Program-made: the position numbers and the translations under genes
The notes under the pieces: model-generated
The model's input: the letters and a program-made list of their open reading frames with translations, nothing else
What the model was told of the DNA's origin: nothing
Database searches by the model: none
Part shown: one piece after another, positions 1-64,000 of the stretch
Layout: every line of letters starts with the position of its first letter
How positions within the stretch are numbered: position 1 is the first letter of the stretch
Source: Octadecabacter sp. B2R22
GTDB taxonomy: Bacteria > Pseudomonadota > Alphaproteobacteria > Rhodobacterales > Rhodobacteraceae
DNA: 64,000 nt
Direction: 5' to 3'
NCBI RefSeq assembly: GCF_018861045.1
Contig: NZ_JAHKQJ010000007.1
Span: 434,001-498,000, forward strand

Positions 1-1
1 C

Positions 2-238
2 GATCATGAGGTGATTTTTGCCAACGGCATCGCCGCTGAAAGCCTTTATTTGGGCCGTCAGGCGATTGAGACGATCCCATGCGCGGCCTTGGCCGAGATC
101 GGTTTGATCCTTGATCTGCCTGTCGACGACCTTGGGGATGCAACGAAGATGTCGCGTCCGGCACGCGGGTTTGTTCGGGGCAGACGGGCGGCAAAACTGA
201 TCGAACGTCATGCAAAGAACAGCCGCCCGATAATCTAG
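2..238 (+). CDS. Hint-domain protein, C-terminal fragment
   Basis: The reading frame is open from the first bases and ends in TAG, so this is the last 78 codons of a gene that starts outside the window. The segment DHEVIFANGIAAESLYLG resembles the end of Hint_2 (hedgehog/intein-like) domains, which are common in long secreted proteins of Rhodobacteraceae and typically end in a block of the form H-x-x-(I/V)-x-A-x-G-x-x-A-E-S. The remaining 60 residues are a basic tail. An internal GTG at 11 could be mistaken for a start. Family assignment rests on this one motif. Confidence 0.55.
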   Translation, partial: DHEVIFANGIAAESLYLGRQAIETIPCAALAEIGLILDLPVDDLGDATKMSRPARGFVRGRRAAKLIERHAKNSRPII

Positions 239-243
239 CCTGC

Positions 244-945
244 CTAAGCAACCTCGCGGCGTTCGACCTCTGCCAAAATCGGCAGGTGGTCTGACGCGTG
301 TCTGCCCTTTGCCTTTTGCGGAATATCAAGCATCCGGACTGACAGGCGGTGGCAATGGGCAACGCGGTCCAATGCGCCAAGCGGCAAGCTGGCAGGAAAC
401 GTGCGCCCCGGTGTCAGGATGGTATAGCGCCGTGCAAGTCGTCCCAGCCCGACTTTGCGGGACCATTCGTTAAAGTCACCCAAGATCACGGTGGGCCGTT
501 CTGGTAGGGCGTCCAGCTCTTCGCGGATGTGATCCAGTTGTGCACGGCGTGAATGGCGCAGCAACCCAAGGTGAACCCCAACGATGCGCAGATCGGGCAG
601 GTCAACGGCGACAGCGCCGCGGGGTTCTAACCCCGGCAACGGGTATCGGTGCACCTGCTGTGCAACCAGATCAGGCCGCGCAAGCAGGGCAATTCCATGC
701 CAGCCCAAGCTTACACCATTTTCAGCAACGGGGAGCGGCACAAGTGACGTGCGCTGCGCGATTGCATCACGCGGTAGGGCGGTTGGGCGTTTGCCTGTGC
801 GAAAATCGGCCTCTTGCAGAGCGACGATATCAGCATCAAACGACGCAATCGCATCCAGGACCCTCATTGGATCGCGGCGCAGGTCCATGCCGAGCCCTGC
901 ACGGATGTTATAGCTTGCCAATCTAAGGGGTGCGTCTGGTCTCAT
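244..945 (-). CDS. Endonuclease/exonuclease/phosphatase family protein
   Basis: A 233-residue cytosolic-looking protein with the metal-dependent phosphodiesterase/nuclease fold. Signature blocks appear in the usual order: LASYNIRAGLG (metal/phosphate Asn), VALQEAD (metal-binding Glu), GVHLGLLRHSRRAQL, VILGDFNEW (catalytic Asp and Asn) and the C-terminal SDHLPI (Asp-His pair). The frame is open 26 codons further upstream, but the ATG at 945 begins MRPDAPLRL just before the first motif and avoids overlap with the divergent gene. Substrate unknown; DNA, phospholipid or inositol phosphates are all possible within the family. Confidence 0.85.
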   Translation of the reverse strand: MRPDAPLRLASYNIRAGLGMDLRRDPMRVLDAIASFDADIVALQEADFRTGKRPTALPRDAIAQRTSLVPLPVAENGVSLGWHGIALLARPDLVAQQVHRYPLPGLEPRGAVAVDLPDLRIVGVHLGLLRHSRRAQLDHIREELDALPERPTVILGDFNEWSRKVGLGRLARRYTILTPGRTFPASLPLGALDRVAHCHRLSVRMLDIPQKAKGRHASDHLPILAEVERREVA

Positions 946-985
946 AACGTTTATATTGGGGTTAAGCTGGCAGAAAAGTAGGGCC

Positions 986-1627
986 ATGGCCAAATCAACT
1001 CCGAATTTTGTCGTATTAGCCATTCAAGCGGTGCTGGGCATGGAAGTCGTGACCGGTGTCATGACACAAAACTTTCCTGCAATCTTTGTGGCCTCTGTCA
1101 CCTTAGGTCTGACGTTCCTGCCAAGCAGGTTCGCGCGTTTCTTCGGGGTTTCCTTGCCGCGCACTGTGTTGGCCTCAATCGTCGTTTTCATCTTTGCAAC
1201 GCTGTTCTTGGGCGAGGTCGGGGACTTTTACGAAAAGTTCTGGTGGTGGGATGTTGCGCTGCACTTCATGTCCGCCCTGAGCTTTGGGGCGATGGGGTTC
1301 TTGTTGATTTTTATGCTGTTTGAGGGCGACCGTTACGCGGCCCCTGCATGGGCGCTTGCGACGCTGGCGTTTTGCGTCGGTATGTCCCTTGGTGGCCTTT
1401 GGGAAGTGTTTGAATATTCGATGGACTCACTCTTTGGTATGAACATGCAAAAATCCGGTCTCGACGACACAATGCAGGACCTGATTGTGGACGCCATTGG
1501 GGCCGCAATCGGTGCGTTTTCGGGGTATCTATATCTGAAGGGCCGCCAGTTAGGGGGGCTTGGTAAAATGCTGGAAGACTTCGTGCAGGCAAACGCGCGG
1601 TTTTACCGCAAGACGCCTAGAAAATAG
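986..1627 (+). CDS. Multi-pass inner-membrane protein, DUF2238/YjdF-like
   Basis: A 213-residue integral membrane protein with about six hydrophobic segments. The block WWDVALHFMSALSFGAMGF and the later GLWEVFEYSMDSLFG followed by DLIVDAIGAAIGA resemble the conserved His and Glu/Asp positions in YjdF/DUF2238 membrane proteins, whose function is unknown. The start is taken at ATG 986 (MAKSTPN), not at the in-frame TTG 30 bases upstream. It is divergent from the nuclease-fold gene with about 40 bp between starts. Short basic C-terminal tail. Confidence 0.75.
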   Translation: MAKSTPNFVVLAIQAVLGMEVVTGVMTQNFPAIFVASVTLGLTFLPSRFARFFGVSLPRTVLASIVVFIFATLFLGEVGDFYEKFWWWDVALHFMSALSFGAMGFLLIFMLFEGDRYAAPAWALATLAFCVGMSLGGLWEVFEYSMDSLFGMNMQKSGLDDTMQDLIVDAIGAAIGAFSGYLYLKGRQLGGLGKMLEDFVQANARFYRKTPRK

Positions 1628-1742
1628 ATGTATCAACCGTTTCGCTTCGTCCGAGACCATTCTATTTGCAGCTAATTTTATCGCTTAAGGCCTTGCTAAG
1701 CAGTGGTCGTTAATCGGGGTTTGCTTAGTAAGGAGTAAGCCT

Positions 1743-2090
1743 ATGATGAACAGTATCTCAACCCAGACCACCAGCATGATGCAACAGATGGGTGTCGGGC
1801 AGGCGCCCCCGCCGCCGCCACCGCCGCCCGAGGAGGGGACCTCCACCGGTAGCGCATCCGGCATGACGGACGTCCAAGAAAGCGGGCAGGGTGATCGCCC
1901 GCCGCCACCACCCCCGCCGTCCGATGGCGGCGGTCAAATGGGCGCGGAAACAAGCGGCATGGATGCGCAATCCATGTTGGAAGGCTTGTTTGAAGCCCTT
2001 GAGGACAGCGATGATGACGCGGCTGAAAGCTTGCTTGCTACTTTGACGGCAGCAACTGGTTACGCCGACGCGCAATCCGTGTTTGCTTAA
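1743..2090 (+). CDS. Small acidic protein with two polyproline tracts
   Basis: A 115-residue protein preceded by an excellent Shine-Dalgarno (AAGGAG, 1729-1734) and followed by a clear intrinsic terminator, so it is very likely a real single-gene unit. It has two uninterrupted proline runs, eight residues at about 22-29 and seven at about 56-62, separated by a Ser/Gly/Thr-rich linker, then an acidic C-terminal half (EALEDSDDDAAESLL) predicted helical. Such proline runs stall ribosomes without EF-P. No signal peptide or membrane segment is visible. I do not recognise the family. Confidence 0.75.
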   Translation: MMNSISTQTTSMMQQMGVGQAPPPPPPPPEEGTSTGSASGMTDVQESGQGDRPPPPPPPSDGGGQMGAETSGMDAQSMLEGLFEALEDSDDDAAESLLATLTAATGYADAQSVFA

Positions 2091-2105
2091 GTGATCTTGT
2101 AAGGG

Positions 2106-2132
2106 CGGGCACCCCCAAAGGGTGCCCGTTTT
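2106..2132 (+). terminator. Intrinsic terminator of the polyproline gene
   Basis: A perfect 9-bp GC-rich stem (CGGGCACCC / GGGTGCCCG) with a 5-nt loop is followed by TTTT. It starts 15 nt after the stop codon. The opposite strand has no T-run, so it serves the plus-strand gene. Confidence 0.85.
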
Positions 2133-2133
2133 A

Positions 2134-2619
2134 CTACCCCTTTAGGGACACGAACCGCCCGGCCTGAAACAGCAGCGGCAACCCGTCACGAGATTGCGCC
2201 CGCGTCACGCGACCAATCAGGATCACATGATCTCCGGCGTCATGCTCTGCTTCTAGCGTGCATTCGAACCGCGCCAGACATCCGTTGATCAAGGGCACAT
2301 CGTGGTCACCGGTTTCCCAGTCCAGTGTTGAGAACGCAGACCGGTCCTTGGTGAAATCGTTGCAACATTCCTGTTGATGGCTGTCCAACACATGGATCGC
2401 AAAATGCGGCGCGCCCGAGAAATAGTCGAACCGTTTGGACCCCTTGGCAGGGGACCACAGCACCAAAGGCGGATCGAGCGAGACCGAAGCAAAGCTATTG
2501 GCTGTGATGCCGATCGGGCCGTCCGCAGACGGCACCGTCACGACAGTCACACCCGTGGCATAGGCGCCAAGGGCCGTGCGAAACGCACGTTGATCCTGAA
2601 CAGGGTCGAACGGGGTCAC
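2134..2619 (-). CDS. Flavin reductase family protein (NAD(P)H:FMN oxidoreductase)
   Basis: A 161-residue protein with the flavin reductase-like split-barrel fold. Typical blocks are FRTALGAYATGVTVVT near the N-terminus, PIGITANSFASVSLDPPLV for flavin binding and HVILIGRVTRA near the C-terminus. Such enzymes supply reduced FMN to a partner monooxygenase. It begins with GTG immediately after the stop of the aldo/keto reductase, with no gap, and is the third gene of an operon whose first gene is an SsuD-like FMN-dependent monooxygenase, which fits a two-component system. Confidence 0.9.
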   Translation of the reverse strand: MTPFDPVQDQRAFRTALGAYATGVTVVTVPSADGPIGITANSFASVSLDPPLVLWSPAKGSKRFDYFSGAPHFAIHVLDSHQQECCNDFTKDRSAFSTLDWETGDHDVPLINGCLARFECTLEAEHDAGDHVILIGRVTRAQSRDGLPLLFQAGRFVSLKG

Positions 2620-3504
2620 TTAAGCAACCTCATGACCGAGTGCTGCTTCGTAGAGTTTGAACCAAGTTGTGCGGCTCATGTCTACTTTAAAAGCATCAGA
2701 GAAGCCTCTGATACGGCTCAAGTTATTGGTTCCCATTACGGGCATGATTTTGGACGGGTGCGCAAGCAACCATGCAACGGCAACGGCCGCGCGATCCACG
2801 CCATTTTCGCCGGCGACGTCATCCATCACACGGCCAAGGGCATTGTTCTCAGTCATCAACGCTCCGCCGCCCAGCGGAGACCACGCCATCGGCGCGATGC
2901 TGCGTTCTTGCAGAAACGCGAGGTCACCATTGGTCAGGGCGTCATGGGCCGAGAGGGACACTTCGATCTGGTTGGTGACCAGCTGTGTTTTCATCGCCGA
3001 TTGCAAAAGCGTCCAGTCATGCAGTTTGAAGTTGGACACACCCACGGCGCGCACTTTGCCCGATGCAACAACCTCATCCAGTGCTGCACCCGTTTCATGG
3101 TGATCCATCAGCGGATCGGGGCGGTGGATCAACAAAACATCGATCTTATCGAGCCCCATCAGCCGCAAAGAATGGTCAACAGACGCGAGGATATGTTCGC
3201 GGCTGGTGTCATAGTATTTGCCAGGTGCGTTTTCATAACGACCCGCTGGGATCAGGATATCGCATTTGGTGACAACTTCGATCTGGTCCTTAATGGACTG
3301 GGTCAGGCCCGCGCCCATGATTTCCTCGGCCATGTAACCGCCGTAGATGTCGGCTTGGTCCATCGTCGTGATGCCTTGCTGAAGGCAGGCCTCGATCTTG
3401 GCTTGAACGGTTTTGGGGGATGTGTCGTCCACATCGCCAAGCCGCCACATGCCGTAAACCATACGAGAAAGTGAGAGGTCTTTTGTTAGGTTAACACGTT
3501 CCAT
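2620..3504 (-). CDS. Aldo/keto reductase
   Basis: A 294-residue NAD(P)H-dependent oxidoreductase of the TIM-barrel aldo/keto reductase family, YdhF-like. The catalytic tetrad is visible as Asp49, Tyr54 (in DQADIYGGY), Lys80 and His127 (LLIHRPD). The C-terminal cofactor region includes PVMGTNN. Its ATG overlaps the TAA of the upstream monooxygenase by one base (TAATG), and its stop abuts the flavin reductase start, so the three are translationally coupled. It probably reduces the carbonyl product of the monooxygenase, or acts on the same substrate pathway; the substrate is unknown. Confidence 0.9.
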   Translation of the reverse strand: MERVNLTKDLSLSRMVYGMWRLGDVDDTSPKTVQAKIEACLQQGITTMDQADIYGGYMAEEIMGAGLTQSIKDQIEVVTKCDILIPAGRYENAPGKYYDTSREHILASVDHSLRLMGLDKIDVLLIHRPDPLMDHHETGAALDEVVASGKVRAVGVSNFKLHDWTLLQSAMKTQLVTNQIEVSLSAHDALTNGDLAFLQERSIAPMAWSPLGGGALMTENNALGRVMDDVAGENGVDRAAVAVAWLLAHPSKIMPVMGTNNLSRIRGFSDAFKVDMSRTTWFKLYEAALGHEVA

Positions 3505-4658
3505 TAGATGCGAGGTCCATTTCCGAGAGGGGTTGCAGGGGTGTCACTTGGCACGCGGCCATATGCATGGGGAAGAGAGCAGGTTTCAAGCTCTGGCATG
3601 ACCAATTTACCGAAGTATTTGGCTTCGTCGATGTGCGGGTAGCCCGAGAAGATGAACGAACGGATGCCCATCTTGCGGTAGTTTTCGATTTTGGACAGCA
3701 CTTGGTCGGCGGACCCAACCAGCGCCGCACCACAGCCAGAACGCGCGCGACCAACACCGGTCCAAAGGTTTGGTTCAACGTAGCCGAATTTATCGGCCAG
3801 TTCCCGTGCCTTAGCTTGGTGCGAGACACCAAGCGATATGCTGTCATGTGCGCGATCGCGGATCAGCTTACCGTATTCATCATCCAGCTTGCTGACCAGA
3901 TGGTCGGCGTATTCGCGGGCCTCTGCCTCTGTGTCGCGCACGATCATATGGACGCGCAGCCCGTAATCCAGCGTGCGGTTGTAGCGTTCGGCGACTGCAT
4001 TGACGTCTTTCATTCGCTGGGCAAGGTTTTCTTCCGGTTCTGGCCACATCAGGTAGACGTCGCAGTGTTCACCACACAGCTCAAGCGCGGCGGGGGAGTA
4101 GCCGCCAAAATACAACAATGGACCGCCTGTTTGATACGGCGTCGCTGGGGCGGTTGGCACGCCTTTGAATTGGTAGACTTCGCCGTCGTGGTTGATTTCG
4201 TCCTGCGTCCACGCCTGTTTGAGGATTTGCACGACCTCGCGAGAGCGCTGATACCGAAATCCGCTTTCGGCCACTTCGCCGGGGAAATCCGATGAGATGA
4301 CGTTGAGCGTCAGGCGACCCTTCATCATGTGATCAAGGGTGGCGACAGTGCGGGCCAGCATGATCGGCTGCATTTCACCGCAGCGGATCGCTGCGAGCAT
4401 GTTGATTTTCTCGGTGAGGGGCGCCATGCCCGCGACGAAACTTAGCGTGTCCTGACCAACTTGGTAGCTGGACGGCGCCAACACATTGCGAAAGCCTTGC
4501 TTTTCGGCCTCAAGCACGATGTCGCGGCAGTGTTCCCATGACGAACGCAACGCGCCATCTGGTACACCGAGGTAGGCGTAATCATCTGAACACAAAGCGG
4601 AAAACCAGCTAACTTCGGATGCTGTTAGGTCGGCGGATGTTACAGGTACGACTGTCAT
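3504..4658 (-). CDS. LLM-class flavin-dependent monooxygenase (SsuD-like)
   Basis: A 384-residue bacterial-luciferase-like monooxygenase of the alkanesulfonate monooxygenase group. Features seen are NVLAPSSYQVGQDTLSF, the FMN/substrate block DHMMKGRLTLNVISSDFPGE, LLYFGGYSPAALELC, and GVGRARSGCGAALVGSADQV near the C-terminus. A strong GAGGAGGG ribosome site precedes the ATG. First gene of a coupled operon with an aldo/keto reductase and flavin reductase, divergent from a GntR regulator. It could cleave C-S bonds of sulfonates, but the substrate cannot be read from sequence, and LLM enzymes also oxidise pyrimidines, chelators and alkanes. Confidence 0.85.
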   Translation of the reverse strand: MTVVPVTSADLTASEVSWFSALCSDDYAYLGVPDGALRSSWEHCRDIVLEAEKQGFRNVLAPSSYQVGQDTLSFVAGMAPLTEKINMLAAIRCGEMQPIMLARTVATLDHMMKGRLTLNVISSDFPGEVAESGFRYQRSREVVQILKQAWTQDEINHDGEVYQFKGVPTAPATPYQTGGPLLYFGGYSPAALELCGEHCDVYLMWPEPEENLAQRMKDVNAVAERYNRTLDYGLRVHMIVRDTEAEAREYADHLVSKLDDEYGKLIRDRAHDSISLGVSHQAKARELADKFGYVEPNLWTGVGRARSGCGAALVGSADQVLSKIENYRKMGIRSFIFSGYPHIDEAKYFGKLVMPELETCSLPHAYGRVPSDTPATPLGNGPRI

Positions 4659-4712
4659 GATTCCCTCCTCGTGAGATAAGTTCTGGGGCCTTGCGTAGCA
4701 CTCTACTTGCTG

Positions 4713-4732
4713 TGTATCAATCCTGTATCAAT
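4713..4732. promoter_or_regulatory. Candidate GntR operator: tandem TGTATCAAT repeats
   Basis: Two identical 9-mers TGTATCAAT lie at 4713-4721 and 4724-4732, exactly 11 bp apart, so on the same DNA face. They sit in the roughly 100-bp divergent promoter region between the monooxygenase operon and the GntR gene, 29 bp upstream of the latter. The repeats are seen directly; operator function is inferred. Confidence 0.45.
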
Positions 4733-4760
4733 TTTGGATCGCTGTAATAGGGAGGCGAAC

Positions 4761-5471
4761 ATGACAGACCGTGAACGTCCCACAGCGCTGCCAAAATACG
4801 TGCAAATTTCCGAAATGCTTGTGCGGGATATCGCGGCCGGTCGTTTGGCCGATGGCGCACGTTTGCCGCCAGAACGAGAGATGGCCGACAGCTTGGGCAT
4901 CGCAGTGGGAACCCTGCGCCACGCCTTGGAGGTTTTGGAGGAGAAGAAGCTTCTGGAACGGGTGCAGGGGTCTGGCAATTATGTGCGCGCACGTGGCGAT
5001 GTGCCTGCGATCTATCGCTTCTTGCGGATCGAACGAAAGCAGGGCGGCGGTTTGCCAACGGCTGAGGTGCTGTCGATTGATCATATGGCAGCGCCAAGTG
5101 AGGCATCGTTCCAAGACCCCAACGGGTTCAGGTTTCGCCGCTTGCGGTTTATGGACGCCGTACCCGCCGCGATGGAAGAAATCTGGCTGGATGGTGCGGT
5201 GACGGATCATGTTGATGAAAGTGCAGTTTCAGAAAGCCTGTATCATTATTATTCAAGCGTTCTGGGCGTCGTCATCACCAGCGCGCAAGATCATATCAAC
5301 GTCGATGCGACACCGGATTGGGTTGACCCACGGTTCGGGCTGTCCGCCGGAGAGATGGCCGGATATATCGAACGAATTGGCCGAAATCACGCCGGACGGA
5401 TCGTAGAATTTTCTCGAACTTGGTTTGATCCAAGCGAAATCAATTACGTCTCAAGACTAGGAAAGAACTGA
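4761..5471 (+). CDS. GntR-family transcriptional regulator, HutC/UTRA type
   Basis: A 236-residue repressor-type regulator. The N-terminal winged helix covers about residues 10-75 (LPKYVQISEMLVRDIAAGRL, LPPEREMADSLGIAVGTLR, then the wing VQGSGNYVRA). The C-terminal ligand-binding UTRA domain spans about 90-230, with the typical RRLRFMDAVPAAMEEIWLD and a terminal EFSRTWFDP. The start at 4761 is chosen because GGAGG lies 6-10 nt upstream; the frame is open 18 codons further up. It is divergent from the monooxygenase operon and 5 bp ahead of a dehydrogenase, so it probably controls both in response to their substrate. Confidence 0.9.
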   Translation: MTDRERPTALPKYVQISEMLVRDIAAGRLADGARLPPEREMADSLGIAVGTLRHALEVLEEKKLLERVQGSGNYVRARGDVPAIYRFLRIERKQGGGLPTAEVLSIDHMAAPSEASFQDPNGFRFRRLRFMDAVPAAMEEIWLDGAVTDHVDESAVSESLYHYYSSVLGVVITSAQDHINVDATPDWVDPRFGLSAGEMAGYIERIGRNHAGRIVEFSRTWFDPSEINYVSRLGKN

Positions 5472-5476
5472 CCTCG

Positions 5477-6580
5477 ATGGACATGGTGAACTACGGAATT
5501 ATTGGCTGCGGTATGATGGCCCACGAGCACATCCAAAATATCGCATTGCTGCCCCACGGCCGTGTGTCGGTTGTTTTTGATCCTGTGCGCGAACTGGCCG
5601 AAGCCGCCGCCGAACTGGCAGGTCATTGCGGGGCCGCACCAGCCCATATTGCAGATACGCTTGAGGACCTGCTGGCACATGCGGATTTGGATGCTGTTGT
5701 GATCGTTAGCCCGAACCACATTCACGCCGAACAGTTGCGCCAAATCGTTGCGACGCGCCCATTGCCCATCCTGTGTGAAAAACCCCTCTATACCGATCCG
5801 TCAGACAAAGCAGAGCTCATTTCTCTTTTTGAGGAGTATCCCCATCCCGTTTGGATCGCGATGGAATACCGCTACATGCCACCCGTTGCGGCGCTGATTG
5901 AACAAGCCGAATCTGCGACAGGCGGGATCGCGATGCTCACGATCCGCGAACACCGCTTTCCGTTCTTGCCCAAGATCGGCGACTGGAACCGGTTCAACGA
6001 AAACACAGGCGGCACTTTGGTTGAAAAATGTTGCCACTTCTTTGACCTTATGCGTTTGATCTTGAAGGCAGAACCTGTGCGGGTCATGGCCAGTGCGGGG
6101 CAGACACTGAACCACAAAGACGAGACTTATGATGGACGTGTCCCTGACATTTGGGACAACGGCTATGTGATTGTTGATTTCGACAATGGCAGCCGCGCGA
6201 TGCTTGAGCTTTGCATGTTCGCCGAGGGCGCGCAGTACCAAGAAGAAATCAGCGCCGTTGGGCCAAAGGGTAAGATCGAATGCCGCGTTCCGGGACCAGG
6301 GCGGTTCTGGCCTACCGATCTTGGCCCTGCGCCGATACCGCAATTGATTGTCAGCCCGCGCGCGCCCAAAGGGCCGACTTTGGTCGAAATTCCCGTTGAT
6401 CCGACGCTTCTGGAAGCAGGCGATCACAACGGATCGACGTTCTACCAACACCAGCGGTTCAACGCCGTTGTGCGCGGGCAGGGTGCAGTCGAGGTGACAG
6501 TCAGCGATGGCGCCAAAGCCGTGGCCATGGGGATCGCGGCACAAGAAAGCGCGAAAACGGGGCAGGCCGTGGACCTTTAG
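5477..6580 (+). CDS. Gfo/Idh/MocA-family NAD(P)-dependent oxidoreductase
   Basis: A 367-residue dehydrogenase. The Rossmann dinucleotide motif GIIGCGMMAH is at residues 7-16, the family hallmark Glu101-Lys102-Pro103 (CEKPLYTD) carries the catalytic lysine, and TGGTLVEKCCHFFDL contains the conserved substrate-site residues of the C-terminal domain. Members act on sugars, inositols, biliverdin and similar compounds. It starts 5 bp after the GntR stop and is therefore co-transcribed with its likely regulator. It may process the same unknown substrate as the divergent monooxygenase operon. Confidence 0.85.
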   Translation: MDMVNYGIIGCGMMAHEHIQNIALLPHGRVSVVFDPVRELAEAAAELAGHCGAAPAHIADTLEDLLAHADLDAVVIVSPNHIHAEQLRQIVATRPLPILCEKPLYTDPSDKAELISLFEEYPHPVWIAMEYRYMPPVAALIEQAESATGGIAMLTIREHRFPFLPKIGDWNRFNENTGGTLVEKCCHFFDLMRLILKAEPVRVMASAGQTLNHKDETYDGRVPDIWDNGYVIVDFDNGSRAMLELCMFAEGAQYQEEISAVGPKGKIECRVPGPGRFWPTDLGPAPIPQLIVSPRAPKGPTLVEIPVDPTLLEAGDHNGSTFYQHQRFNAVVRGQGAVEVTVSDGAKAVAMGIAAQESAKTGQAVDL

Positions 6581-6587
6581 GGATCAG

Positions 6588-6660
6588 CGGCTAACGTCCG
6601 CAATGCGGACTTTTAAGACATTCGCTGCTTTGCAGCCAATGGCCGGTTTTGGTGCATCGC
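6588..6660. repeat. Degenerate intergenic repeat, copy A
   Basis: A noncoding stretch after the dehydrogenase gene contains the hairpin-like GTCCGCAATGCGGAC followed by AGACATTCGCTGC and a GTTTTGGTGCA block. The same word sets recur in intergenic DNA near 9.8, 10.9 and 29.3 kb. The rest of the 221-bp gap up to 6801 shows no convincing gene. Confidence 0.5.
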
Positions 6661-6801
6661 GACGCAGCTTAACATGCGCAGTTCGTTCTCAATACAAGCT
6701 TCCGGCAAGGAGCGATATTGTTGGTGACAAACGTTTCAGACGGTCTGCGCACCGACAATCGACCTTTCATGCGCTGCATTCATCACATTGATTTAGCCCT
6801 G

Positions 6802-7485
6802 TCATAGAAGCTCTTGCAAATGCCATGCGAGAACTTGGTTGCTAGACATCACCGGCTTGCCAACTTTATCCTGAATCTTGTCGAGGACATCAAGCGTACG
6901 CAAGTTTGTGCATGACAGGAATATAGCGTCAAAATTTCCCTTAAGATTTGCGGCAGCATCATGCACGCTAGATGGGTCGATCCGAACGACATTATACTCT
7001 AGGGGTTCATCAAAACTCGCGAAGGCTGTGACATTGATTCCATTTGCAGCCAGTACATCGCGCAGCTTTTGTGAGACTTCACGGATATAAGGACTGATCA
7101 TGCCAAGCCGTGTGATGTTCTGCGCCCGGCATGTGGCGATCAGGGCGGAGACCGGCTCTGTCACGGCTGCCGTTGTGGCACCTTTCCGGATCAGTTCGGC
7201 GATTTTGGGACGTCCAATTTCGGCAGACCCCGACGTGCACCCATAGGCCACAGCATCAAATTTAATGCCCGCAGGAAATAGCTGCGCTGCACCCGTCAAC
7301 GACTGTGTCATCGCTGCCAACGTCTTGGTCGAGACTGAGGTGCCTGACGGCACCCGAGACACCAGAACGTTGACATTGTCTGGCAAGATCCTGCGCATGT
7401 CTGCCTCTATTGTCTCATCCGCTTGTAAGACGATCAATCCAATTGTCTTCCATGTCGTTGGGATGATTTTGTAGGGCAATGCCAT
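6802..7485 (-). CDS. Asp/Glu racemase superfamily protein (maleate isomerase/AMDase-like)
   Basis: A 227-residue protein of the cofactor-independent racemase/decarboxylase fold. Two active-site cysteines are evident, Cys83 in AYGCTSGSAEIG and Cys192 in LSCTNLRTLDVLD, the pattern of maleate cis-trans isomerase, arylmalonate decarboxylase and the EutA-type proteins of ectoine utilisation. Its ATG overlaps the stop of the upstream M24 gene by one base (TAATG). Last gene of a three-gene operon with a peptidase-like hydrolase and a PLP lyase, so it probably acts on an amino-acid-derived dicarboxylate or amide. The specific reaction is not assigned. Confidence 0.75.
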   Translation of the reverse strand: MALPYKIIPTTWKTIGLIVLQADETIEADMRRILPDNVNVLVSRVPSGTSVSTKTLAAMTQSLTGAAQLFPAGIKFDAVAYGCTSGSAEIGRPKIAELIRKGATTAAVTEPVSALIATCRAQNITRLGMISPYIREVSQKLRDVLAANGINVTAFASFDEPLEYNVVRIDPSSVHDAAANLKGNFDAIFLSCTNLRTLDVLDKIQDKVGKPVMSSNQVLAWHLQELL

Positions 7486-8642
7486 TAAATAACTCGCATT
7501 TTTTCAGGTTGGAAACGCGATAGGAATTGTGGGGTGTTAACAGTGATCACAATATTTTCCTCGTGAACCATCATTTTGTCGCCAAAGACTACGACGCCGG
7601 GTTCCAAGGTCAGGACCATCCCCGCAGCCAAAGGCGTATGATCATCTGGAATAATTGATGGCCATTCCGTCAGTTGCATCCCCACACCATGCCCCAGACG
7701 CCCAGCATCAGAGCCGGATGCATCCGGATTCACCACATCATTCATCGCATAAAATAGGTCCGCCATCGTCGCGCCAGGGCGCGCAATATCAAAGGCTGCT
7801 TGGGTGGCCCGCATAAGCGTGTCATGCGCCGACTGCACCTGTTGCGACGGAGGTCCAACCGAGAAGTTACGGTCAAAATCACAAAAGTATCCGTCTGTGA
7901 CCAAACCCGTATCCAGCATGAGAACATCCCCGTTTTCTAAAGGATCATCTGCTGCTGGTGAAATGACATCAGCGTATCCACCCTGTCCGGCTGCACCTGC
8001 AAGATAGGCGACCCAGTCAGCCCCTTCATCAAGACACAGCGCCTGAAACTTTCGAAAGATCTGCGATAGCGGGACGCCAGCCTGCGCGATCTCCGCCACG
8101 CGATCAAACGCGCGTTCGGCAATGTCGCATGACGTTTGGATCTTTAGAACTTCCGCGTCAGACTTGATCATGCGGATATTACGCACGATGGCCGCATCAC
8201 TCGCAAACATACGCGACTTAAGCCTCTGCTGTAAACGGTTGAGGTCCGAAAATGGCATCCGCACATGAGTTTCCATCTGGTCTGGAATGCCAATGCGCTC
8301 TCCAGCAGACGTTACCTCTGTCAATGTGTCTGCCAGCAAGCCAATGCCATCGTCATCGTAGTTAGGCGCGCGCCAGGTCCGGACGTCCGTTATCCACGTC
8401 TGCCCCATCAAATGCGCACCGATCGCCGGTATAACGGCGATTGGCTGGCCTTGCGCTGGGATCACAACAAACCAAGGCCGTGTCGGGCTTTCCCAAAAAC
8501 GTGTCAAAAAACCGGTGAAGTAGCGCACATCTGGCTCTGTCGTGAGCAATAGCGCGGAAAGGTCTGCCTTTTTCATCAAGGCCTGTGCTTTCGCAAGTCG
8601 ATGTGCAAACTCTGGCATCGCAAATCCCCGCGTTTGGATCAT
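7485..8642 (-). CDS. M24-family metallopeptidase (Xaa-Pro peptidase/ectoine hydrolase-like)
   Basis: A 385-residue pita-bread hydrolase with N-terminal creatinase-like and C-terminal M24 domains. All five dinuclear metal ligands are visible: the two Asp in LDTGLVTDGYFCDFDRNF, His in GHGVGMQLTEWP, Glu in LTLEPGVVV and Glu in VHEENIVI. The start at 8642 is preferred because it forms an ATGA overlap with the upstream lyase stop; an alternative ATG at 8618 begins MPEFAHRL. Relatives cleave Xaa-Pro peptides, creatine or ectoine. Operon context with a PLP lyase and a racemase suggests catabolism of a modified amino acid rather than general peptide turnover. Confidence 0.8.
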   Translation of the reverse strand: MIQTRGFAMPEFAHRLAKAQALMKKADLSALLLTTEPDVRYFTGFLTRFWESPTRPWFVVIPAQGQPIAVIPAIGAHLMGQTWITDVRTWRAPNYDDDGIGLLADTLTEVTSAGERIGIPDQMETHVRMPFSDLNRLQQRLKSRMFASDAAIVRNIRMIKSDAEVLKIQTSCDIAERAFDRVAEIAQAGVPLSQIFRKFQALCLDEGADWVAYLAGAAGQGGYADVISPAADDPLENGDVLMLDTGLVTDGYFCDFDRNFSVGPPSQQVQSAHDTLMRATQAAFDIARPGATMADLFYAMNDVVNPDASGSDAGRLGHGVGMQLTEWPSIIPDDHTPLAAGMVLTLEPGVVVFGDKMMVHEENIVITVNTPQFLSRFQPEKMRVI

Positions 8643-9661
8643 GTGGCGGCTTCGCTCAATATGCACAACACATGGGATGTCTCATCCAGTCCCAAGGCAT
8701 CGCCCGCCACAAGTAATCCCGCGATACCCGCCGCACCCGATGCGGTTGAGGTGAACCCGGCCTGTGTAGCAGCCACATGCCCCGCTTGTCCTTCGTCTTC
8801 CGTGATCAGCATGAAGGCATCCGCATCACGGGCAAGTCCTTTGAGTGCGATTAAGGATGGTGTCTTGCAATCTAAGCGACCCATCTCAGATACAGGGCCG
8901 TTGGTAACTTGCGGTCGCCCTGCTTTTATCGATGCGTGAATTGCTGGTGCTGCGTCTGGTTCGACAACGATGATCTTTGGTTCAGCACCCCAAACCTTTC
9001 GCGCATAAACCGCACATGCCGCAGCAAGGCCGCCAACACCCGCTTGCAGAAAAATATGAGTGGGCGGCGTACCAATCTGCTCTGCCGCCTCGGCCATCAA
9101 CACCAAGTACCCTTCCATCAAGGTATGTGGGCGATCCATATAGCCAGCCCAAGAACTGTCCGAGAGCAAAACCCACCCATGGGTTGATGCCGCATCCTGT
9201 GCGCCTGCCATGGCGTCTTCATATGTGGTGCCATGCCAGACGACTTTCGCACCGATTGCGGTCAAGCGATCCGCGAACGCCTTCGGCACAGTTTCGGCTA
9301 GATAAATCACAGCACTCGCGCCAAACGCAGTAGCACCAGCAGCAACCGACAAGCCGTGGTTGCCGGCACTTGCAGTGACATAGGTTTGCCCTTTTGCCGA
9401 TCCTGTTTCCGCATCCCGCGCAATCACATACGCCGCCCCCAATGCCTTAAAGCTTCCCAGCCCCATACGTCCGCGCTCGTCCTTCAGCATCACACGCGCC
9501 ACACCAGCTTTTTCGGCAAGTGCAGGTGCGCTTGTCAGGAGCGTTCGTGCGGCCGACGGGCACCTGTTTAGCAAGGCTTGGGGCCGCTCGACGGCGTCAC
9601 TTGGCCAAGGTACATTAATTAAATCATTCAAGGGTAAGCGGGGGTTTAGCAAAGTTCTCAT
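8639..9661 (-). CDS. PLP-dependent ammonia-lyase (diaminopropionate ammonia-lyase-like)
   Basis: A 340-residue fold-type II PLP enzyme. The Schiff-base lysine lies in GLGSFKALGAAYV, preceded by KDERGRM, which is closer to diaminopropionate ammonia-lyase than to threonine dehydratase. SAGNHGLSVA is the substrate Asn loop and QAGVGGLAAA the phosphate-binding glycine loop. The frame is open 39 codons upstream, but the ATG at 9661 (MRTLLNPRLP) is where family-like sequence begins; its ribosome site is weak. First gene of the lyase-M24-racemase operon. Likely eliminates ammonia from a 2,3- or 2,4-diamino acid; the true substrate is unknown. Confidence 0.75.
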   Translation of the reverse strand: MRTLLNPRLPLNDLINVPWPSDAVERPQALLNRCPSAARTLLTSAPALAEKAGVARVMLKDERGRMGLGSFKALGAAYVIARDAETGSAKGQTYVTASAGNHGLSVAAGATAFGASAVIYLAETVPKAFADRLTAIGAKVVWHGTTYEDAMAGAQDAASTHGWVLLSDSSWAGYMDRPHTLMEGYLVLMAEAAEQIGTPPTHIFLQAGVGGLAAACAVYARKVWGAEPKIIVVEPDAAPAIHASIKAGRPQVTNGPVSEMGRLDCKTPSLIALKGLARDADAFMLITEDEGQAGHVAATQAGFTSTASGAAGIAGLLVAGDALGLDETSHVLCILSEAAT

Positions 9662-9787
9662 AGAGTAAAGCGTAGCAGAGTTCTGAAAATAAGCATGCCC
9701 AATTCCGACATACTCTTTGACATTGTGCGACTCCACATCGGACCATACCGAGTGACGATTTTGCGCAATTGTGGTCATTCATGCACT

Positions 9788-9830
9788 GCGCAGCATCGGT
9801 CAAGGAGGGCTCAAAGCCGCCATTCGCCGC
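9788..9830. repeat. Degenerate intergenic repeat, copy B
   Basis: A 43-bp element that aligns without gaps to copy C at 10850-10892 with 38 of 43 bases identical by hand count. It begins GCGCAGCATCGGTCAAG and ends CATTCGCCGC. It lies between the lyase operon and the methyltransferase gene. Confidence 0.75.
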
Positions 9831-9938
9831 ATGTGCATCTACTTGAGCGCGTCTTGAAGCGTTACAGATGACCGCTCTGCGGCCTTTACTGTCGTTGCAG
9901 TCCACAGCTTGAAGGTCGACTTTCGGTGAAAGTTCCAG

Positions 9939-10760
9939 TTATGCCGCCTCTGCCTCTACGCGGGCGTCGTCACCCTGTCCGATGATCCGCAAACGCCAAT
10001 CTCGTAAGTGTTCAGGCTTGGAAAACAATGCTGAGACTTGAGCCGCAAGATCATCTCGTCTGGCACCCGTACAAGGATAAAACCCACATCGCCCCAAAGT
10101 GACGGCACAGAAACCTTCGTCAGATTGTTCTGCCAAAATCATCGCACCCCACCAATCTTCCCCGGTGAGCGGCAGCAGCAGGCGCGCGTTGGGCGCAAGC
10201 CGTGCGGTCCATATGGACGGAACGTGAGTGACCCCGGCAAATGACACAACAAGGTCAAATGTGTCAGTGCCTGTCAGATCAGTCGCGGCGTTGCCATAAC
10301 GTACTTCCACGTTGTCATAGGGCGACAGGTTTGCTGCCGCACGATCTGCAAGCTCTTTCTCAACTTCATAAGCAATGACTTGGCCATTTGGCCCCACAAG
10401 TTCACTCAATATGGCGGTGTAATATCCGACGCCAGCGCCGACTTGTAGGATGCGTGCTCCGGGTTGAACATCAGCACGGGCCAAAAGACCGACCCAAAGG
10501 CTTGGGTCGCCGATGTTGATGCCTTTGTTTTCATCCAGAACAACAAGGACGCTATGGTAGAGCCACTTCGGATCAGCGTCCGGCGTTGGTCTCGGCGGCA
10601 ATGTGACATCGGCAAGCGCCGAGCGCACTTTCCACGGTCCTTTGCCCGCAAAGTCTTCACGTGCAACTGACTTGAATGCGGCCAAAGTTCGTTCAGTTGG
10701 CGGATTGCTTTCCAGAGCGGCGAGGACGCGCAATTGGTCGATGAAATAGTCGGCGTGCAT
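9939..10760 (-). CDS. Protein-L-isoaspartate O-methyltransferase-like SAM methyltransferase
   Basis: A 273-residue protein with the class I SAM-binding motif ILQVGAGVGYYTAIL (motif I), the acidic end of strand 2 in VIAYEVEKELAD, and FDLVVSFAGVTHVP (post-motif I). Layout resembles PCMT, which repairs isoaspartate. However it lacks an obvious standard PCMT N-terminal block and has an extended C-terminal part, so it may methylate another substrate. The ATG at 10760 is preferred because GGTGGAG lies about 8 nt upstream; in-frame starts exist up to 10802. It stands alone between two copies of the intergenic repeat. Confidence 0.75.
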   Translation of the reverse strand: MHADYFIDQLRVLAALESNPPTERTLAAFKSVAREDFAGKGPWKVRSALADVTLPPRPTPDADPKWLYHSVLVVLDENKGINIGDPSLWVGLLARADVQPGARILQVGAGVGYYTAILSELVGPNGQVIAYEVEKELADRAAANLSPYDNVEVRYGNAATDLTGTDTFDLVVSFAGVTHVPSIWTARLAPNARLLLPLTGEDWWGAMILAEQSDEGFCAVTLGRCGFYPCTGARRDDLAAQVSALFSKPEHLRDWRLRIIGQGDDARVEAEAA

Positions 10761-10849
10761 TAGCATTCTCCACCCGATTGACGATGAGAGCGTCGGCGAC
10801 AACTCAGTTCCGGCAGTAACATTCTAGCAAGAGCTGACATTCAGACAAG

Positions 10850-10892
10850 GCGCAGCATCGGTCAAGAAGGGCTCCAAGCAGACATTCGCTGC
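10850..10892. repeat. Degenerate intergenic repeat, copy C
   Basis: Partner of copy B with five mismatches in 43 bp. It continues into GACATTCGCTGCGGCAGCAA, words also found in copies A and D. It lies between the methyltransferase and the PhyH gene, both on the minus strand. Confidence 0.75.
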
Positions 10893-10912
10893 GGCAGCAA
10901 CGTAGAAAGTAA

Positions 10913-11710
10913 TTAACGGTTGTAGATTACCGGAAACCAATCGTCCCTTAGTCGCTGTCCCTGAACCATGTCATGCCCCGGAAAGGGTGGTGACGATGGG
11001 CCGGGGCGTTCGGTGTAACGGGCGTCATCGCCCAGCAAACGCAGAGAGAACGCGCGGCGGCGGCTGGTGGTTTCATTGCCGCGTGCGCCGTGCAGGATGT
11101 TGTAGTTGAACGCCACTGCATCGCCGGGCTCCATGCTCCATTCCCGAATATCCATACTTTCGGCGTCAGGGTCCGGCACGGGCATATAGTCGTCCTCGTT
11201 CGGAAAAAACGCGGTTTCGGCGAGCCAGCGTGTCGGCAACACGGGCTTAGGCCAAAGGTGCGATCCCGCAACACAACGTAGCGATGCATCGGTCACCGGA
11301 TCAAGGGGGGACCAGAAGCTGACAGTCTGCTGACCTTCGACAAAATAGTAGGGACCATCCGTGTGCCAAGGGGTCGGTTTGCTCGTTCCCGGTTCCTTCA
11401 CCAGCACATGGTCATGAAACAGTTGAACGGTCTGGCTTTGCATAAGATCAGCCGCGACCTGAGCAGCGGGGCTGTTGCGAATGACGGCTTCAAATTCGGG
11501 GATACGCTGCCAATTGCAGTAATCATCGAAAAAGCGACCCTTTTCGTGGTCATGCAGGTTTTCGGCGGCGTAGGGGCCGGGCTCTGCCATGTTGCGATCA
11601 ACGCCTGCGCGCAATGTATCTACGTGATCGGCAAACAAGCCTTTGATCAGGACAACGCCGTCCCGTTGGTAAGCGTCGATCTGGGTTTGGGTCAGCAATG
11701 AATGTGTCAT
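10913..11710 (-). CDS. Phytanoyl-CoA dioxygenase (PhyH) family protein
   Basis: A 265-residue Fe(II)/2-oxoglutarate-dependent oxygenase. The facial triad is visible as HxD in TPWHTDGPYYFVEG and the distal His in NYNILHGARGN, followed by the 2-oxoglutarate-binding arginine region RRRAFSLRLLGDD. The start is set at ATG 11710 (MTHSLLTQ), where homology-like sequence begins; 19 upstream codons are open. Members hydroxylate fatty acyl chains, ectoine, phosphonates or quaternary amines, and the substrate is not readable here. Divergent from dusA with 74 bp between starts. Confidence 0.85.
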   Translation of the reverse strand: MTHSLLTQTQIDAYQRDGVVLIKGLFADHVDTLRAGVDRNMAEPGPYAAENLHDHEKGRFFDDYCNWQRIPEFEAVIRNSPAAQVAADLMQSQTVQLFHDHVLVKEPGTSKPTPWHTDGPYYFVEGQQTVSFWSPLDPVTDASLRCVAGSHLWPKPVLPTRWLAETAFFPNEDDYMPVPDPDAESMDIREWSMEPGDAVAFNYNILHGARGNETTSRRRAFSLRLLGDDARYTERPGPSSPPFPGHDMVQGQRLRDDWFPVIYNR

Positions 11711-11784
11711 TCGTCTTTGGTGGCCTCGCGCGTAAGGCGCGTCAAGGGATGACAGCAGGCGCGTCACGCCCTATATGCCCGCCC

Positions 11785-12801
11785 ATGACCTATTCGAACC
11801 CACACCTTTTGCATTCAGCCGCCCGTTTAAGCGTTGCACCGATGATGGACTGGACAGACCGCCATTGCCGGTATCTGCACCGTCTGCTGTCCAAGCGTGC
11901 GTTGCTATATACGGAAATGGTCACTTCGCCTGCGTTGGTCCGTGGTGATGCGCGGCATTTGTTGCGTTTTGACCCAAGCGAACAGCCCGTTGCCTTGCAG
12001 TTGGGCGGCTCTGATCCGGTTGAATTGGCTAAGGCTGCTGTGATGGGCGCGGAAGAGGGTTACCCAGAGATCAATCTGAATTGCGGTTGCCCGTCTGATC
12101 GTGTGCAATCGGGGGCGTTTGGGGCTGTTCTGATGACCCAACCCGCACTGGTCGCCGACTGTTGCCGCGCCATGATTGCGGCCCAACCCGCAGAAGTGAC
12201 AGTGAAATGCCGGATTGGTGTGGATGACCAAGACCCCGCAGAAGTGCTGCCCGAGTTCTTGGCGCAGATCGTTGCTGCGGGGGTCGAACGCGTCACGATC
12301 CATGCCCGCAAAGCGTGGTTGCAAGGACTCTCACCAAAAGAAAACAGGGACATTCCACCACTGGATCATGATCTGGTGTTTGAGATGAAGCAGCTGTTTC
12401 CGCATCTGCACATCTCAATCAACGGCGGTATCGCAAGCTTGGAACACGCAAAGACCCTTTTGGACGGCGGATTGGATGGCGTGATGATTGGCCGTGCGGC
12501 TTATCACAACCCGACAGACATCTTGCGCGCGGCGGATGCCGAGATCTGGGGTGAGGCCTTGGGCCCAGACCCTGTGGATGTAGTGCTGCAAATGCGCGAC
12601 TACATCGAAGCCCATGTCGCGGATCAATCCAAAGGTGGGGGCAAGCTGGCCCATGTCACGCGCCATATGTTAGGCCTGTTTGCCGGACAGCCCGGATCGC
12701 GCCAATGGCGACGCCACCTGTCAGAACATGCCTACCGTGCCGGAGCAGGGTGGAGCGTTGTCGAAGATGCATTGGCCGCTATGGAGCAAGCCGCAGCCTA
12801 A
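11785..12801 (+). CDS. dusA: tRNA-dihydrouridine(20/20a) synthase DusA
   Basis: A 338-residue FMN enzyme that reduces U20/U20a in the tRNA D-loop. Diagnostic blocks are SVAPMMDWTDRHCR at the N-terminus, LQLGGSDP, EINLNCGCPSDRVQSGAFGA with the catalytic Cys, VKCRIGVDD, the DusA-type HARKAWLQGLSPKENR, and DGVMIGRAAYHNP for FMN phosphate binding. The in-frame start at 11785 (MTYSNPHLL) is favoured over a start 29 codons upstream. Confidence 0.95.
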   Translation: MTYSNPHLLHSAARLSVAPMMDWTDRHCRYLHRLLSKRALLYTEMVTSPALVRGDARHLLRFDPSEQPVALQLGGSDPVELAKAAVMGAEEGYPEINLNCGCPSDRVQSGAFGAVLMTQPALVADCCRAMIAAQPAEVTVKCRIGVDDQDPAEVLPEFLAQIVAAGVERVTIHARKAWLQGLSPKENRDIPPLDHDLVFEMKQLFPHLHISINGGIASLEHAKTLLDGGLDGVMIGRAAYHNPTDILRAADAEIWGEALGPDPVDVVLQMRDYIEAHVADQSKGGGKLAHVTRHMLGLFAGQPGSRQWRRHLSEHAYRAGAGWSVVEDALAAMEQAAA

Positions 12802-12860
12802 TGGTTGTCGCGCCGCTGTTTTCAGGGCAAAGCTAACGCACACCTAAACCGGAGCCTACT

Positions 12861-13679
12861 ATGCCTGAAATGTCTGTCCTTCTACCGCTCATCGGGTTGC
12901 TTATGGTGATCGGGGCTTTTGCTGGCGTTTTGGCTGGCTTGCTCGGTGTCGGGGGCGGTATCGTTCTTGTGCCCGCGTTCTTTTATGCCTTCAGCGCGCT
13001 GGGCTATGACAGCCCGCAGCTGATGCAAGTTTGCTTGGCGACCTCTTTGGCGACGATTATCGTGACATCTCTTAGATCATTGAACTCGCACAATAAAAAA
13101 GGTGCGGTTGAATGGGGTATCTTGCGGGGGTGGGGTGTTGGAATTGTCATTGGTGCGATCATCGGTGTGATGGTTGCCACCCAGCTGCGCTCTGTCGTGT
13201 TGCAAGCCTTGTTTGGAGGGCTTGGGATTTGCATTGGTATCTACATGGCCTTTGGAAAATCGGAATGGCGTCTGGGCGATGAGATGCCGCGCGGCCTTTT
13301 TCGCACCATCGGATCGCCCGTTATCGGTTTCTTATCGGTGTTGATGGGCATCGGGGGGGGATCGTTTGGGGTTCCTACGATGACGCTGTTTGGAGTGCCC
13401 ATTCACCGCGCTGTCGCCACCGCAAGCGGGTATGGTGTGATTATTGCGCTGCCTGCCGTTATCGGGTTCTTGTTTGCAGATATTGATGTCGCACCGCCTC
13501 TAACGGTCGGGGCCGTTAACTTCGGCGCTTTCGCTGTCGTTGTCTGCATGACTTTGATCACGGCCCCATGGGGGGCTGCACTGGCCCACAAGATGGACCC
13601 GAAACCGCTTAAGCGGGTGTTCGGGGTGTTCCTGATTCTGGTTGCGCTCAACATGCTGCGCAAAGTGCTGATCGGTTAA
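12861..13679 (+). CDS. TauE/SafE-family sulfite/anion exporter
   Basis: A 272-residue membrane protein with about eight hydrophobic spans and the duplicated family signature: GVLAGLLGVGGGIVLVPAF near the N-terminus and SVLMGIGGGSFGVPTMTLFG in the second half. Members export sulfite, sulfoacetate or other organic anions and often sit beside sulfonate catabolism. It follows dusA by about 60 bp. Its last bases overlap the stop of the convergent DUF1289 gene by 4 bp. Substrate inferred only at family level. Confidence 0.9.
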   Translation: MPEMSVLLPLIGLLMVIGAFAGVLAGLLGVGGGIVLVPAFFYAFSALGYDSPQLMQVCLATSLATIIVTSLRSLNSHNKKGAVEWGILRGWGVGIVIGAIIGVMVATQLRSVVLQALFGGLGICIGIYMAFGKSEWRLGDEMPRGLFRTIGSPVIGFLSVLMGIGGGSFGVPTMTLFGVPIHRAVATASGYGVIIALPAVIGFLFADIDVAPPLTVGAVNFGAFAVVVCMTLITAPWGAALAHKMDPKPLKRVFGVFLILVALNMLRKVLIG

Positions 13680-13921
13680 CGTTTCAGGCGTGCCGCACGA
13701 CCACCACGGCGTTTGGTGATCAGTTTCGTGCGATTTGGCAGTTCTTCCATCACCGCTCGTCGCGCATCCGTAGACAGCTGAGACCAAGCGCCGATTTCTT
13801 CAATGCTGCGCAGGCATCCCGTGCACAACCGCGACGTGGGCTCCACAACGCAAATCTTGATGCAGGGGCTTTCGATTTCGTCGCGCTGCCAGATGTGGTC
13901 GGTGTTGGGATCTTCGCTCAT
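13676..13921 (-). CDS. DUF1289 cysteine-rich small protein
   Basis: An 81-residue protein with four cysteines arranged SPCIKICVVEP ... RLCTGCLRS, the DUF1289 pattern predicted to bind Fe-S or zinc. Basic C-terminal tail. Its ATG overlaps the ruvX stop in an ATGA, placing it third in a ccmI-ruvX-DUF1289 operon. Function unknown. Confidence 0.9.
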   Translation of the reverse strand: MSEDPNTDHIWQRDEIESPCIKICVVEPTSRLCTGCLRSIEEIGAWSQLSTDARRAVMEELPNRTKLITKRRGGRAARLKR

Positions 13922-14394
13922 GATGCGTTTTTGAGGTTGCGAAGGCGGTCCAGCAGCCCCTGAAGGATCACACCCGCCGCGACATGGTCGATCACTTCGG
14001 CGCGGCGTTTACGGGATGTATCCGCCTCAAGAAGGGCGCGTTCAGCCATAACCGTGGACAGTCGTTCATCCCAATAGGTGATCGGCAAGTCTATCAGCTT
14101 CGTCAGGTTACGGGCAAAAGCGCGTGTGGATTGCGCGCGCGGCCCCTCGGAACCATCCATATTGCGGGGCAAGCCAAGCACGATACCCGCAATTTGACGG
14201 TGTTCGATGATCTTCTGCAAGGCCGCCGCATCCGCTTGAAATTTGGTGCGCTTGATCGTCTCCAATGGCGTTGCGATCATGTGCCCCGCATCAGACACGG
14301 CAACGCCAATTGTCTTTGTGCCAAGGTCCAAGCCCGTAAGGGGCGCATAGCTGGGCAGGGCGGCGGCGAATTCGATGGGGTCTTCAAAGATCAT
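13918..14394 (-). CDS. ruvX: Putative pre-16S rRNA nuclease / Holliday junction resolvase RuvX (YqgF)
   Basis: A 158-residue RNase H-fold nuclease. It shows LTGLDLGTKTIGVAVSD with the first catalytic Asp, GIVLGLPRNMDGSEGPRA, YWDERLSTVMAE with acidic residues, and a C-terminal IDHVAAGVILQG containing the last catalytic Asp. YqgF proteins mature the 5' end of 16S rRNA. Coupled by 4-bp overlaps to ccmI upstream and DUF1289 downstream. Confidence 0.93.
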   Translation of the reverse strand: MIFEDPIEFAAALPSYAPLTGLDLGTKTIGVAVSDAGHMIATPLETIKRTKFQADAAALQKIIEHRQIAGIVLGLPRNMDGSEGPRAQSTRAFARNLTKLIDLPITYWDERLSTVMAERALLEADTSRKRRAEVIDHVAAGVILQGLLDRLRNLKNAS

Positions 14395-15620
14395 TCGATC
14401 AAGCCTGCCTCAGCGGCGGCGGCGCGCACGATGGCTACCGCCTGCACATCCCCGCCAAACGCGAGTTCGGCTTCTGCCAAGATCGTGCGAGCGGTCTCTT
14501 CTTCACCCAACACCATGAGAGACGAAATCAACCGTGCCCAATCTTGAGGCGGGCCGCCTTCGCTTGCAAGGCGATCAGCCAACTGGCTGACCATGCCTTG
14601 GATCATCGCTTGGCGATCTTCGGGGGCCATATCTTCGGCGGCTTCAAGGTCCTCAGCCGATGGTCCGCGCTGATCGGGTAGCGCATAATCAATGGCCAAT
14701 TGCGCGGCGACATCTTCGATCTGGCTCGCGGCAAGGCGCCAATGAAAGATGGATTGATCCCCGTTTTCAACCACACGGCGCCACAAATCAAAGGCACGAT
14801 CGGGGCGGTCGTTCTGGGCATACATCAGGCCTGCGTAATAAAGTGCAGGTAGGTTGGTCGGGTCACGGCGCAGAACCGTCAGCGCAATCGTCTCCGCCTC
14901 CGGAGAGACATAGCCCCGCGTGCCGATGACAAGGAAATCCAACAGGCGGACGTAGTCTTCGTTTGTGGCGGTGTCGCCCAGCATTGAAATGGTGCGTTCT
15001 TGTGCGCGGGCGGCACGTTGCATGTTGCCGACGCTGGCTTCGACCTGTGCGAGGTAAGCCCAGCCTTGAATGTCGTCGGGGCGCTCAAAGGTGGCACCGC
15101 GCAGCGCTTGCAGGATTTCCGCGGTTTCGGGCTCGGCTTGTGTGATGGCGTCCAGTTGCGGGTTCGCGGCTTCGGCCTCAAGCTGAAGAGGGCGTTCTGC
15201 GCGGCGTTCTTCTGATGCAGCGAGGCGCACAGCGCGGGGCACGTCACCATAGCCAAAAGCCCCAAGCGAGAGGTACAGACCAGCAGCCGCAGCAATCAAC
15301 CCGATGCTCAGCACAGCCGCAACCGTGCGGCTGGCGGTGCGTGGTGCATCTTGTGCCACGCTGCGCGCGCCAGCATCTGCAGCCAAAAGGCGGCGGGAAA
15401 TTTCGGTACGGGTGCGGGCTGCTTCGCCCTCGTCAAGGACACCGCGTTCTAGGTCACGATCCACTTCGCGCAATTGGTCGCGGTAGATATCGATATCCGT
15501 ATCAACCTTGCCCTCCGCGTCCCGAAGACGCGCGCGCCACATAGGTCCAAACATTGCCAAAACAGCCAGCGCCAGAAGTGCTGCACAGATTAGCCCGAAA
15601 ATGATCCATTCACCTGTCAT
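14391..15620 (-). CDS. ccmI: Cytochrome c biogenesis protein CcmI
   Basis: A 409-residue System I cytochrome c maturation factor. Residues 5-25 form a membrane span, followed by the cytoplasmic block RARLRDAEGKVDTDIDIYRDQ typical of CcmI, a second span near 105-125 (TVAAVLSIGLIAAAAGLYL), then periplasmic TPR-like repeats, for example WAYLAQVEASVGNMQRA and PALYYAGLMYAQND. CcmI chaperones apocytochrome c to the heme lyase. Start at ATG 15620 (MTGEWIIFG) is chosen over an upstream start because the first span begins there. It would serve the c-type cytochromes SoxX, SoxA and SoxD elsewhere in the window. Confidence 0.9.
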   Translation of the reverse strand: MTGEWIIFGLICAALLALAVLAMFGPMWRARLRDAEGKVDTDIDIYRDQLREVDRDLERGVLDEGEAARTRTEISRRLLAADAGARSVAQDAPRTASRTVAAVLSIGLIAAAAGLYLSLGAFGYGDVPRAVRLAASEERRAERPLQLEAEAANPQLDAITQAEPETAEILQALRGATFERPDDIQGWAYLAQVEASVGNMQRAARAQERTISMLGDTATNEDYVRLLDFLVIGTRGYVSPEAETIALTVLRRDPTNLPALYYAGLMYAQNDRPDRAFDLWRRVVENGDQSIFHWRLAASQIEDVAAQLAIDYALPDQRGPSAEDLEAAEDMAPEDRQAMIQGMVSQLADRLASEGGPPQDWARLISSLMVLGEEETARTILAEAELAFGGDVQAVAIVRAAAAEAGLIE

Positions 15621-15789
15621 GGCACTGATGTAATGATTAATTCGCCGCCGCAAAAGCACCAACTGCATCTTTAGATGCGACGTTTGCGCCGCGTGTCGGA
15701 AAAACGCGTTTAAATGCCGCGCTGAGTATCCTATTTTTCGACAAAAGGCCCAAAACCAAAGTCAGCACCTAAGGGATCGGGGATCAGCC

Positions 15790-17034
15790 ATGCGCCGTTT
15801 TTCAGCTTTTGCCATCGCACGAGAGGCCGCACGCTATCACAGCGGCTGGGAACGCCATTGGCGCAACCCGACACCAAAGAAGAAATACGATGTAATTATC
15901 GTTGGCGCAGGCGGTCACGGGCTGGCGACAGCGTGGCACCTAGGTAAACACTACGGCATCACCAATGTGGCGATCATCGAAAAGGGGTGGCTTGGCGGCG
16001 GCAACACGGGGCGCAACACGACCATCATCCGCTCCAACTACCTGCAAGACCCATCCGCCGCGATCTACGAAAAGTCACGGTCCTTGTATGAAACTATGTC
16101 GCAGGATTTGAACTACAACGTCATGTTCAGCCCGCGTGGCGTTATCATGCTCGCCCAAACCCACCACGAGGTGCGCGGCTATCAACGCACGGCCCACGCC
16201 AATGCGTTGCAGGGGGTGACCACCGAATGGATCACACCGGCGAGGGTCAAAGAGCTCTGCCCGATCATGAACATCGAAGGGCCGCGTTATCCTGTCTTGG
16301 GTGGTTTGTGGCAAGCACGCGGCGGCACCGCGCGTCACGATGCTGTGGCGTGGGGCTACGCGCGTGCGTGTAGCGACATGGGCATGGACATCATCCAGCA
16401 ATGCGAGGTCACGGGCGTTCGATCCGAGGGTGGCAAGGTTGTTGGTGTCGATACCACCAAGGGCGCGATTGATTGCGATAAGCTCGGTATGGTCGTTGCG
16501 GGCCATGCGTCCCATCTGGCTGAAATGGCTGGGTTCCGGTTGCCGATGGAAAGCGTCGCGTTGCAAGCGCTGGTGTCAGAACCGATCAAGCCTTGCATGG
16601 ATATCGTTGTTATGGCGAACACGGTGCATGGCTATCTGTCCCAGTCCGACAAAGGCGAGATGGTCATTGGCGGAGGCACGGACGGGTTCAACAACTACAC
16701 CCAGCGCGGGTCGTTCCACCATGTTGAGGAAACCGTGCGGGCCCTGAACGAAACCTTCCCGATCCTGAGCCGCCTAAAGATGCTGCGCCAGTGGGGCGGT
16801 ATTGTGGATGTCACTGGGGATCGCTCTCCGATCCTGTCCAAAACCCCTGTCGAGGGCGTGTTTGTGAACTGCGGCTGGGGCACTGGCGGGTTCAAGGCCA
16901 TTCCGGGGTCTGGCTTTGCGATGGCAGAACTGATGGCGAAAGGCGCGTCACCACTTACGGATGAGTTTTCAATGTACCGGTTCAGGGAAGGGAAATTCAT
17001 CGATGAGAGCGTTGCCGCGGGGGTGGCGCATTGA
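15790..17034 (+). CDS. soxB: Sarcosine oxidase subunit beta (heterotetrameric)
   Basis: A 414-residue flavoprotein subunit. The FAD-binding Rossmann motif is YDVIIVGAGGHGLATAWHL at about 33-51, and ARHDAVAWG at 181-189 carries a histidine (His183) at the position where relatives attach FMN covalently. The C-terminal VNCGWGTGGFKAIPGSG is the second flavin-binding block. The enzyme oxidises sarcosine to glycine, passing the one-carbon unit to tetrahydrofolate and making hydrogen peroxide. First gene of soxB-soxD-soxA-soxG. The symbol coincides with the unrelated sulfur-oxidation soxB at 60.9 kb. Confidence 0.95.
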   Translation: MRRFSAFAIAREAARYHSGWERHWRNPTPKKKYDVIIVGAGGHGLATAWHLGKHYGITNVAIIEKGWLGGGNTGRNTTIIRSNYLQDPSAAIYEKSRSLYETMSQDLNYNVMFSPRGVIMLAQTHHEVRGYQRTAHANALQGVTTEWITPARVKELCPIMNIEGPRYPVLGGLWQARGGTARHDAVAWGYARACSDMGMDIIQQCEVTGVRSEGGKVVGVDTTKGAIDCDKLGMVVAGHASHLAEMAGFRLPMESVALQALVSEPIKPCMDIVVMANTVHGYLSQSDKGEMVIGGGTDGFNNYTQRGSFHHVEETVRALNETFPILSRLKMLRQWGGIVDVTGDRSPILSKTPVEGVFVNCGWGTGGFKAIPGSGFAMAELMAKGASPLTDEFSMYRFREGKFIDESVAAGVAH

Positions 17035-17036
17035 TG

Positions 17037-17234
17037 CTATCTGTCGTTTCCCATCATGCCCGACATCGCGCTTCTGGCGATATCGGCCTTATCAACGCCA
17101 GTGTTTGGCGCGTTCGGCCGGTGTTCACGTTGGGCATTGGCCCGTGTGATGCGACGACTTTGGACGGCCAAAAAAACGACCCAAGCTGCAAGAAACAGCA
17201 GGGCCAGTGGGATTATGATCTGATTTGCTGTCAT
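17037..17234 (-). CDS. Possible small single-span membrane protein
   Basis: A 65-codon frame on the minus strand, ending 2 bp from the convergent soxB stop. It begins MTANQIIIPLALLFLAAWVV, a clean membrane span followed by a basic stretch (SRRITRANAQREHR), and ends polar. TTAGGTG precedes the ATG. Base composition looks coding, but no family is recognised and the frame could be fortuitous. It lies in the otherwise empty 343-bp gap inside the sarcosine oxidase cluster. Confidence 0.5.
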   Translation of the reverse strand: MTANQIIIPLALLFLAAWVVFLAVQSRRITRANAQREHRPNAPNTGVDKADIARSAMSGMMGNDR

Positions 17235-17377
17235 ACACCTAAGGTAGTGGCAGACTTTGGCCCATGCAAGGCAGGGCTTCAGGCCACCTCCCGCCCAAAC
17301 GCTCCGGCGTTTTCCGCTCATATTCCAACGCACGTAAATCCCGCCATTCTGTCCTCATCCAAACAGGAGGACTTCAC

Positions 17378-17581
17378 ATGGCTGACTACGATTTTTCCAA
17401 ACCGGCGCCTGACCGCACGCACCGTGTCCCGATCAAAGAAGGGTCCGGCATGGGCGGGCTTGGCTTTATGCTGGTCGGGGCTGTTATCGTGCTTAGCGTG
17501 CTTTACGCCGTCTTTGGTGGCTCTGCAGCACCTGTGCCTAACGACAACGCACCAGCAGCGGTCGCAACGCCAAGCGAATAG
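17378..17581 (+). CDS. Small single-span membrane protein in the sarcosine oxidase cluster
   Basis: A 67-residue protein with a perfect AGGAGG 7 nt before its ATG. The N-terminal 25 residues are polar (MADYDFSKPAPDRTHRVP), then GGLGFMLVGAVIVLSVLYAVFGG forms one membrane span, and the tail is Pro/Ala-rich (APVPNDNAPAAVATP). It lies between soxB and soxD on the same strand. I do not recognise the family; a role linked to sarcosine oxidase is inferred from position only. Confidence 0.8.
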   Translation: MADYDFSKPAPDRTHRVPIKEGSGMGGLGFMLVGAVIVLSVLYAVFGGSAAPVPNDNAPAAVATPSE

Positions 17582-17698
17582 CACTCAACCAACACCACTC
17601 ATGAACCGAGGGCGCGCCCATGTGGCTGCGCCCTTCGTCTTGCGTACCCTCAACATCAATCGTGGGGGCGCAACGGCCTTCACGTCGGAGGTTTCCCC

Positions 17699-18028
17699 AT
17701 GCTGATCCTAGAATGCCCGTATTGCGGCGTCCAAGCCGATGAAACTGAACTGCACGCAGGCGGTGAAGCGCATCTGAAACGCTTTGGCCCAGACAGTTCG
17801 GAAGAAGATTTCGAGGGCTATCTGTTTGTGCGCGAAAACCCCAAGGGGGTGCATCTGGAGCGCTGGCGTCATTCGGCAGGCTGCGGCAAGTGGTTCCATG
17901 CGGCGCGCTGCACCATGACGCTTGAGGTGTTCGGCACCTATCCCGCACAAACCCTTGCACCACCAAAATACATCGTTGAACGGATCAAGGATAAACGACC
18001 GGGCTGGTCTTGGAGGAATTTCTCATGA
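17699..18028 (+). CDS. soxD: Sarcosine oxidase subunit delta
   Basis: A 109-residue zinc-binding subunit. It starts MLILECPYCG with the Cys6/Cys9 pair, and the second half has HSAGCGKWFHAARC with further Cys and His ligands, as in known delta subunits. It ends in an ATGA overlap with soxA. Distinct from the sulfur-oxidation soxD at the end of the window. Confidence 0.95.
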   Translation: MLILECPYCGVQADETELHAGGEAHLKRFGPDSSEEDFEGYLFVRENPKGVHLERWRHSAGCGKWFHAARCTMTLEVFGTYPAQTLAPPKYIVERIKDKRPGWSWRNFS

Positions 18029-21000
18029 GCACACGTTTGGCCAGAGAAGGGCGGCTGATTGACCGCTCCAAAAAGATTTCCTTCCAGTTCAACGGTAAGC
18101 AGATGCACGGGTTCGAGGGAGACACCTTGGCGTCCGCGCTTTTGGCGAACGATCAGGTGATGGTGGGACGCTCGTTCAAATATCACCGTCCGCGTGGAAT
18201 TGTCGCCAGTGGTGCAGAGGAACCCAATGCCTTGGTCAATCTGGGCAGCGACGGTCGGTTTGAACCAAACCAACGCGTCACAACCCAAGAGCTGTTTGAC
18301 GGGCTGACGGCTACGTCCCAGAACCACTGGCCGTCCTTGGAATTCGATGTGGGTGCTGTGAACGCAAAGTTGGGGCGGTTCATGCCAGCTGGCTTTTACT
18401 ACAAGATGTTCATTCATCCACGCCCGCTGTGGAAACACGTCTATGAACCGATCATTCGCCGTGCAGCGGGTCTCGGCAAAGCCCCCAAAGAGCGTGACGT
18501 GGATACTTACGAACATTTCTACGCCCATGTGGATGTGATGGTTGTTGGTGGCGGTGTGGCTGGATTGTCAGCGGCGCTGGCGGCGGGCCGTGCTGGAGCG
18601 CGCGTCTTGTTGGTTGAACAGACGTCCCATTGGGGTGGTCGTGCGCCTGTAGATGGTGCTGAGATTGATGGTCTTGATGCGGATGAGTGGGTGAAGAATG
18701 CCCTGCAAGCCCTTGAAGACATGAATAATGTTACCTGTGTTTCACGTTGCATGGGGGCGGGGGTTTACGATCATGGCTATGCTTTGGCTTATGAACGTTT
18801 GACAGACCACACGGCCGATAAATCCGGTCCAAGGCATCGTCTTTGGCGCGTGCGTGCCAAACAGATCGTTACAGCAACGGGCGCAATTGAGCGCCCACTG
18901 AGCATGGCCGGAAATGACGTGCCCGGTGTGATGCTGGCCAGCGCGCTGCGTGACTACGTGGTGAATTACGGTGCATCCGTCGGGGATCGCACTGTTGTCG
19001 TCACGAACAACGACGACGCCTACCGCACTGCGATTGCTTGTGTTCGGGCTGGATTGACTGTTCCTGCGATCGTCGATGCGCGTGACGCGGCGGGGCCTTT
19101 GGCCGATAAGGCGCAAAGCCTTGGTATCCGTGTGCTGTTCGGTAAGGGCATCGCATTTGTGAAGGGCGGTAAACGGGTTGAGGGCGTAAGCATTTGTTCG
19201 CAAGCTGGTGAAGGCACTGTGCTTGAGGAAATCGCCTGCGAAGCTGTCGCAATGTCGGGCGGTTGGTCACCTGTCGTGCACCTGTGGTCCCACTGTGGCG
19301 GAAAACTGATCTGGGACGAGGCGCAAAGCCATTTCCGCCCTGATCCTGACCGCCCACCATTGGGGGCGGACGGTAAAGGGTTTGTCAGCACGGCTGGCAT
19401 CGCCCATGGCGAAATGACGACCCGTGATTGTGTGGCCAATGGCCATCTGGCGGGTGTCCAAGCGGCTGCCGCAACAGGCCACAAACGTCGCGCGGGCGCC
19501 GCACCCGTCGGGGACGCCGCTGATGAGGCACCAATGGCGCCGGTCTGGATGATGCCACAAGGCGCAAGCTATAAGCTGCGCAGCAAGATGTGGCTGGACT
19601 ATCAAAACGATGTGAAAGTCAGCGACGTTCAATTGGCCGCCCAAGAAGGTTATGAAAGCGTCGAGCACACCAAGCGTTATACCACATTGGGGATGGCGAC
19701 CGATCAAGGTAAGCTAAGTAACATCAATGGCTTGGCGGTTCTTTCTGATGCGTTGGGTCAACCTATTCCTGCGACCGGAACAACAACATTCCGCCCGCCG
19801 TATACACCGATTTCTTTAGGATCCATTGGCGGCGAAGCCAGTGGCGATTTGTTCCAACCTCTGCGCAAGACGCCGGTCCATGAATGGTCGGATGCCAATG
19901 GTGCCTATTGGGAACCAGTCGGCCAGTGGCGTCGTGTTTACACATACCAAAACGCCGACGAAAGCATCGAGGACGCCGTGAACCGTGAGGTCAAAAACAC
20001 TCGCGAGAACCTTGGGCTGCTAGATGCTTCTACCTTGGGTAAGTTGGTGGTTAGTGGGCCGGACGCGGGCAAGTTCCTCGATATGATGTATACAAACATG
20101 ATGTCGACGCTGCCTGTCGGTAAATGCCGCTACGGGTTGATGTGCACCGAACAAGGGTTCTTGAGCGATGACGGCGTAGTTGCACGGATCAGCGATGACA
20201 GATGGTTGTGCCACACCACAACGGGCGGTGCAGACAGCGTCCACGCGCACATGGAAGAATGGTTGCAGACCGAATGGTGGGATTGGGACGTCTACGTGGC
20301 CAATGTCACCGAACAATACGCACAGATCGCGGTTGTTGGCCCCAATGCCCGCAAAGTGCTGGAAAAACTGGGCGGCATGGATGTCAGTGCGGATGCTTTG
20401 CCATTCATGCAGTGGGCTGATGGTAGGATCGGTGGGTTTGAGTGCCGCGCTTATCGCATCTCGTTCTCGGGTGAGCTGTCGTATGAAATTGCTGTTAAGG
20501 CCAGCGAGGGGCAGGCGTTCTGGGATGCGCTGTTTGAGGCGGGCCAAGAGTTTGGCGTGATGCCATATGGGACCGAAGCGCTCCATGTGTTGCGGGCCGA
20601 GAAGGGGTTCATCATGATTGGTGACGAGACCGACGGCACCGTGATCCCGCAAGATCTTGGGCTGAGTTGGGCCATTTCTAAGAAGAAAGAGGACTTCTTG
20701 GGCAAACGCGGGCAGCTGCGCAGCCATATGGTTGATCCGAACCGCTGGAAACTGGTCGGGCTTGAAAGCACAGACGGGTCGGTGATCCCTGATGGAGCCT
20801 ATGCGGTCGCTGATGGGACAAACGCCAATGGGCAGCGCAATGTTCAAGGGCGCATCACATCCACGTATTACAGCGCAAATCTGGAACGAGGGATCGCCAT
20901 GGGCCTCGTGCACAACGGCCCGGATCGAATGGGTGAAGTGATTACCTTCCCCAAAACGGATGGCACACAAGTTCAGGCCAAGATTGTGAATGCGGTTTTC

Positions 21001-21033
21001 TATGACCCAGCAGGGGAGAAACAGAATGTCTGA
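18025..21033 (+). CDS. soxA: Sarcosine oxidase subunit alpha
   Basis: A 1002-residue multi-domain subunit. Residues about 15-100 form the ferredoxin-like N-terminal domain (ISFQFNGKQMHGFEGDTLASAL). A dinucleotide-binding domain begins at VDVMVVGGGVAGLSAALAAG near residue 175, and ATGAIERPLSMAGNDVPGVM is the second nucleotide block. From about residue 620 the protein carries the GcvT-like tetrahydrofolate domain (GLLDASTLGKLVVSGPDAGKF, SYEIAVKA, RAEKGFIMIGDETDG). It binds NAD and folate. The start at 18025 uses the ATGA overlap with soxD rather than an in-frame codon 15 bp upstream. Confidence 0.95.
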   Translation: MSTRLAREGRLIDRSKKISFQFNGKQMHGFEGDTLASALLANDQVMVGRSFKYHRPRGIVASGAEEPNALVNLGSDGRFEPNQRVTTQELFDGLTATSQNHWPSLEFDVGAVNAKLGRFMPAGFYYKMFIHPRPLWKHVYEPIIRRAAGLGKAPKERDVDTYEHFYAHVDVMVVGGGVAGLSAALAAGRAGARVLLVEQTSHWGGRAPVDGAEIDGLDADEWVKNALQALEDMNNVTCVSRCMGAGVYDHGYALAYERLTDHTADKSGPRHRLWRVRAKQIVTATGAIERPLSMAGNDVPGVMLASALRDYVVNYGASVGDRTVVVTNNDDAYRTAIACVRAGLTVPAIVDARDAAGPLADKAQSLGIRVLFGKGIAFVKGGKRVEGVSICSQAGEGTVLEEIACEAVAMSGGWSPVVHLWSHCGGKLIWDEAQSHFRPDPDRPPLGADGKGFVSTAGIAHGEMTTRDCVANGHLAGVQAAAATGHKRRAGAAPVGDAADEAPMAPVWMMPQGASYKLRSKMWLDYQNDVKVSDVQLAAQEGYESVEHTKRYTTLGMATDQGKLSNINGLAVLSDALGQPIPATGTTTFRPPYTPISLGSIGGEASGDLFQPLRKTPVHEWSDANGAYWEPVGQWRRVYTYQNADESIEDAVNREVKNTRENLGLLDASTLGKLVVSGPDAGKFLDMMYTNMMSTLPVGKCRYGLMCTEQGFLSDDGVVARISDDRWLCHTTTGGADSVHAHMEEWLQTEWWDWDVYVANVTEQYAQIAVVGPNARKVLEKLGGMDVSADALPFMQWADGRIGGFECRAYRISFSGELSYEIAVKASEGQAFWDALFEAGQEFGVMPYGTEALHVLRAEKGFIMIGDETDGTVIPQDLGLSWAISKKKEDFLGKRGQLRSHMVDPNRWKLVGLESTDGSVIPDGAYAVADGTNANGQRNVQGRITSTYYSANLERGIAMGLVHNGPDRMGEVITFPKTDGTQVQAKIVNAVFYDPAGEKQNV

Positions 21034-21550
21034 TCTGGCAACAGTGAGCCGCGCACCGGCGCGCGGCATGATCACACTGCGCGGTGATTTTACCTCGGCA
21101 AAACTTAAACGGGCCGTAAAGGCTGCAACAGGCCATGCCGTCCCCAAGTCGGGTCGGATTGCGGGCGATGGGCACAAGGGCGTCGCGTGGATGTCCCCGG
21201 ACGAGTTGTTGTTGATGGTACCTTACGCGGATGTCGCCTCAACGGTGGACAAAATCGCCTCTGACATGGGCGGTACGCACTACCTGACAGTCGATGTGTC
21301 AGATGCCCGTGCCGTGTTCAGCATCACAGGCCCAGACGCAAACGAAGTCTTGGCGCGCCTGTGTCCCGTCGATCTGCACAAAGACAGCTTTGCAATCGGG
21401 GATTTTCGACGCACACGGTTGGCACAGGTGGCGGCCGCGTTCTGGCGACATGACACAGGATTTGATGTGGTCTGTTTCCGCTCGGTTGCCGATTACGCAG
21501 AGGGCGTTTTGCAACGCTCAGCACTGGCCAGCAAGACGGGCGCACTGTAG
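21026..21550 (+). CDS. soxG: Sarcosine oxidase subunit gamma
   Basis: A 174-residue GcvT-related small subunit. The block PDELLLMVPYADVAS, followed by TVDVSDARAVFSITGPDANEVLARLCPVDLH and the late FDVVCFRSVADYAEGVL, matches the gamma-subunit pattern. Its ATG lies 8 bp inside the soxA stop with AGGGGAG ahead of it, so translation is coupled. Last gene of the sarcosine oxidase operon. Confidence 0.93.
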   Translation: MSDLATVSRAPARGMITLRGDFTSAKLKRAVKAATGHAVPKSGRIAGDGHKGVAWMSPDELLLMVPYADVASTVDKIASDMGGTHYLTVDVSDARAVFSITGPDANEVLARLCPVDLHKDSFAIGDFRRTRLAQVAAAFWRHDTGFDVVCFRSVADYAEGVLQRSALASKTGAL

Positions 21551-21661
21551 ACAGGACAGAGACAATACGAGGGGCTGCACAAGGATTACTGGCGAAATTG
21601 GCCACAATCGTGCGTTTTTCGATGCCCTATGCCGAGTGCGACGAATAAAGGTTGGAACGAG

Positions 21662-22693
21662 ATGCGAAAGTTCTACGAGCAGTACCACTATTACAACCGC
21701 CCGATCTCCAAGGTGGGACCACGCTACATCCCTGAATATGTTACGGATTTTGTGAAGTGGAATGAACAGAACCTCGCCGAGACCACGAACGTCAAAGACG
21801 GCCGTGACTACATGACGGCACAAAGCATTCTGAAGACAAAGCAGTTTCGCCAGATCGCACGTCGCGGGATCGGCGGCTATTGTAACAGCATCGGTGAGTG
21901 GCCTGATTTCTATCAGCCGAAATCCTTTGCCGCGATGAATGTTCTGCACGCGATCACCATGCCAATGCCCAAGGTCCAGCCGGCAGATAAGCTCCACGTG
22001 GGTGAGTTCATTCCATCTTCGCTGTCCGATCAGGTCAGCACCGCGCAGGTCGTGCAGTCGTGGGACAGCGGTAACGATGTGAATTTCGATGGCATCACGC
22101 CGGGTGTTTACTATTTCAAGGCGAACCACGGCAGTGCGTATAACATCAAAGTCACCATTCCTTGCTCTGATGAGGAAATGACCCATATCCGCAGTGAGGC
22201 GGATCGTTGGCTTAACACCTCATACGGTGAAAACTCGTGCCAGTGGTGGTATCGCTTTATCGATCGCAAAGTTTTCCTTGAGAAAAGCCTGACCTCTAAT
22301 CCAGACGATGGCCCGCTTCAGGATTTCCGCTTTCACATCATTAACGGCCGCTCGGCTTTGTTACAGTTGGACGTGGGCCTTGGCACCGAAGACCGTCATA
22401 ACCCCGTTTATGACGAAAAGCTGAACTACATGCCCCATGAATTCCTGCGGGAAAACCTGAACGAAGTGCCGCTGCCCGAGATGACCGAGGCCGCACAAGC
22501 CGCAGCGATCAAACTCGGGTCACCGTTCCAGTATTGCCGCGTTGATCTTTATGTTCAGAACAAATCAATCATTTTGGGCGAGCTGACGTTCTTGCCAAAT
22601 GCAGGCCGTCGCGCCGTGCAATCGGCTGAGTTGGACGAATATCTCTGTTCATTCTGGGATGGAAAGATGCCAGAAGTCACGCGGATCACCTAG
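21662..22693 (+). CDS. TupA-like ATP-grasp fold protein
   Basis: A 343-residue protein of the teichuronopeptide-biosynthesis TupA-like ATP-grasp group. Seen are YYFKANHGSAYNIKV (nucleotide-binding Lys and Gly-Ser loop), FLEKSLTSNPDDGPLQDFRFHIINGRSA, and the Mg-binding YCRVDLYVQNKSIILGELTFLPNAG. Such enzymes ligate amino acids or related groups onto glycans or peptides in cell-envelope polymers. The ATG at 21662 has AAGG 11-14 nt upstream; an in-frame ATG at 21629 is the alternative. It converges on a sulfotransferase/glycosyltransferase operon, suggesting a shared surface-glycan role. Confidence 0.8.
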   Translation: MRKFYEQYHYYNRPISKVGPRYIPEYVTDFVKWNEQNLAETTNVKDGRDYMTAQSILKTKQFRQIARRGIGGYCNSIGEWPDFYQPKSFAAMNVLHAITMPMPKVQPADKLHVGEFIPSSLSDQVSTAQVVQSWDSGNDVNFDGITPGVYYFKANHGSAYNIKVTIPCSDEEMTHIRSEADRWLNTSYGENSCQWWYRFIDRKVFLEKSLTSNPDDGPLQDFRFHIINGRSALLQLDVGLGTEDRHNPVYDEKLNYMPHEFLRENLNEVPLPEMTEAAQAAAIKLGSPFQYCRVDLYVQNKSIILGELTFLPNAGRRAVQSAELDEYLCSFWDGKMPEVTRIT

Positions 22694-22727
22694 ATCCACG
22701 CGCCTTGCAGCGAATAAGAATAAGACG

Positions 22728-22751
22728 ATCGCGGCCCTAGGCCGCGATTTC
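22728..22751. terminator. Hairpin between convergent ATP-grasp and sulfotransferase genes
   Basis: A perfect 9-bp stem (ATCGCGGCC / GGCCGCGAT) has a 3-nt loop that is the sulfotransferase stop codon. A TTTCTTTT tract follows on the plus strand, so it probably terminates the ATP-grasp transcript. The stem also encodes the last residues of the sulfotransferase. Confidence 0.7.
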
Positions 22752-23564
22752 TTTTGCGGGCAAACATTCGTTCACCCAGTCAGAGTTTTCAGCATAGCCA
22801 AGCGCCTTCAGCGCGTCTGCGTAGCGTTCCGCATAAGGTTCGGCGATCTCGCGCGGCAGTTTGGTAACCCACTGCGCCTTTTTGCCGGATGATACATGCA
22901 ACGCGACACGATCTTCACGATCATCCTTCTTGGCCAAGCCGCCAAACAAGGACAGGTCCCAATAGCTTTGCACCGCCTTGTCGATATCGATGCCATCAAT
23001 GTTGAACTCTTCAAGCATCCCACGGAAGATCGCGCAGTCCGTATCCTCAATCAGGTCTTCATACTTGATGTCGGCCACACGATCATTTGGCACACCATAT
23101 TCATACGGCCAGTTGAGCATTTCCTGCACGGTCTTGTCGTGTTTGTTCTCCATCTCGAACATCAAACGCGCATGATCGTCGGGCAGGGCGTTCAGATGGT
23201 CCTGATAGTTCTTTCCGCCCCATTCATCGCGCTTTTCACGCAGGAATTTTTCATTCCCCAGCGGCGCAATCCGGTGGTAGCGCATGCCAGACAGCAGCAC
23301 ATCGCGCGGGTCACGAATTATATGGATGAACCGCGAATGGCCCATCTCCAACAACTGTTGTGGAAATGAAGACGACCAATTGACGATGATCTGCGGACCC
23401 GTTTCAGCGGCCTCCGCCAGTTTCTTGGCGCGGTAACACTGCATGAACGGCACGTTTTGGTCATTGCTGATCGCGCGCAGAACTTTGCGCATCCAAATTG
23501 TACCCGTCTTGTGGTGGGTGCCGACGCAAAGAAAGCGTGCGTCTGTTTTGGTCACAGGCGTCAT
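22737..23564 (-). CDS. Sulfotransferase domain protein
   Basis: A 275-residue PAPS-dependent sulfotransferase. The 5'-phosphosulfate loop is CVGTHHKTGTIWMRKVL at about 13-29, and the 3'-phosphate block is HIIRDPRDVLLSGMRYHRI near 82-100. C-terminal KKAQWVTKLPREIAEPYAERY fits the family. The acceptor is probably a carbohydrate or small molecule. The start overlaps the glycosyltransferase stop in an ATGA, so it is the last gene of a three-gene operon. Confidence 0.88.
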   Translation of the reverse strand: MTPVTKTDARFLCVGTHHKTGTIWMRKVLRAISNDQNVPFMQCYRAKKLAEAAETGPQIIVNWSSSFPQQLLEMGHSRFIHIIRDPRDVLLSGMRYHRIAPLGNEKFLREKRDEWGGKNYQDHLNALPDDHARLMFEMENKHDKTVQEMLNWPYEYGVPNDRVADIKYEDLIEDTDCAIFRGMLEEFNIDGIDIDKAVQSYWDLSLFGGLAKKDDREDRVALHVSSGKKAQWVTKLPREIAEPYAERYADALKALGYAENSDWVNECLPAKEIAA

Positions 23565-24583
23565 GAGTCCTTGTCCTTCATCGGGGTAAAATGGCCGGTA
23601 TCAATGAATGTGCGGAATTCAGGAACCGTAAGCTGGTAATCTAGGACACGCTGGGAACAATCCACACACGCGCGGGCAAGGGCGGACAGATCGGCGTCTT
23701 TCAACCATTCATCCATTTGCGCGCGCACGCTATCTGTCGGGATCGTTGTGTCTTCATGGGTGTTGATGTCGTATTTGTCCCAATACTCCATGTCGATGCG
23801 GTCTTTGTTCTTTGAGTTGGCTGTACCGCGCAGACGTTTGAGCAAGAAATCTTCACGCGATTTGATCGCGTAGTGGTTCACTTGCGCGAATTCATTGGTG
23901 ACGTTCTCGGAATTACCGCGCCAGCCCTTTTCAAGATATTTGTCGCCCATAGGTTTGCCTGCGGCGTTGGTCCAGGTGACCATGCCGGGCGTGACTTCAA
24001 TCTTACGATCAAACTTGGGGCGGTGAACGCCGAAGTAGCTGAACTTTTCGGGGCGGAACAATGTTTTGAAGCCCCACACGAGGCCGTTTTCAGGGTCCTC
24101 AAAGCTGGACCCTTTGGTGAAACGTTCCGTGACCAGTTCCCCTTTAAACGGGTCGATGGACATTTTGGACTGCCCTTGGCTGCCCATCAGGCGCCAGTTC
24201 ACAGAGATCGCGTCAGGGCTGCCGCAGGCGTCAATCAACGCATCAATACTGCGATCACCAACATGGATGTTCAGAAATTCATCCGCATCCACGATCAGCA
24301 CCCAATCGGCGGATTTGACCCACTCCAACTTGTTGGCACGGCTATAGGCAGATCGCTGCGGATCCATGCGCGGACCTTGCGGGTTGTCGTAGTGTTTCAC
24401 GACGCCCATCTGGTCCAAGCGGTTCAGCATCAGATTGGTGCCGTCCGTGCAATCATTTGAAAAGATGCAAAAGTCGGTGATTCCGATGGATTTATGATAG
24501 GCCAGCCATTCCAGCAGATAGGGGCCTTCGTTCTTCATCGTTGAGACAAGAACTTTACGGCCAGTATTGGGAGCAGTGCTCAT
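23561..24583 (-). CDS. Glycosyltransferase family 2-like protein
   Basis: A 340-residue putative glycosyltransferase of the Glyco_tranf_2_4 type. It opens KVLVSTMKNEGPYLLEWLAYHKSIG, then the nucleotide-sugar region FCIFSNDCTDGTNLML, and the metal-binding DxD in WVLIVDADEFLNI. The later block FAQVNHYAIKSREDFLLKRLRG is shared with the upstream gene, showing the two are paralogues. Overlaps both neighbours by 4 bp. Confidence 0.88.
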   Translation of the reverse strand: MSTAPNTGRKVLVSTMKNEGPYLLEWLAYHKSIGITDFCIFSNDCTDGTNLMLNRLDQMGVVKHYDNPQGPRMDPQRSAYSRANKLEWVKSADWVLIVDADEFLNIHVGDRSIDALIDACGSPDAISVNWRLMGSQGQSKMSIDPFKGELVTERFTKGSSFEDPENGLVWGFKTLFRPEKFSYFGVHRPKFDRKIEVTPGMVTWTNAAGKPMGDKYLEKGWRGNSENVTNEFAQVNHYAIKSREDFLLKRLRGTANSKNKDRIDMEYWDKYDINTHEDTTIPTDSVRAQMDEWLKDADLSALARACVDCSQRVLDYQLTVPEFRTFIDTGHFTPMKDKDS

Positions 24584-26469
24584 TTGGATGTCGCTTTCTT
24601 GGGCGCGACGGTACTTTTGGTCGCTGGTTTCTTGGCGGTCGTTTTGGCAGTGCTTGTGGTCTTTGCAGCGGTTTTCGTCGCAGACTTCTTTGCCGTCGTC
24701 GATTTTGCAGCTGCTGTTTTAGTCGTGGTGGCTTTCGCTGCTGTGGACTTGGTCGTCGTCGCCTTGGAGGCCGCAGGCTTAGCCGGTGTTTTGCGCCGCG
24801 AGGTGGTGCTTGGCTTCTTCGCAGGTGTTTTACGAGCAGCCGGTTTCTTGGCCGCTGGTTTCTTCGCTGCCGGCTTTTTCGGTGCGGGCTTCTTTGGGGC
24901 CGGTTTCTTTGCTGCCACATCAGTTGGAACTGGAACCGTATCCTGCGGGCTTTCGATTGTGGTAGACGCCTCAACCGTTGAGGCCGCGACGATCTTGTCA
25001 ATCGACGGGGCAGGTTGGTCGAGGTCGATCGTTGCAGTACTAGGGGCTTCGCTCACAGGCTTGGGTGCAGCTGCCATTGCTTTTCGCGCGGCTTCGGCCT
25101 TTGCGATAAGGCGTGCACTGGACGCGTCATTCGGGTCCGCAGCTTGGGCGGCCAATGCGATCTTTTGGGTGCGTTCATTCATCAATGGCACGCCAAGTCC
25201 CGCCGCCGCATCGGTATTCAGAAACGGATTGTCCAGCGTGTCCCCTTTGGACGACTTATCCTTCAACTGGTGCGCATCGAGCTTCTCTTCCGCGTTTTCG
25301 CCAGCCGCTTCAAGCAACGCTTTACGCGTATCGCCCTTTTTGGCGGTCTGGGTCTGAGCGATCATCTTGGCGATCTTTTTGTCCGGAATGCCTGCGGCTT
25401 GCAGTTCTTTGACCTTTTGCTGCCATTCTTTTGGCAGGTGCTGGACGAACAGAACCTCATCGAGCTTATCAAGCGGAACTTCGGATGCTTCTTTCAGATC
25501 CTTCAGCCATTGGTCGTATTCACCGGATGTCCGCAGCATTTCAACGCGATTAGCGTGAAATTCTAGTGCTTTGTCCTGTAGCTCGCGCATGATCGGATCA
25601 GAAAGGATTTGCGCCATTTTCTTTTTGGTGCCGCGCGCGTGGCGGGTCACGTTCATGTGCTCTTCTTCGTTGCGATCAAACAAAGCAAAGTAGGCGGCGT
25701 TATATTTGTCTTCTTTGTTGTTTACGTTGCCCCGCACGCGGCGCAGCAAATAAGCCTCATAGGACTTAACAGCGTAATGGTTCAGTTCGGCCCATTTGTA
25801 GCCAAGTGTAGGCTTGGTAGAGCGCCAGCCTGACAGCGAAAACTCGTCAGGCATCGGATTGCCGGACCCGTTCAGCCATTTTTGATCAAATAAAAGTTTA
25901 GCGTTTGCAGGTTCTTGCTTGGCTTTCTTAATGTGCGGACGGTGGATGCCCAGCTTAATGTCGCGGTAGGGTTTGAAGATCGTCTTCACGCCCCAACCCT
26001 TTTTGAACATGTCAGGGGCCGCGCGGGTGTAGTTCTCGATCACCAGACCGGGGTTCCAGTCGGTGATGTCATTGGCCCCAAAGAACCGCCAGGTGATCGC
26101 CATGGCATCAGCGTCTTCATCCATCCTTTCAACAAGGTCACTGACCCAGCCGCGCCCGACCTTAACGGACAGGAATTCATCGGCATCCATCGTCAGGATC
26201 CATTCGGAATCCATGACTTCGTCGTTCTTGGTGGCCAGCATCAGCGCGTTTGGTTGCGGCTTCTTGTCTTCGGGGACTTCGTTTTCAAAGTGCTGAACCC
26301 AACCCAATTCTTGCAGGCGGACCAACATCTTATCCGTGCCATCACCGCAGTTGTTGGTGTAAACGCAGATATTATCGAAACCGATATGTTTGTGGTAGGC
26401 GACCCATTCGACAAGTGAATGGCCTTCATCCTTCATCATAGAAAGGATGGTGTACGTATGTTTGGCCAT
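24580..26469 (-). CDS. Glycosyltransferase family 2-like protein fused to a histone-H1-like Lys/Ala/Pro-rich tail
   Basis: A 629-residue protein in three parts. Residues 1-300 are a Glyco_tranf_2_4 domain (TILSMMKDEGHSLVEWVAYH, CVYTNNCGDGTDKML, WILTMDADEFLSV with the DxD, and NHYAVKSYEAYLLRRVRGN). About 330-515 is a charged helical linker containing an AAGIPDKKIAKMI motif. Residues 519-629 are an extremely basic, low-complexity tail of Lys, Ala, Pro and Thr with repeated AKKPAAKKP words, like bacterial histone H1-like proteins. First gene of the operon with a second glycosyltransferase and a sulfotransferase. The frame is continuous, so the fusion is not an obvious frameshift artefact. Confidence 0.85.
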   Translation of the reverse strand: MAKHTYTILSMMKDEGHSLVEWVAYHKHIGFDNICVYTNNCGDGTDKMLVRLQELGWVQHFENEVPEDKKPQPNALMLATKNDEVMDSEWILTMDADEFLSVKVGRGWVSDLVERMDEDADAMAITWRFFGANDITDWNPGLVIENYTRAAPDMFKKGWGVKTIFKPYRDIKLGIHRPHIKKAKQEPANAKLLFDQKWLNGSGNPMPDEFSLSGWRSTKPTLGYKWAELNHYAVKSYEAYLLRRVRGNVNNKEDKYNAAYFALFDRNEEEHMNVTRHARGTKKKMAQILSDPIMRELQDKALEFHANRVEMLRTSGEYDQWLKDLKEASEVPLDKLDEVLFVQHLPKEWQQKVKELQAAGIPDKKIAKMIAQTQTAKKGDTRKALLEAAGENAEEKLDAHQLKDKSSKGDTLDNPFLNTDAAAGLGVPLMNERTQKIALAAQAADPNDASSARLIAKAEAARKAMAAAPKPVSEAPSTATIDLDQPAPSIDKIVAASTVEASTTIESPQDTVPVPTDVAAKKPAPKKPAPKKPAAKKPAAKKPAARKTPAKKPSTTSRRKTPAKPAASKATTTKSTAAKATTTKTAAAKSTTAKKSATKTAAKTTSTAKTTAKKPATKSTVAPKKATSK

Positions 26470-26706
26470 TAGATGCGGCCCCGCTGGTTAGAATTCACAA
26501 TATACCTGCTCTCGTTGCGCAATTTCCGCGCTGGTGCCGATTTTTCCGGCCTTAAGCCGTAGCATAGCGACCTTACCCCTCAAGTCCACTGTCGCTAAGG
26601 GGGAAACAATGCCAAATGCGACCATTTTGATGCAAACAACCTTGACGTTCGCGCTCCAACAGCTTTGTTACGGGGCAGACAAAGATTTTTACCAAAGAGG
26701 TTACAG

Positions 26707-27306
26707 ATGGCTTTCGAACTTCCAGATCTTCCCTACGCTCACGATGCACTTGCCGACAAAGGCATGTCCGCTGAAACGATGGAATACCACCACGACCTGC
26801 ACCACAACGCTTATGTCACGAACGGCAACAAGGCGATTGAAGGAACAGAATGGGCTGGCAAATCCCTCGAAGAAATCATCGTAGGCACATATGATGCATC
26901 TGCTGTTGCGCAGAACGGCATCTTCAACAACATCTCCCAGCTTTGGAACCACAACCAGTTTTGGGAAATGATGGGCCCGGGCGCGTCTCCCATGCCATCC
27001 GAGCTGGAAGCAGCCATCAAAGAGAGCTTTGGCTCCGTTGATGATTTCAAATCCCAGTTTTCCGCAGCAGGCGCGGGCCAGTTCGGTTCCGGTTGGGCAT
27101 GGCTTGTGAAAAACGCTGACGGGTCATTGGCTGTTACCAAGACTGAAAACGGCGTGAACCCACTGTGCTTTGGTCAGACTGCATTGCTGGGCTGTGATGT
27201 TTGGGAACATTCCTACTACATCGACTTCCGCAACGCGCGTCCTAAGTACCTCACAAACTTCCTCGACAACCTTGTGAACTGGGAAAACGTCGCATCCCGC
27301 ATGTGA
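26707..27306 (+). CDS. sodB: Superoxide dismutase [Fe]
   Basis: A 199-residue cytoplasmic Fe/Mn-type superoxide dismutase. Metal ligands are His28 (METMEYHHDLHHNAY region), the His in QLWNHNQFW, and Asp and His in CDVWEHSYYIDFRN. Iron specificity is inferred from overall similarity to SodB. Start at ATG 26707 follows AAAGAGG; longer in-frame starts exist. The 237-bp upstream gap shared with the divergent glycosyltransferase operon shows no convincing gene; TTGACG at 26642 is a possible -35 element. Confidence 0.95.
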   Translation: MAFELPDLPYAHDALADKGMSAETMEYHHDLHHNAYVTNGNKAIEGTEWAGKSLEEIIVGTYDASAVAQNGIFNNISQLWNHNQFWEMMGPGASPMPSELEAAIKESFGSVDDFKSQFSAAGAGQFGSGWAWLVKNADGSLAVTKTENGVNPLCFGQTALLGCDVWEHSYYIDFRNARPKYLTNFLDNLVNWENVASRM

Positions 27307-27330
27307 TAAGATGAAGACCAGAATAACGAA

Positions 27331-27357
27331 AGGCCCGCCCGTTTGGCGGGCCTTTTT
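27331..27357 (+). terminator. Intrinsic terminator of sodB
   Basis: A 9-bp stem (AGGCCCGCC / GGCGGGCCT) with loop CGTTT is followed by five T. It lies 25 nt after the sodB stop. Confidence 0.92.
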
Positions 27358-27666
27358 GCGTTTGGAGAATGGCCGCTATATGGACAGGTTAGCTTTCGCC
27401 GCGGCTACTCTAAGGGGCGCTTTCGGGTTTTCCTATACCACCGTCCGATTGCAGAGGGAGACCAAGTATGCTCGAGCATGCCATTGGCTGTTTGACTTTG
27501 CGAACACATTGGCACGGGCAAAAGGGCAATGAAACGTTTCCATGAGATTAAGTCAGGACGTGTTTTCTATGGCTCAAAATGGCACGTTATCGCGTTGAAC
27601 CTAATCAAAAAGTTCTTTGCTAGCATACGTGACCTGATGCTCAAATACTTTGGCCTGAGCCACGCG
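27358..27666. other. Noncoding gap between sodB and the decarboxylase
   Basis: About 310 bp between the sodB terminator and the convergent decarboxylase stop. Two short overlapping plus-strand frames exist but lack ribosome sites, conserved motifs or family-like composition. I see no RNA gene or clear repeat. Confidence 0.4.
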
Positions 27667-29085
27667 TTATCTGTGGCGTCGGACAGCAGCTTCAACGGCG
27701 AGGATCGCGTGACGAATATCCTCGGATGTTGTGCGATGATTGACCAAGGCCGCACGGAGACAAGCCTTACCTTTGATGACGGTCGTCGAGAACACTGCAT
27801 CACCAGACAGTTGAAGCTCGGCTGCGATTTCGTTCACGTCTCCATAGGCGACATAGAAACAACAAACATTAGAAGCGACGGGAAATGAAAGGTCCAACAC
27901 ATCCGACGTCTCGACCAGTTCGGCCATCAACGCGGTTTGCTTGCAGTTATCAGAAATGGATGCGGAGAAGGCTTGTGTTCCGATCGATTTTATCGCGGTC
28001 CAGACCTTAAGTGCGCGAAATCCGCGCGACAGTTCCAGCCCATAATCGCAGAACCATAGATCGCCTCCTCCCAGCCCTTCTTTTTGCTGTTCAAGGTAGT
28101 TGGGGCGTGACGTAAACGTGTCAAAGTGCAGGGTGCGATCATAGATCATGCAGGCCCCGCAGTCGTAAGGAACGGACATCCATTTGTGAAAGTCACAAGA
28201 AATCGAGTTTGCCCGTTCCATCCCGTCTACAAGCTGCGCCCAAGGATGATCCGCAAGACGCGTCCAAAATCCAAAGGCGGCGTCCACGTGAAGCCAGACA
28301 TCTTGATCCGCACAAAAATCCGCAATCTCGTTCAAATTGTCAAATGAACCTGTGTTAACCGAGCCCGCTGTGCCAATCACCGCCAAAGGAACGCGACCCA
28401 CGGATCTGTCTTCTTCAACAGCGCGTTTCAATGACGCAATATCCATTTTCATATCATCGTCAGTATCGACAACATGGATTGAATTTGTCCCGTAACCCAT
28501 GGCCTCAAGCGCCTTACCGATACACGAATGGGTCCCCCGGCGCACATAGACGGCAACCCTTGGGAGCTCCTGAATGCCGGTCTTTCGAACATCATGACCA
28601 AATCGATGATTGCGCGCTGCGGTCAAGGCTAAGATCGTCGCTTGCGACGTGCCGGTTGTCAGTATGGCAGATGCGTTCTCGGGCAATCCCGAAACTCCAA
28701 GTAGCCAATCCAACGTGGCCCGCTCGACCTCGATAGCACCATGATCGCGGCCACCGCAGTTGCTGTTCATTGTGGCGGCAACCAACTCGGCCCCAACAGA
28801 AACGGGCAGTCCGGCCCCATGCACCCAACCAAAGAAACGTGGATGCGTGTTGCCTGTTGCGTAGGGCATGATGTCGTCGGTCAGCTGCGCGAATGCCTGT
28901 TTAGGGCCGACGCCAATGGCCTCGGGTGTCAAGGAGAGGCAGGTCGCAAGATTGTCGGGCTTAGGTTGCCACGGAAAATCTCTCGCGCTTTTCATTCGCG
29001 TTAAGCACTGATCCATCAACTTGTGCATCTCAAGGCTGAAATCATCCCAGTCATTCGGGTCCAGATGTGTTCCTTCTGAAGTCAT
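27667..29085 (-). CDS. Group II pyridoxal-phosphate-dependent decarboxylase
   Basis: A 472-residue aromatic-L-amino-acid/glutamate decarboxylase-type enzyme. It shows GNTHPRFFGWVHGAG and ILTTGTSQATILALTAARN (PLP phosphate region), WLHVDAAFGFW with the Asp that contacts the pyridine nitrogen, and the Schiff-base lysine in SISCDFHKWMSVPYDCG. Family members decarboxylate tyrosine, DOPA, tryptophan, 2,4-diaminobutyrate or glutamate, and the substrate is not evident. AGGGATC precedes the ATG. Stand-alone gene. Confidence 0.9.
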   Translation of the reverse strand: MTSEGTHLDPNDWDDFSLEMHKLMDQCLTRMKSARDFPWQPKPDNLATCLSLTPEAIGVGPKQAFAQLTDDIMPYATGNTHPRFFGWVHGAGLPVSVGAELVAATMNSNCGGRDHGAIEVERATLDWLLGVSGLPENASAILTTGTSQATILALTAARNHRFGHDVRKTGIQELPRVAVYVRRGTHSCIGKALEAMGYGTNSIHVVDTDDDMKMDIASLKRAVEEDRSVGRVPLAVIGTAGSVNTGSFDNLNEIADFCADQDVWLHVDAAFGFWTRLADHPWAQLVDGMERANSISCDFHKWMSVPYDCGACMIYDRTLHFDTFTSRPNYLEQQKEGLGGGDLWFCDYGLELSRGFRALKVWTAIKSIGTQAFSASISDNCKQTALMAELVETSDVLDLSFPVASNVCCFYVAYGDVNEIAAELQLSGDAVFSTTVIKGKACLRAALVNHRTTSEDIRHAILAVEAAVRRHR

Positions 29086-29268
29086 AGCAAGATCCCTTTT
29101 TTGACGGATGGTCTTGAGGGGCTTTAGGGCATCACGGGTCTGAGATTCAAGCCGCTTTAGGGTTAAGGTCTTCCAATAGCATGCTTCGATTTAATCTGCT
29201 GCACACCTTAATGAAAAACCGCTTTTCTCTGGAAGGCTGTCTCCATAAGAGCGGACTTTGGTGCAGAC

Positions 29269-29313
29269 CACAGCATCCATCACAATGGGCTCAAAGCTGC
29301 CGTTCGCTGCGGT
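29269..29313. repeat. Degenerate intergenic repeat, copy D
   Basis: It reads CAGCATCCATCAC, then GGGCTCAAAGCTGCCGTTCGCTGCGG, matching the order of words in copies B and C with several substitutions. It lies in the 255-bp gap between the decarboxylase and the LOG-family gene; GCGGACTTTGGTGCA just upstream resembles copy A. Confidence 0.6.
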
Positions 29314-29340
29314 TGGCTTGGGGCGCTTATGTCACGCGCC

Positions 29341-29901
29341 TTAAGGGCGGGCGTGATCAGCCAGCAACTCAGCCAAAGCGTTGACATCGGGCACAATTGT
29401 CAGGAACTCCAACAGGCTGGCATCTGCAAAACCTTGGTCGACAATTTGGTCCAGCAACGCCAGCAGGCTGTCCCAATATCCGTTGGTGTTCAGGATAAAC
29501 ACAGGCTTGTCGTGCAGGCCTAGCTGACGCCATGTCAGGGCCTCGAACAGTTCATCAAGGCTGCCAGCGCCGCCGGGTAAAACCACCACGGCCTGTGCAT
29601 TCATCAGCATGACCTTTTTGCGTTCGTGCATGGTCTCGGTGATGATGAAGGTCGTCAGGTCTGTCTTGCCGACTTCCCAGTCCATCAGGTGTTGGGGGAT
29701 GACGCCAAACGTATCGCCGCCACCCGCCTGTGCCGCACGGGCAACGCGGCCCATAAGGCCGACGTCGCCTGCGCCATAGACCAATCTCCAGCCTTTGGCG
29801 GCCAGCATCGCGCCTACATCTTCGGCGGCTTCGGCATAGGCCGGATCAGCGCCATCGCGTGATCCACAGTAAACACAAACGGAAAAAGGTAATGCGGCCA
29901 C
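29341..29901 (-). CDS. LOG-family protein (TIGR00730 Rossmann fold)
   Basis: A 186-residue nucleotide-processing protein. It has VCVYCGSRDGADPAYAEAA, YGAGDVGLMGRVARAA, and the LOG signature VVLPGGAGSLDELFEALTW. Homologues hydrolyse cytokinin riboside or nucleoside 5'-monophosphates to the base and ribose 5-phosphate; in most bacteria the physiological role is nucleotide salvage or unknown. The family motif is usually PGGxGT, here PGGAGS, a conservative change. Confidence 0.9.
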   Translation of the reverse strand: MAALPFSVCVYCGSRDGADPAYAEAAEDVGAMLAAKGWRLVYGAGDVGLMGRVARAAQAGGGDTFGVIPQHLMDWEVGKTDLTTFIITETMHERKKVMLMNAQAVVVLPGGAGSLDELFEALTWRQLGLHDKPVFILNTNGYWDSLLALLDQIVDQGFADASLLEFLTIVPDVNALAELLADHARP

Positions 29902-29999
29902 AGAATAGCTCCAGTCACGTTTAACGGATGCTGCGCACAGCAGCTTTGACCCGTGATAGCTGCGTTGCTAGTGTCTGCCAACGGGTGGGGAGAATTTTC

Positions 30000-31313
30000 G
30001 TGCAGACTAAGACACTTTCAATTGTTGGCGGCGGGGCTGTCGTTGTTGCAATCGCAGTGGCGATCTATTTGCGGCCACTGCCGGATTTGGCCACAGCCGA
30101 TCAAGACGACGTTGTGGAACAAATGCCAGTAACAGAGGTTCCCGTTGCCCAAAACAGTGCTGATCCAACCGAACAAGATGTTCAGCCGGCACCTGAGCCT
30201 GAAGTTTCTGCAACCGATGATGTGGCTGTTGAAGCCGATGATGCGGTAGTTGAAACCGATGGCGATGTCGTTGAGGTAGCGCCTGTACGCGCGCCAGAAC
30301 TTACGGATCGGCGTTTCGAAGCGGACGGTAGTCTGTTGGTGTCGGGGGTGTCCGAACCAAACAAACCCGTCGCCATCTTGATTGACGGAACGGAGTTCGT
30401 ACGGGCGGATGCAGACGCGGATGGGGCCTTTGTTGTGATTGGTTTCATCGGGTATTCCGAAACCCCAAGGGTGATGGAACTCCAAAGCGATCCTGACGGT
30501 GCTGCACGTCTCGCTGACCGCAGGTTCATTCTGGATGCAAACCCCGCACCGATAGAAACTGCGGCTGCGGATGTAACGGCAGTAGCAACACCGGAACCAG
30601 CGCCGGAAACGACGGATGAGACCACAAGCGAGCCCGAGCAATTTCCTGAGCCTTCAGAAGCTGAGCCTGAGCTTCCCGAACCCGCGGAGGCAGTTTTAGT
30701 CGAGGAAGACGAGCAACCCGAGACGGTCACACCCGCGGCCCCTGTGGTCTTAGCCTTAACCGAAGACGGTGTGGACGTTGTACAGCCGGCAATCGCATCT
30801 AACAGCCCGCCCGAGGTCATGTCCTCGGTCGCTTTGGATGCGATCACCTATGACCCCGACGGCGAAGTCGTGTTGCAAGGACGTGCCGTTGGGGACGGGT
30901 TCGTTCAGTTCTATGTCGACAACGCGCCCATAAGCCGTTTGCCGGTAGATGCCGATGGCGGCTGGCGCGGGGATCTGCCGGACGTTGATACTGGCGTATA
31001 TACTTTGCGGATTGACGAATTGGACGCTCAGGGCGCTGTCGTAAGCCGCATCGAAACACCGTTCCTGCGCGAAGCCCCCGAAGACGTCGTTGAGGCCATG
31101 GCGGCGGACGTCGCAAACCCAGACTTCACGGTCGCAACGCGAACCGTGCAACCGGGGGCCACGTTATGGGCCATTGCCGAAGAACGCTACGGCAGCGGGG
31201 TGCTATATGTGAAGGTCTTTGAGGCCAACCGAGAGAGCATCCGCGACCCGAACCTTATCTATCCGGGGCAAGTCTTTACGATGCCACGCGACGACGCGGG
31301 AAATGGAAATTGA
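30000..31313 (+). CDS. Membrane-anchored acidic protein with C-terminal LysM domain
   Basis: A 437-residue envelope protein. A GTG start at 30000 is chosen because GGGGAGA lies about 8 nt upstream and the N-terminal anchor [18 protein letters not shown] follows at once. Residues about 35-100 and 200-260 are Glu/Asp/Pro/Ala-rich and probably unstructured. Two Ig-like modules ([20 protein letters not shown] and [19 protein letters not shown]) flank them. The C-terminal LysM reads [18 protein letters not shown] and [16 protein letters not shown], so it likely binds peptidoglycan. Its TGA overlaps the next start. Confidence 0.85.
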
Positions 31314-32290
31314 TAAAGTATAACAATGTTTTACAGCATGCTCTTGAGTGGTCCAGGTCGGGTCAAAACGTTGCCGTAGCGACTGTTCTCGAGACTTGGG
31401 GCTCAGCTCTTTGCGGGGCCGGAAGCCAGTTGGTGATCCGTGAAGATGGACACATGATGGGATCGGTCTCTGGCGGCTGTGTCGAAGGCGCTGTCGTCAC
31501 CGAGGCGCTGGATGCGCTGGAGGACGGCGCGGCTCGAATGCTGGAATACGGCGTCAGTGACGAGGACGCCTTTGCCGTAGGGTTGGCCTGCGGTGGCCGG
31601 GTGAAAATCTTGGTCGAACCCGTTGGCGGAACAGGACAAGGAGCTATGCCATTGGACGTCCTCGAAGACCTTGGCACAGCGATCAATACCCGTCTGCCTG
31701 TCGGTTATGTCGCCGATCTGAACAGTGGCGCGCGGTCTTTGGTCGGACCGGAACGTTTTCCCGATCGGTTCAAATCAAACCGCTCGGGGCTGGAGGAGGG
31801 CGACAAGACATTTGTCGCCATTCACAACCCACCGCTTCGGGTGTTTGTGGTGGGGGGCGTTCACATCGCGCAACACTTGGTTCCAATGGCAAAGTCCTGC
31901 GGCTTTGATGTTGTGTTGATCGACCCGCGCCCCGCGTTCGCATCCGCTGTCAGGTTTCCAGATGTCGCGCTAAGCGACGATTGGCCTGACGCGGCACTTC
32001 ACGCGGCGCAATTGGACAGCCGCAGTGCTGTCGTAACGCTAACCCACGATTCCAAATTAGATGACCCCGCGATTAAGGCCGCTTTAAGAACTGATGTGTT
32101 TTACCTCGGATGCTTGGGCTCGACACGGACCCATGCAAAACGAGTGGAACGCCTGAAGGAGGCCGGGTTTGATGACGATGATATTGCACGAATTCATGCG
32201 CCGATTGGGCTGGACCTCGGTGGTCGCGCACCCGCAGAGATCGCGGTGAGCATTATGGCCGAAATCACGCAAATTCTGCATAAGGGTTAA
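31310..32290 (+). CDS. XdhC-family molybdenum-cofactor sulfuration/insertion protein
   Basis: A 326-residue protein with both XdhC/CoxI (about 20-100: [46 protein letters not shown]) and the C-terminal Rossmann XdhC_C domain ([35 protein letters not shown]). Such proteins bind the molybdenum cofactor and help load xanthine or CO dehydrogenase-type enzymes. The apparent start is TTG in a TTGA overlap with the LysM gene stop; no other start precedes the conserved region. Confidence 0.88.
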
Positions 32291-32293
32291 GTC

Positions 32294-33283
32294 ATGAGGT
32301 TTGGAGATGTTCCATTGGCCGAAGCCGCTGGCGCGATTTTGGCGCATGGCGTCCCCATAGCTAGTCTGAGCAAAGGAATCGTTCTTGGGGACGGGCATCT
32401 GGAAACTCTTGCGGCCTTCGGTTTGCACAGGGTCTCAGTTGTCCGACGGGACGACGACGACATCCCCGAAAACGACGCCGCGTGCCGACTGGCTGAGGCG
32501 CTGGTGCCAAATCCTGACCGTGCAGGTCTTTATCTAAGTAAGGTGAATCAGGGAACCATCACCATCCGCGCCCATCGCGCAGGCCTGCTTGAACTTGACG
32601 CCAAGCGGCTCACTGCGCTGAACCGAATTGAACCACGTATTGCGCTGGCCACACTGCCAAAATTGCATCGGGTGTCGGCTGGTGTGGTTGTCGCCAATAT
32701 CAGTGTCATGTCCTACGGGGTGCGCAGGGACAGTTTGGATCAGGCGTGTGATGCCGTGGCGGGCACGACGCCAGCCATGAAAGTCCGTCCGGCAGAACTG
32801 ACGCGGGCCACATTGATTGAAACCCATCATGCGGGCGCGCGCCATCATCCCAATGGTCGCCGCTCCCTTGATGAAAGGTTGGATCGCCTTGGATGCTCCC
32901 TGCAGGAGGTTGTTGACATCCCGCACGATACCCCCGCCGCAATTACCGACGCATTGACCCGGGCAAAAGGGGAGGTGATCTTTCTTTTGACGGCCGCAGC
33001 GACCTTGGATGAACATGACGTTGCCCCTAGCGCACTGCGCGCCGCAGGTGGAGAGGTTCTGCATTTTGGAATGCCGGTAAACCCCGGTCATCTTTTGTTC
33101 ACGGGCCACATCCGTGATGTGCCAGTTATCGGTTTGCCGACATGCGCGCGTGCTCTTGGGGTGAGCGGCGCTGATTTTGTATTAGAACGGATACTGTGCG
33201 GTTTGCCCTGCAACGGCGACGTGATTGCCGCAATGGGGGTTGGCGGCCTGCTGAGCACCATGCCCGAGATCAACAACGACTAA
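32294..33283 (+). CDS. Molybdopterin-binding (MoeA/MogA-like) protein
   Basis: A 329-residue protein. The N-terminal part contains LGDGHLETLAAFGLHRVSVVR, resembling the MoeA-linked region of proteins that accompany xanthine or CO dehydrogenase. The C-terminal half is a MoCF-biosynthesis fold (ISVMSYGVRRDS, LLTAAATLDEHDVAPSALRAAG, VIGLPTCARALG, GVGGLL). Starts 3 bp after the XdhC gene stop, so the two are co-transcribed. Likely role is cytidylation or handling of molybdopterin for a hydroxylase encoded elsewhere. Confidence 0.8.
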   Translation: MRFGDVPLAEAAGAILAHGVPIASLSKGIVLGDGHLETLAAFGLHRVSVVRRDDDDIPENDAACRLAEALVPNPDRAGLYLSKVNQGTITIRAHRAGLLELDAKRLTALNRIEPRIALATLPKLHRVSAGVVVANISVMSYGVRRDSLDQACDAVAGTTPAMKVRPAELTRATLIETHHAGARHHPNGRRSLDERLDRLGCSLQEVVDIPHDTPAAITDALTRAKGEVIFLLTAAATLDEHDVAPSALRAAGGEVLHFGMPVNPGHLLFTGHIRDVPVIGLPTCARALGVSGADFVLERILCGLPCNGDVIAAMGVGGLLSTMPEINND

Positions 33284-33309
33284 GCCCGACGAAGAACCAA
33301 TCGCAAACG

Positions 33310-33341
33310 AAAAGAGCGCCGAACAACAAAGTGCGGCGCTC
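33310..33341 (-). terminator. Intrinsic terminator of infC
   Basis: An 8-bp stem (GAGCGCCG / CGGCGCTC) with a 12-nt loop; on the minus strand it is followed by TTTT. It lies about 40 bp after the infC stop, between convergent genes. Confidence 0.7.
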
Positions 33342-33380
33342 TCGAAATTGATCTGGTTCGAATTCGAACGGGGAGGCGTC

Positions 33381-33932
33381 TTAGCCTTTTTGCGGCAACG
33401 GTCCGATGATCATAACCATCTGGCGACCTTCCATTTTCGGGAAGTTCTCGATCTTACCGTGTTCTTTGGTGTCTTCTGCAACACGTTCCAGTAACTCACG
33501 GCCAAGGTTCTGGTGAGCCATTTCACGACCACGGAAGCGCAGGGTAATCTTTACCTTGTCGCCGTTATCCAAAAACTTGAACACATTGCGCATTTTGACG
33601 TCGTAGTCATTGGTATCTGTGTTTGGCCGGAATTTGACCTCTTTGATCTCAATGATCTTTTGTTTCTTGCGCGCTTCGGCTTCGCGTTTTTGGGTTTCGT
33701 ATTTGAATTTCCCAAAGTCCATGATTTTACACACGGGCGGCGATGCGTTCGGAGAGATCTCGACCAGGTCCAAGCCTGCTTCGTCGGCCATTACCATGGC
33801 GCGTTCGGGCGTAACAACGCCGACATTTTCACCCTCAGCGCCAATCAGGCGGATTTCGGATGCACGGATGCGATCATTGATACGAGGGCCGGTGTCGCGC
33901 TGTGGCGGCGCATTATGAGGTCTGCGGGCTAT
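33381..33932 (-). CDS. infC: Translation initiation factor IF-3, apparent AUA start
   Basis: A 183-residue IF-3. The N-terminal domain reads [33 protein letters not shown] and the hallmark [18 protein letters not shown]; the linker [18 protein letters not shown] and C-terminal domain [19 protein letters not shown] follow. The frame continues upstream of the first ATG with fully conserved IF-3 sequence to an ATA codon at 33932, preceded by AAGGA at optimal distance. No ATG, GTG or TTG occurs between there and an in-frame TAG. IF-3 autoregulates by rejecting non-canonical starts, as with AUU in Escherichia coli, so AUA fits. Confidence 0.92.
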
Positions 33933-34146
33933 TGGACTTGTCCTTAAATTGTTTTGCCTTGGTGCCTAGAACTAACTGCGCGACGGGCGCACTTCAAGGC
34001 GCAAACGTCGGAATCACCCAGTAAGGCGCGAACAATCGCATAGGGGGAATGCTGGGCGCCGCTTCCCGCTTTTCTTTGCACGCGCAGCATGACATACCTC
34101 GCGCCGAGGTCCAGTTTGGGGGCCATGTATTTAAAGGACGAAGATC

Positions 34147-35184
34147 ATGAGAGGTACGATCGCAATTATCGTTATCGCAGTACTGGGCTTTTTTGGCTTC
34201 CAGTGGGGCGTGAACGGCAAGAACCCAGCGCAGGTGTTTTCCGGCGCGGCTGAAATGGCTGGCGATGCTGCTGAAGGCGCAATGGACGCGGCTGGCGACG
34301 TAGCTGAAGGCGCTGCTGACATGGCTGAAGGCGCTGTTGATGCGGCAACCGACGCAGCTGGCGACGTTGTGGAAGGTGCGACTGAAATGGCATCTGACGC
34401 GGCTGACGCTGTAACGGACGTTGCAGAAGGCGCTGTTGATGCGGCTGGCGACGTTGTTGAAGGCGCGACTGAAATGGCATCTGACGCGGCTGATGCTGTT
34501 GTTGAAACAGCCGAAGGTGCTGTTGATGCGGCAACTGACGCAGCTGGCGACGTTGTAGAAGGTGCGACCGAAATGGCATCCGACGCAGCTGACGCTGTTG
34601 CTGACACAGCTGAAGGCGCTGTTGATGCGGCGACTGACGCGGCTGGAGATGTTGTTGAAGGTGCGACTGAAATGGCATCCGACGCAGCAGACGTTGTGAC
34701 TGACACAGCTGAAGGCGCTGTTGACGCAGCTGGCGACGTTGTTGAAGGCGCAACCGAAATGGCATCTGACGCGGCAGACGTTGTTACAGATACCGCTGGC
34801 GACGTTGTTGAAGGCGCGACTGAAATGGCATCCGATGCGGCGGACGTTGTTGCTGACACAACTGAAAACGTTGCAGACGCGGCAACTGACGTTGTTACGG
34901 ACACTGCTGAAGAAGCTGTTGATGCTGCGACTGAAACTGCAACTGAAGCAGCAACTGAAGCAGCAACTGAAGCGGCTGTCGACGCCGCAACTGATGGCAT
35001 CGACATTACAAGCCTGCTGACACCAGAAACATTCAACGCCGATCAGGTAAACGAATGGATCGACGGGTCTGACCTTGGCGCATTGGTGTCCACACCGCTT
35101 AAGGCCGCTGTAAGCGCTGCTGGCGACAACCCTGACCTTGTGTCTGGCGTTATCGATCAGATCAAAGCTGCAATTGGCATGTAA
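34147..35184 (+). CDS. Membrane-anchored LEA-like alanine/acid-rich repeat protein
   Basis: A 345-residue protein. An N-terminal hydrophobic anchor (TIAIIVIAVLGFFGFQWG) is followed by about 250 residues of Ala/Asp/Glu/Val/Thr repeats with roughly 11-residue helical periodicity, like late-embryogenesis-abundant proteins. The unit GDVVEGATEMASDAAD occurs six times. The last 60 residues form a distinct domain (TSLLTPETFNADQVNEWIDG, LKAAVSAAGDNPDLVSGVID). AAAGGACG precedes the ATG and a strong terminator follows, so it is a single-gene unit. Function unknown; membrane or stress protection is a guess from composition. Confidence 0.85.
   Translation: MRGTIAIIVIAVLGFFGFQWGVNGKNPAQVFSGAAEMAGDAAEGAMDAAGDVAEGAADMAEGAVDAATDAAGDVVEGATEMASDAADAVTDVAEGAVDAAGDVVEGATEMASDAADAVVETAEGAVDAATDAAGDVVEGATEMASDAADAVADTAEGAVDAATDAAGDVVEGATEMASDAADVVTDTAEGAVDAAGDVVEGATEMASDAADVVTDTAGDVVEGATEMASDAADVVADTTENVADAATDVVTDTAEEAVDAATETATEAATEAATEAAVDAATDGIDITSLLTPETFNADQVNEWIDGSDLGALVSTPLKAAVSAAGDNPDLVSGVIDQIKAAIGM
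34360..34845 (+). repeat. In-frame tandem repeat array within the LEA-like gene
   Basis: Six copies of a 48-bp unit encoding GDVVEGATEMASDAAD, separated by linkers of variable length built from AEGAVDAATDAA-type words. Copies differ mainly at synonymous positions, which suggests selection on the protein sequence together with past unequal recombination. Confidence 0.85.
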
Positions 35185-35204
35185 GCCTTCCGGCATAACA
35201 AACG

Positions 35205-35235
35205 AAAAGGGCCGCTCAATCGAGCGGCCCTTTTT
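35205..35235. terminator. Bidirectional terminator between LEA-like gene and fpr
   Basis: A 9-bp GC-rich stem (GGGCCGCTC / GAGCGGCCC) with loop AATC is extended by AAAA on the left and TTTTT on the right, so each strand has a T-run. It lies between convergent genes. Confidence 0.93.
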
Positions 35236-35253
35236 GCATTCTGTACCAATGAT

Positions 35254-36120
35254 TTAGTCGAGGAAAGCTTTCTCAACCACATAGTGCTGCGGGTTGGAAT
35301 TTGCGCCTTCTACAAGGCCGTACTCTTCGAACATGTCTTTGAGTTCGAGGTTGAACGCCATGTTGCCGCAAATCATCGCGCGGTCGCTTGCTGGGTTCAA
35401 GGGCGGCACGCCGAGGTCTTCAAAAGCTTCGCCAGACTTCATCAGGTCTGTGATGCGACCCATTTTAGGGCTCTCTTCGCGTGTCGTGGTCGGGTAGTAC
35501 TTGATCTTCTTCCAGAACCCTTCGCCAATCACTTCGTTCAAAAGCTCGTCTGTCTTCAAAGCCTCGATCAGGTCGCGGCCATAGGTCAGCTCGCCCGCTT
35601 CACGGCAGGTGTGCGTGATGATGACTTCGTCGTAGTCTTCATAGGTCTGTGGCTCACGAAGAAGGGACGCGAAAGGCGCAAAGCCAGTACCTGTCGCGAA
35701 GAACCAGATGCGTTTACCCGGAAGCAGCGCATCGTGCACCAAAGTGCCAACAGGTTTCGGGCGCAGGATGATTTCGTCACCGACGTTGATGTGCTGCAAT
35801 TTAGACGTCAGCGGGCCGTCTTGAACCTTGATGGAGTAGAATTCCAGTTCTTCATCCCAGCTGGGTGAGGCAATCGAATAAGCTCGCAACAACGGCTTCA
35901 CTTTGCCAGTCTCGGGGTGGGGATCACCCATCAGACCGATCATTACGAATTCACCCGAACGGAACCGCATAGACGCGGGGCGTGTGCAGCGAAAACTGAA
36001 CAGGCGGTCAGTGTAGTGTTTTACGTCCGTTACCGTCTGCGCATCGGGCAGGGCGGGAACGGCTTTGGGTGCGGTTGCGGTATCAGTCGTTGAATTTGGC
36101 ACGGGCGTCATCTCTGTCAT
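35254..36120 (-). CDS. fpr: Ferredoxin--NADP reductase
   Basis: A 288-residue FAD enzyme. After a Pro/Thr-rich leader of about 25 residues come the FAD-binding RAYSIASPSWDEELEFYSIKV (RxYS motif), the phosphate loop GPLTSKL, NADP-binding FFATGTGFAPFASLLRE, and CGNMAFNLELKDMFEE. It transfers electrons between NADPH and ferredoxin or flavodoxin. It lies 77 bp downstream of the DUF934 gene on the same strand, so it may supply reduced ferredoxin to the ferredoxin-type sulfite reductase of that operon. Confidence 0.93.
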   Translation of the reverse strand: MTEMTPVPNSTTDTATAPKAVPALPDAQTVTDVKHYTDRLFSFRCTRPASMRFRSGEFVMIGLMGDPHPETGKVKPLLRAYSIASPSWDEELEFYSIKVQDGPLTSKLQHINVGDEIILRPKPVGTLVHDALLPGKRIWFFATGTGFAPFASLLREPQTYEDYDEVIITHTCREAGELTYGRDLIEALKTDELLNEVIGEGFWKKIKYYPTTTREESPKMGRITDLMKSGEAFEDLGVPPLNPASDRAMICGNMAFNLELKDMFEEYGLVEGANSNPQHYVVEKAFLD

Positions 36121-36196
36121 GTGTCTTTGGCACGAGCCTTAGCCCGCGCCCCTCTGTTACGCGTTGATCTATGTCAGTTAAAGGGGGGGCTGGCGA

Positions 36197-36613
36197 CTAC
36201 CCGCGCATGCGCGCCTGATAATCATGGGCTTGCCAATTCGCGCGGGCCAACCACTGTGGTTCTGGTTGGCGTGCAGCTAGATCATCAGAGATTTCAACCT
36301 CATCAAAACCGGACCGCCGTGCCATGGCATATTGATCGGCAATCACATGGCCACGCGCCCGCAAACGACCCGTGAACCCCATGCGGCGCAATTGGGCGGC
36401 GATGGTAAAGCCACGGCCGTCTGCAAAACTTGGGAAATCCACGCGGATCATCTCGAAGTGGTTAAGTCGATCGGCGATGTCGTTTGGTTCAGCGTCGGAT
36501 GCCAGATTAAGGGCTTTTGCGCCGCAGTCATTTGCAACCAGTGCATCAAGGGCCACGAACTCGGTGGTCCAATCATCGGCGCCAAATCCCGTATCGGTAA
36601 TAATTACAGTCAT
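36197..36613 (-). CDS. DUF934 protein of the sulfate assimilation operon
   Basis: A 138-residue protein with FVALDALVAND near the N-terminus and the family core IRVDFPSFADGRGFTIAAQLRRMGFTGRLRARGHVIADQYAMARRSGFDEVEI, given here as a continuous conserved region at about 56-108. DUF934 proteins regularly accompany cysI and cysH in proteobacteria, and no enzymatic role is firmly known. AAAGGAC precedes the ATG at 36613. It follows cysH by 19 bp. Confidence 0.9.
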   Translation of the reverse strand: MTVIITDTGFGADDWTTEFVALDALVANDCGAKALNLASDAEPNDIADRLNHFEMIRVDFPSFADGRGFTIAAQLRRMGFTGRLRARGHVIADQYAMARRSGFDEVEISDDLAARQPEPQWLARANWQAHDYQARMRG

Positions 36614-36632
36614 TGTTTTGTCCTTTCGCGCC

Positions 36633-37355
36633 TTACGCGCTTTGACGTTGGGCTTTGCCACTGCCAAAATGAATTCCGCATTCCGTCTTTCCTTGATCGC
36701 GCCAGCGACCCGCACGCGGGTCTTCACCAGCCGCGACGCGGGTGGTGCAAGGTGTACAGCCAACAGACGGAAACCCTTTCGCCACAAGCGGGTGGCGCGG
36801 CAGGTTGTGATCGCTGATATAGGCGCGCAGATCGTCGCTGTCCCAATGGGCCAGTGGGTTGATCTTGGTACGAGGCAGGCGGCCCAGCGGGCGTTCGATC
36901 TCAAAGAACTCGAGCGCCGCACGGCTGCCGCTTTGATACCGTTTGCGACCGGAAATCCAAGTGTCATAGCCCTGCAGGGCCTTTTCCAGCGGTTCCGTCT
37001 TACGCAGATGGCAGCAGGCGTCAGGGTCGTGCAGGTGCAACAGGTTTTCATTGTCGCGCTCAAAAACGGCCTCACGGGAGGCGCGAATAACCTGCACATT
37101 GCGCAGGCCCAAATGGGCGGCCACGTCGCGTTGATATGTCAGCGTTTCTGCGAACAACATTTCGGTGTCGATAAACAGAACAGGCACATCGCGGTCGATT
37201 TGCGCGGCCATGTGCAGAAGCACGACGGATTCAGCGCCAAACGAGCTAACAAGAGCCGTGTCATCAAAGCTCTTCAAGCCATAGTCGAGCACATCGACGG
37301 CGTCTTTGCCCTCATAAATGCGGTTCAGCGTCCTTAAGCGTCCATCAAGCGGCAT
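36633..37355 (-). CDS. cysH: Assimilatory adenylyl-sulfate (APS) reductase, CysH family
   Basis: A 240-residue thioredoxin-dependent reductase making sulfite. The PP-loop region is SSFGAESVVLLHMAAQ, LFIDTEMLFAET follows, and the C-terminal catalytic cysteine is in KTECGIHF (Cys226). Two further cysteine pairs, Cys114-Cys115 (DACCHLRK) and Cys200/Cys203 (VGCTPC), bind a 4Fe-4S cluster and mark the APS-reducing type rather than the PAPS-reducing enzyme of enteric bacteria. The start at 37355 (MPLDGRLRT) overlaps the cysI stop by 11 bp. Confidence 0.93.
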   Translation of the reverse strand: MPLDGRLRTLNRIYEGKDAVDVLDYGLKSFDDTALVSSFGAESVVLLHMAAQIDRDVPVLFIDTEMLFAETLTYQRDVAAHLGLRNVQVIRASREAVFERDNENLLHLHDPDACCHLRKTEPLEKALQGYDTWISGRKRYQSGSRAALEFFEIERPLGRLPRTKINPLAHWDSDDLRAYISDHNLPRHPLVAKGFPSVGCTPCTTRVAAGEDPRAGRWRDQGKTECGIHFGSGKAQRQSA

Positions 37356-39009
37356 TTGCAGCCTCCTTCGGGTAAAGAATGTCTTTGAACGGCGCCGCGC
37401 CAAGGCGTCGGTACGTTTGGATAAAGGTCTCATCGGCGCTGTCGCGCAGATCCATGTAGCCAATCACAAGGCGCTCAATGGCCGGCACGATATCGTCCGC
37501 AGAGAAGCCCGGTCCAGCGCGTTCACCAACGGTGGCGGTTTCTGTGTGATCGCCCCCCAGAGTGATCTGGTAGTTTTCAACACCCGCACGATCGAGACCA
37601 AGAATACCGATGTGGCCCACGTGGTGGTGGCCACAGGCATTGATGCAGCCCGAGATTTTGATCTTCAGCTCACCGATGTCATGTTCGATCTTCAACTCGT
37701 CAAAGCGGGTCGCAATTTGCTGTGCCACTGGAATAGACCGCGCCGTTGCAAGCGCACAGTAATCCATACCGGGGCAGGCGATGATGTCGGACACAAGCCC
37801 GATGTTCGCCGTCGCCAGATCAGCGGCCCGCAATTCGCCGTAAAGGGCTGGAAGGTCGGATTTATGGACGTGCGGCAGGATTACGTTCTGCTCATGGCTG
37901 ATGCGCAGCTCGTCGTGGCCGTATTTACGCGCAAGGTCAGCCATAACGCGCATCTGGTCTGCGGTCGCATCCCCCGGCGTGTCGCCGTGTTTCTTGATTG
38001 AAATCGACACGATTGCATAGCCATCCGCGCGGTGCGCCGTCAGGTTTGTATCCGTCCAGCTGTGAAATGCTGGGTTGGCAAGGCGCGCGGCTTCAAACCC
38101 GTCCGTGCTGGCGGTTTTGAAGTCTGGTGCAGCGAATTGGGACACAATCGTGCGCAGGATTTCTTGATCAACGCCGTTAAAGGTTGGTCGAATTTCAGCA
38201 AAGCGTTCGTCCACCAAACGGCGGATTTCATCAATGCCGTGCTCGTGCACGGTGATCTTGATGCGTGCCTTATACTTGTTGTCGCGGCGACCAAGACGGT
38301 TCCAAACGGAAACGGTCGCCTCAATGAAGGGCAGCAAGTCAGCTTCTGGCAAGAAGTCGTGCAGCACTTTGCCAATCATTGGTGTTCGGCCAAGACCACC
38401 ACCCACAAGCACTTCGTAACCACGAACACCGTCGCGTTCCAGAATGCGGATACCAATGTCGTGGGCTTTGATCACAGCGCGATCGGCCGCAGCGCCCGTC
38501 ACAGCAAGCTTGAACTTGCGCGGCAAGAATTGGAACTCAGGGTGGTCTGTGGACCACTGGCGCAGCAATTCAGCCACTGGGCGCGGGTCAGCGACCTCGT
38601 CAGCAGCGGCGCCAGCAAAGTGGTCAGCCGTCACGTTGCGGATCGTGTTGCCGGAGGTCTGAATTGCGTGCATTTCCACGTCAGCAAGGTCTGACAACAT
38701 GTCAGGCACGTCCTTCAACTCGGGCCAGTTGTATTGAATGTTCTGGCGTGTGGTGAAGTGGCCGTAGCCTTTGTCATATGTCTCAGCCAAGTGGGCGAGC
38801 ATATCCATCTGTTTGCTGTTCAGCGTCCCATAAGGAACCGCCACGCGCAGCATATAGGCGTGCAACTGCAGGTACAGACCGTTCATCAAACGCAATGGTT
38901 TGAATTCGTCTTCGGTCAAAGACCCATCAATACGGCGTTCCACTTGGCCGCGGAATTGCGCGACGCGTTCACGGACGAAGGACTCGTCGAAGTCGTTGTA
39001 TTTATACAT
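37345..39009 (-). CDS. cysI: Sulfite reductase hemoprotein (nitrite/sulfite reductase family)
   Basis: A 554-residue siroheme and 4Fe-4S enzyme that reduces sulfite to sulfide. N-terminal AHLAETYDKGYGHFTTRQNIQ is the substrate-anion region, and the cluster/siroheme cysteines lie in CPGMDYCALA and SGCINACGHHHVGHIG. No separate flavoprotein (cysJ) is adjacent, so ferredoxin from the neighbouring fpr system is the probable donor. Overlaps DUF2849 by 8 bp upstream and cysH by 11 bp downstream. Confidence 0.94.
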   Translation of the reverse strand: MYKYNDFDESFVRERVAQFRGQVERRIDGSLTEDEFKPLRLMNGLYLQLHAYMLRVAVPYGTLNSKQMDMLAHLAETYDKGYGHFTTRQNIQYNWPELKDVPDMLSDLADVEMHAIQTSGNTIRNVTADHFAGAAADEVADPRPVAELLRQWSTDHPEFQFLPRKFKLAVTGAAADRAVIKAHDIGIRILERDGVRGYEVLVGGGLGRTPMIGKVLHDFLPEADLLPFIEATVSVWNRLGRRDNKYKARIKITVHEHGIDEIRRLVDERFAEIRPTFNGVDQEILRTIVSQFAAPDFKTASTDGFEAARLANPAFHSWTDTNLTAHRADGYAIVSISIKKHGDTPGDATADQMRVMADLARKYGHDELRISHEQNVILPHVHKSDLPALYGELRAADLATANIGLVSDIIACPGMDYCALATARSIPVAQQIATRFDELKIEHDIGELKIKISGCINACGHHHVGHIGILGLDRAGVENYQITLGGDHTETATVGERAGPGFSADDIVPAIERLVIGYMDLRDSADETFIQTYRRLGAAPFKDILYPKEAANAA

Positions 39010-39307
39010 TTGTTTCTACCTGTTTGCCGTGCGCGTAGTTGGATGGGCCGCGTGTGCGGAATTCTTCGCGAAAGTGGGTGGCCTCTGGGCCGTTTTCGCC
39101 CAGCTTGGCATCAGCCAAATAAGCACCAACCATCACGTTTTTCTGTGTGTTTGCTTCAAGAAGGCGCAGATCGGCATGGGCTTCGTCTGTCATGAACTCG
39201 GCGTCGGCGATATCGCCGGACCATGTGTCGTTGACTGTGAACCAAACCGCATCGCCCTCGATCAAAAGGTTGGATGTGATCACTTTAGGTGTGAATGCGC
39301 GGGCCAT
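39002..39307 (-). CDS. DUF2849 small protein
   Basis: A 101-residue protein beginning MARAFTPKVITSNLLIEGDAV, with VVGA-like VMVGAYLADA in the second half. DUF2849 proteins are found between cysG and cysI in alphaproteobacteria; function unknown. AGGAGG lies 9 nt before its ATG and overlaps the end of cysG. Confidence 0.9.
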   Translation of the reverse strand: MARAFTPKVITSNLLIEGDAVWFTVNDTWSGDIADAEFMTDEAHADLRLLEANTQKNVMVGAYLADAKLGENGPEATHFREEFRTRGPSNYAHGKQVETNV

Positions 39308-39308
39308 T

Positions 39309-40706
39309 TTATAGGGCCTCCTGTTGTAGGTCGTAAGAAGATACCGCGGCGACGGCCGCACGGGGCGCGAGCCCCAGGAATGTCAGGGCAGGGCCAGTCA
39401 GCCCCGCAGCAGAAATAGTCGGTTCCATTTCCGCCACAGTGGTCGCCAAGACGCGCTGATCCGCGCGTGAGACGTTTTCGATGACTGTGACGGGCGTGTC
39501 AGGGTTTGCGCCATGCATCAGCAGGCGGCCTTGCACGAAACGCGCAGATTTCTTGCCCATATAGATCGCCGCGACTTGGCCTGCTTCGGCCAGTGCGCGC
39601 CAGTCGTGATCCGCGTAGCCTTTGGTGTCGTGGCCCGTGATGAAACGTACCGCAGAATTGCGACCGCGCTTCGTCAGGCTTTGGCCGATACCAGCAACCG
39701 CTGCAGAGGCCGCCGTGATGCCGGGCACGATTGTGTAAGACAGATCTGCCGCCTCAATCGCTTCGATTTCTTCGTCCAAGCGGCCAAAGACAGTTGGGTC
39801 GCCAGCCTTAAGGCGCACAACATGATGGCCATTCGCACCATGTTCGACGATCAACGCGTTGATATCGTCCTGCGCCATGGCTTTGCCGAAGCCTTCTTTG
39901 CCTGCGTCGATCATGATCGCTTCGCGGCGGGCCAGTTCTAGGACTTCCGGCGTGACCAGACGGTCGTAAATGACAACGTCGGCCTTATCGAGGGCCTTGC
40001 GCGCTTTCAGTGTCAACAAGTCTGGGTCACCGGGGCCCGCGCCGACCAGATCAACATGGCCCGCTTTGGCCTGTGTGTTCAGGTGCTTATCCAGCAACCG
40101 ATCAAGCGCGACTTCGACTTCGGCCTTGCCATGTGCAATCGCACGCGGGCCTGCTGTGTCGTAGTATTCCGCCCAGAAATCACGTCGCGCGACACCGAAT
40201 GGCAGTTTTTCAGCCATGGCGCGAAAGCCTTTGCCGATGCGGGCGAGCGTGCCAAGCGAGGCGGGGAGTTTTTCCTCGAGGTCTTTTTTGATCGCGCGGG
40301 CCAGCACAGGGGCTGCGCCTTCGGTGCCGATGGCCACGGTCACAGGATCGCGGTCAACGATGGCCGGTGTGATGAACTGGCTGTCGTGCAAATTGTCTAC
40401 GATATTCACAAGCGCACCATCTGCGCGGGCGATGGCAGCTGTGCGCGCGTCTTCCGTCGCATCTTCATCGGCGGCATAGAACAATGCGGCACACAGGGTG
40501 TCGCCCACATCCATGGAACGTTCGATCAAGGTCAATTGATCCGCTGCGGCCCATGCTTGCAGTTCAGGGGCGGGGTTCGCCGCGAAAACTGTCACCTTGG
40601 CTTCGGTCTTCAGCAGCAGGCGCAATTTAGCCAATGCCGCGTCGCCACCGCCCGAAAGGACAATGCGGCGCCCTTGCGTGGCGAGGAAGATAGGGAAGTG
40701 GTTCAT
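39309..40706 (-). CDS. cysG: Siroheme synthase CysG (trifunctional)
   Basis: A 465-residue fusion. Residues 1-200 form the precorrin-2 dehydrogenase/ferrochelatase (RRIVLSGGGDAALAKLRLLL, FYAADEDATEDARTAA, PVTVAIGTEGAAPVLAR). Residues 215-455 form the uroporphyrinogen-III C-methyltransferase (VDLVGAGPGDPDLLTLKA, VVRLKAGDPTVFGRLDEE, VPGITAASAAVAGIG, YMGKKSA). It makes siroheme for CysI. First gene of the operon; a candidate Lrp-type box lies 31-45 bp upstream. Confidence 0.95.
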   Translation of the reverse strand: MNHFPIFLATQGRRIVLSGGGDAALAKLRLLLKTEAKVTVFAANPAPELQAWAAADQLTLIERSMDVGDTLCAALFYAADEDATEDARTAAIARADGALVNIVDNLHDSQFITPAIVDRDPVTVAIGTEGAAPVLARAIKKDLEEKLPASLGTLARIGKGFRAMAEKLPFGVARRDFWAEYYDTAGPRAIAHGKAEVEVALDRLLDKHLNTQAKAGHVDLVGAGPGDPDLLTLKARKALDKADVVIYDRLVTPEVLELARREAIMIDAGKEGFGKAMAQDDINALIVEHGANGHHVVRLKAGDPTVFGRLDEEIEAIEAADLSYTIVPGITAASAAVAGIGQSLTKRGRNSAVRFITGHDTKGYADHDWRALAEAGQVAAIYMGKKSARFVQGRLLMHGANPDTPVTVIENVSRADQRVLATTVAEMEPTISAAGLTGPALTFLGLAPRAAVAAVSSYDLQQEAL

Positions 40707-40736
40707 GACGGTCTTTCCGGTTGCTTGGGGTCAATA

Positions 40737-40751
40737 TAGAATATTATTCCG
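40737..40751. promoter_or_regulatory. Candidate Lrp/AsnC-family binding box upstream of cysG
   Basis: TAGAATATTATTCCG contains a perfect inverted repeat GAATA-T-TATTC and matches the E. coli Lrp consensus YAGHAWATTWTDCTR at 14 of 15 positions, the exception being C for T near the end. It lies between cysG and a divergent Lrp/AsnC gene. The match is seen; binding is inferred. Confidence 0.6.
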
Positions 40752-40842
40752 TCAATTGCGCTATATGGACGGTTGAAAGGGACGTTTGTTCGCCGTATTG
40801 GTGAGGTCAGTCAGATAATTTCTGTTTCGGAAGGAAAAGCGA

Positions 40843-41304
40843 ATGGATGTTCGGGTAGATGAGTTAGACAGGAAAATCCTACGCACCATGCAAGCGGATG
40901 CAGGCCAATCTCTGGACGAAATTGCCAAATCTGTTGGGTCCTCAAAGACCCCGGTTTGGAACCGGATTCGCAAAATGCGCGAGGCGGGGGTGATTGGCCA
41001 GCAAACGGTCATGCTGGATGCCGAAGCGCTGGGGTTTGAAGCGTGTTTTTTCGTCCTGATCCGCACGTCGGAACACGAAGCGGATTGGCAGGCTAAGTTC
41101 TTGAAAGCCTTGATGGAACGCGATGAGGTTCAAGAGGCACACAGGCTGGCAGGAGACATTGATTATATCCTGAAAGTGCGGGTCAAAAACGCCCGTGCTT
41201 ACGATGTGTTTTATCAGGCGCTGATTTCCGAGGTGCGGGTGTTCAACGTCACGGCGCTTCTCAGCATGGAAGAGATCAAATCGACGGTGGCTTTGCCGCT
41301 CTAG
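40843..41304 (+). CDS. Lrp/AsnC-family transcriptional regulator
   Basis: A 153-residue regulator. Residues 5-60 form the helix-turn-helix (DELDRKILRTMQADAGQSLDEI, VGSSKTPVWNRIRKMREAGVI). The C-terminal RAM effector domain spans about 70-145 (ACFFVLIRTSEHEADW, AHRLAGDIDYILKVRV). It is divergent from cysG, so control of sulfate assimilation, perhaps sensing cysteine or another amino acid, is likely. Its stop overlaps the convergent DUF1194 stop by 4 bp. Confidence 0.92.
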   Translation: MDVRVDELDRKILRTMQADAGQSLDEIAKSVGSSKTPVWNRIRKMREAGVIGQQTVMLDAEALGFEACFFVLIRTSEHEADWQAKFLKALMERDEVQEAHRLAGDIDYILKVRVKNARAYDVFYQALISEVRVFNVTALLSMEEIKSTVALPL

Positions 41305-41945
41305 CCGAAGACGCGAGAGACCTCTCGCAGGATCTTTTCACGGATCGCACGGGGGTAATCGCGGTGCCGCCGCGCTGTAATTACAAAACCGTCGCGGGTG
41401 ATCACTGCGCGGGTGAAAAATGTAGTGATCGCGACCCCCATGCTTTCAATAGCGATGCCGTTGATGGTGACGCCACGCCGCTCTGCCTCGCGGGCTGCGG
41501 TGCGGGTGTCACTGCCGGCGTTTGGTGTGCCATCGCCTGAAATATCAATGACTTGGCGGTCGCAGGTCGGGGCGTTGTTGAACTGATCCAACGCGAAATA
41601 AATCGCGTCCCCAAGGGCCGTGTCAGACTGCACAAAGGCACGCGGCATAGTGCGGGCGTCCACGGCAAAGTCCTGAACATCTGAGATTGAGCGTATTTGG
41701 CGCCACGGGATCGACACCTCTTGGTGCCCAACGCCCGACCACTGCATGACTGCAACAGCCACTTGTCCTTGGATCAACGCCTCGGAGACCTCAGCGCCGA
41801 GAACCGCGTCGGCCATCCCGTCTGTTTGCAGGTCGTATTCAGCGCCGTCGATTGAATTGGAAACGTCGATGGTCAACAGAAGGGCGGTGTCACAAGCGAA
41901 AGCCTGCGATGTCGTAAGCATGAATGCAGTGAACCATCCCTTCAT
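41301..41945 (-). CDS. DUF1194 von Willebrand A-like exported protein
   Basis: A 214-residue protein with signal peptide MKGWFTAFMLTTSQAFA, then a vWA fold carrying the MIDAS motif LTIDVSNSIDGAEY and a second conserved block VIDISGDGTPNAGSDTR. DUF1194 proteins are common in Rhodobacterales; function unknown, possibly metal-dependent adhesion or complex assembly. Start at 41945 is chosen at the signal peptide; MRHTALMK seven codons earlier is an alternative. Confidence 0.85.
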   Translation of the reverse strand: MKGWFTAFMLTTSQAFACDTALLLTIDVSNSIDGAEYDLQTDGMADAVLGAEVSEALIQGQVAVAVMQWSGVGHQEVSIPWRQIRSISDVQDFAVDARTMPRAFVQSDTALGDAIYFALDQFNNAPTCDRQVIDISGDGTPNAGSDTRTAAREAERRGVTINGIAIESMGVAITTFFTRAVITRDGFVITARRHRDYPRAIREKILREVSRVFG

Positions 41946-42040
41946 CAGGGCAGTGTGGCGCATAAATCTTGGTGTGGGAAGTGCAGGTTTCTGTTGCCAG
42001 GTACCTGCGAACCCCGCCCTAGGCTGCAAAGCGTAGGGGC

Positions 42041-42325
42041 TTAAATTTGGATATTTCGCACTGCTTACGCAGCGAGAGCAACCCGAGCATTGTTGTCATT
42101 TGCAACTAGCTTAAACGTACCGATAACGGTGGTAACTCACCGAAACAAAGCTAACCCCTTTAGACGTTCGTCGATCCTATTTCGTCCCCAGACTGGCCAA
42201 ATGAGCCGTTTCCCGCATGCCCTGACGGACGGTTGGGTGTTGGTGGAGACGCCGGGTACCGCCCCCGGGTCCGATCCGCTTATTGCGAGCGCGTTTATGT
42301 TCATAGTCCCGAAGGACATTCCATA
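42041..42325 (-). ncRNA. ssrA: Transfer-messenger RNA, circularly permuted two-piece type
   Basis: Reading the minus strand, the 5' acceptor piece contains a GUCC-UUCG-GGAC hairpin, a T-arm with stem CCGGG/CCCGG, the acceptor strand CGTCTCC and an encoded CCA at 42243-42241. A roughly 50-nt spacer follows, then the coding piece starts GGGGACGAAATAGGATCGAC at 42189. Its first seven bases pair with CGTCTCC with one G-U. The tag frame runs 42103-42065 and encodes ANDNNARVALAA then TAA. This order (acceptor first) is the permuted alphaproteobacterial form. Outer ends are approximate. It rescues stalled ribosomes. Confidence 0.93.
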
Positions 42326-42365
42326 AATAGGCGGGCTGATGGCGCTTTACAAGGGGGCAGTCGGG

Positions 42366-43079
42366 CTACTTTGCGCTGGCCGAGGCCACGGATTGGCCGA
42401 GCTCGGTGGTATAATCCGCCAGTTCCGCCAAGAGCTTATCGACGGTTTTCGCATCAGATGCCTCAAGAGCGTCGGCAATGTGTGTGTGCATTGCGACGAT
42501 GTGATCGCGACTGCGCGCGGTGAAGGTGATCATGTTCATCAACGGTTCGATCGCCTCAACAGCGCCGGCCAATTGATACGACAAGACCGGATTGCCAGCA
42601 CCGTCCACCAAAGCGCGGTGAAACGCGACGTCTGAGGCGCAAAAGCTTTCGTCGCTTAGGCCTGGTTGGGATTGTCGGGTGATTTCGGCCCTCATGGTCG
42701 CTAAGTGATCCGCGGTTCTGCGTTGTGCCGAAAGCGGGGCGCAGGCGCGTTCTAGTGCAAATCGGGCTTCGCAGGCGGTGACGAAATCGACGTCATTCAT
42801 GCTCAGCAGCAGGGCAGAGGTTGTGATTTGCTGGCCGTAAGCGTCTTGAAACGTAAGCCGATTTACGAAAGCGCCGCCTGTTGCGCCCCGCTGGGTGCGG
42901 ATGAGCGATTGCGCCGCCAATCGTTTAAGCGCCTCACGCACGGTTGAGCGCGATACGTCAAATTGTTCGCTTAGCTCGGCCTCGCTTGGCAAACGTTCAT
43001 CTACAGGCAAATCGCCTGAAACAATGGCGTCACGAATGGACTTGGCGATCTGGGCGGAGAGGTCTGGTGCATTTTTCAT
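42366..43079 (-). CDS. GntR-family regulator with FCD domain, probable DMSP-operon regulator
   Basis: A 237-residue FadR-type regulator. The winged helix at 8-75 reads IAKSIRDAIVSGDLPVDERL, LSEQFDVSRSTVREALKRL and RTQRGATGGAFV. The all-helical FCD domain at about 95-225 shows a metal/ligand-site Asp and histidines (DVAFHRALVDGAGNPVL, MHTHIADAL). A double palindromic operator lies directly before its start, facing the DUF2182-DUF1326-DinB-dmdA-acuI operon. In Ruegeria-type genomes a GntR gene adjoins dmdA, so this is probably the regulator of DMSP demethylation and its own gene. Confidence 0.88.
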   Translation of the reverse strand: MKNAPDLSAQIAKSIRDAIVSGDLPVDERLPSEAELSEQFDVSRSTVREALKRLAAQSLIRTQRGATGGAFVNRLTFQDAYGQQITTSALLLSMNDVDFVTACEARFALERACAPLSAQRRTADHLATMRAEITRQSQPGLSDESFCASDVAFHRALVDGAGNPVLSYQLAGAVEAIEPLMNMITFTARSRDHIVAMHTHIADALEASDAKTVDKLLAELADYTTELGQSVASASAK

Positions 43080-43080
43080 T

Positions 43081-43104
43081 TGTCAGACATTTAATTGTCT
43101 GACA
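43081..43104. promoter_or_regulatory. GntR/FCD operator: two TGTC-N-GACA palindromes
   Basis: TGTCAGACA (43081-43089) and its reverse complement TGTCTGACA (43096-43104) are separated by TTTAAT. Each half is itself a TGTC-N-GACA palindrome, and T-N-GT-N3-AC-N-A is the typical FadR/PdhR-group operator form. It starts 2 bp upstream of the regulator ATG and 46 bp before the DUF2182 gene. Confidence 0.75.
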
Positions 43105-43149
43105 TTTGTTTGGCAAGGATTGAGTCGCACTTCATGTCGGGGAGGACAT

Positions 43150-43902
43150 ATGCGCGCTGAATGGATCAGAGGAATGGGCGCACCGCATTGGCTGGTGTTG
43201 TTTGGCATCGTGTTGGCGGGCTGGGCTGCTTTGTATCTGATGGCCATACCCGCAGAATTGCGAGAGCTTTCACAGATTTACGGTGCGCAGTTTTGGGCTG
43301 ATCTATGTCGCGTCACACCAGATGCCGCCGGCGTGCTAAAACTTACGGCGATGTGGGCCTTGATGTCGGCGGCGATGATGTTGCCCACGGCATTGCCCGC
43401 ATTTGCCACCTTTGATGACCTGCCCGGATCACGCGGTGATTTTGGCCGTCTGGTGGGTGGATACCTTGCCGTTTGGTTGGTGTTTTCGGCCCTTGCAGCG
43501 GTGGCGCAAATGGCGCTTTGGAGGCTGGGTTTGCTGGATCAAACGGGCCTAAGCGTCAGTGTGGTTCTTTCGGGCGGATTGCTGGTTCTTGCGGGGGCTT
43601 ATCAGTTCAGCGCGTTCAAAGCGGCCTGCGTTCGCAAGTGCCGCGCGCCATTCGCGTTCTTCATGCAGCATTGGTCCGATGGGCCTTGGCGCATGGGGGT
43701 GCGGTTGGGCGCTGTGTGTCTTGGATGTTGCTGGGCGCTTATGCTGCTTGCCTTTGTGGGCGGCGTGATGAGCCTTGCGTTTATGGGATTGGCGACAGTC
43801 CTGATGGTGTTTGAAAAGCTGCCTGACTTGGGCGCTTGGCTGACGCGGCCCTTAGGGGTTGCCCTGATCGGCGCCGGAGTGGCCGTCGTGATTTTCGGAT
43901 AG
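43150..43902 (+). CDS. DUF2182 multi-pass membrane protein
   Basis: A 250-residue predicted metal-binding integral membrane protein with six or seven spans. Conserved features include MWALMSAAMMLPTALPAFATF, AGAYQFSAFKAACVRKCRAPFAF with a Cys pair, and GAVCLGCCWALMLLAFVGGVM with a Cys-rich span. AGGAGGACAT precedes the ATG. It heads the operon that includes DUF1326, DinB, dmdA and acuI. DUF2182 and DUF1326 proteins are frequently paired; their function is unknown. Confidence 0.85.
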   Translation: MRAEWIRGMGAPHWLVLFGIVLAGWAALYLMAIPAELRELSQIYGAQFWADLCRVTPDAAGVLKLTAMWALMSAAMMLPTALPAFATFDDLPGSRGDFGRLVGGYLAVWLVFSALAAVAQMALWRLGLLDQTGLSVSVVLSGGLLVLAGAYQFSAFKAACVRKCRAPFAFFMQHWSDGPWRMGVRLGAVCLGCCWALMLLAFVGGVMSLAFMGLATVLMVFEKLPDLGAWLTRPLGVALIGAGVAVVIFG

Positions 43903-43914
43903 GAAGGATTAACA

Positions 43915-44628
43915 ATGAGTAAGTCAAAGACCAAGGTTCCCGCGGATCGCTTGCCTGTAAGTCAGCGGATCGACAGTAAGATGGACAGCCATCCTTTGCG
44001 CCGTAAGTCACGCCCAACGGATTGGGCGATCAAGGGCGAGCTGTTCTTGAACTGTAATTGTACGGTGTTTTGCCCCTGCGTTGTGAGCCTTGGGCAGCAT
44101 CCGCCGACCGAGGGCAACTGTAAGGCATGGATGGCAATCGCTATCGATGAGGGGCATTTTGAGGGCGAAGACCTCTCAGGGATCAACATTGGGCTTTTGG
44201 CCGAGATTCCAGGCCGTATGGCCGAAGGCAACTGGAAGGTTGCGGTCTATATCGATGAGAAAGCCACGCAAAAGGCCTACAACGGGTTGCTGCAGATCCT
44301 GTCTGGCGCGGCTGGGGGCACGACTGGGCTGTTCACCGTTCTGGTGAGCGAGATCATCGGCGCTGAGCGCGAGAAGGTCGATATCATGCGCGAGGGCACG
44401 AAGCGGGGCCTTTACATCGGGCGCAAGGTTCAAGGTGAGATCGAAATGCTAACGGGGGCCGATCCGGATCAACCTGTGGTGATGACGAATACCAAATACT
44501 GGATGGGTTCGGACGTGATTGCGGCGCGTGGGTTGAAATCCAAGGTGCGGGACTATGGCCGCGTTTGGGATTTGTCCGGTAAATCCGCTGAAATCTGTGC
44601 CATCGATTGGAAAGGTCCCAAGCCGTGA
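43915..44628 (+). CDS. DUF1326 protein
   Basis: A 237-residue soluble protein. The block GELFLNCNCTVFCPCVVSLG at about 41-60 has four cysteines and could bind a metal. Further conserved regions are IPGRMAEGNWKVAVYIDEKA and LQILSGAAGGTTGLFTVL. It begins 12 bp after the DUF2182 gene, its frequent partner. Its TGA overlaps the following GTG start. Function unknown. Confidence 0.88.
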   Translation: MSKSKTKVPADRLPVSQRIDSKMDSHPLRRKSRPTDWAIKGELFLNCNCTVFCPCVVSLGQHPPTEGNCKAWMAIAIDEGHFEGEDLSGINIGLLAEIPGRMAEGNWKVAVYIDEKATQKAYNGLLQILSGAAGGTTGLFTVLVSEIIGAEREKVDIMREGTKRGLYIGRKVQGEIEMLTGADPDQPVVMTNTKYWMGSDVIAARGLKSKVRDYGRVWDLSGKSAEICAIDWKGPKP

Positions 44629-45128
44629 TAACGCCGACTTTTTGTCAAACGATGGCGCGCTATAACCGTTGGCAAAACAATGGTTTGCGTGATCTTGTTA
44701 AGCAGATGGACGAAGATGCTTTGCGCCTTGATCGCGGCGCGTTCTTTGGGTCGATTTTCGGCACGCTCAATCATCTGCTTTGGATCGACAAACTTTGGAT
44801 GAACAGGTTCGAACCAACCATCGCCGCCCCAGACAGTGATGATGTCGGCGTCAGCCACACCGCCAACCCGACCGATTGGGCAACTGAGAGGTTCCGAATG
44901 GATGGGGCTATTGTTGAATGGGCACGCGGGCTGCGAGCGATCGACCTGAGTGGCGATGTCAGTTGGTATTCCAAGGTCTATGGAACTGATATGTCAAAGA
45001 AAAAGGATCTGTGTGTGATGCAGTTGTTTAACCATCAAACGCACCACCGCGGGCAGGTTCACGCAATGATGACGGCCGCGGGTATGACGCCAATTGGCAG
45101 TGATCTGCCTCTTATGCCGGAGATCTGA
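44625..45128 (+). CDS. DinB-family (four-helix, metal-binding) protein
   Basis: A 167-residue DinB/YfiT-like protein. It begins with GTG in a GTGA overlap with the DUF1326 gene. The likely metal histidines are in GTLNHLLWIDKLW and LFNHQTHHRGQVHAMM. DinB-fold enzymes include thiol-dependent transferases and mycothiol or bacillithiol S-transferases. Its place 1 bp before dmdA makes a role in thiol or one-carbon chemistry of DMSP metabolism conceivable, though unproven. Confidence 0.85.
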   Translation: MITPTFCQTMARYNRWQNNGLRDLVKQMDEDALRLDRGAFFGSIFGTLNHLLWIDKLWMNRFEPTIAAPDSDDVGVSHTANPTDWATERFRMDGAIVEWARGLRAIDLSGDVSWYSKVYGTDMSKKKDLCVMQLFNHQTHHRGQVHAMMTAAGMTPIGSDLPLMPEI

Positions 45129-45129
45129 C

Positions 45130-46230
45130 ATGGCAACGATAGCAGGATCGCGCCGTCTGCGCCGCACACCGTTTTCGGATGGCGTCGAGGCGGCAGGTGT
45201 TAAGGGATATACGGTCTATAACCATATGTTATTGCCTACGGTTTTCCGCAGTGTGATAGAGGACTATCACCACCTGAAGTCCGCTGTGCAGGTGTGGGAT
45301 GTCTCTGTCGAACGACAGGTGGAAATTCGTGGGCCTGATGCGGGGCGGCTGATGCAAATGCTCACGCCGCGTGATCTGCGCGGGATGCTGCCCAGCATGT
45401 GCTATTACGTGCCGATGGTCGATGAAACGGGCGGAATGCTGAACGATCCGGTGGCCGTTATGCTGGACGAAGACCGCTATTGGGTTTCGATTGCCGACAG
45501 TGATTTATTGTACTGGGTCAAGGGGTTGGCCTACGGTCTTCGTCTGGATGTTCTTGTGGATGAACCCGATGTTTCGCCCTTGGCCATTCAAGGCCCCAAA
45601 GCAGATGAGCTTGCAGCGCGTGTTTTTGGTGACGCCGTGCGGGACTTGCGGTTCTTCCGCTACGGGCGGTTTGATTTTCAAGGCCAGCAGATGGTTGTTG
45701 CGCGGTCGGGCTATTCCAAACAAGGCGGCTTTGAAGTGTATGTCGAAGGGACCCAAAACGGTATGCCGCTTTGGAATGCTTTGATGGAAGCGGGGCGTGA
45801 TTTGGATGTCCATGCGGGCTGCCCGAACTTGATTGAACGGATCGAAGGTGGCCTGTTGTCCTACGGCAATGACATGAACCGGGATAATACCCCCCACGAG
45901 GCAGGTCTTGGGCGTTTCTGTTCAACACAAACTGCAATTGGCTGTGTGGGGCGCGATGCCTTGTTGCGGGTGTCCAAAGAGGGGCCCGTAAAACAGGTTC
46001 GCGCACTGAGGATCGAAGGCGATTTGCCGCCGTGCGATCGAGCATGGCCCATAATGGACGGGCAAATGCAGGTTGGGGCCGTGACCTCATCCGCAAGGTC
46101 GCCTGATTTTGAAACGAACGTCGCAATCGGCATGGTTCGCATGACCCATTGGGACCCAAAGACAGACGTAGATGTCGTTACGCAAGCCGGAGTGTTTCCG
46201 GCAGTCGTGAACGAAACCTTTTGGATTTAG
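45130..46230 (+). CDS. dmdA: Dimethylsulfoniopropionate demethylase DmdA
   Basis: A 366-residue folate-dependent enzyme of the GcvT fold that transfers a methyl group from DMSP to tetrahydrofolate, giving methylmercaptopropionate. N-terminal RRTPFSDGVEAAGVKGYTVY and MLLPTVF, the folate-region VWDVSVERQVEIRGPDAGRL, LTPRDLRGML, SGYSKQGGFEVYVEG, LIERIEGGLLSYGNDM and the C-terminal GMVRMTHWDP match DmdA of marine roseobacters rather than glycine-cleavage GcvT. Length is typical. Start at 45130 begins MATIAGSRRLRRTPF. Immediately followed by acuI, the arrangement known in Ruegeria pomeroyi. Confidence 0.93.
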   Translation: MATIAGSRRLRRTPFSDGVEAAGVKGYTVYNHMLLPTVFRSVIEDYHHLKSAVQVWDVSVERQVEIRGPDAGRLMQMLTPRDLRGMLPSMCYYVPMVDETGGMLNDPVAVMLDEDRYWVSIADSDLLYWVKGLAYGLRLDVLVDEPDVSPLAIQGPKADELAARVFGDAVRDLRFFRYGRFDFQGQQMVVARSGYSKQGGFEVYVEGTQNGMPLWNALMEAGRDLDVHAGCPNLIERIEGGLLSYGNDMNRDNTPHEAGLGRFCSTQTAIGCVGRDALLRVSKEGPVKQVRALRIEGDLPPCDRAWPIMDGQMQVGAVTSSARSPDFETNVAIGMVRMTHWDPKTDVDVVTQAGVFPAVVNETFWI

Positions 46231-46249
46231 ACAGTTAAAGGAGAACCCC

Positions 46250-47233
46250 ATGTTCAACGCTTTGGTGGTAGAGAAAGACGACGACGGCAAAACAAGCGCA
46301 TCTGTTCAGCAAATTGGCGAAGATCGCTTGCCTGAGGGCGATGTGACTGTTGCAGTTGAATATTCCACGGTGAACTACAAAGACGGGCTGTGCATTGGGC
46401 CAGGCGGTGGGTTGGTGCGCAACTACCCGCATGTTCCGGGTATCGACTTTGCGGGCACCGTCGAGGCTTCGGATGATCCACGCTATAAGGCAGGCGACAA
46501 GGTCGTGTTGACGGGCTGGCGTGTCGGTGAGGCCTATTGGGGCGGCTATTCGCAAAAGGCGCGCGTCAAGGCGGATTGGCTTGTGCCACTGCCAAACGGT
46601 TTGGACACAAAACAGGCGATGGCCGTCGGGACGGCGGGCTTCACCGCGATGCTTGCGGTCATGGCGCTTGAGGATCACGGCATCAAAGATGGTCCTGTCT
46701 TGGTCACAGGCGCTGCGGGTGGCGTTGGGTCTGTCGCGACTGCGATATTGGCGGGCCTTGGGCATGAGGTTGCAGGCGTAACGGGGCGACCTGAAACTGC
46801 TGATTACCTGAAATCACTTGGTGCGACCCAGATCGTGGCCCGTGAAGAGCTGAATGAAACCACAAAACGCCCGCTTGAGGCTGAAACTTGGGCTGGCTGT
46901 GTGGATGCCGTTGGCGGCGAAATGCTGGCACGCGTTCTGGGTCAGATGAAATACGGGGCATCGGTGGCGGCAGTCGGCTTGGCCGGTGGTGCAGGGCTTC
47001 CGGCGACGGTTATTCCGTTCCTGCTGCGCGGTGTTAACTTGCTCGGCATCGACAGTGTGATGCAGCCCTATGACAACCGTCTGCGCGCGTGGGAACGGAT
47101 TGCCGAGGATTTGCCGATGGATAAGCTGGATGCGATGGTGCAACCTGCCGTTCTGTCCGATCTTCCAGCCTTGGGCCGTGATATTCTAAAAGGGCAGGTT
47201 CGGGGCCGTGTGGTCGTTGATGTAAATGCTTAA
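46250..47233 (+). CDS. acuI: Acrylyl-CoA reductase AcuI (MDR superfamily)
   Basis: A 327-residue zinc-independent medium-chain reductase, NADPH-dependent, converting acryloyl-CoA to propionyl-CoA in DMSP-derived acrylate detoxification. Key blocks are VEYSTVNYKDGLCI, VPGIDFAGTV, VLTGWRVGEAYWGGYSQKAR, the cofactor loop VLVTGAAGGVGSVATAI, and LLRGVNLLGIDSV. AAAGGAGAA lies before the ATG, 20 bp after dmdA. Confidence 0.94.
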   Translation: MFNALVVEKDDDGKTSASVQQIGEDRLPEGDVTVAVEYSTVNYKDGLCIGPGGGLVRNYPHVPGIDFAGTVEASDDPRYKAGDKVVLTGWRVGEAYWGGYSQKARVKADWLVPLPNGLDTKQAMAVGTAGFTAMLAVMALEDHGIKDGPVLVTGAAGGVGSVATAILAGLGHEVAGVTGRPETADYLKSLGATQIVAREELNETTKRPLEAETWAGCVDAVGGEMLARVLGQMKYGASVAAVGLAGGAGLPATVIPFLLRGVNLLGIDSVMQPYDNRLRAWERIAEDLPMDKLDAMVQPAVLSDLPALGRDILKGQVRGRVVVDVNA

Positions 47234-47241
47234 GGAATAAT

Positions 47242-48651
47242 ATGAAGCCGGTCATCTATTGGGTTCGACGTGATTTACGCTTGGCGGACAATGCCGCATT
47301 AAATGCGGTACTTGCGTCGGGCCGGCCGGTCATTCCTGTTTTTATCAACGATGCGTTGATAGACGGTCTTGGGGCTGCCGCTAAATTTCGGTTTGGCGAA
47401 GGTTTACGTGTCTTTGCAACAACGCTCGGGGTCCTCGGGTCGCAGTTAGTCTTGCGGCGTGGCGATGCCTTGGAGGTTTTGCGTCAACTGATTTCCGAAA
47501 CTGGGGCAGAGGCTGTCTACTGGAACAGGCTTTATGATCCCGCCGCCAAAGCCCGCGACACTGAGGTCAAATCTAATCTGAAATCAATCGGCATCGAGGC
47601 GCGGTCTTTTGCCGGGCATTTGTTGTTTGAGCCATGGACGGTCGAGACGAAAACGGGCGGGTTCTACAAGGTCTTCACACCGATGTGGAAGGCCGTGCGC
47701 AGTCGTGATGTTGCTTCACCGGTGCCTGCGCCCTCAAACGTGCCTGCGCCTGCCGTGTTTCCTGACAGTGACGATCTGGCGGATTGGGCAATGGGGGCCG
47801 CAATGAAGCGCGGCGCGAATGTGCTTGCGCCTCATATGCGTGTAGGCGAAGCGGCGGCGCAAGACCGGTTGGCCGAATTTATAGAACACAAGGCCGCCAA
47901 TTACCCGACAGATCGTGATCATCCGAGCGTGGATGGCACATCCGGTCTGTCAGAAAACCTGACCTATGGGGAAATCAGCCCCGCGACCTGTTGGCATGCA
48001 GGGTGGGCTGCGATCCATCGCGGGGTGTCTGGTGCCGAAGTTTTTTGCAAGGAACTGGTCTGGCGCGAGTTTGCCTACCATTTGATGCATCACACGCCGC
48101 ATATTCTGGACAGCAATTGGAAAACTGGCTGGGACAGTTTTCCGTGGAACACCCAAGACACACCAGAGGTGATCGCGTGGAAACAGGGGCGCACGGGTGT
48201 TCCATTTGTCGATGCGGCCATGCGGCAGATGTATGTGACAGGTATCATGCACAATCGCGGCCGCATGATTGTTGCGTCTTATCTGACCAAACATCTGATG
48301 ACCCATTGGCGGATTGGGCAGGCATGGTTTGAGGACTGCCTGATTGATTGGGACCCCGCGAGCAACGCAATGGGATGGCAGTGGGCCGCTGGGTCAGGGC
48401 CGGATGCGTCACCGTTTTTTCGAATTTTCAATCCCGTCACACAGCTCAGCAAGTTTGACCCCAAAGGTAAATACGCGCCGAGCTGGATTGCTGAAGGGCA
48501 GGGTGACCCGTCCGCGACGTCGTTGTCTTATTACGACGCAATCCCGTTGGCTTGGGGCTTGTCACAGGATGACGCTTACCCAGAACCGGTCGTTGGCCTT
48601 GCTGAGGGGCGAGCGCGTGCGCTCGACGCGTATCAAGCGAGGACAGCCTGA
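47242..48651 (+). CDS. phr: Deoxyribodipyrimidine photolyase
   Basis: A 469-residue class I photolyase/cryptochrome family enzyme that repairs UV-induced pyrimidine dimers. The N-terminal antenna domain starts PVIYWVRRDLRLADNAAL. The FAD-binding domain has TSGLSENLTYGEISP, ELVWREFAYHLMHH, WKQGRTGVPFVDAAMRQM, MHNRGRMIVASYLTKHL, and DWDPASNAMGWQWAAGSG with the photoactive Trp. It begins 8 bp after acuI and is probably read through from the DMSP operon. A 218-bp gap follows with no convincing gene. Confidence 0.94.
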   Translation: MKPVIYWVRRDLRLADNAALNAVLASGRPVIPVFINDALIDGLGAAAKFRFGEGLRVFATTLGVLGSQLVLRRGDALEVLRQLISETGAEAVYWNRLYDPAAKARDTEVKSNLKSIGIEARSFAGHLLFEPWTVETKTGGFYKVFTPMWKAVRSRDVASPVPAPSNVPAPAVFPDSDDLADWAMGAAMKRGANVLAPHMRVGEAAAQDRLAEFIEHKAANYPTDRDHPSVDGTSGLSENLTYGEISPATCWHAGWAAIHRGVSGAEVFCKELVWREFAYHLMHHTPHILDSNWKTGWDSFPWNTQDTPEVIAWKQGRTGVPFVDAAMRQMYVTGIMHNRGRMIVASYLTKHLMTHWRIGQAWFEDCLIDWDPASNAMGWQWAAGSGPDASPFFRIFNPVTQLSKFDPKGKYAPSWIAEGQGDPSATSLSYYDAIPLAWGLSQDDAYPEPVVGLAEGRARALDAYQARTA

Positions 48652-48869
48652 GCGGGTTAAATCGCAAATCCCGCCCCAAAACGCAGGACATTTCGCAACT
48701 GCTGGCGTTGATGATGCCTCACTAGATTGCGGAACTTTTGCCTCGCCTCTTGCGTGGAGGGCGTGCGGGGGGGTATTTGCGAAGGAACGCAAATCGCGAT
48801 GACCTGACACAGCTGGCGTAGATCAGTGTTTTATTGTCTGGCATCCTGCGAAGACCAAGGAGCAGTACA

Positions 48870-49310
48870 ATGCCGACGATGGGACGAATAGTTGGGGCAA
48901 TCCTTTACGGGGCGCTTGCGTGGTACACGACGATCTTGATTGTACCGTTGTTTCCCGAAGGCACCAATTTGGGCTGGTTTCAAGAGATCAACACTGTGTT
49001 TGGCTTTTGGGTCGGATGGACGATTGCAGGGTCTCGCGCGGGAACCGGATATACGGCAGCGTTCAGCTACGGGCTGACCGCGACAATCGCCTTGGTTGTC
49101 TCTGCAAACTTCTTTAATTCCATTCTTGTAATGCTCGATCAATCCTTACGCCGCCGCTATGACGGCCCCGGTGAGGCCGTAACGGCCGTCTTTGAGATGT
49201 TCGTCCAGCACGGTGCTATGATTATGACCGCACAGATCATTACCACATTGTTGATCGGTGGGATTGGCGCGGCGATGATCGTAGAATTCTTTGGAAAAAG
49301 GTTCACTTAA
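48870..49310 (+). CDS. trgA: TrgA family membrane protein (tellurite resistance locus)
   Basis: A 146-residue protein with about four membrane spans (RIVGAILYGALAWYTTILIV, NTVFGFWVGWTIAG, AFSYGLTATIALVVSANFF and a C-terminal ITTLLIGGIGAAMIVEFFG). Length, topology and its place before trgB and cysK fit TrgA of Rhodobacter sphaeroides. Its stop overlaps the trgB ATG. A start at 48870 follows AAGGAG. Confidence 0.82.
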   Translation: MPTMGRIVGAILYGALAWYTTILIVPLFPEGTNLGWFQEINTVFGFWVGWTIAGSRAGTGYTAAFSYGLTATIALVVSANFFNSILVMLDQSLRRRYDGPGEAVTAVFEMFVQHGAMIMTAQIITTLLIGGIGAAMIVEFFGKRFT

Positions 49311-50443
49311 TGGACCTGTTCTTGTTTGGAACACTGCTCCACATGCCGCTATTAGAAGTGGTGAGTGGTGATCTTGATGTGCGCAGCCGTGTTGAATTCG
49401 CAACGCGTGTCGATTTCACAGTGAGCCGCGTCAAAGGGCAGGTGTTTCCAATTCTGCACGAAGCCAAAGGCGGTGTCGCTGAGGGCGTGATTGTATCCGG
49501 TCTGAGCGATGAAGCCTTATCCCGACTGGACTATTACGAAAAAGCCTTCGGTTATAATCGCACTGAATTTGTTGTGCTGGACGCGGACCATCAACCCCGT
49601 GACGTGGCGGCCTATCTTCCAGACGCTGGCCTTTGGACCCCCGCTGAAAGCTGGGACCGCGGTGGTTGGATCACTGCGATGGGCGAATTGACGACCCTGA
49701 CCGCCCGCGAGGCCATGTCAGGGATCGATCAGACCCCCGCAGAAACGATGGGCCGACGTTATAAACAGATGATGGCGCGGGCCGCGTCTCGTTTGCGGGC
49801 TAAGAATACGGCGCACAATGCCGCTGTGGGGCGCGGTGACATGGTGCAGGGGGATGTGAGCCTGCTGAAGTCGCAAAACCGTTATTCTGGTTTTTTTAAT
49901 GTCGAAGAGGTGGATCTCGCGTTTCGCCGTTTTGATGGGGCGATGTCACAGCCTGTTAATCGCGTTGTTTTTGTCGGGATGGATGCAACGATTGTCCTGC
50001 CCTACGATCCTGTTCGTGATCGTGTCTTGTTGGTCGAACAGTTTCGCACGGGCGCTTATTTGCGCGGGGACGCGAACCCCTGGACGATCGAACCTGTCGC
50101 CGGGATAATCGACCCCGGTGAGACTCCAGAAGAGGCCGCAATTCGCGAAGCGAAAGAAGAGGCAGGCATCACTCTACGTGATCTCACTTGCGTGTCGGCG
50201 GCTTATCCAAGTCCAAGCACCACGACTGAACATTTTTATCTGTATGTTGGCCTGTGTGATCTGCCTGACGGGGCTGAGGGGCGCGGCGGGGAAGACACCG
50301 AAGATGAGGACATCCAGTCTTATGTTATGGATTGGGCTGACTTTGACGAGGCCTTGAATGCTGGCAAATTCCGGCTTTTGCCGCTTCTGGTCGTGGGGCA
50401 TTGGCTGGCACGAAATCGTGACCGTTTGCGCGCTGCTGCTTGA
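49310..50443 (+). CDS. trgB: TrgB: gamma-glutamylcyclotransferase-like plus NUDIX hydrolase fusion
   Basis: A 377-residue two-domain protein. Residues 1-130 are AIG2/gamma-glutamylcyclotransferase-like (FLFGTLLHMPLLEVV, then LSRLDYYEKAFGYNRTEF). Residues 205-370 are a NUDIX domain with the full G-x5-E-x7-R-E-x2-E-E-x-G box (IIDPGETPEEAAIREAKEE), so it likely hydrolyses an ADP-ribose-type nucleoside diphosphate. Domain order agrees with TrgB from Rhodobacter. Start codon overlaps the trgA stop (TAATG). Confidence 0.88.
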   Translation: MDLFLFGTLLHMPLLEVVSGDLDVRSRVEFATRVDFTVSRVKGQVFPILHEAKGGVAEGVIVSGLSDEALSRLDYYEKAFGYNRTEFVVLDADHQPRDVAAYLPDAGLWTPAESWDRGGWITAMGELTTLTAREAMSGIDQTPAETMGRRYKQMMARAASRLRAKNTAHNAAVGRGDMVQGDVSLLKSQNRYSGFFNVEEVDLAFRRFDGAMSQPVNRVVFVGMDATIVLPYDPVRDRVLLVEQFRTGAYLRGDANPWTIEPVAGIIDPGETPEEAAIREAKEEAGITLRDLTCVSAAYPSPSTTTEHFYLYVGLCDLPDGAEGRGGEDTEDEDIQSYVMDWADFDEALNAGKFRLLPLLVVGHWLARNRDRLRAAA

Positions 50444-50494
50444 AGGCCGCCGACCTGTCGCCTACACCTTATTACAAATGTGAAAGGCTCCAAT

Positions 50495-51532
50495 ATGACA
50501 ATCCGATCCGATCTCGCCGAAACCGTTGGCAGTACACCCCTTATCCGTCTGCGCGCCGCGTCCGAAGAAACCGGATGCGAGATTTTGGGCAAGGCGGAGT
50601 TCATGAATCCGGGTCAATCAGTCAAGGACCGCGCGGCGCTTTACATCATCAAAGATGCCATCGCCAAAGGCGAGCTGCGCCCCGGCGGGACGATCGTTGA
50701 AGGCACGGCGGGTAATACAGGCATCGGTCTGGCGCTTGTCGGCGCGTCGATGGGGTTCAAGACGGTTATCGTCATTCCTGAAACCCAGTCCGAGGAAAAG
50801 AAAGAGATGTTGCGCCTTGCGGGGGCCGAACTGGTGCAAGTCCCAGCAGCGCCGTATCGCAACCCCAACAACTTTGTGCGTTATTCTGAACGTTTGGCCA
50901 AAGAACTGGCGCGCACGACCAACGAAGGCGTTGTCTGGGCGAACCAGTTCGACAACGTCGCCAACCGTCAGGCCCACATCGAGACCACTGGTCCCGAGAT
51001 TTGGGAGCAAACGGACGGCAACGTTGATGGGTTTATCTGTGCGGTTGGATCGGGCGGGACTTTGGCGGGTGTCGCTATGGCGTTGCAGCCGAAGGGCGTG
51101 AAAATCGGTATCGCGGATCCAGACGGGGCCGCGCTTTATAACTATTACACAAATGGCGAGTTGAGCATGACCGACGGCGGGTCGATCAACGAAGGGATCG
51201 GTCAGGTTCGGATTACCAAGAACCTCGAAGACCTGAAGCCGGACTATGCCTACAACATCCATGACAAGGATGCGTTGCCTTACGTCTTTGACATATTACA
51301 AACCGAAGGCCTGTGCCTTGGCGGATCATCTGGTGTGAACATCGCAGGGGCTGTGCGTATGGCCAAAGAAATGGGGCCGGGGCATACGATTGTGACGATC
51401 CTGTGTGACTATGGCACGCGGTATCAATCAAAACTGTATAACCCTGATTTTCTGCGCGAAAAGGGTCTTCCCGTGCCAAGCTGGCTGGACAAAGAACCGG
51501 CTGTGATCCCAACGGTATTTGAAGACGTATGA
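50495..51532 (+). CDS. cysK: Cysteine synthase A (O-acetylserine sulfhydrylase)
   Basis: A 345-residue PLP enzyme joining sulfide to O-acetylserine. The start at 50495 begins MTIRSDLAETVGSTPLIRL, preceded by AAAGG. Hallmarks are NPGQSVKDRAALYI with the Schiff-base lysine, EGTAGNTGIGLALVGASMG, AVGSGGTLAGVA for PLP phosphate, and LGGSSGVNIAGA. The trgA-trgB-cysK order matches the Rhodobacter tellurite-resistance locus. It completes cysteine synthesis from the sulfide made by the cysGIH operon. Confidence 0.95.
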   Translation: MTIRSDLAETVGSTPLIRLRAASEETGCEILGKAEFMNPGQSVKDRAALYIIKDAIAKGELRPGGTIVEGTAGNTGIGLALVGASMGFKTVIVIPETQSEEKKEMLRLAGAELVQVPAAPYRNPNNFVRYSERLAKELARTTNEGVVWANQFDNVANRQAHIETTGPEIWEQTDGNVDGFICAVGSGGTLAGVAMALQPKGVKIGIADPDGAALYNYYTNGELSMTDGGSINEGIGQVRITKNLEDLKPDYAYNIHDKDALPYVFDILQTEGLCLGGSSGVNIAGAVRMAKEMGPGHTIVTILCDYGTRYQSKLYNPDFLREKGLPVPSWLDKEPAVIPTVFEDV

Positions 51533-53934
51533 AACGCGTCCTTGCTCTGCTGATCGCGCTTTGGGCTGCTCCGCTCCTTGCGCAGGATGACGCCGTTATT
51601 GACGTCGAAACAACGGATGCGACTGTTGTTGAGACAACAACTCTAGCTGACACATTTGCCGATCAGGCAGAGTGGGAGGCTTTGGCGGGTCGTGTCGAAG
51701 TCGCCGTTGAAAACGGGCAAACGTCAAATTCGGTACTGGGTGAATTGCGTTCTGATTTGGCGGATTGGCGGGATACCTTCTTGGAACTTCAGTCGGCCAA
51801 TGCGGGGCGCATTGATACTGTTCAATCCCAGATCACCGCGCTGGGGGCTTTGCCAGAAGACGGCAGCGACGAAGACCTCGCCATTGCGTCCCGTCGAGCG
51901 ACACTCACAGCGCAATTGAGTGAGCTTCAAGCCCCCGTGGTCCTTGCAGCGGAAGCCTACGCCCAAGCGGATGGCCTGATCGGAGAGATCGATACATCAC
52001 TGCGGGATCGTCAGACCGATGAATTTACCGAACGATCCCAGTCGCCCTTGGTGCCGTCTGGCTGGTCCACCGCATGGACGGCTGTATCAACATCCTTTGT
52101 TTCTATTGGGGCAGAAATCACGGGTGAGGTCGAAAACCCCAGCCGTCAGACTGAGTTTTTCAATAATTTGCCCGCAATACTGGCCTTGTTGGCCGCTGCT
52201 CTGGTTCTGATTACGCGTGGACGCGCATGGGTGCGTTGGGTGTCTGGACTTTTTGGGGCGCAATCGTTGCGGGGGCAGGGCGTTTGGGACTTTGCTTTGT
52301 CTTTGGGGCAGGTTGTCCTGCCGTATCTCGGCGTGTTGGCCTTGGCGCAAGCGCTGGACACGACCGAAATGCTCGGGCGGCGCACATCGGTCCTGATCGA
52401 CGCAATCCCGGGGCTGGCGTTGCTCCCGATACTTGCGCACTGGTTGGCAGGCCACTTGATGCCGACCAATTCAGCCCCTGAGAGCCATCCTCTTAACCTT
52501 GAGCCAGAAGTATCGGCGCGTGCGCATCGCCGCTTTATCACGCTGGGCTATATGCTGATGGCGTTTGGCATGGTGCGAACTTACGCCGATGCCAATGCTC
52601 TCAATACGATAGCGAGCGCGGTGATTTTGTTCCCTGTGGGAGCGCTCTTGGCTTGGACGCTCTATTGGCTGGGGCATGTGCTGAGACGTACATCATCTCC
52701 CGACGCCGAGGATGCGCCGCGCTCCTTCCGCGTCGCGCTGCGGGCGATCATAAGCCGCGGTTTGATGGTGGCGGCAATTGCTGGTTTGATCTTTGCAGCG
52801 CTTGGGTATTCCAATGCGTTCGAGTTGATCACTGAACCCGCCGCCCAAACGCTGTATGTACTTGGCGTTTTGATCTTGTTGCAACGCCTGTCAGTGGACG
52901 TCTACACGCTCCTGTCAAAACGCGAAAACAGCGCCCAAGATGCTCTCATTCCGGTTTTGATTGGCTTTTTGTTGATCCTTGTGTCCTTGCCAGTTCTGGC
53001 ACTGATCTGGGGCGCACAGATGACCGACATCACAGAGCTGTGGACCCGCTTTCGGGAAGGGTTTTCAATTGGAGACACGAAAATATCCCCGACAAGCTTT
53101 CTTCTGCTCGCAGTGGTCTTTGTCATTGGGTACACGATCACCCGGTTGCTGCAGGGCGCGTTACGATCAACGGTTCTGCCGCGTACCAAGATGGATGCAG
53201 GCGGGCAAAATGCGGTTGTGTCCGGCATGGGATACATCGGGATTTTCTTGGCGGCCGTGGTTGCCATCACCACAGCCGGCATTGATCTGAGCGGCCTTGC
53301 GATTGTCGCGGGGGCTTTGTCCGTGGGCATTGGTTTTGGCTTGCAGAACATCGTGTCGAACTTTGTCGCCGGTATCATCTTGTTGATTGAGCGCCCCATC
53401 AGCCAAGGCGACTGGATCGAGGTGGGCGGTCAGATGGGCTATGTGCGCGACATCTCTGTGCGCTCTACACGGATCGAAACCTTTGATCGCACCGACGTCA
53501 TCGTGCCCAACGCGGATTTGGTCAGCAATCAGGTGACGAACTGGACGCGCGGCAACAACGTCGGGCGGGTTATCGTTCCGGTTGGGGTGGCCTATAGCAC
53601 CGATACCGAAATGGTTACGGGCATCCTCAAAGAGATCGCAGAGGCGCACCCAATGGTCCTGTTGAACCCGCCACCATCCGTAGTGTTCCAAGGGTTTGGC
53701 GCAGACAGCCTTGATTTTGAAATCAGAGCGATCCTGCGGGATGTGAACTACGTCCTCAGCGTTAAGTCAGAAATGAACCACGCGATAGCAAAACGCTTTG
53801 TCGAAGAAGGCATAGAAATCCCGTTCGGCCAGCGTGACATTTGGTTCCGCAACCCAGAGGCCTTGGACTTCGGGGCCAAACCGGCTCGCAAGCCAGCAAA
53901 GAAAACACCACCAAAAGAAAAGCCTGACACATGA
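51529..53934 (+). CDS. Mechanosensitive ion channel protein, DUF3772/MscS type
   Basis: An 801-residue membrane channel. The signal peptide MKRVLALLIALWAAPLLAQ is followed by an extracytoplasmic coiled region including a DUF3772-like part (about 55-165), then roughly ten membrane spans. The MscS core lies at about 590-760, with the pore-lining and beta-domain block ALSVGIGFGLQNIVSNF followed by LLIERPISQGDWIEVGG. The C-terminus is Lys/Pro-rich (KPARKPAKKTPPKEKP). Coupled to cysK and alaX by 4-bp ATGA overlaps. Confidence 0.9.
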   Translation: MKRVLALLIALWAAPLLAQDDAVIDVETTDATVVETTTLADTFADQAEWEALAGRVEVAVENGQTSNSVLGELRSDLADWRDTFLELQSANAGRIDTVQSQITALGALPEDGSDEDLAIASRRATLTAQLSELQAPVVLAAEAYAQADGLIGEIDTSLRDRQTDEFTERSQSPLVPSGWSTAWTAVSTSFVSIGAEITGEVENPSRQTEFFNNLPAILALLAAALVLITRGRAWVRWVSGLFGAQSLRGQGVWDFALSLGQVVLPYLGVLALAQALDTTEMLGRRTSVLIDAIPGLALLPILAHWLAGHLMPTNSAPESHPLNLEPEVSARAHRRFITLGYMLMAFGMVRTYADANALNTIASAVILFPVGALLAWTLYWLGHVLRRTSSPDAEDAPRSFRVALRAIISRGLMVAAIAGLIFAALGYSNAFELITEPAAQTLYVLGVLILLQRLSVDVYTLLSKRENSAQDALIPVLIGFLLILVSLPVLALIWGAQMTDITELWTRFREGFSIGDTKISPTSFLLLAVVFVIGYTITRLLQGALRSTVLPRTKMDAGGQNAVVSGMGYIGIFLAAVVAITTAGIDLSGLAIVAGALSVGIGFGLQNIVSNFVAGIILLIERPISQGDWIEVGGQMGYVRDISVRSTRIETFDRTDVIVPNADLVSNQVTNWTRGNNVGRVIVPVGVAYSTDTEMVTGILKEIAEAHPMVLLNPPPSVVFQGFGADSLDFEIRAILRDVNYVLSVKSEMNHAIAKRFVEEGIEIPFGQRDIWFRNPEALDFGAKPARKPAKKTPPKEKPDT

Positions 53935-54650
53935 GTAAGCCGCTTTTTATTGATGATGCCTATAAGCGCGATGCCTCCGCCGAGGTCTTTGCCGTGACAG
54001 ATGAGGGCGGGATCATTCTGGATGAAACCATCTTTTACCCCACAGGCGGCGGCCAGCCCGGCGATTCCGGAACCTTGACCTGGGAAGGCGGCAAGATCGA
54101 CATCGCAACAGCGGTCAAAGGCGATGGCGGCAGCATCATTCTTGTGCCTGCCGAACCCAACCCTCTGCCGCCGGTCGGTAGTAAAGTGACGCAAACCCTA
54201 GATTGGGAACGCCGTCACCACCATATGCGCGTTCATACGGCGCTGCATCTGTTGTCTGTCGTGATCCCGCTGCCCGTGACCGGTGGATCGATTGGCGTCG
54301 ACAAAGGGCGGCTTGATTTTGACATGCCCGAAGCGCCTGAAGACAAAGCCGAGCTTGAGGCGACCTTGAATAAGCTGATCGCTTGCGATTTCGAGATATC
54401 AACGGAATGGATCACGGATGCGGAGCTGGCGGCCAATCCCGGATTGGTCAAAACCATGTCCGTGCAGCCGCCCAAAGGGGCAGGGCGCGTGCGTCTGGTC
54501 CGAATTGGCGAAGGTGAAAACACCGCCGATCTACAACCCTGTGGCGGGACTCATGTGCGGTACACGTCAGAAATCGGAACCGTTCGTCTTGGCAAGGTCG
54601 AAAAGAAGGGAAAGCAGAACCGCCGCGTGTATCTGCATTTGGAAACCTGA
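53931..54650 (+). CDS. Alanyl-tRNA editing protein AlaX
   Basis: A 239-residue free-standing editing domain that hydrolyses mischarged Ser- or Gly-tRNA(Ala). It has TIFYPTGGGQPGDSGTL, the zinc-binding HxxxH in MRVHTALHLLSV, and the second ligand pair in LQPCGGTHVRYTSEIG. It overlaps the channel gene upstream (ATGA) and the membrane protein downstream (TGATG). Confidence 0.92.
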   Translation: MSKPLFIDDAYKRDASAEVFAVTDEGGIILDETIFYPTGGGQPGDSGTLTWEGGKIDIATAVKGDGGSIILVPAEPNPLPPVGSKVTQTLDWERRHHHMRVHTALHLLSVVIPLPVTGGSIGVDKGRLDFDMPEAPEDKAELEATLNKLIACDFEISTEWITDAELAANPGLVKTMSVQPPKGAGRVRLVRIGEGENTADLQPCGGTHVRYTSEIGTVRLGKVEKKGKQNRRVYLHLET

Positions 54651-55024
54651 TGTATCGTCCGTTGATGAGTGTCGTTGGCATCTTTGCCGCTCTACTAGGT
54701 CTGGTGCTCATCTTTGCGCCGATGCTTTATCTGTCGCTCTATGTGCCCGATGCTGCGCCTGACATGGCATTTGCCGCACAACGGCTCGGCCCCGTGGTCG
54801 TAGGTTTGGGCGCATTGATCTGGGCGGCTCGCGGACTTGCGGCGGGGCCGGTTGCATCAACTTTATGCCTGATCGGGGCAGGGGTCTGGGGCGGCGTCGC
54901 AGCGACGGGCGTTTTTCATTACCTGAGCGGAACAGCTGGGTTTTCCATTCTGTTCGCCGCCGTCTCAGAGCTGGTTTTGGCGCTACTTTTCTTCATTGCG
55001 TCGCGGCAGATGCGCCACGGCTGA
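54650..55024 (+). CDS. Small four-span membrane protein
   Basis: A 124-residue hydrophobic protein with four predicted spans (SVVGIFAALLGLVLIFAPML, LGPVVVGLGALIWAARGL, STLCLIGAGVWGGVAATGVF and ILFAAVSELVLALLFFIA). It shares one base with the alaX stop. I do not recognise the family with confidence. Confidence 0.75.
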   Translation: MYRPLMSVVGIFAALLGLVLIFAPMLYLSLYVPDAAPDMAFAAQRLGPVVVGLGALIWAARGLAAGPVASTLCLIGAGVWGGVAATGVFHYLSGTAGFSILFAAVSELVLALLFFIASRQMRHG

Positions 55025-55092
55025 TAATAAAACATTTTTCGCACAAAGGGGCCTTGCAAAGCCCACCCATTATTGGCTAAACGCCCCCCTAC

Positions 55093-55182
55093 GGACAGGT
55101 GGCCGAGTGGTCGAAGGCGCACGCCTGGAAAGTGTGTAGGCGGGAGACCGTCTCCAGGGTTCGAATCCCTGTCTGTCCGCCA
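55093..55182 (+). tRNA. tRNA-Ser (anticodon GGA)
   Basis: A 90-nt class II tRNA. Acceptor stem GGACAGG pairs with TCTGTCC with one G-U, followed by G73 and an encoded CCA. The D-arm reads GCCGAGTGGTCGAAGGC. The anticodon stem CACGC/GTGTG encloses the loop CTGGAAA with anticodon GGA, an extra arm follows (GGCGGGAGACCGTCTC), and the T-arm is CAGGGTTCGAATCCCTG. Confidence 0.97.
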
Positions 55183-55222
55183 CTTCCCCCAATTCGTTAT
55201 AGACCGCTGAATTGCTGTCGGA

Positions 55223-56278
55223 TTACTCCGCTGGCAAGAACCCTTCGATCAAGTGGCGCAGGCCGATCCAGCAGCCTGCGGCAATAGAGGCAAACGCCAG
55301 CGGGGCGGAAAACGCCAAAAGCGAAAAGGCTGACAGGCCTTGGCCGATGCTGCATCCCAAGGCGACGACAGCACCCACGCCCATCATAGCCGCACCGATA
55401 ATCTGGCGGCGCAATTCGCGTGGGTCTTCACAAGCTTCCCAGCGGAAATGCCCTTTGATGAGACTGCCGATGAAAGCCCCAACCCAAACGCCCGCAACTG
55501 AACCAATTGCAAAGCTAAGCGTCTGGCCGCTTGACGTCATGATGTAAAAGATCGTTTCGCCCACAGGGGCAGCAAAGGTGTGGCTGACGACGGATACTCC
55601 ATCAAATCCATTTGCGGCGATCCAACTGGTGGAGGCCCAAGCGCTGACAATCGCCAACGAGACCATGACAGACCAGAACACCTCTTTTGGTTTGCCGCGC
55701 AGGGTAGGCGTCCAAAGCGCGATGCCGACAATACACAGACCAATCAATATCCCGACCGCCGCAACAGGAGCATTCGTCAGCCCGCCGAGCAGATGCGCGA
55801 TTCCTTGCGGAGCGTCAGCGGGCCCTTGCGGTGGAAACAACGCTACACGCAAAACAGCGCCAGGACCGGAAATAGTGGCATAGGCAGAGATTCCCATCAC
55901 GACCACAATAACAAAAGACCGCAGGTCACCGCCGCCCAAGCGCGCGACCGCGCCGTAACCGCAGTTGCCCGCCATGGCCATGCCATAGCCAAACACCAAA
56001 CCACCGACGATTGTGGCGATCGGGGACCAAGACTGCGCAAGATAAAAAGACTGTTCTGCAGAGATTAGGCCAAGCCCAATAAGGCCAAAGCTGCCTACAA
56101 TTGCTGCGCCAATAGCCAGTACCCACATCCGGATACGCAAATCCGAGCCGCCGTAAACGACGTCTTCAATTGCGCCAAGTGTACAGAAACGTCCCAACCG
56201 TGCCGCTAGGCCAAGCAGTATCCCCCCGAACGCCCCAGCAAGTGCTGCAACGTTCCCATCACCCCATGCGTCAAGCAT
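55223..56278 (-). CDS. soxT: YeeE/YedE-family sulfur-compound transporter SoxT
   Basis: A 351-residue membrane protein with about nine or ten spans. Two half repeats carry conserved cysteines: RLGRFCTLGAIED with MAMAGNCGYGAVARLGGGDL, and later GVGAVVALGCSIGQGLSAFS. YeeE/YedE members take up thiosulfate or sulfane-type sulfur. It sits downstream of soxR, as in Paracoccus, and may import a signal or substrate for Sox regulation. Start at 56278 chosen because GGGAGGAG is 7 nt upstream. Confidence 0.88.
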   Translation of the reverse strand: MLDAWGDGNVAALAGAFGGILLGLAARLGRFCTLGAIEDVVYGGSDLRIRMWVLAIGAAIVGSFGLIGLGLISAEQSFYLAQSWSPIATIVGGLVFGYGMAMAGNCGYGAVARLGGGDLRSFVIVVVMGISAYATISGPGAVLRVALFPPQGPADAPQGIAHLLGGLTNAPVAAVGILIGLCIVGIALWTPTLRGKPKEVFWSVMVSLAIVSAWASTSWIAANGFDGVSVVSHTFAAPVGETIFYIMTSSGQTLSFAIGSVAGVWVGAFIGSLIKGHFRWEACEDPRELRRQIIGAAMMGVGAVVALGCSIGQGLSAFSLLAFSAPLAFASIAAGCWIGLRHLIEGFLPAE

Positions 56279-56334
56279 CGGTGTCTCCTCCCAAATGGCT
56301 CCCAATGGTCGTGAAATGGTAGTAGCGCGACCAG

Positions 56335-56670
56335 TTAGTCCTGATTGCAGAACAAATCGTAGACTACAGAGATAATCCGCTTACAGCGGTCATCCGTCAA
56401 GCTGTAGTATATGGTCTTGCCATCGCGCCTTGGTGTGACGAGACCTTCAAGGCGCAAACGCCCCAGTTGTTGGGACACGGCGGCTTGGCGTGCAGAGATG
56501 AGATCTTCGAGTTCGGTGACTGATTTTTCGCCCGTCACAAGGTGGCACAGGATCATCAACCGACCCTCATGGCCAATAGCCTTGAGAAAGTTGGTCGCCG
56601 TTGTCGCATTGTTCAACATCGTGTCGAGCTCATCGTCGCTCATGGTGTCATTGAATACGGGTAGGGCCAT
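56335..56670 (-). CDS. soxR: ArsR-family repressor SoxR
   Basis: A 111-residue winged-helix repressor. The helix-turn-helix reads SVTELEDLISARQAAVSQQLGRL, with the wing TPRRDGKTIYYSL. Cys42 (ILCHLVTGE) and Cys108 (LFCNQD) match the thiol pair used by persulfide-sensing BigR/SqrR/SoxR proteins, and Cys96 is additional. It is expected to repress sox genes until reactive sulfur species form. It lies 112 bp after soxS, so it may have its own promoter. An AAGTT-N8-AACTT inverted repeat at 56686-56703 lies in that gap. Confidence 0.92.
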   Translation of the reverse strand: MALPVFNDTMSDDELDTMLNNATTATNFLKAIGHEGRLMILCHLVTGEKSVTELEDLISARQAAVSQQLGRLRLEGLVTPRRDGKTIYYSLTDDRCKRIISVVYDLFCNQD

Positions 56671-56782
56671 CGTCGGTATCTACTTAAGTTGTTGGACGAA
56701 CTTCATCTAAATCGGTGGGTGTCTCTTACGCCTATGGCGCTGACTTGGCGAGAGCGGGAAGCCAAATAATTAACGAAATGTG

Positions 56783-57169
56783 TCATAACTGCCCGTCGGA
56801 ATTAGGGTCAGCTTGTTCAAATTCGATGTCATTCTCGTTCAAAAGCACACCGAGCAGGCCCCAGAAAAAGTCTTCCCCTGCGTAACCCTCAAGCCGTCCG
56901 ACCTCGGTGCCGTCAACGAGCAGCACAAATGTCGGTGTGAAATTAACGGAGCGCGCCAATGTGATGTCTTCTGGAATTGGGTCCGTAATGTCGACGCGCC
57001 GAAGTGGGGCAGCATTGCCTTCGTGGGTCTTGTGATAGGCATCGCCGACCTCGGCGTTCCAGCGGGCACACCAAATGCAGCCCGGCTCTTCTGCCATCAT
57101 GAGTTGTGTGTCTGCTGCTGCGACAAACGGGGCGAGTGCAATTAAGAGGGTAGCCAAAGCTTTATACAT
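56783..57169 (-). CDS. soxS: Periplasmic thioredoxin-like SoxS
   Basis: A 128-residue exported thioredoxin-fold protein. Signal peptide YKALATLLIALAPFVAAAD precedes the redox pair Cys31/Cys34 in EEPGCIWCARWNAEVG; the cis-proline region is NFTPTFVLLVDG. In Paracoccus, SoxS keeps SoxY in an active reduced state. Divergent from soxV with 37 bp between starts. Confidence 0.9.
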   Translation of the reverse strand: MYKALATLLIALAPFVAAADTQLMMAEEPGCIWCARWNAEVGDAYHKTHEGNAAPLRRVDITDPIPEDITLARSVNFTPTFVLLVDGTEVGRLEGYAGEDFFWGLLGVLLNENDIEFEQADPNSDGQL

Positions 57170-57196
57170 TCAACTATTGTAATATGAATGAATCAC
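57168..57196. promoter_or_regulatory. Candidate SoxR operator in the soxS-soxV intergenic region
   Basis: An imperfect inverted repeat has arms ATTCA (57168-57172) and TGAAT (57185-57189), followed by a second TGAAT and TCAC. The 9-mer AATATGAAT at 57181-57189 recurs in inverted orientation upstream of soxX. SoxR of Paracoccus pantotrophus is known to bind the equivalent region. Confidence 0.5.
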
Positions 57197-57206
57197 TGCT
57201 GCAAGG

Positions 57207-57953
57207 ATGTTGGTTGTGCTTGAGATCACCTTTTTGGGAGCAGCCTTTGCGGGCTTGCTGTCGTTTTTTACACCCTGCATTTTGCCGATGGTGCCATTTT
57301 ACCTGAGTTATATGGCTGGCCTGTCCATGAGTGAGCTGCGCGGGGATGACCAATTTCCACCCGGCACACAGCGGCGTCTCATCTTTTCCGCCATTGCCTT
57401 TGCGCTGGGTGTGACAACGATTTTCGTCTTGCTGGGCATGGGGGCAACCGCCGTTGGCGGGATGTTTGGCCAGTGGAAACAGGAATTGCGCTGGGTCGCA
57501 GCTGCGGTGCTGACGCTGTTTGGTTTGCATTTTCTGGGAATTATGAAAATTCCGCTGCTTTACCGTGAAGCACGGGTCGAAAGCTCTGCTGCGCCATCAT
57601 CGATGGTTGGCGCGTATCTGATGGGGCTGGCCTTTGGGTTTGGGTGGACGCCGTGCGTCGGTCCGGCACTTGCATCGATCCTGATGATCGCAGGTGGCAT
57701 GGGCAGCATCTGGGAGGGCGGGGCGCTCTTGTTTGTTTACGGTCTCGGGATGACGTCGCCGTTTATTGTTGCGGCCTTGTTTGCACGGCCGTTCCTTGGT
57801 TGGGCCGCGCGCAACCGCGCCCTGTTGGGCTATGTTGAAAAGGTAATGGGCGCGATGTTGATCGTCTTTGCGATCCTGATCGCGACAAATTCGGTGAACC
57901 TGATCGCGGATTGGCTGATCAAGATGTTCCCAGGCTTTGCTACAATTGGATAG
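57207..57953 (+). CDS. soxV: CcdA-type thiol reductant transporter SoxV
   Basis: A 248-residue membrane protein with six spans, carrying reducing power from cytoplasmic thioredoxin to periplasmic SoxW. The two redox cysteines are Cys24 in FFTPCILPMVP and Cys150 in GWTPCVGPALA, each in the usual proline context. First gene of the forward sox operon. Confidence 0.93.
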   Translation: MLVVLEITFLGAAFAGLLSFFTPCILPMVPFYLSYMAGLSMSELRGDDQFPPGTQRRLIFSAIAFALGVTTIFVLLGMGATAVGGMFGQWKQELRWVAAAVLTLFGLHFLGIMKIPLLYREARVESSAAPSSMVGAYLMGLAFGFGWTPCVGPALASILMIAGGMGSIWEGGALLFVYGLGMTSPFIVAALFARPFLGWAARNRALLGYVEKVMGAMLIVFAILIATNSVNLIADWLIKMFPGFATIG

Positions 57954-57967
57954 AGGGAGGACACGAC

Positions 57968-58531
57968 ATGTTTCGTAATTTGCTTTTGGCTACGGCCTTG
58001 ATGGTAACACCGGTCTTTGCGGCTGAGGTCGGGGATGATGGTCTACATGAGGCCGCTTGGATCCAAGAGACGTTTAAAGATTTGCGCGAAGATCACGAAG
58101 AAGCGGTCGCACAAGGCAAGACGCTTTTGGTGATCATTGAACAACGCGGCTGCATTTACTGCACACGGATGCACGAAAACGTCTATCCTGACCCCGAGAT
58201 CGATGCGGCCTTGCATGACAGTTTCTACGTCGTGCAATTGAACATGTTCGGTGATGTCGAAGTGACAGATTTCGATGGTACAACGCTGCCCGAGAAAGAC
58301 ATGGTCGAACGCTGGAACGCTCAGTTCACGCCGATGCTGATGTTCTTCCCGCCAGAAGTGCCAGAAGGCGCGATTGCCTCGCAGTCAACGATCGTCACAT
58401 TGCCGGGGGCCTTTGGTCGGTGGACAACACTCAATCTTCTCAACTGGGTTCGCGAAGGCCACTACGCAGGGGATGAATCGTTCCAGCGCTACCATGCACG
58501 CATCCTGCAAGAGCGCGGAATTGTTGAATAA
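57968..58531 (+). CDS. soxW: Periplasmic thioredoxin SoxW
   Basis: A 187-residue thioredoxin-fold protein. Signal peptide MFRNLLLATALMVTPVFAAE precedes the redox pair Cys62/Cys65 in QRGCIYCTRMHENVY, and the cis-proline block is AQFTPMLMFFPPEV. It accepts electrons from SoxV. Start at 57968 follows GAGGGAGGA, 15 bp after soxV. Confidence 0.92.
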   Translation: MFRNLLLATALMVTPVFAAEVGDDGLHEAAWIQETFKDLREDHEEAVAQGKTLLVIIEQRGCIYCTRMHENVYPDPEIDAALHDSFYVVQLNMFGDVEVTDFDGTTLPEKDMVERWNAQFTPMLMFFPPEVPEGAIASQSTIVTLPGAFGRWTTLNLLNWVREGHYAGDESFQRYHARILQERGIVE

Positions 58532-58543
58532 TTTACCAAACTG

Positions 58544-58558
58544 GTGATTCATATTCAT
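58544..58558. promoter_or_regulatory. Candidate SoxR operator in the soxW-soxX intergenic region
   Basis: GTGATTCATATTCAT contains ATTCATATT, the reverse complement of the AATATGAAT found between soxS and soxV. It lies in a 104-bp gap 78 bp upstream of soxX, where a promoter for the structural sox genes is expected. SoxR of Paracoccus binds this region too. Confidence 0.5.
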
Positions 58559-58635
58559 AAAGTCGATTTTGTTGTTGCGAGTTCACGGGATCGTGCGCTA
58601 CGGTATACAACAGGGAGACGACCAAGGGAGAGACC

Positions 58636-59106
58636 ATGAAACGTATTGTTCTAGCAGCCGCCGCTGCGAGCATAAGCACGTTTGCCTACGCGCAGACGGC
58701 TCCGAACGACGTCACGTTCGGTGACTACGGCGAAATCGAAGTATCGCTAAGTGGTGAGGCAGGCGACGCAGCGCGCGGCCTCGAAGTAATGGTGTCTCGT
58801 GGCAAGGGCAATTGTATTGCGTGCCACGAAGTAACAGCACTTCAAGACTATCCGTTCCACGGTGAAGTCGGGCCAATGCTCGACGGAGCTGGTGATCGCT
58901 GGACCGAAGCAGATTTGCGCGGCATCGTTGCCAACGCAAAGAATGTTTTCCCAGAGTCAGTCATGCCAGCATTTTACCGCACGGACGGGTTCACCCGTCC
59001 AGGTGACGCATACACAGGTCGCGCCGCTGAGGGCGAACTTGATCCGCTTTTGACCGCTCAAGAAATTGAAGACGTAGTCGCATATCTAATGACGCTGACA
59101 GATTAA
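58636..59106 (+). CDS. soxX: Sulfur oxidation c-type cytochrome SoxX
   Basis: A 156-residue periplasmic monoheme cytochrome. Signal peptide ends at YAQ about residue 20; the heme motif is Cys60-Ile-Ala-Cys63-His64, and Met110 in SVMPAFY is the likely distal ligand. With SoxA it forms the heterodimer that attaches thiosulfate to SoxY. AGGGAGAGACC precedes the ATG. Confidence 0.95.
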   Translation: MKRIVLAAAAASISTFAYAQTAPNDVTFGDYGEIEVSLSGEAGDAARGLEVMVSRGKGNCIACHEVTALQDYPFHGEVGPMLDGAGDRWTEADLRGIVANAKNVFPESVMPAFYRTDGFTRPGDAYTGRAAEGELDPLLTAQEIEDVVAYLMTLTD

Positions 59107-59133
59107 TCAGTGTTCACGACAACAGGAGACATC

Positions 59134-59550
59134 ATGAACTTTACACGTAGAAATACGCTGTGGATGGCAATGGGCACCGCAATCGCGACCGTCCTACCAT
59201 TCAAAGCATTCGCAGATGTCGATGCCGACATCGCAGCTTTCACAGGCGGCGCAGACGTCGGTAGCGAAGGCATCACATTGGTTGCGCCAGAGATCGCTGA
59301 AAACGGCAACACAGTGCCCGTCGAAGTGAATGCACCCGGCGCAGAAGCCATTATGATCTTGGCCGCAGGCAACCCAACACCCGCTGTTGGTACGTTTAAC
59401 TTTGGTCCGCTTGCCGGGTCCCAGTTTGCGTCTACTCGGATCCGTTTGGCCGGCACGCAAGACGTTGTCGCCATCGCACGGATGCCAGACGGCAGCTTCG
59501 TTCAGGCCTCCCAAGAGGTTAAAGTTACTATTGGCGGCTGCGGCGGCTAA
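59134..59550 (+). CDS. soxY: Sulfur carrier protein SoxY
   Basis: A 138-residue periplasmic carrier with a twin-arginine-like signal (NFTRRNTLWMAMG, cleaved near AFA). The C-terminal GGCGG arm, with Cys136 two residues from the end, is the covalent sulfur attachment site. Start at 59134 has AGGAG about 6 nt upstream; an in-frame ATG 24 bp earlier has no signal logic. Functions as a SoxYZ complex. Confidence 0.96.
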   Translation: MNFTRRNTLWMAMGTAIATVLPFKAFADVDADIAAFTGGADVGSEGITLVAPEIAENGNTVPVEVNAPGAEAIMILAAGNPTPAVGTFNFGPLAGSQFASTRIRLAGTQDVVAIARMPDGSFVQASQEVKVTIGGCGG

Positions 59551-59568
59551 GCGAGAGGATCTAAGACA

Positions 59569-59898
59569 ATGGCAGATAACGTAACACCCCGTGTCCGCGT
59601 CCCTCGTGATGCAACGGCCGGCGAAACGATCACAATCAAAACGCTGATTTCCCATCCAATGGAATCCGGTCAGCGCAAAGATGGCGATGGCAACACGATC
59701 CCACGCTCAATCATCAACCGTTTCACATGTGAATTTAACGGCGAGATGGTGATTGACGTCACTTTGGAACCAGCGATTTCCACGAACCCGTTCGTCGAGT
59801 TCGAGGCAGTTGTTCCAGAAAGCGGTTCGTTTGTTTTCACTTGGTACGATGATGATGGTGACGTCTACACAGAAACCAAAGAAATCGCGGTCAGCTGA
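59569..59898 (+). CDS. soxZ: Thiosulfate oxidation protein SoxZ
   Basis: A 109-residue immunoglobulin-like partner of SoxY without its own signal peptide, so it is co-exported with SoxY. Typical blocks are TPRVRVPRDATAGETITIKTL, ISHPMESGQRKDGDGN and the C-terminal FTWYDDDGDVYTE. Starts 18 bp after soxY. Confidence 0.96.
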   Translation: MADNVTPRVRVPRDATAGETITIKTLISHPMESGQRKDGDGNTIPRSIINRFTCEFNGEMVIDVTLEPAISTNPFVEFEAVVPESGSFVFTWYDDDGDVYTETKEIAVS

Positions 59899-59926
59899 TC
59901 GTTTGCAGCCGGGGAGGGGCTTCAAT

Positions 59927-60778
59927 ATGAAAACCAAACTTCTAGCAACTGCGTCAATTTGTGCAGCTTTGACGGTCCCGTTCGGGACTGTCATGGCTGA
60001 CGAAGACGCAAATCTAATTATCGATGGTGAAATCGAGATTACGGTTCGGGCTCCGGCTCCGGATCATCTTGAAAACCTTGATGAAATCTTCTCGGGCTGG
60101 GTCTATCGGGCAACCGAAACTCAAGCGCTTCAAGCGGATGACTTTGAAAACCCGGGTATGATCTTCGTTGATTCCGGTCATGACCTTTGGAACACGGTTG
60201 AGGGCGAGGCAGGCGAAAGCTGTGCAAGCTGTCACGGTGACGCTGAAGAAATGGCAGGCGTCGCGGCAACCTATCCGAAGTGGAACGATGCCACCGAAGA
60301 AGTCCGCACAATTTCCATGCAAATCAACGCCTGCCGCACAGAGCAGATGGGTGCCGAAGAGTGGAATTTGGACAAATCCGAGCTGTTGAACATGACGGCT
60401 TTGTTGGCGTCCGTGTCTCGCGGAATGCCGGTGAACGTCGCAATTGACGGGCCAGCTCAAGCGACATGGGAAATGGGGCGTGATCTGTATTACACCCGTA
60501 CCGGCCAGCTTGATCTGTCTTGTGCCAATTGCCACGAAGACAACTATGGCAACAACATTCGTGCCGACCACCTAAGCCAAGGTCAGATCAACGGTTTTCC
60601 AACTTACCGTCTGAAAAACGCACGTTTGAACGGTGTGCATTCCCGCTTCCGCGGTTGTGTTCGCGATACTCGGGCCGAAACCTACTCGGTTGGCAGCCCA
60701 GAGTTCGTCGCACTTGAGCTTTATGTAATGTCACGCGGCAACGGTCTTTCGATCGAAGGCCCGTCCGTTCGTAACTAA
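59927..60778 (+). CDS. soxA: Sulfur oxidation c-type cytochrome SoxA
   Basis: A 283-residue periplasmic diheme cytochrome. Signal peptide KTKLLATASICAALTVPFGTVMA; heme motifs CASCHGD and CANCHED; and the conserved active-site cysteine in RFRGCVRDTRAE that becomes the persulfide heme ligand. The extra cysteine in INACRTEQ is also family-typical. GGGGAGGGG precedes the ATG. It is unrelated to the sarcosine oxidase alpha gene of the same name at 18.0 kb. Confidence 0.96.
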   Translation: MKTKLLATASICAALTVPFGTVMADEDANLIIDGEIEITVRAPAPDHLENLDEIFSGWVYRATETQALQADDFENPGMIFVDSGHDLWNTVEGEAGESCASCHGDAEEMAGVAATYPKWNDATEEVRTISMQINACRTEQMGAEEWNLDKSELLNMTALLASVSRGMPVNVAIDGPAQATWEMGRDLYYTRTGQLDLSCANCHEDNYGNNIRADHLSQGQINGFPTYRLKNARLNGVHSRFRGCVRDTRAETYSVGSPEFVALELYVMSRGNGLSIEGPSVRN

Positions 60779-60786
60779 GTTCCCTT

Positions 60787-60819
60787 AGGCCCGCGCATTG
60801 GTTTGCGCGGGCCTTTCTT
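60787..60819 (+). terminator. Hairpin between soxA and soxB
   Basis: A perfect 10-bp stem (AGGCCCGCGC / GCGCGGGCCT) with an 8-nt loop is followed by TTTCTTT. It lies 9 nt after the soxA stop inside the sox gene run and probably causes partial termination or protects the upstream mRNA end. Confidence 0.8.
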
Positions 60820-60877
60820 TCATTAAATACATTCAGCTTTGCGCATATGTGGGGCTGTTAACCAACAGGATAGCACA

Positions 60878-62581
60878 ATGATCTCACGCAGGGATTTCTT
60901 GCAGGCCAGCATGGCCGCTAGCGCAATCTACGGCGCATCAGGCTTCGGTGAATGGGGCAAATTGGCCGCGCAGCAGGCGCTGACGCAAGATCAACTGCTT
61001 GAGTTTGATACGTTCGGAAATGTTTCGTTGATCCACGTGACGGACATTCACGCGCAGTTAAAACCGATCTATTTCCGCGAGCCCGAGATTAACCTCGGCG
61101 TTGGTGGTAACAGAGGCGCCGTTCCACATATTACAGGCGCAGATTTCCGCCGTGCCTACGGTATTGAAGATGGAAGTCCGTCCGCTTACGCTCTGACATA
61201 CAACGATTTTTCTGCCCTCGGCCAGATGTATGGCAAGATGGGTGGCATGGACCGCGTGTCGACTGTTGTGAACCAAATTCGTGCAGCGCGCCCTGATGCG
61301 TTGCTCTTGGATGGTGGCGATACATGGCACGGGTCCTACACCTGCTATCACACCGAAGGTCAGGACGTCGTGAACGTCATGAACATGCTGAAACCAGATG
61401 CAATGACATTCCATTGGGAATTCACATTGGGCAGCGGACGTGTGCGCGATATCGTCAACGATTTGCCGTTCGCAGCCCTTGGCCAGAACATTTTCGACAG
61501 TGAATGGGACGAACCAGCAGAAGATTTCGCACCGTATAAGTTCTTTGAGCGGGGCGGCGTTAAGATCGCTGTGATCGGTCAGGCTTTCCCATATATGCCA
61601 ATCGCCAACCCGGGCTGGATGTTCCCTGAGTATTCCTTCGGTATCCGCGATCAGCGCATGCAGGAAATGGTCAACGAAGTGCGCGCAGCAGGGGCCGAGC
61701 TGGTCGTTTGCCTGTCTCACAACGGATTTGACGTGGACAAAGCCATGGCCGGCCGTGTCACAGGGATCGACGTGATCCTTGCGGGGCACACCCATGATGC
61801 GCTTCCAGAACCTGTATTGGTTGGCGACACCATCATCATCGCATCCGGTTCTAACGGTAAATTCGTCAGCCGCGTTGATCTCGACGTTCGTGATGGCAAG
61901 ATGATGGGTTTCCGCCACAAGCTGATCCCGATTTTCAGCGACGTGATCGAACCCGACGCCGAAGTGACCGCGGTCATCGACGATCAACGCGCCCCTTATG
62001 AGGCTGAGCTGACCGAAGTGCTGGGCCGTACCGCTGATGACACGACGCTTTACCGTCGTGGGAATTTCAACGGGTCATGGGATGATCTGATCTGCGATGC
62101 GCTGATCAATGAACGCGAGGCCGACATTGCGATGTCGCCGGGCGTGCGTTGGGGGCCGTCCATTATGCCGGGTCAGGACATTACGCGTGAAGACCTTTGG
62201 AACGTCACCTCCATGACATATCCAAACGCCTATCGCTCTGAAATGACGGGTGAATTCATTCATACGATCCTCGAAGATGTGGCAGATAATCTGTTCAACG
62301 AAGACCCGTATTACCAGCAAGGCGGCGACATGGTCCGCATTGGTGGCATGGGGTATCGGATCGATATCAACAAACCAATCGGTGAGCGGGTCAGCAATCT
62401 GACGCTACTGAAAACCGGTGAAGCCATTGACCCCACCAAGACCTACATGGTCGCGGGTTGGGCGTCTGTCAACGAAGGCACAGAAGGTCCGCCTATCTGG
62501 GATGTCGTTGAAAATTATATCAAAAATCAAGGCACCGTGAGTGTGGCACCGAATACGAGTGTCGACGTGGTTGGTGCATAA
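60878..62581 (+). CDS. soxB: Thiosulfohydrolase SoxB
   Basis: A 567-residue periplasmic dimanganese enzyme of the 5'-nucleotidase fold that releases sulfate from SoxY-bound thiosulfate. A Tat signal (SRRDFLQASMAASA) begins at residue 3. Metal ligands include Asp56 and His58 (HVTDIHAQLKP), the Asp in LLDGGDTWHGS, His in LSHNGFDVD, and GHTHD. FHWEFTLGSGRV is the SoxB-type loop. Start at 60878 follows CAGGATA. Confidence 0.96.
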   Translation: MISRRDFLQASMAASAIYGASGFGEWGKLAAQQALTQDQLLEFDTFGNVSLIHVTDIHAQLKPIYFREPEINLGVGGNRGAVPHITGADFRRAYGIEDGSPSAYALTYNDFSALGQMYGKMGGMDRVSTVVNQIRAARPDALLLDGGDTWHGSYTCYHTEGQDVVNVMNMLKPDAMTFHWEFTLGSGRVRDIVNDLPFAALGQNIFDSEWDEPAEDFAPYKFFERGGVKIAVIGQAFPYMPIANPGWMFPEYSFGIRDQRMQEMVNEVRAAGAELVVCLSHNGFDVDKAMAGRVTGIDVILAGHTHDALPEPVLVGDTIIIASGSNGKFVSRVDLDVRDGKMMGFRHKLIPIFSDVIEPDAEVTAVIDDQRAPYEAELTEVLGRTADDTTLYRRGNFNGSWDDLICDALINEREADIAMSPGVRWGPSIMPGQDITREDLWNVTSMTYPNAYRSEMTGEFIHTILEDVADNLFNEDPYYQQGGDMVRIGGMGYRIDINKPIGERVSNLTLLKTGEAIDPTKTYMVAGWASVNEGTEGPPIWDVVENYIKNQGTVSVAPNTSVDVVGA

Positions 62582-62595
62582 GGAGAGCAATGAAC

Positions 62596-63870
62596 ATGGA
62601 TGACTTCGCAAAAACATCCCGACGCGCATTCCTGCGCGGCTCTGCGGCGGTCGCTGCAGGGTCAGTGGCGGGGACGGCGGCAGCGCAAGATGCCCCCGAT
62701 CCGCTGATTACGGAACTGCAAGACTGGGCCACCTTTACCGGCTACGGCGTTGATGAAACGCCATACGGGCTGCCGATCAAATATGAGGACGACGTCGTGC
62801 GCCGCAATGTGGCGTGGCTGACTGCGTCTCCGATCTCGTCGATCAACTTTACGCCGATCCACGCGCTTGAGGGGACGATCACACCGCAGGGCTGCGCGTT
62901 TGAACGTCACCACTCCGGTGCAATTGAGCTGACGAAAGACGATTATCGTTTGATGATCAACGGCTTGGTGGATCGTCCTCTGGTCTTCACCTACGCCGAC
63001 TTGGAACGTTTGCCGCGGGAAAACCACGTGTATTTCTGCGAATGTGCGGCCAACACCGGTATGGAATGGGCGGGCGCACAGCTAAACGGCGCGCAGTTCA
63101 CCCACGGTATGATCCACAACATGGAATACACGGGCGTTCCGCTGCGCACGTTGCTGGCCGAAGCGGGCCTCGATGCGGCAGGTGATCTGTCTGACAAATG
63201 GGTCTACGTCGAAGGCGCCGATGCGTCGTCCAACGGCCGTTCTATTCCCATGGAGAAAGCTTTGGACGACGTGCTCGTTGCATTCAAAGCCAACGGCGAG
63301 GCCTTGCGGATGGAGCACGGCTACCCAGTTCGCCTCGTCGTACCAGGTTGGGAAGGCAACATGTGGGTCAAATGGATCCGCCGGATGGAAGTCACCGATG
63401 CTGCCGTTGAAAGCCGCGAAGAGACGTCCAAGTACACCGACGTTTATGAAGATGGTACAGCGCGTAAATGGACTTGGGAAATGGATGCGAAATCCGTTGT
63501 CACATCACCCAGCCCGCAAATGCCGATCACCCATGGCACAGGTCCGCTGGTCATTTCCGGCCTTGCTTGGTCCGGCCATGGCAAAATTACCCGCGTTGAT
63601 GTGTCAACTGATGGCGGCGCGAACTGGCAGACGGCACGTCTTGGAAAACAGGGCGATACCAAAGCCTTGACCCGTTTCTACCTCGACATTGAATGGGATG
63701 GCAGTCCGATGTTCCTGCAATCGCGTGCGATTGATGAAACAGGTTACGTCCAGCCGACCAAAGAAGCACTGCGCGAAGCGCGCGGTGAGAATTCTGTCTA
63801 TCACAACAACTGCATCCAGACTTGGTATGTAAACGAAGAAGGGGTCGCCGAGAATGTCGAAGTCTCTTAA
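62596..63870 (+). CDS. soxC: Sulfane dehydrogenase molybdenum subunit SoxC
   Basis: A 424-residue periplasmic molybdoenzyme of the sulfite oxidase family that oxidises SoxY-bound sulfane sulfur together with SoxD. A Tat signal (TSRRAFLRGSAAV) precedes the Mo-pterin domain. The Mo-ligand cysteine is probably Cys150 in CECAANTGMEW. The dimerisation domain spans about 290-410 (GLAWSGHGKITRVDVSTDGG). Start is set at the second ATG because AGGAGAG is then 8 nt away; the first ATG at 62590 is only 2 nt from it. Confidence 0.94.
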   Translation: MDDFAKTSRRAFLRGSAAVAAGSVAGTAAAQDAPDPLITELQDWATFTGYGVDETPYGLPIKYEDDVVRRNVAWLTASPISSINFTPIHALEGTITPQGCAFERHHSGAIELTKDDYRLMINGLVDRPLVFTYADLERLPRENHVYFCECAANTGMEWAGAQLNGAQFTHGMIHNMEYTGVPLRTLLAEAGLDAAGDLSDKWVYVEGADASSNGRSIPMEKALDDVLVAFKANGEALRMEHGYPVRLVVPGWEGNMWVKWIRRMEVTDAAVESREETSKYTDVYEDGTARKWTWEMDAKSVVTSPSPQMPITHGTGPLVISGLAWSGHGKITRVDVSTDGGANWQTARLGKQGDTKALTRFYLDIEWDGSPMFLQSRAIDETGYVQPTKEALREARGENSVYHNNCIQTWYVNEEGVAENVEVS

Positions 63871-64000
63871 TTTATTCGCCCCCGCACTGGGTGGAACGGC
63901 ACTTATTGTTGGGGTGGCTTATGGCATCTCAACAAAGAACTACGGTGCGCAAACCATTGAAAACCTTGAAGCACAGCTCGCCTCCAGCCAAGCAGGTGCC
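63854..64000 (+). CDS. soxD: Sulfane dehydrogenase cytochrome subunit SoxD, N-terminal fragment
   Basis: The first 49 codons of the gene after soxC, overlapping its end by 17 bp. It encodes MSKSLNLFAPALGG, a hydrophobic signal (TALIVGVAYGIS) and the start of a mature region. Identity as the diheme cytochrome SoxD rests on position after soxC, as no heme motif is reached before the window ends. Confidence 0.8.
   Translation, partial: MSKSLNLFAPALGGTALIVGVAYGISTKNYGAQTIENLEAQLASSQAGA

Follow-up and report, generated by a model that had tools for sequence, protein, structure and literature searches.

The window, by which we mean the whole stretch of 64,000 nucleotides from Octadecabacter sp. 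B2R22 that was analysed, carries a three-gene cassette on its reverse strand. The genes lie in the order GT1, GT2, ST, with GT1 as the first gene, and adjacent frames overlap by 4 bases. The features of the locus are:

24580..26469, reverse strand: GT1, a glycosyltransferase with a basic tail, 629 aa, in a single ATG-to-TGA frame
25345..26469, reverse strand: GT1 catalytic domain and the helices after it, aa 1–375, predicted GT-A fold, GT92-like
26179..26187, reverse strand: DAD (DxD) motif of GT1, aa 95–97
25042..25344, reverse strand: helical extension of GT1, aa 376–476, by position the start of the GT1-GT2 linker of fused relatives
24919..25041, reverse strand: short conserved motif directly before the tail, aa 477–517 (TATIDLDQPAPSIDKIVAASTxEASTTIESPxDTVP region)
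24583..24918, reverse strand: basic tail of GT1, aa 518–629, defined by composition (34 K+R, zero D/E) and predicted to be disordered
24594..24600, reverse strand: AAGAAAG, the likely GT2 ribosome-binding site, within the last tail codons
23561..24583, reverse strand: GT2, a glycosyltransferase paralogous to GT1 (36% identical), 340 aa, ATGA overlap with the GT1 stop
22737..23564, reverse strand: ST, a PAPS-type sulfotransferase (P0003) of the Sulfotransfer_1 family, 275 aa, ATGA overlap with the GT2 stop
21629..22693, forward strand: a TupA-like ATP-grasp protein, a convergent neighbour outside the cassette

A preliminary description of this DNA had proposed that one unbroken frame joins a DxD-containing glycosyltransferase domain to a basic tail, and this was confirmed. 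GT1 scored above the Pfam cut-offs for Glyco_tranf_2_4 (PF13704; aa 13–105, 66.8 bits against 27.5) and Glyco_transf_92 (PF01697; aa 17–184, 30.6 bits against 23), and both aspartates of the DAD motif, D95 and D97, were invariant in 39/39 aligned sequences. Comparison of the GT1 sequence with solved structures gave no meaningful match; its predicted fold was of the GT-A type and closest to a GT92 enzyme, GalS1. Judged from sequence and model, we take GT1 for a GT-A glycosyltransferase of the GT92/PF13704 kind that depends on metal, and this assignment forms part of the reading that we tentatively favour below. The helical extension, with helices at residues 420–423, 428–443 and 449–467 in the AlphaFold model, is conserved among the genus orthologues. 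Conservation of the pre-tail motif covers tailed GT1 proteins and part of the tailless orthologues (L112 and L114, for example); a search of the genome for a second copy, a possible hint of a shared partner, returned GT1 only.

The long basic tail is real, although it comprises 112 residues and not the 111 counted earlier. Lys, Ala, Pro and Thr make up 102 of the 119 residues from aa 511 onward, and in 20,000 shuffles of the GT1 protein no acid-free run contained more than 26 K+R, against the observed 34. Disorder is predicted from the AlphaFold model, with pLDDT below 50 at aa 498–622 and 626–629 and tail block means below 40. When 2,900 ORFs of at least 100 aa from 80 related loci (window excluded) were surveyed for acid-free basic stretches, 16 passed a loose filter. 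Ten were GT1 orthologues and the six others were judged to be spurious, five matching none of four cassette or neighbour proteins and one representing the excessively long upstream portion of the L129 GT2-ST frame. Tail codons are mixed (Lys, 15 AAA and 16 AAG; Ala, four codons used 5, 6, 9 and 10 times) and a 15-bp DNA repeat in the tail region is just 76% matched. The repeats therefore lie at the peptide level, and the scrambled synonymous codons indicate an old peptide pattern rather than fresh slippage. Recent capture of the tail of a topoisomerase-like gene of the same genome was likewise rejected, because the best DNA match was 75% over 83 bases and because the codons are scrambled; the two tails may nevertheless share an older origin.

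That GT1 belongs to an operon with a sulfotransferase, as also proposed earlier, is borne out by the 4-base overlaps and by the match of P0003 to Sulfotransfer_1 (31.9 bits against a cut-off of 22; Sulfotransfer_3 stayed below its own, 25.6 against 27). ST aligns weakly with SULT1C3 over two short stretches, residues 12–49 and 74–102. When 20 neighbours were scanned against Pfam, families for polysaccharide export or polymerases were absent. The slot of the TupA-like protein is taken by a third glycosyltransferase in a number of relatives. At the 3′ end of the tail-coding region, AAGAAAGC(G/A)AC is present in the window, where 10 bases precede the GT2 ATG, and in L098–L103 and L105; it differs in L104 and in two Salibaculum loci.

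Cassettes were compared in the best 80 of 283 relatives. ST was called at 40% identity or more to P0003 and GT2 at 52% or more to P0002; absence of either means none within about 6 kb on each side, or less at contig ends. Many of the loci L098–L154 come from the same genomes as the G-numbered set, and the two sets were therefore kept separate and not summed. The tree covers L098–L163 except L122 and L151, whose frames are broken, and the distant rows L155, L159 and L161; L164–L177 are not part of it. The masked tail of L105 (33 X) is out of the tail counts, yet labelled as tailed in the tree, whereas G010 (cut by a contig end to linker and tail only) and G012/L151 (broken GT1 and ST frames) were counted as tailed.

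The tail is present in 14 genomes including that of the window, whose closest named relative is Octadecabacter algicola; its length and sequence drift and its positive charge is kept. It is mostly kept in close relatives and mostly missing in more distant ones. Among the single-GT1 orthologues of the genus group, 10 of 11 unmasked proteins retain it, and tailed genus members have 53 to 119 tail residues. L100 has a tail cut to about 20 residues, in which the terminal VAPKKATPK survives, and the composition of the Salibaculum tails drifts to R/S/T and G/S/K. Loci with both GT1 and GT2 numbered 55 among the best 80 of 283, of which 44 were tailless and one masked. A query with the tail region against 199 family genomes found the window and G083 but missed G011, known to be tailed, and so gives no prevalence. 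Since frame and tail are shared by independent genomes, misassembly or a frame error was rejected as the origin of the tail. Close relatives lacking the tail, together with misassembly or recent recombination with an H1-like gene, had been named beforehand as speaking against a meaningful fusion: relatives without a long tail do exist (L100 and the double-GT1 forms L127, L129 and L132), and of the other two there was no sign.

Whether tail presence tracks the adjacent sulfotransferase had been raised as a test, and it does not. In the best 80 of 283 relatives, ST lies beside 10/10 tailed GT1 genes (split over two frames in L151) but also at 25 tailless loci, 22 with a separate GT2 and three with fused GT1-GT2; the window and G083 are tailed with ST adjacent. 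The tail persists in G005, where the ST match contains four stops. L100/G007, in which only 42 aa of ST remain and little of the tail is left, is the single case for a link, and a special relation between tail and sulfotransferase is unsupported given the 25 tailless loci and G005. Docking of the tail on an acidic GT2 or ST was also rejected. In a comparison without L105, L122, L151 and too-short GT2 or ST matches, mean net charge was −6.4 (n = 9, tailed) versus −6.3 (n = 43, tailless) for GT2 and −3.3 (n = 9) versus −3.0 (n = 25) for ST, and thus nothing points to a docking face that co-evolved with the tail.

The tail seems to be retained for its charge and not for its sequence. Its dN/dS was 0.10 over 93 codons against O. 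algicola (core, 0.024) and 0.15 over 50 codons between L102 and L103; constraint was weak in the Salibaculum pair (0.79 over 75 codons), and in four other pairs the tail was saturated. Across 10 tails, the C-terminal 50 residues contain 12–19 K+R and 0–1 D/E, a lack of acidic residues that is partly built in because these tails were picked as tailed. Simulated neutral drift from the window tail at 0.5 changes per site gave means of 8.3 K+R and 2.8 D/E.

The label H1-like, used in the preliminary description, fits the composition of the tail and a six-frame genome search, in which HC2 (PF07382) reached 42.4 bits, just over its cut-off of 40. It does not fit the scan of the GT1 protein, where HC2 scored 30 bits and NCBIfam NF038053 18.1, far under its cut-off of 80. 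The likeness to HC2, falling on both sides of the cut-off, is borderline and compositional. The HC2 search also yielded 11 loci other than GT1 within the family, and the 10 frames scanned comprised six topoisomerase I, two NuoE-like 2Fe-2S proteins, one TatA/B-type membrane protein and one without a Pfam match. Since NuoE-like and TatA/B-type proteins carry them too, tails so composed have no fixed link to DNA in the Rhodobacteraceae.

GT1 and GT2 are encoded as a single frame in 18 of the best 80 of 283 loci, none of them tailed, and GT2 and ST are in three. The fused GT1 rows branch at several distinct points of the tree, in several lineages, and the tail occupies in GT1 the position of the linker in the fused forms. 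The model of one fused relative, L140, had a pTM of 0.49 and did not display GT1-GT2 packing. Given the fusions, GT1, GT2 and ST probably work together. The recurrent GT1-GT2 and GT2-ST fusions are new here and suggest that the three enzymes form an assembly that may make a sulfated glycan.

The reading that we favour, tentatively and at somewhat less than an even chance, is that the tail acts as a non-specific electrostatic tether of GT1 to an anionic partner, as an accessory. GT1, probably cytoplasmic, would work in an assembly with GT2 and the sulfotransferase on one glycan, and its unstructured polycationic C-terminus would sit where other species have a flexible GT1-GT2 linker. The tail would take no part in catalysis but would concentrate GT1 locally on a partner of negative charge; the inner membrane, anionic and bearing a lipid-linked acceptor, or else the anionic glycan as it grows would be the most plausible partners. 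Docking on a polyanion had been proposed before: the fusion is real and recurs across related species, and the role is plausible by the precedent of HbhA, AlgP and PhaF, but the part specific to the sulfotransferase was not supported. The tail is dispensable, which counts against a tether: most cassettes lack it, and about 20 residues are left of it in L100. The like net charges of GT2 and ST with and without the tail, the weak constraint in the Salibaculum pair, the L140 model and the lack of export or polymerase families among the neighbours speak against it too.

The same dispensability, the length range among tailed genus members and the drift in Salibaculum, where constraint is weak, would be expected of a nearly neutral, low-complexity K/A/P/T-rich C-terminus whose length changes as repeats are gained and lost. 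Lying past the folded domain, such a tail would be tolerated as long as the GT2 start region stayed intact. We consider this rather unlikely, in view of the low dN/dS in two pairs and of charge kept where the neutral simulation predicts its loss, albeit in tails chosen as tailed. The scrambled codons of an old peptide pattern also argue against it, yet repeat exchange could restore charge without selection. That the tail binds the sulfated product of the adjacent ST and holds the enzyme on the chain seems improbable. It would agree with the ST beside every tailed locus (split in L151), in the window and in G083, with the joint decay in L100/G007, and with the K/A/P tail of HbhA, earlier reported to bind sulfated glycoconjugates; the 25 tailless loci with ST and the tail kept in G005 stand against it.

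Slightly more doubtful still is a tether to the nucleoid or to RNA, in which the tail would bind nucleic acid non-specifically by analogy with AlgP, HbhA and PhaF. The composition resembles that of DNA-binding tails, a topoisomerase I-like frame of the same genome (named by likeness to frames of relatives) has such a tail, as do the topoisomerases among the similar-tailed frames of relatives (6/10), and DNA binding in vitro is reported for the tail of HbhA. However, there is no known reason for a glycosyltransferase to be on DNA, and the TatA/B-type and NuoE-like proteins have similar tails. We give little credence to a role of the tail-coding DNA in RNA or translation, with its 3′ end serving as the GT2 ribosome-binding site and the rest as a by-product: AAGAAAGC(G/A)AC and the ATGA overlap are conserved and L100 kept the VAPKKATPK end, but this accounts for about 25 last bases only, whereas amino-acid constraint spans 93 tail codons. 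An artefact of assembly or frame, for which nothing was found, is refuted by the independent genomes and hardly credible.

GalS1 of poplar, the closest fold, is a β-1,4-galactan synthase of family GT92. GT1 differs from it in being bacterial (11% identity), in its basic tail and in sharing an operon with GT2 and ST. The two-domain GT-A synthases PmHS2 (heparosan synthase 2) and K4CP (chondroitin polymerase) matched far more weakly than GalS1; unlike theirs, the two domains of the cassette are paralogues of one family in separate genes, joined in one chain in 18/80 relatives. Of the Pseudomonas proteins with KPAA-type tails, AlgP is reported to be a granule-associated DNA-binding protein, and DNA binding is presumed for the PhaF tail. 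GT1 resembles both in its disordered Lys/Ala/Pro-repeat C-terminus on an unrelated N-terminal part, but they are granule-associated and not known as enzymes, whereas GT1 is an enzyme, and its tail is richer in Thr and repeats less regularly. HbhA of Mycobacterium, for which DNA binding by the tail and, earlier, sulfated-glycan binding are reported, also has a Lys/Pro/Ala-rich C-terminal tail; unlike GT1 it is a non-enzyme, an adhesin and nucleoid protein, with a shorter tail (aa 161–199). The GT1 tail is of the AlgP/PhaF/HbhA type (predicted disordered, Lys/Ala/Pro-rich, acid-free), a low-complexity class in which convergence and descent are indistinguishable. Among the matches listed from the open-access literature, no description was found of such a tail on a glycosyltransferase or of a GT1-GT2-ST cassette.

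As a long shot, the Rhodobacteraceae might own an undescribed cytoplasmic machine in which two paralogous GT92-type domains and a sulfotransferase build a sulfated glycan, two of these enzymes at times forming one chain. In the lineages of Octadecabacter and Salibaculum, a disordered, histone-like polycation would replace the covalent GT1-GT2 link and clamp the growing anionic glycan or the membrane, as a processivity clamp. Lys/Ala/Pro tails are usually read as DNA-binding; one on a glycan-making enzyme, together with similar tails on membrane-type and NuoE-like proteins, offers a clean case for what such tails bind. The fusions, for their part, hint at a three-enzyme assembly in marine bacteria, possibly making a sulfated glycan.

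The cassette of the window comprises three minus-strand genes, in which GT1, a GT92-like glycosyltransferase, carries a basic tail rich in Lys, Ala, Pro and Thr and devoid of Asp and Glu.

24580-26469, minus strand: GT1, 629 aa, tail at residues 518-629
23561-24583, minus strand: GT2, glycosyltransferase, ATGA overlap with GT1
22737-23564, minus strand: ST, sulfotransferase, ATGA overlap with GT2
21629-22693, plus strand: TupA-like ATP-grasp gene, transcribed towards the cassette

GT2 is 36% identical to GT1, the two being paralogues. On one side of the cassette and the TupA-like gene lies a gene for sarcosine oxidase gamma, on the other one for an iron/manganese superoxide dismutase; judged by first residues in ORF lists, genomes G016 and G007 have the same flanks. 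Scanning of 20 cassette neighbours with Pfam revealed no polysaccharide cluster. A third, distant glycosyltransferase occupies the slot of the TupA-like gene in a number of relatives. Opposite the tail lies a hydrophobic antisense frame of 257 codons (24584-25357, plus strand), which we read as a shadow of the tail's Lys/Ala/Pro codons and not as a gene. The final tail codons contain AAGAAAG, 10 bases from the GT2 start and almost identical in Octadecabacter algicola and six more relatives; judged by sequence, this is likely the GT2 ribosome-binding site.

The basic tail pointed out in the preliminary description is real: it is an accessory, apparently kept by charge within its clade, and present in 14 genomes, each counted once (the window, L098, L099, L101-L104, L106-L108, L151, G005, G010 and G083, the last from another genus). 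GT1 matches at 1e-30 were found in 26 of 51 genomes, and 16 genus-group genomes, the window's included, have the orthologue at the same place, as a single GT1 domain in 12 and as a tandem pair without long tail in four (G001, G002, G003, G017). A basic tail of 53-119 residues follows the TVP motif, the end of a conserved stretch, in 10 of the 12 single-domain proteins (G010 being available as linker and tail sequence only); the tail region is masked in G009, and G007 has 30 residues after the motif, with a net charge of +4. Tandem GT1 domains in one protein without long basic tail were seen in Octadecabacter relatives (L127:6001-8604, L129:3294-5894, L132:3048-6644), GT2 being joined to the tandem in L132 to give 1,198 aa.

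Across species genomes, the best 80 of 283 relatives belong, by record title, to Rhodobacterales, the closest being O. algicola (98% over 400 aa of GT1). Of these 80 GT1 proteins, 10 contain a stretch free of acidic residues that holds 17 or more Lys/Arg; the runner-up among the rows listed for this measure has 10, L105 being masked, and the GT1 proteins of L164-L177, outside that listing, do not exceed net +7 in 40 residues. When 66 GT1 cores were placed in a tree, the tailed rows, 12 with masked L105 included, required two changes relative to the other labelled groups. Since unlabelled tailless rows (L100, L109, Ruegeria, Marivivens, Histidinibacterium) intersperse the tailed ones, the tail history involves gain and loss, or more than one gain. 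Related glycosyltransferases of L166-L169, L171-L175 and L177 (around 6000-7800 in most) and of G029 (L048:466-2274) show by eye a methyltransferase-like glycine motif in the C-terminal half, such as LEIGAGCGFLS in L175.

Synonymous codons are scrambled across the tail, so the repetition in its peptide does not reflect recently copied DNA. For dN/dS, seven pairs were used, four of them saturated at silent sites within the tail. Against O. algicola, values were 0.10 for the tail (93 codons), 0.041 for the preceding linker and 0.024 for the core; the tail gave 0.15 in the L102-L103 pair (50 codons) and 0.79, a weak constraint, in a Salibaculum pair (75 codons). The final 50 residues of 10 tails, chosen as tailed beforehand, hold 12-19 Lys/Arg and 0-1 acidic residues. 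Charge was quickly lost when neutral drift was simulated from the window tail, which serves as a guide only because of this prior choice, and because repeat exchange was ignored and a single mutation pattern assumed.

The proposal that tail presence tracks an adjacent sulfotransferase did not hold beyond shared ancestry. Among the best 80 of 283 loci, the tail accompanies a separate GT2 and an adjacent ST in 10 (split over two frames in tailed L151), and no tail occurs without ST. ST itself mostly occurs without a tail: 26 loci have a separate GT2 and no tail (ST adjacent in 22, distant in two, absent in two) and 18 a tailless GT1-GT2 fusion (adjacent in three, absent in 15), giving 25 tailless loci with adjacent ST; 25 others have neither GT2 nor ST, and masked L105 has ST adjacent. 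Outside the 80, G005 keeps a tail of 66 residues counted from TVP despite four stops in its ST match (G005:C2:3251580-3252308), and G007 (L100) has lost most of both, with an ST remnant of 42 residues (G007:C1:274066-274191). A search for co-variation between the tail and an acidic GT2 or ST gave no such signal.

Searching the 51 genomes with HC2, the Pfam histone H1-like profile, recovered similar tails on other proteins. Ten frames scanned from 11 same-family non-GT1 loci comprised six topoisomerases I, two NuoE-like proteins, one TatA/B-type protein and one without match; because of the NuoE-like and TatA/B-type frames, such composition does not mark DNA binding alone in this family. Histone-like Lys/Ala/Pro tails were seen on TatB-like membrane proteins at L081:1630-2205 and L082:1546-2106 (assigned by Pfam TatA_B_E in L081, by likeness in L082). 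In the NuoE-like 2Fe-2S thioredoxin-type proteins (L072:1300-2451, L083:754-1887), the matched stretch precedes a further shared C-terminal stretch. According to excerpts of published work, AlgP binds polyphosphate granules and DNA, PhaF is believed to link granules with DNA, and HbhA binds DNA and, in earlier reports, sulfated glycans (PMC9239181, PMC10665949). In the excerpted part of a low-complexity survey, lysine-rich regions are associated with DNA binding and Ser/Thr-rich ones with polysaccharide handling (PMC6821194), which points more towards DNA. From these precedents and the same-family tails, we infer that the GT1 tail may act as an electrostatic tether, whose likeliest partner would be either the membrane or the anionic glycan as it grows. 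The novelty lies in combining a GT92-like enzyme with a histone-like tail, a variation on what is known and not a new kind.

Among the best 80 of 283 loci, GT1 and GT2 form a single open frame in 18 and GT2 and ST in three, and no fused protein carries the basic tail, whose position is that of the linker in the fused GT1-GT2 forms.

GT2-ST single open frames
L123, 7365-9179: 604 aa
L128, 7710-9536: 608 aa
L129, 5680-7755: 691 aa

Fused frames come partly from draft metagenome assemblies and partly from named isolates (Nioella, Harenicola, Actibacterium, Tropicimonas), and GT1 rows of the fused type are scattered over several places of the core tree. AlphaFold modelling of the fused Nioella protein gave two fairly well predicted domains; no fixed GT1-GT2 packing follows, because the linker is of low confidence and the pTM is 0.49. 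The repeated fusion is circumstantial evidence that the enzymes may share a complex or pathway, and the GT2-ST frames support a putative GT2-ST assembly. The three-enzyme assembly suggested by the fusions may outrank the tail as the useful result.
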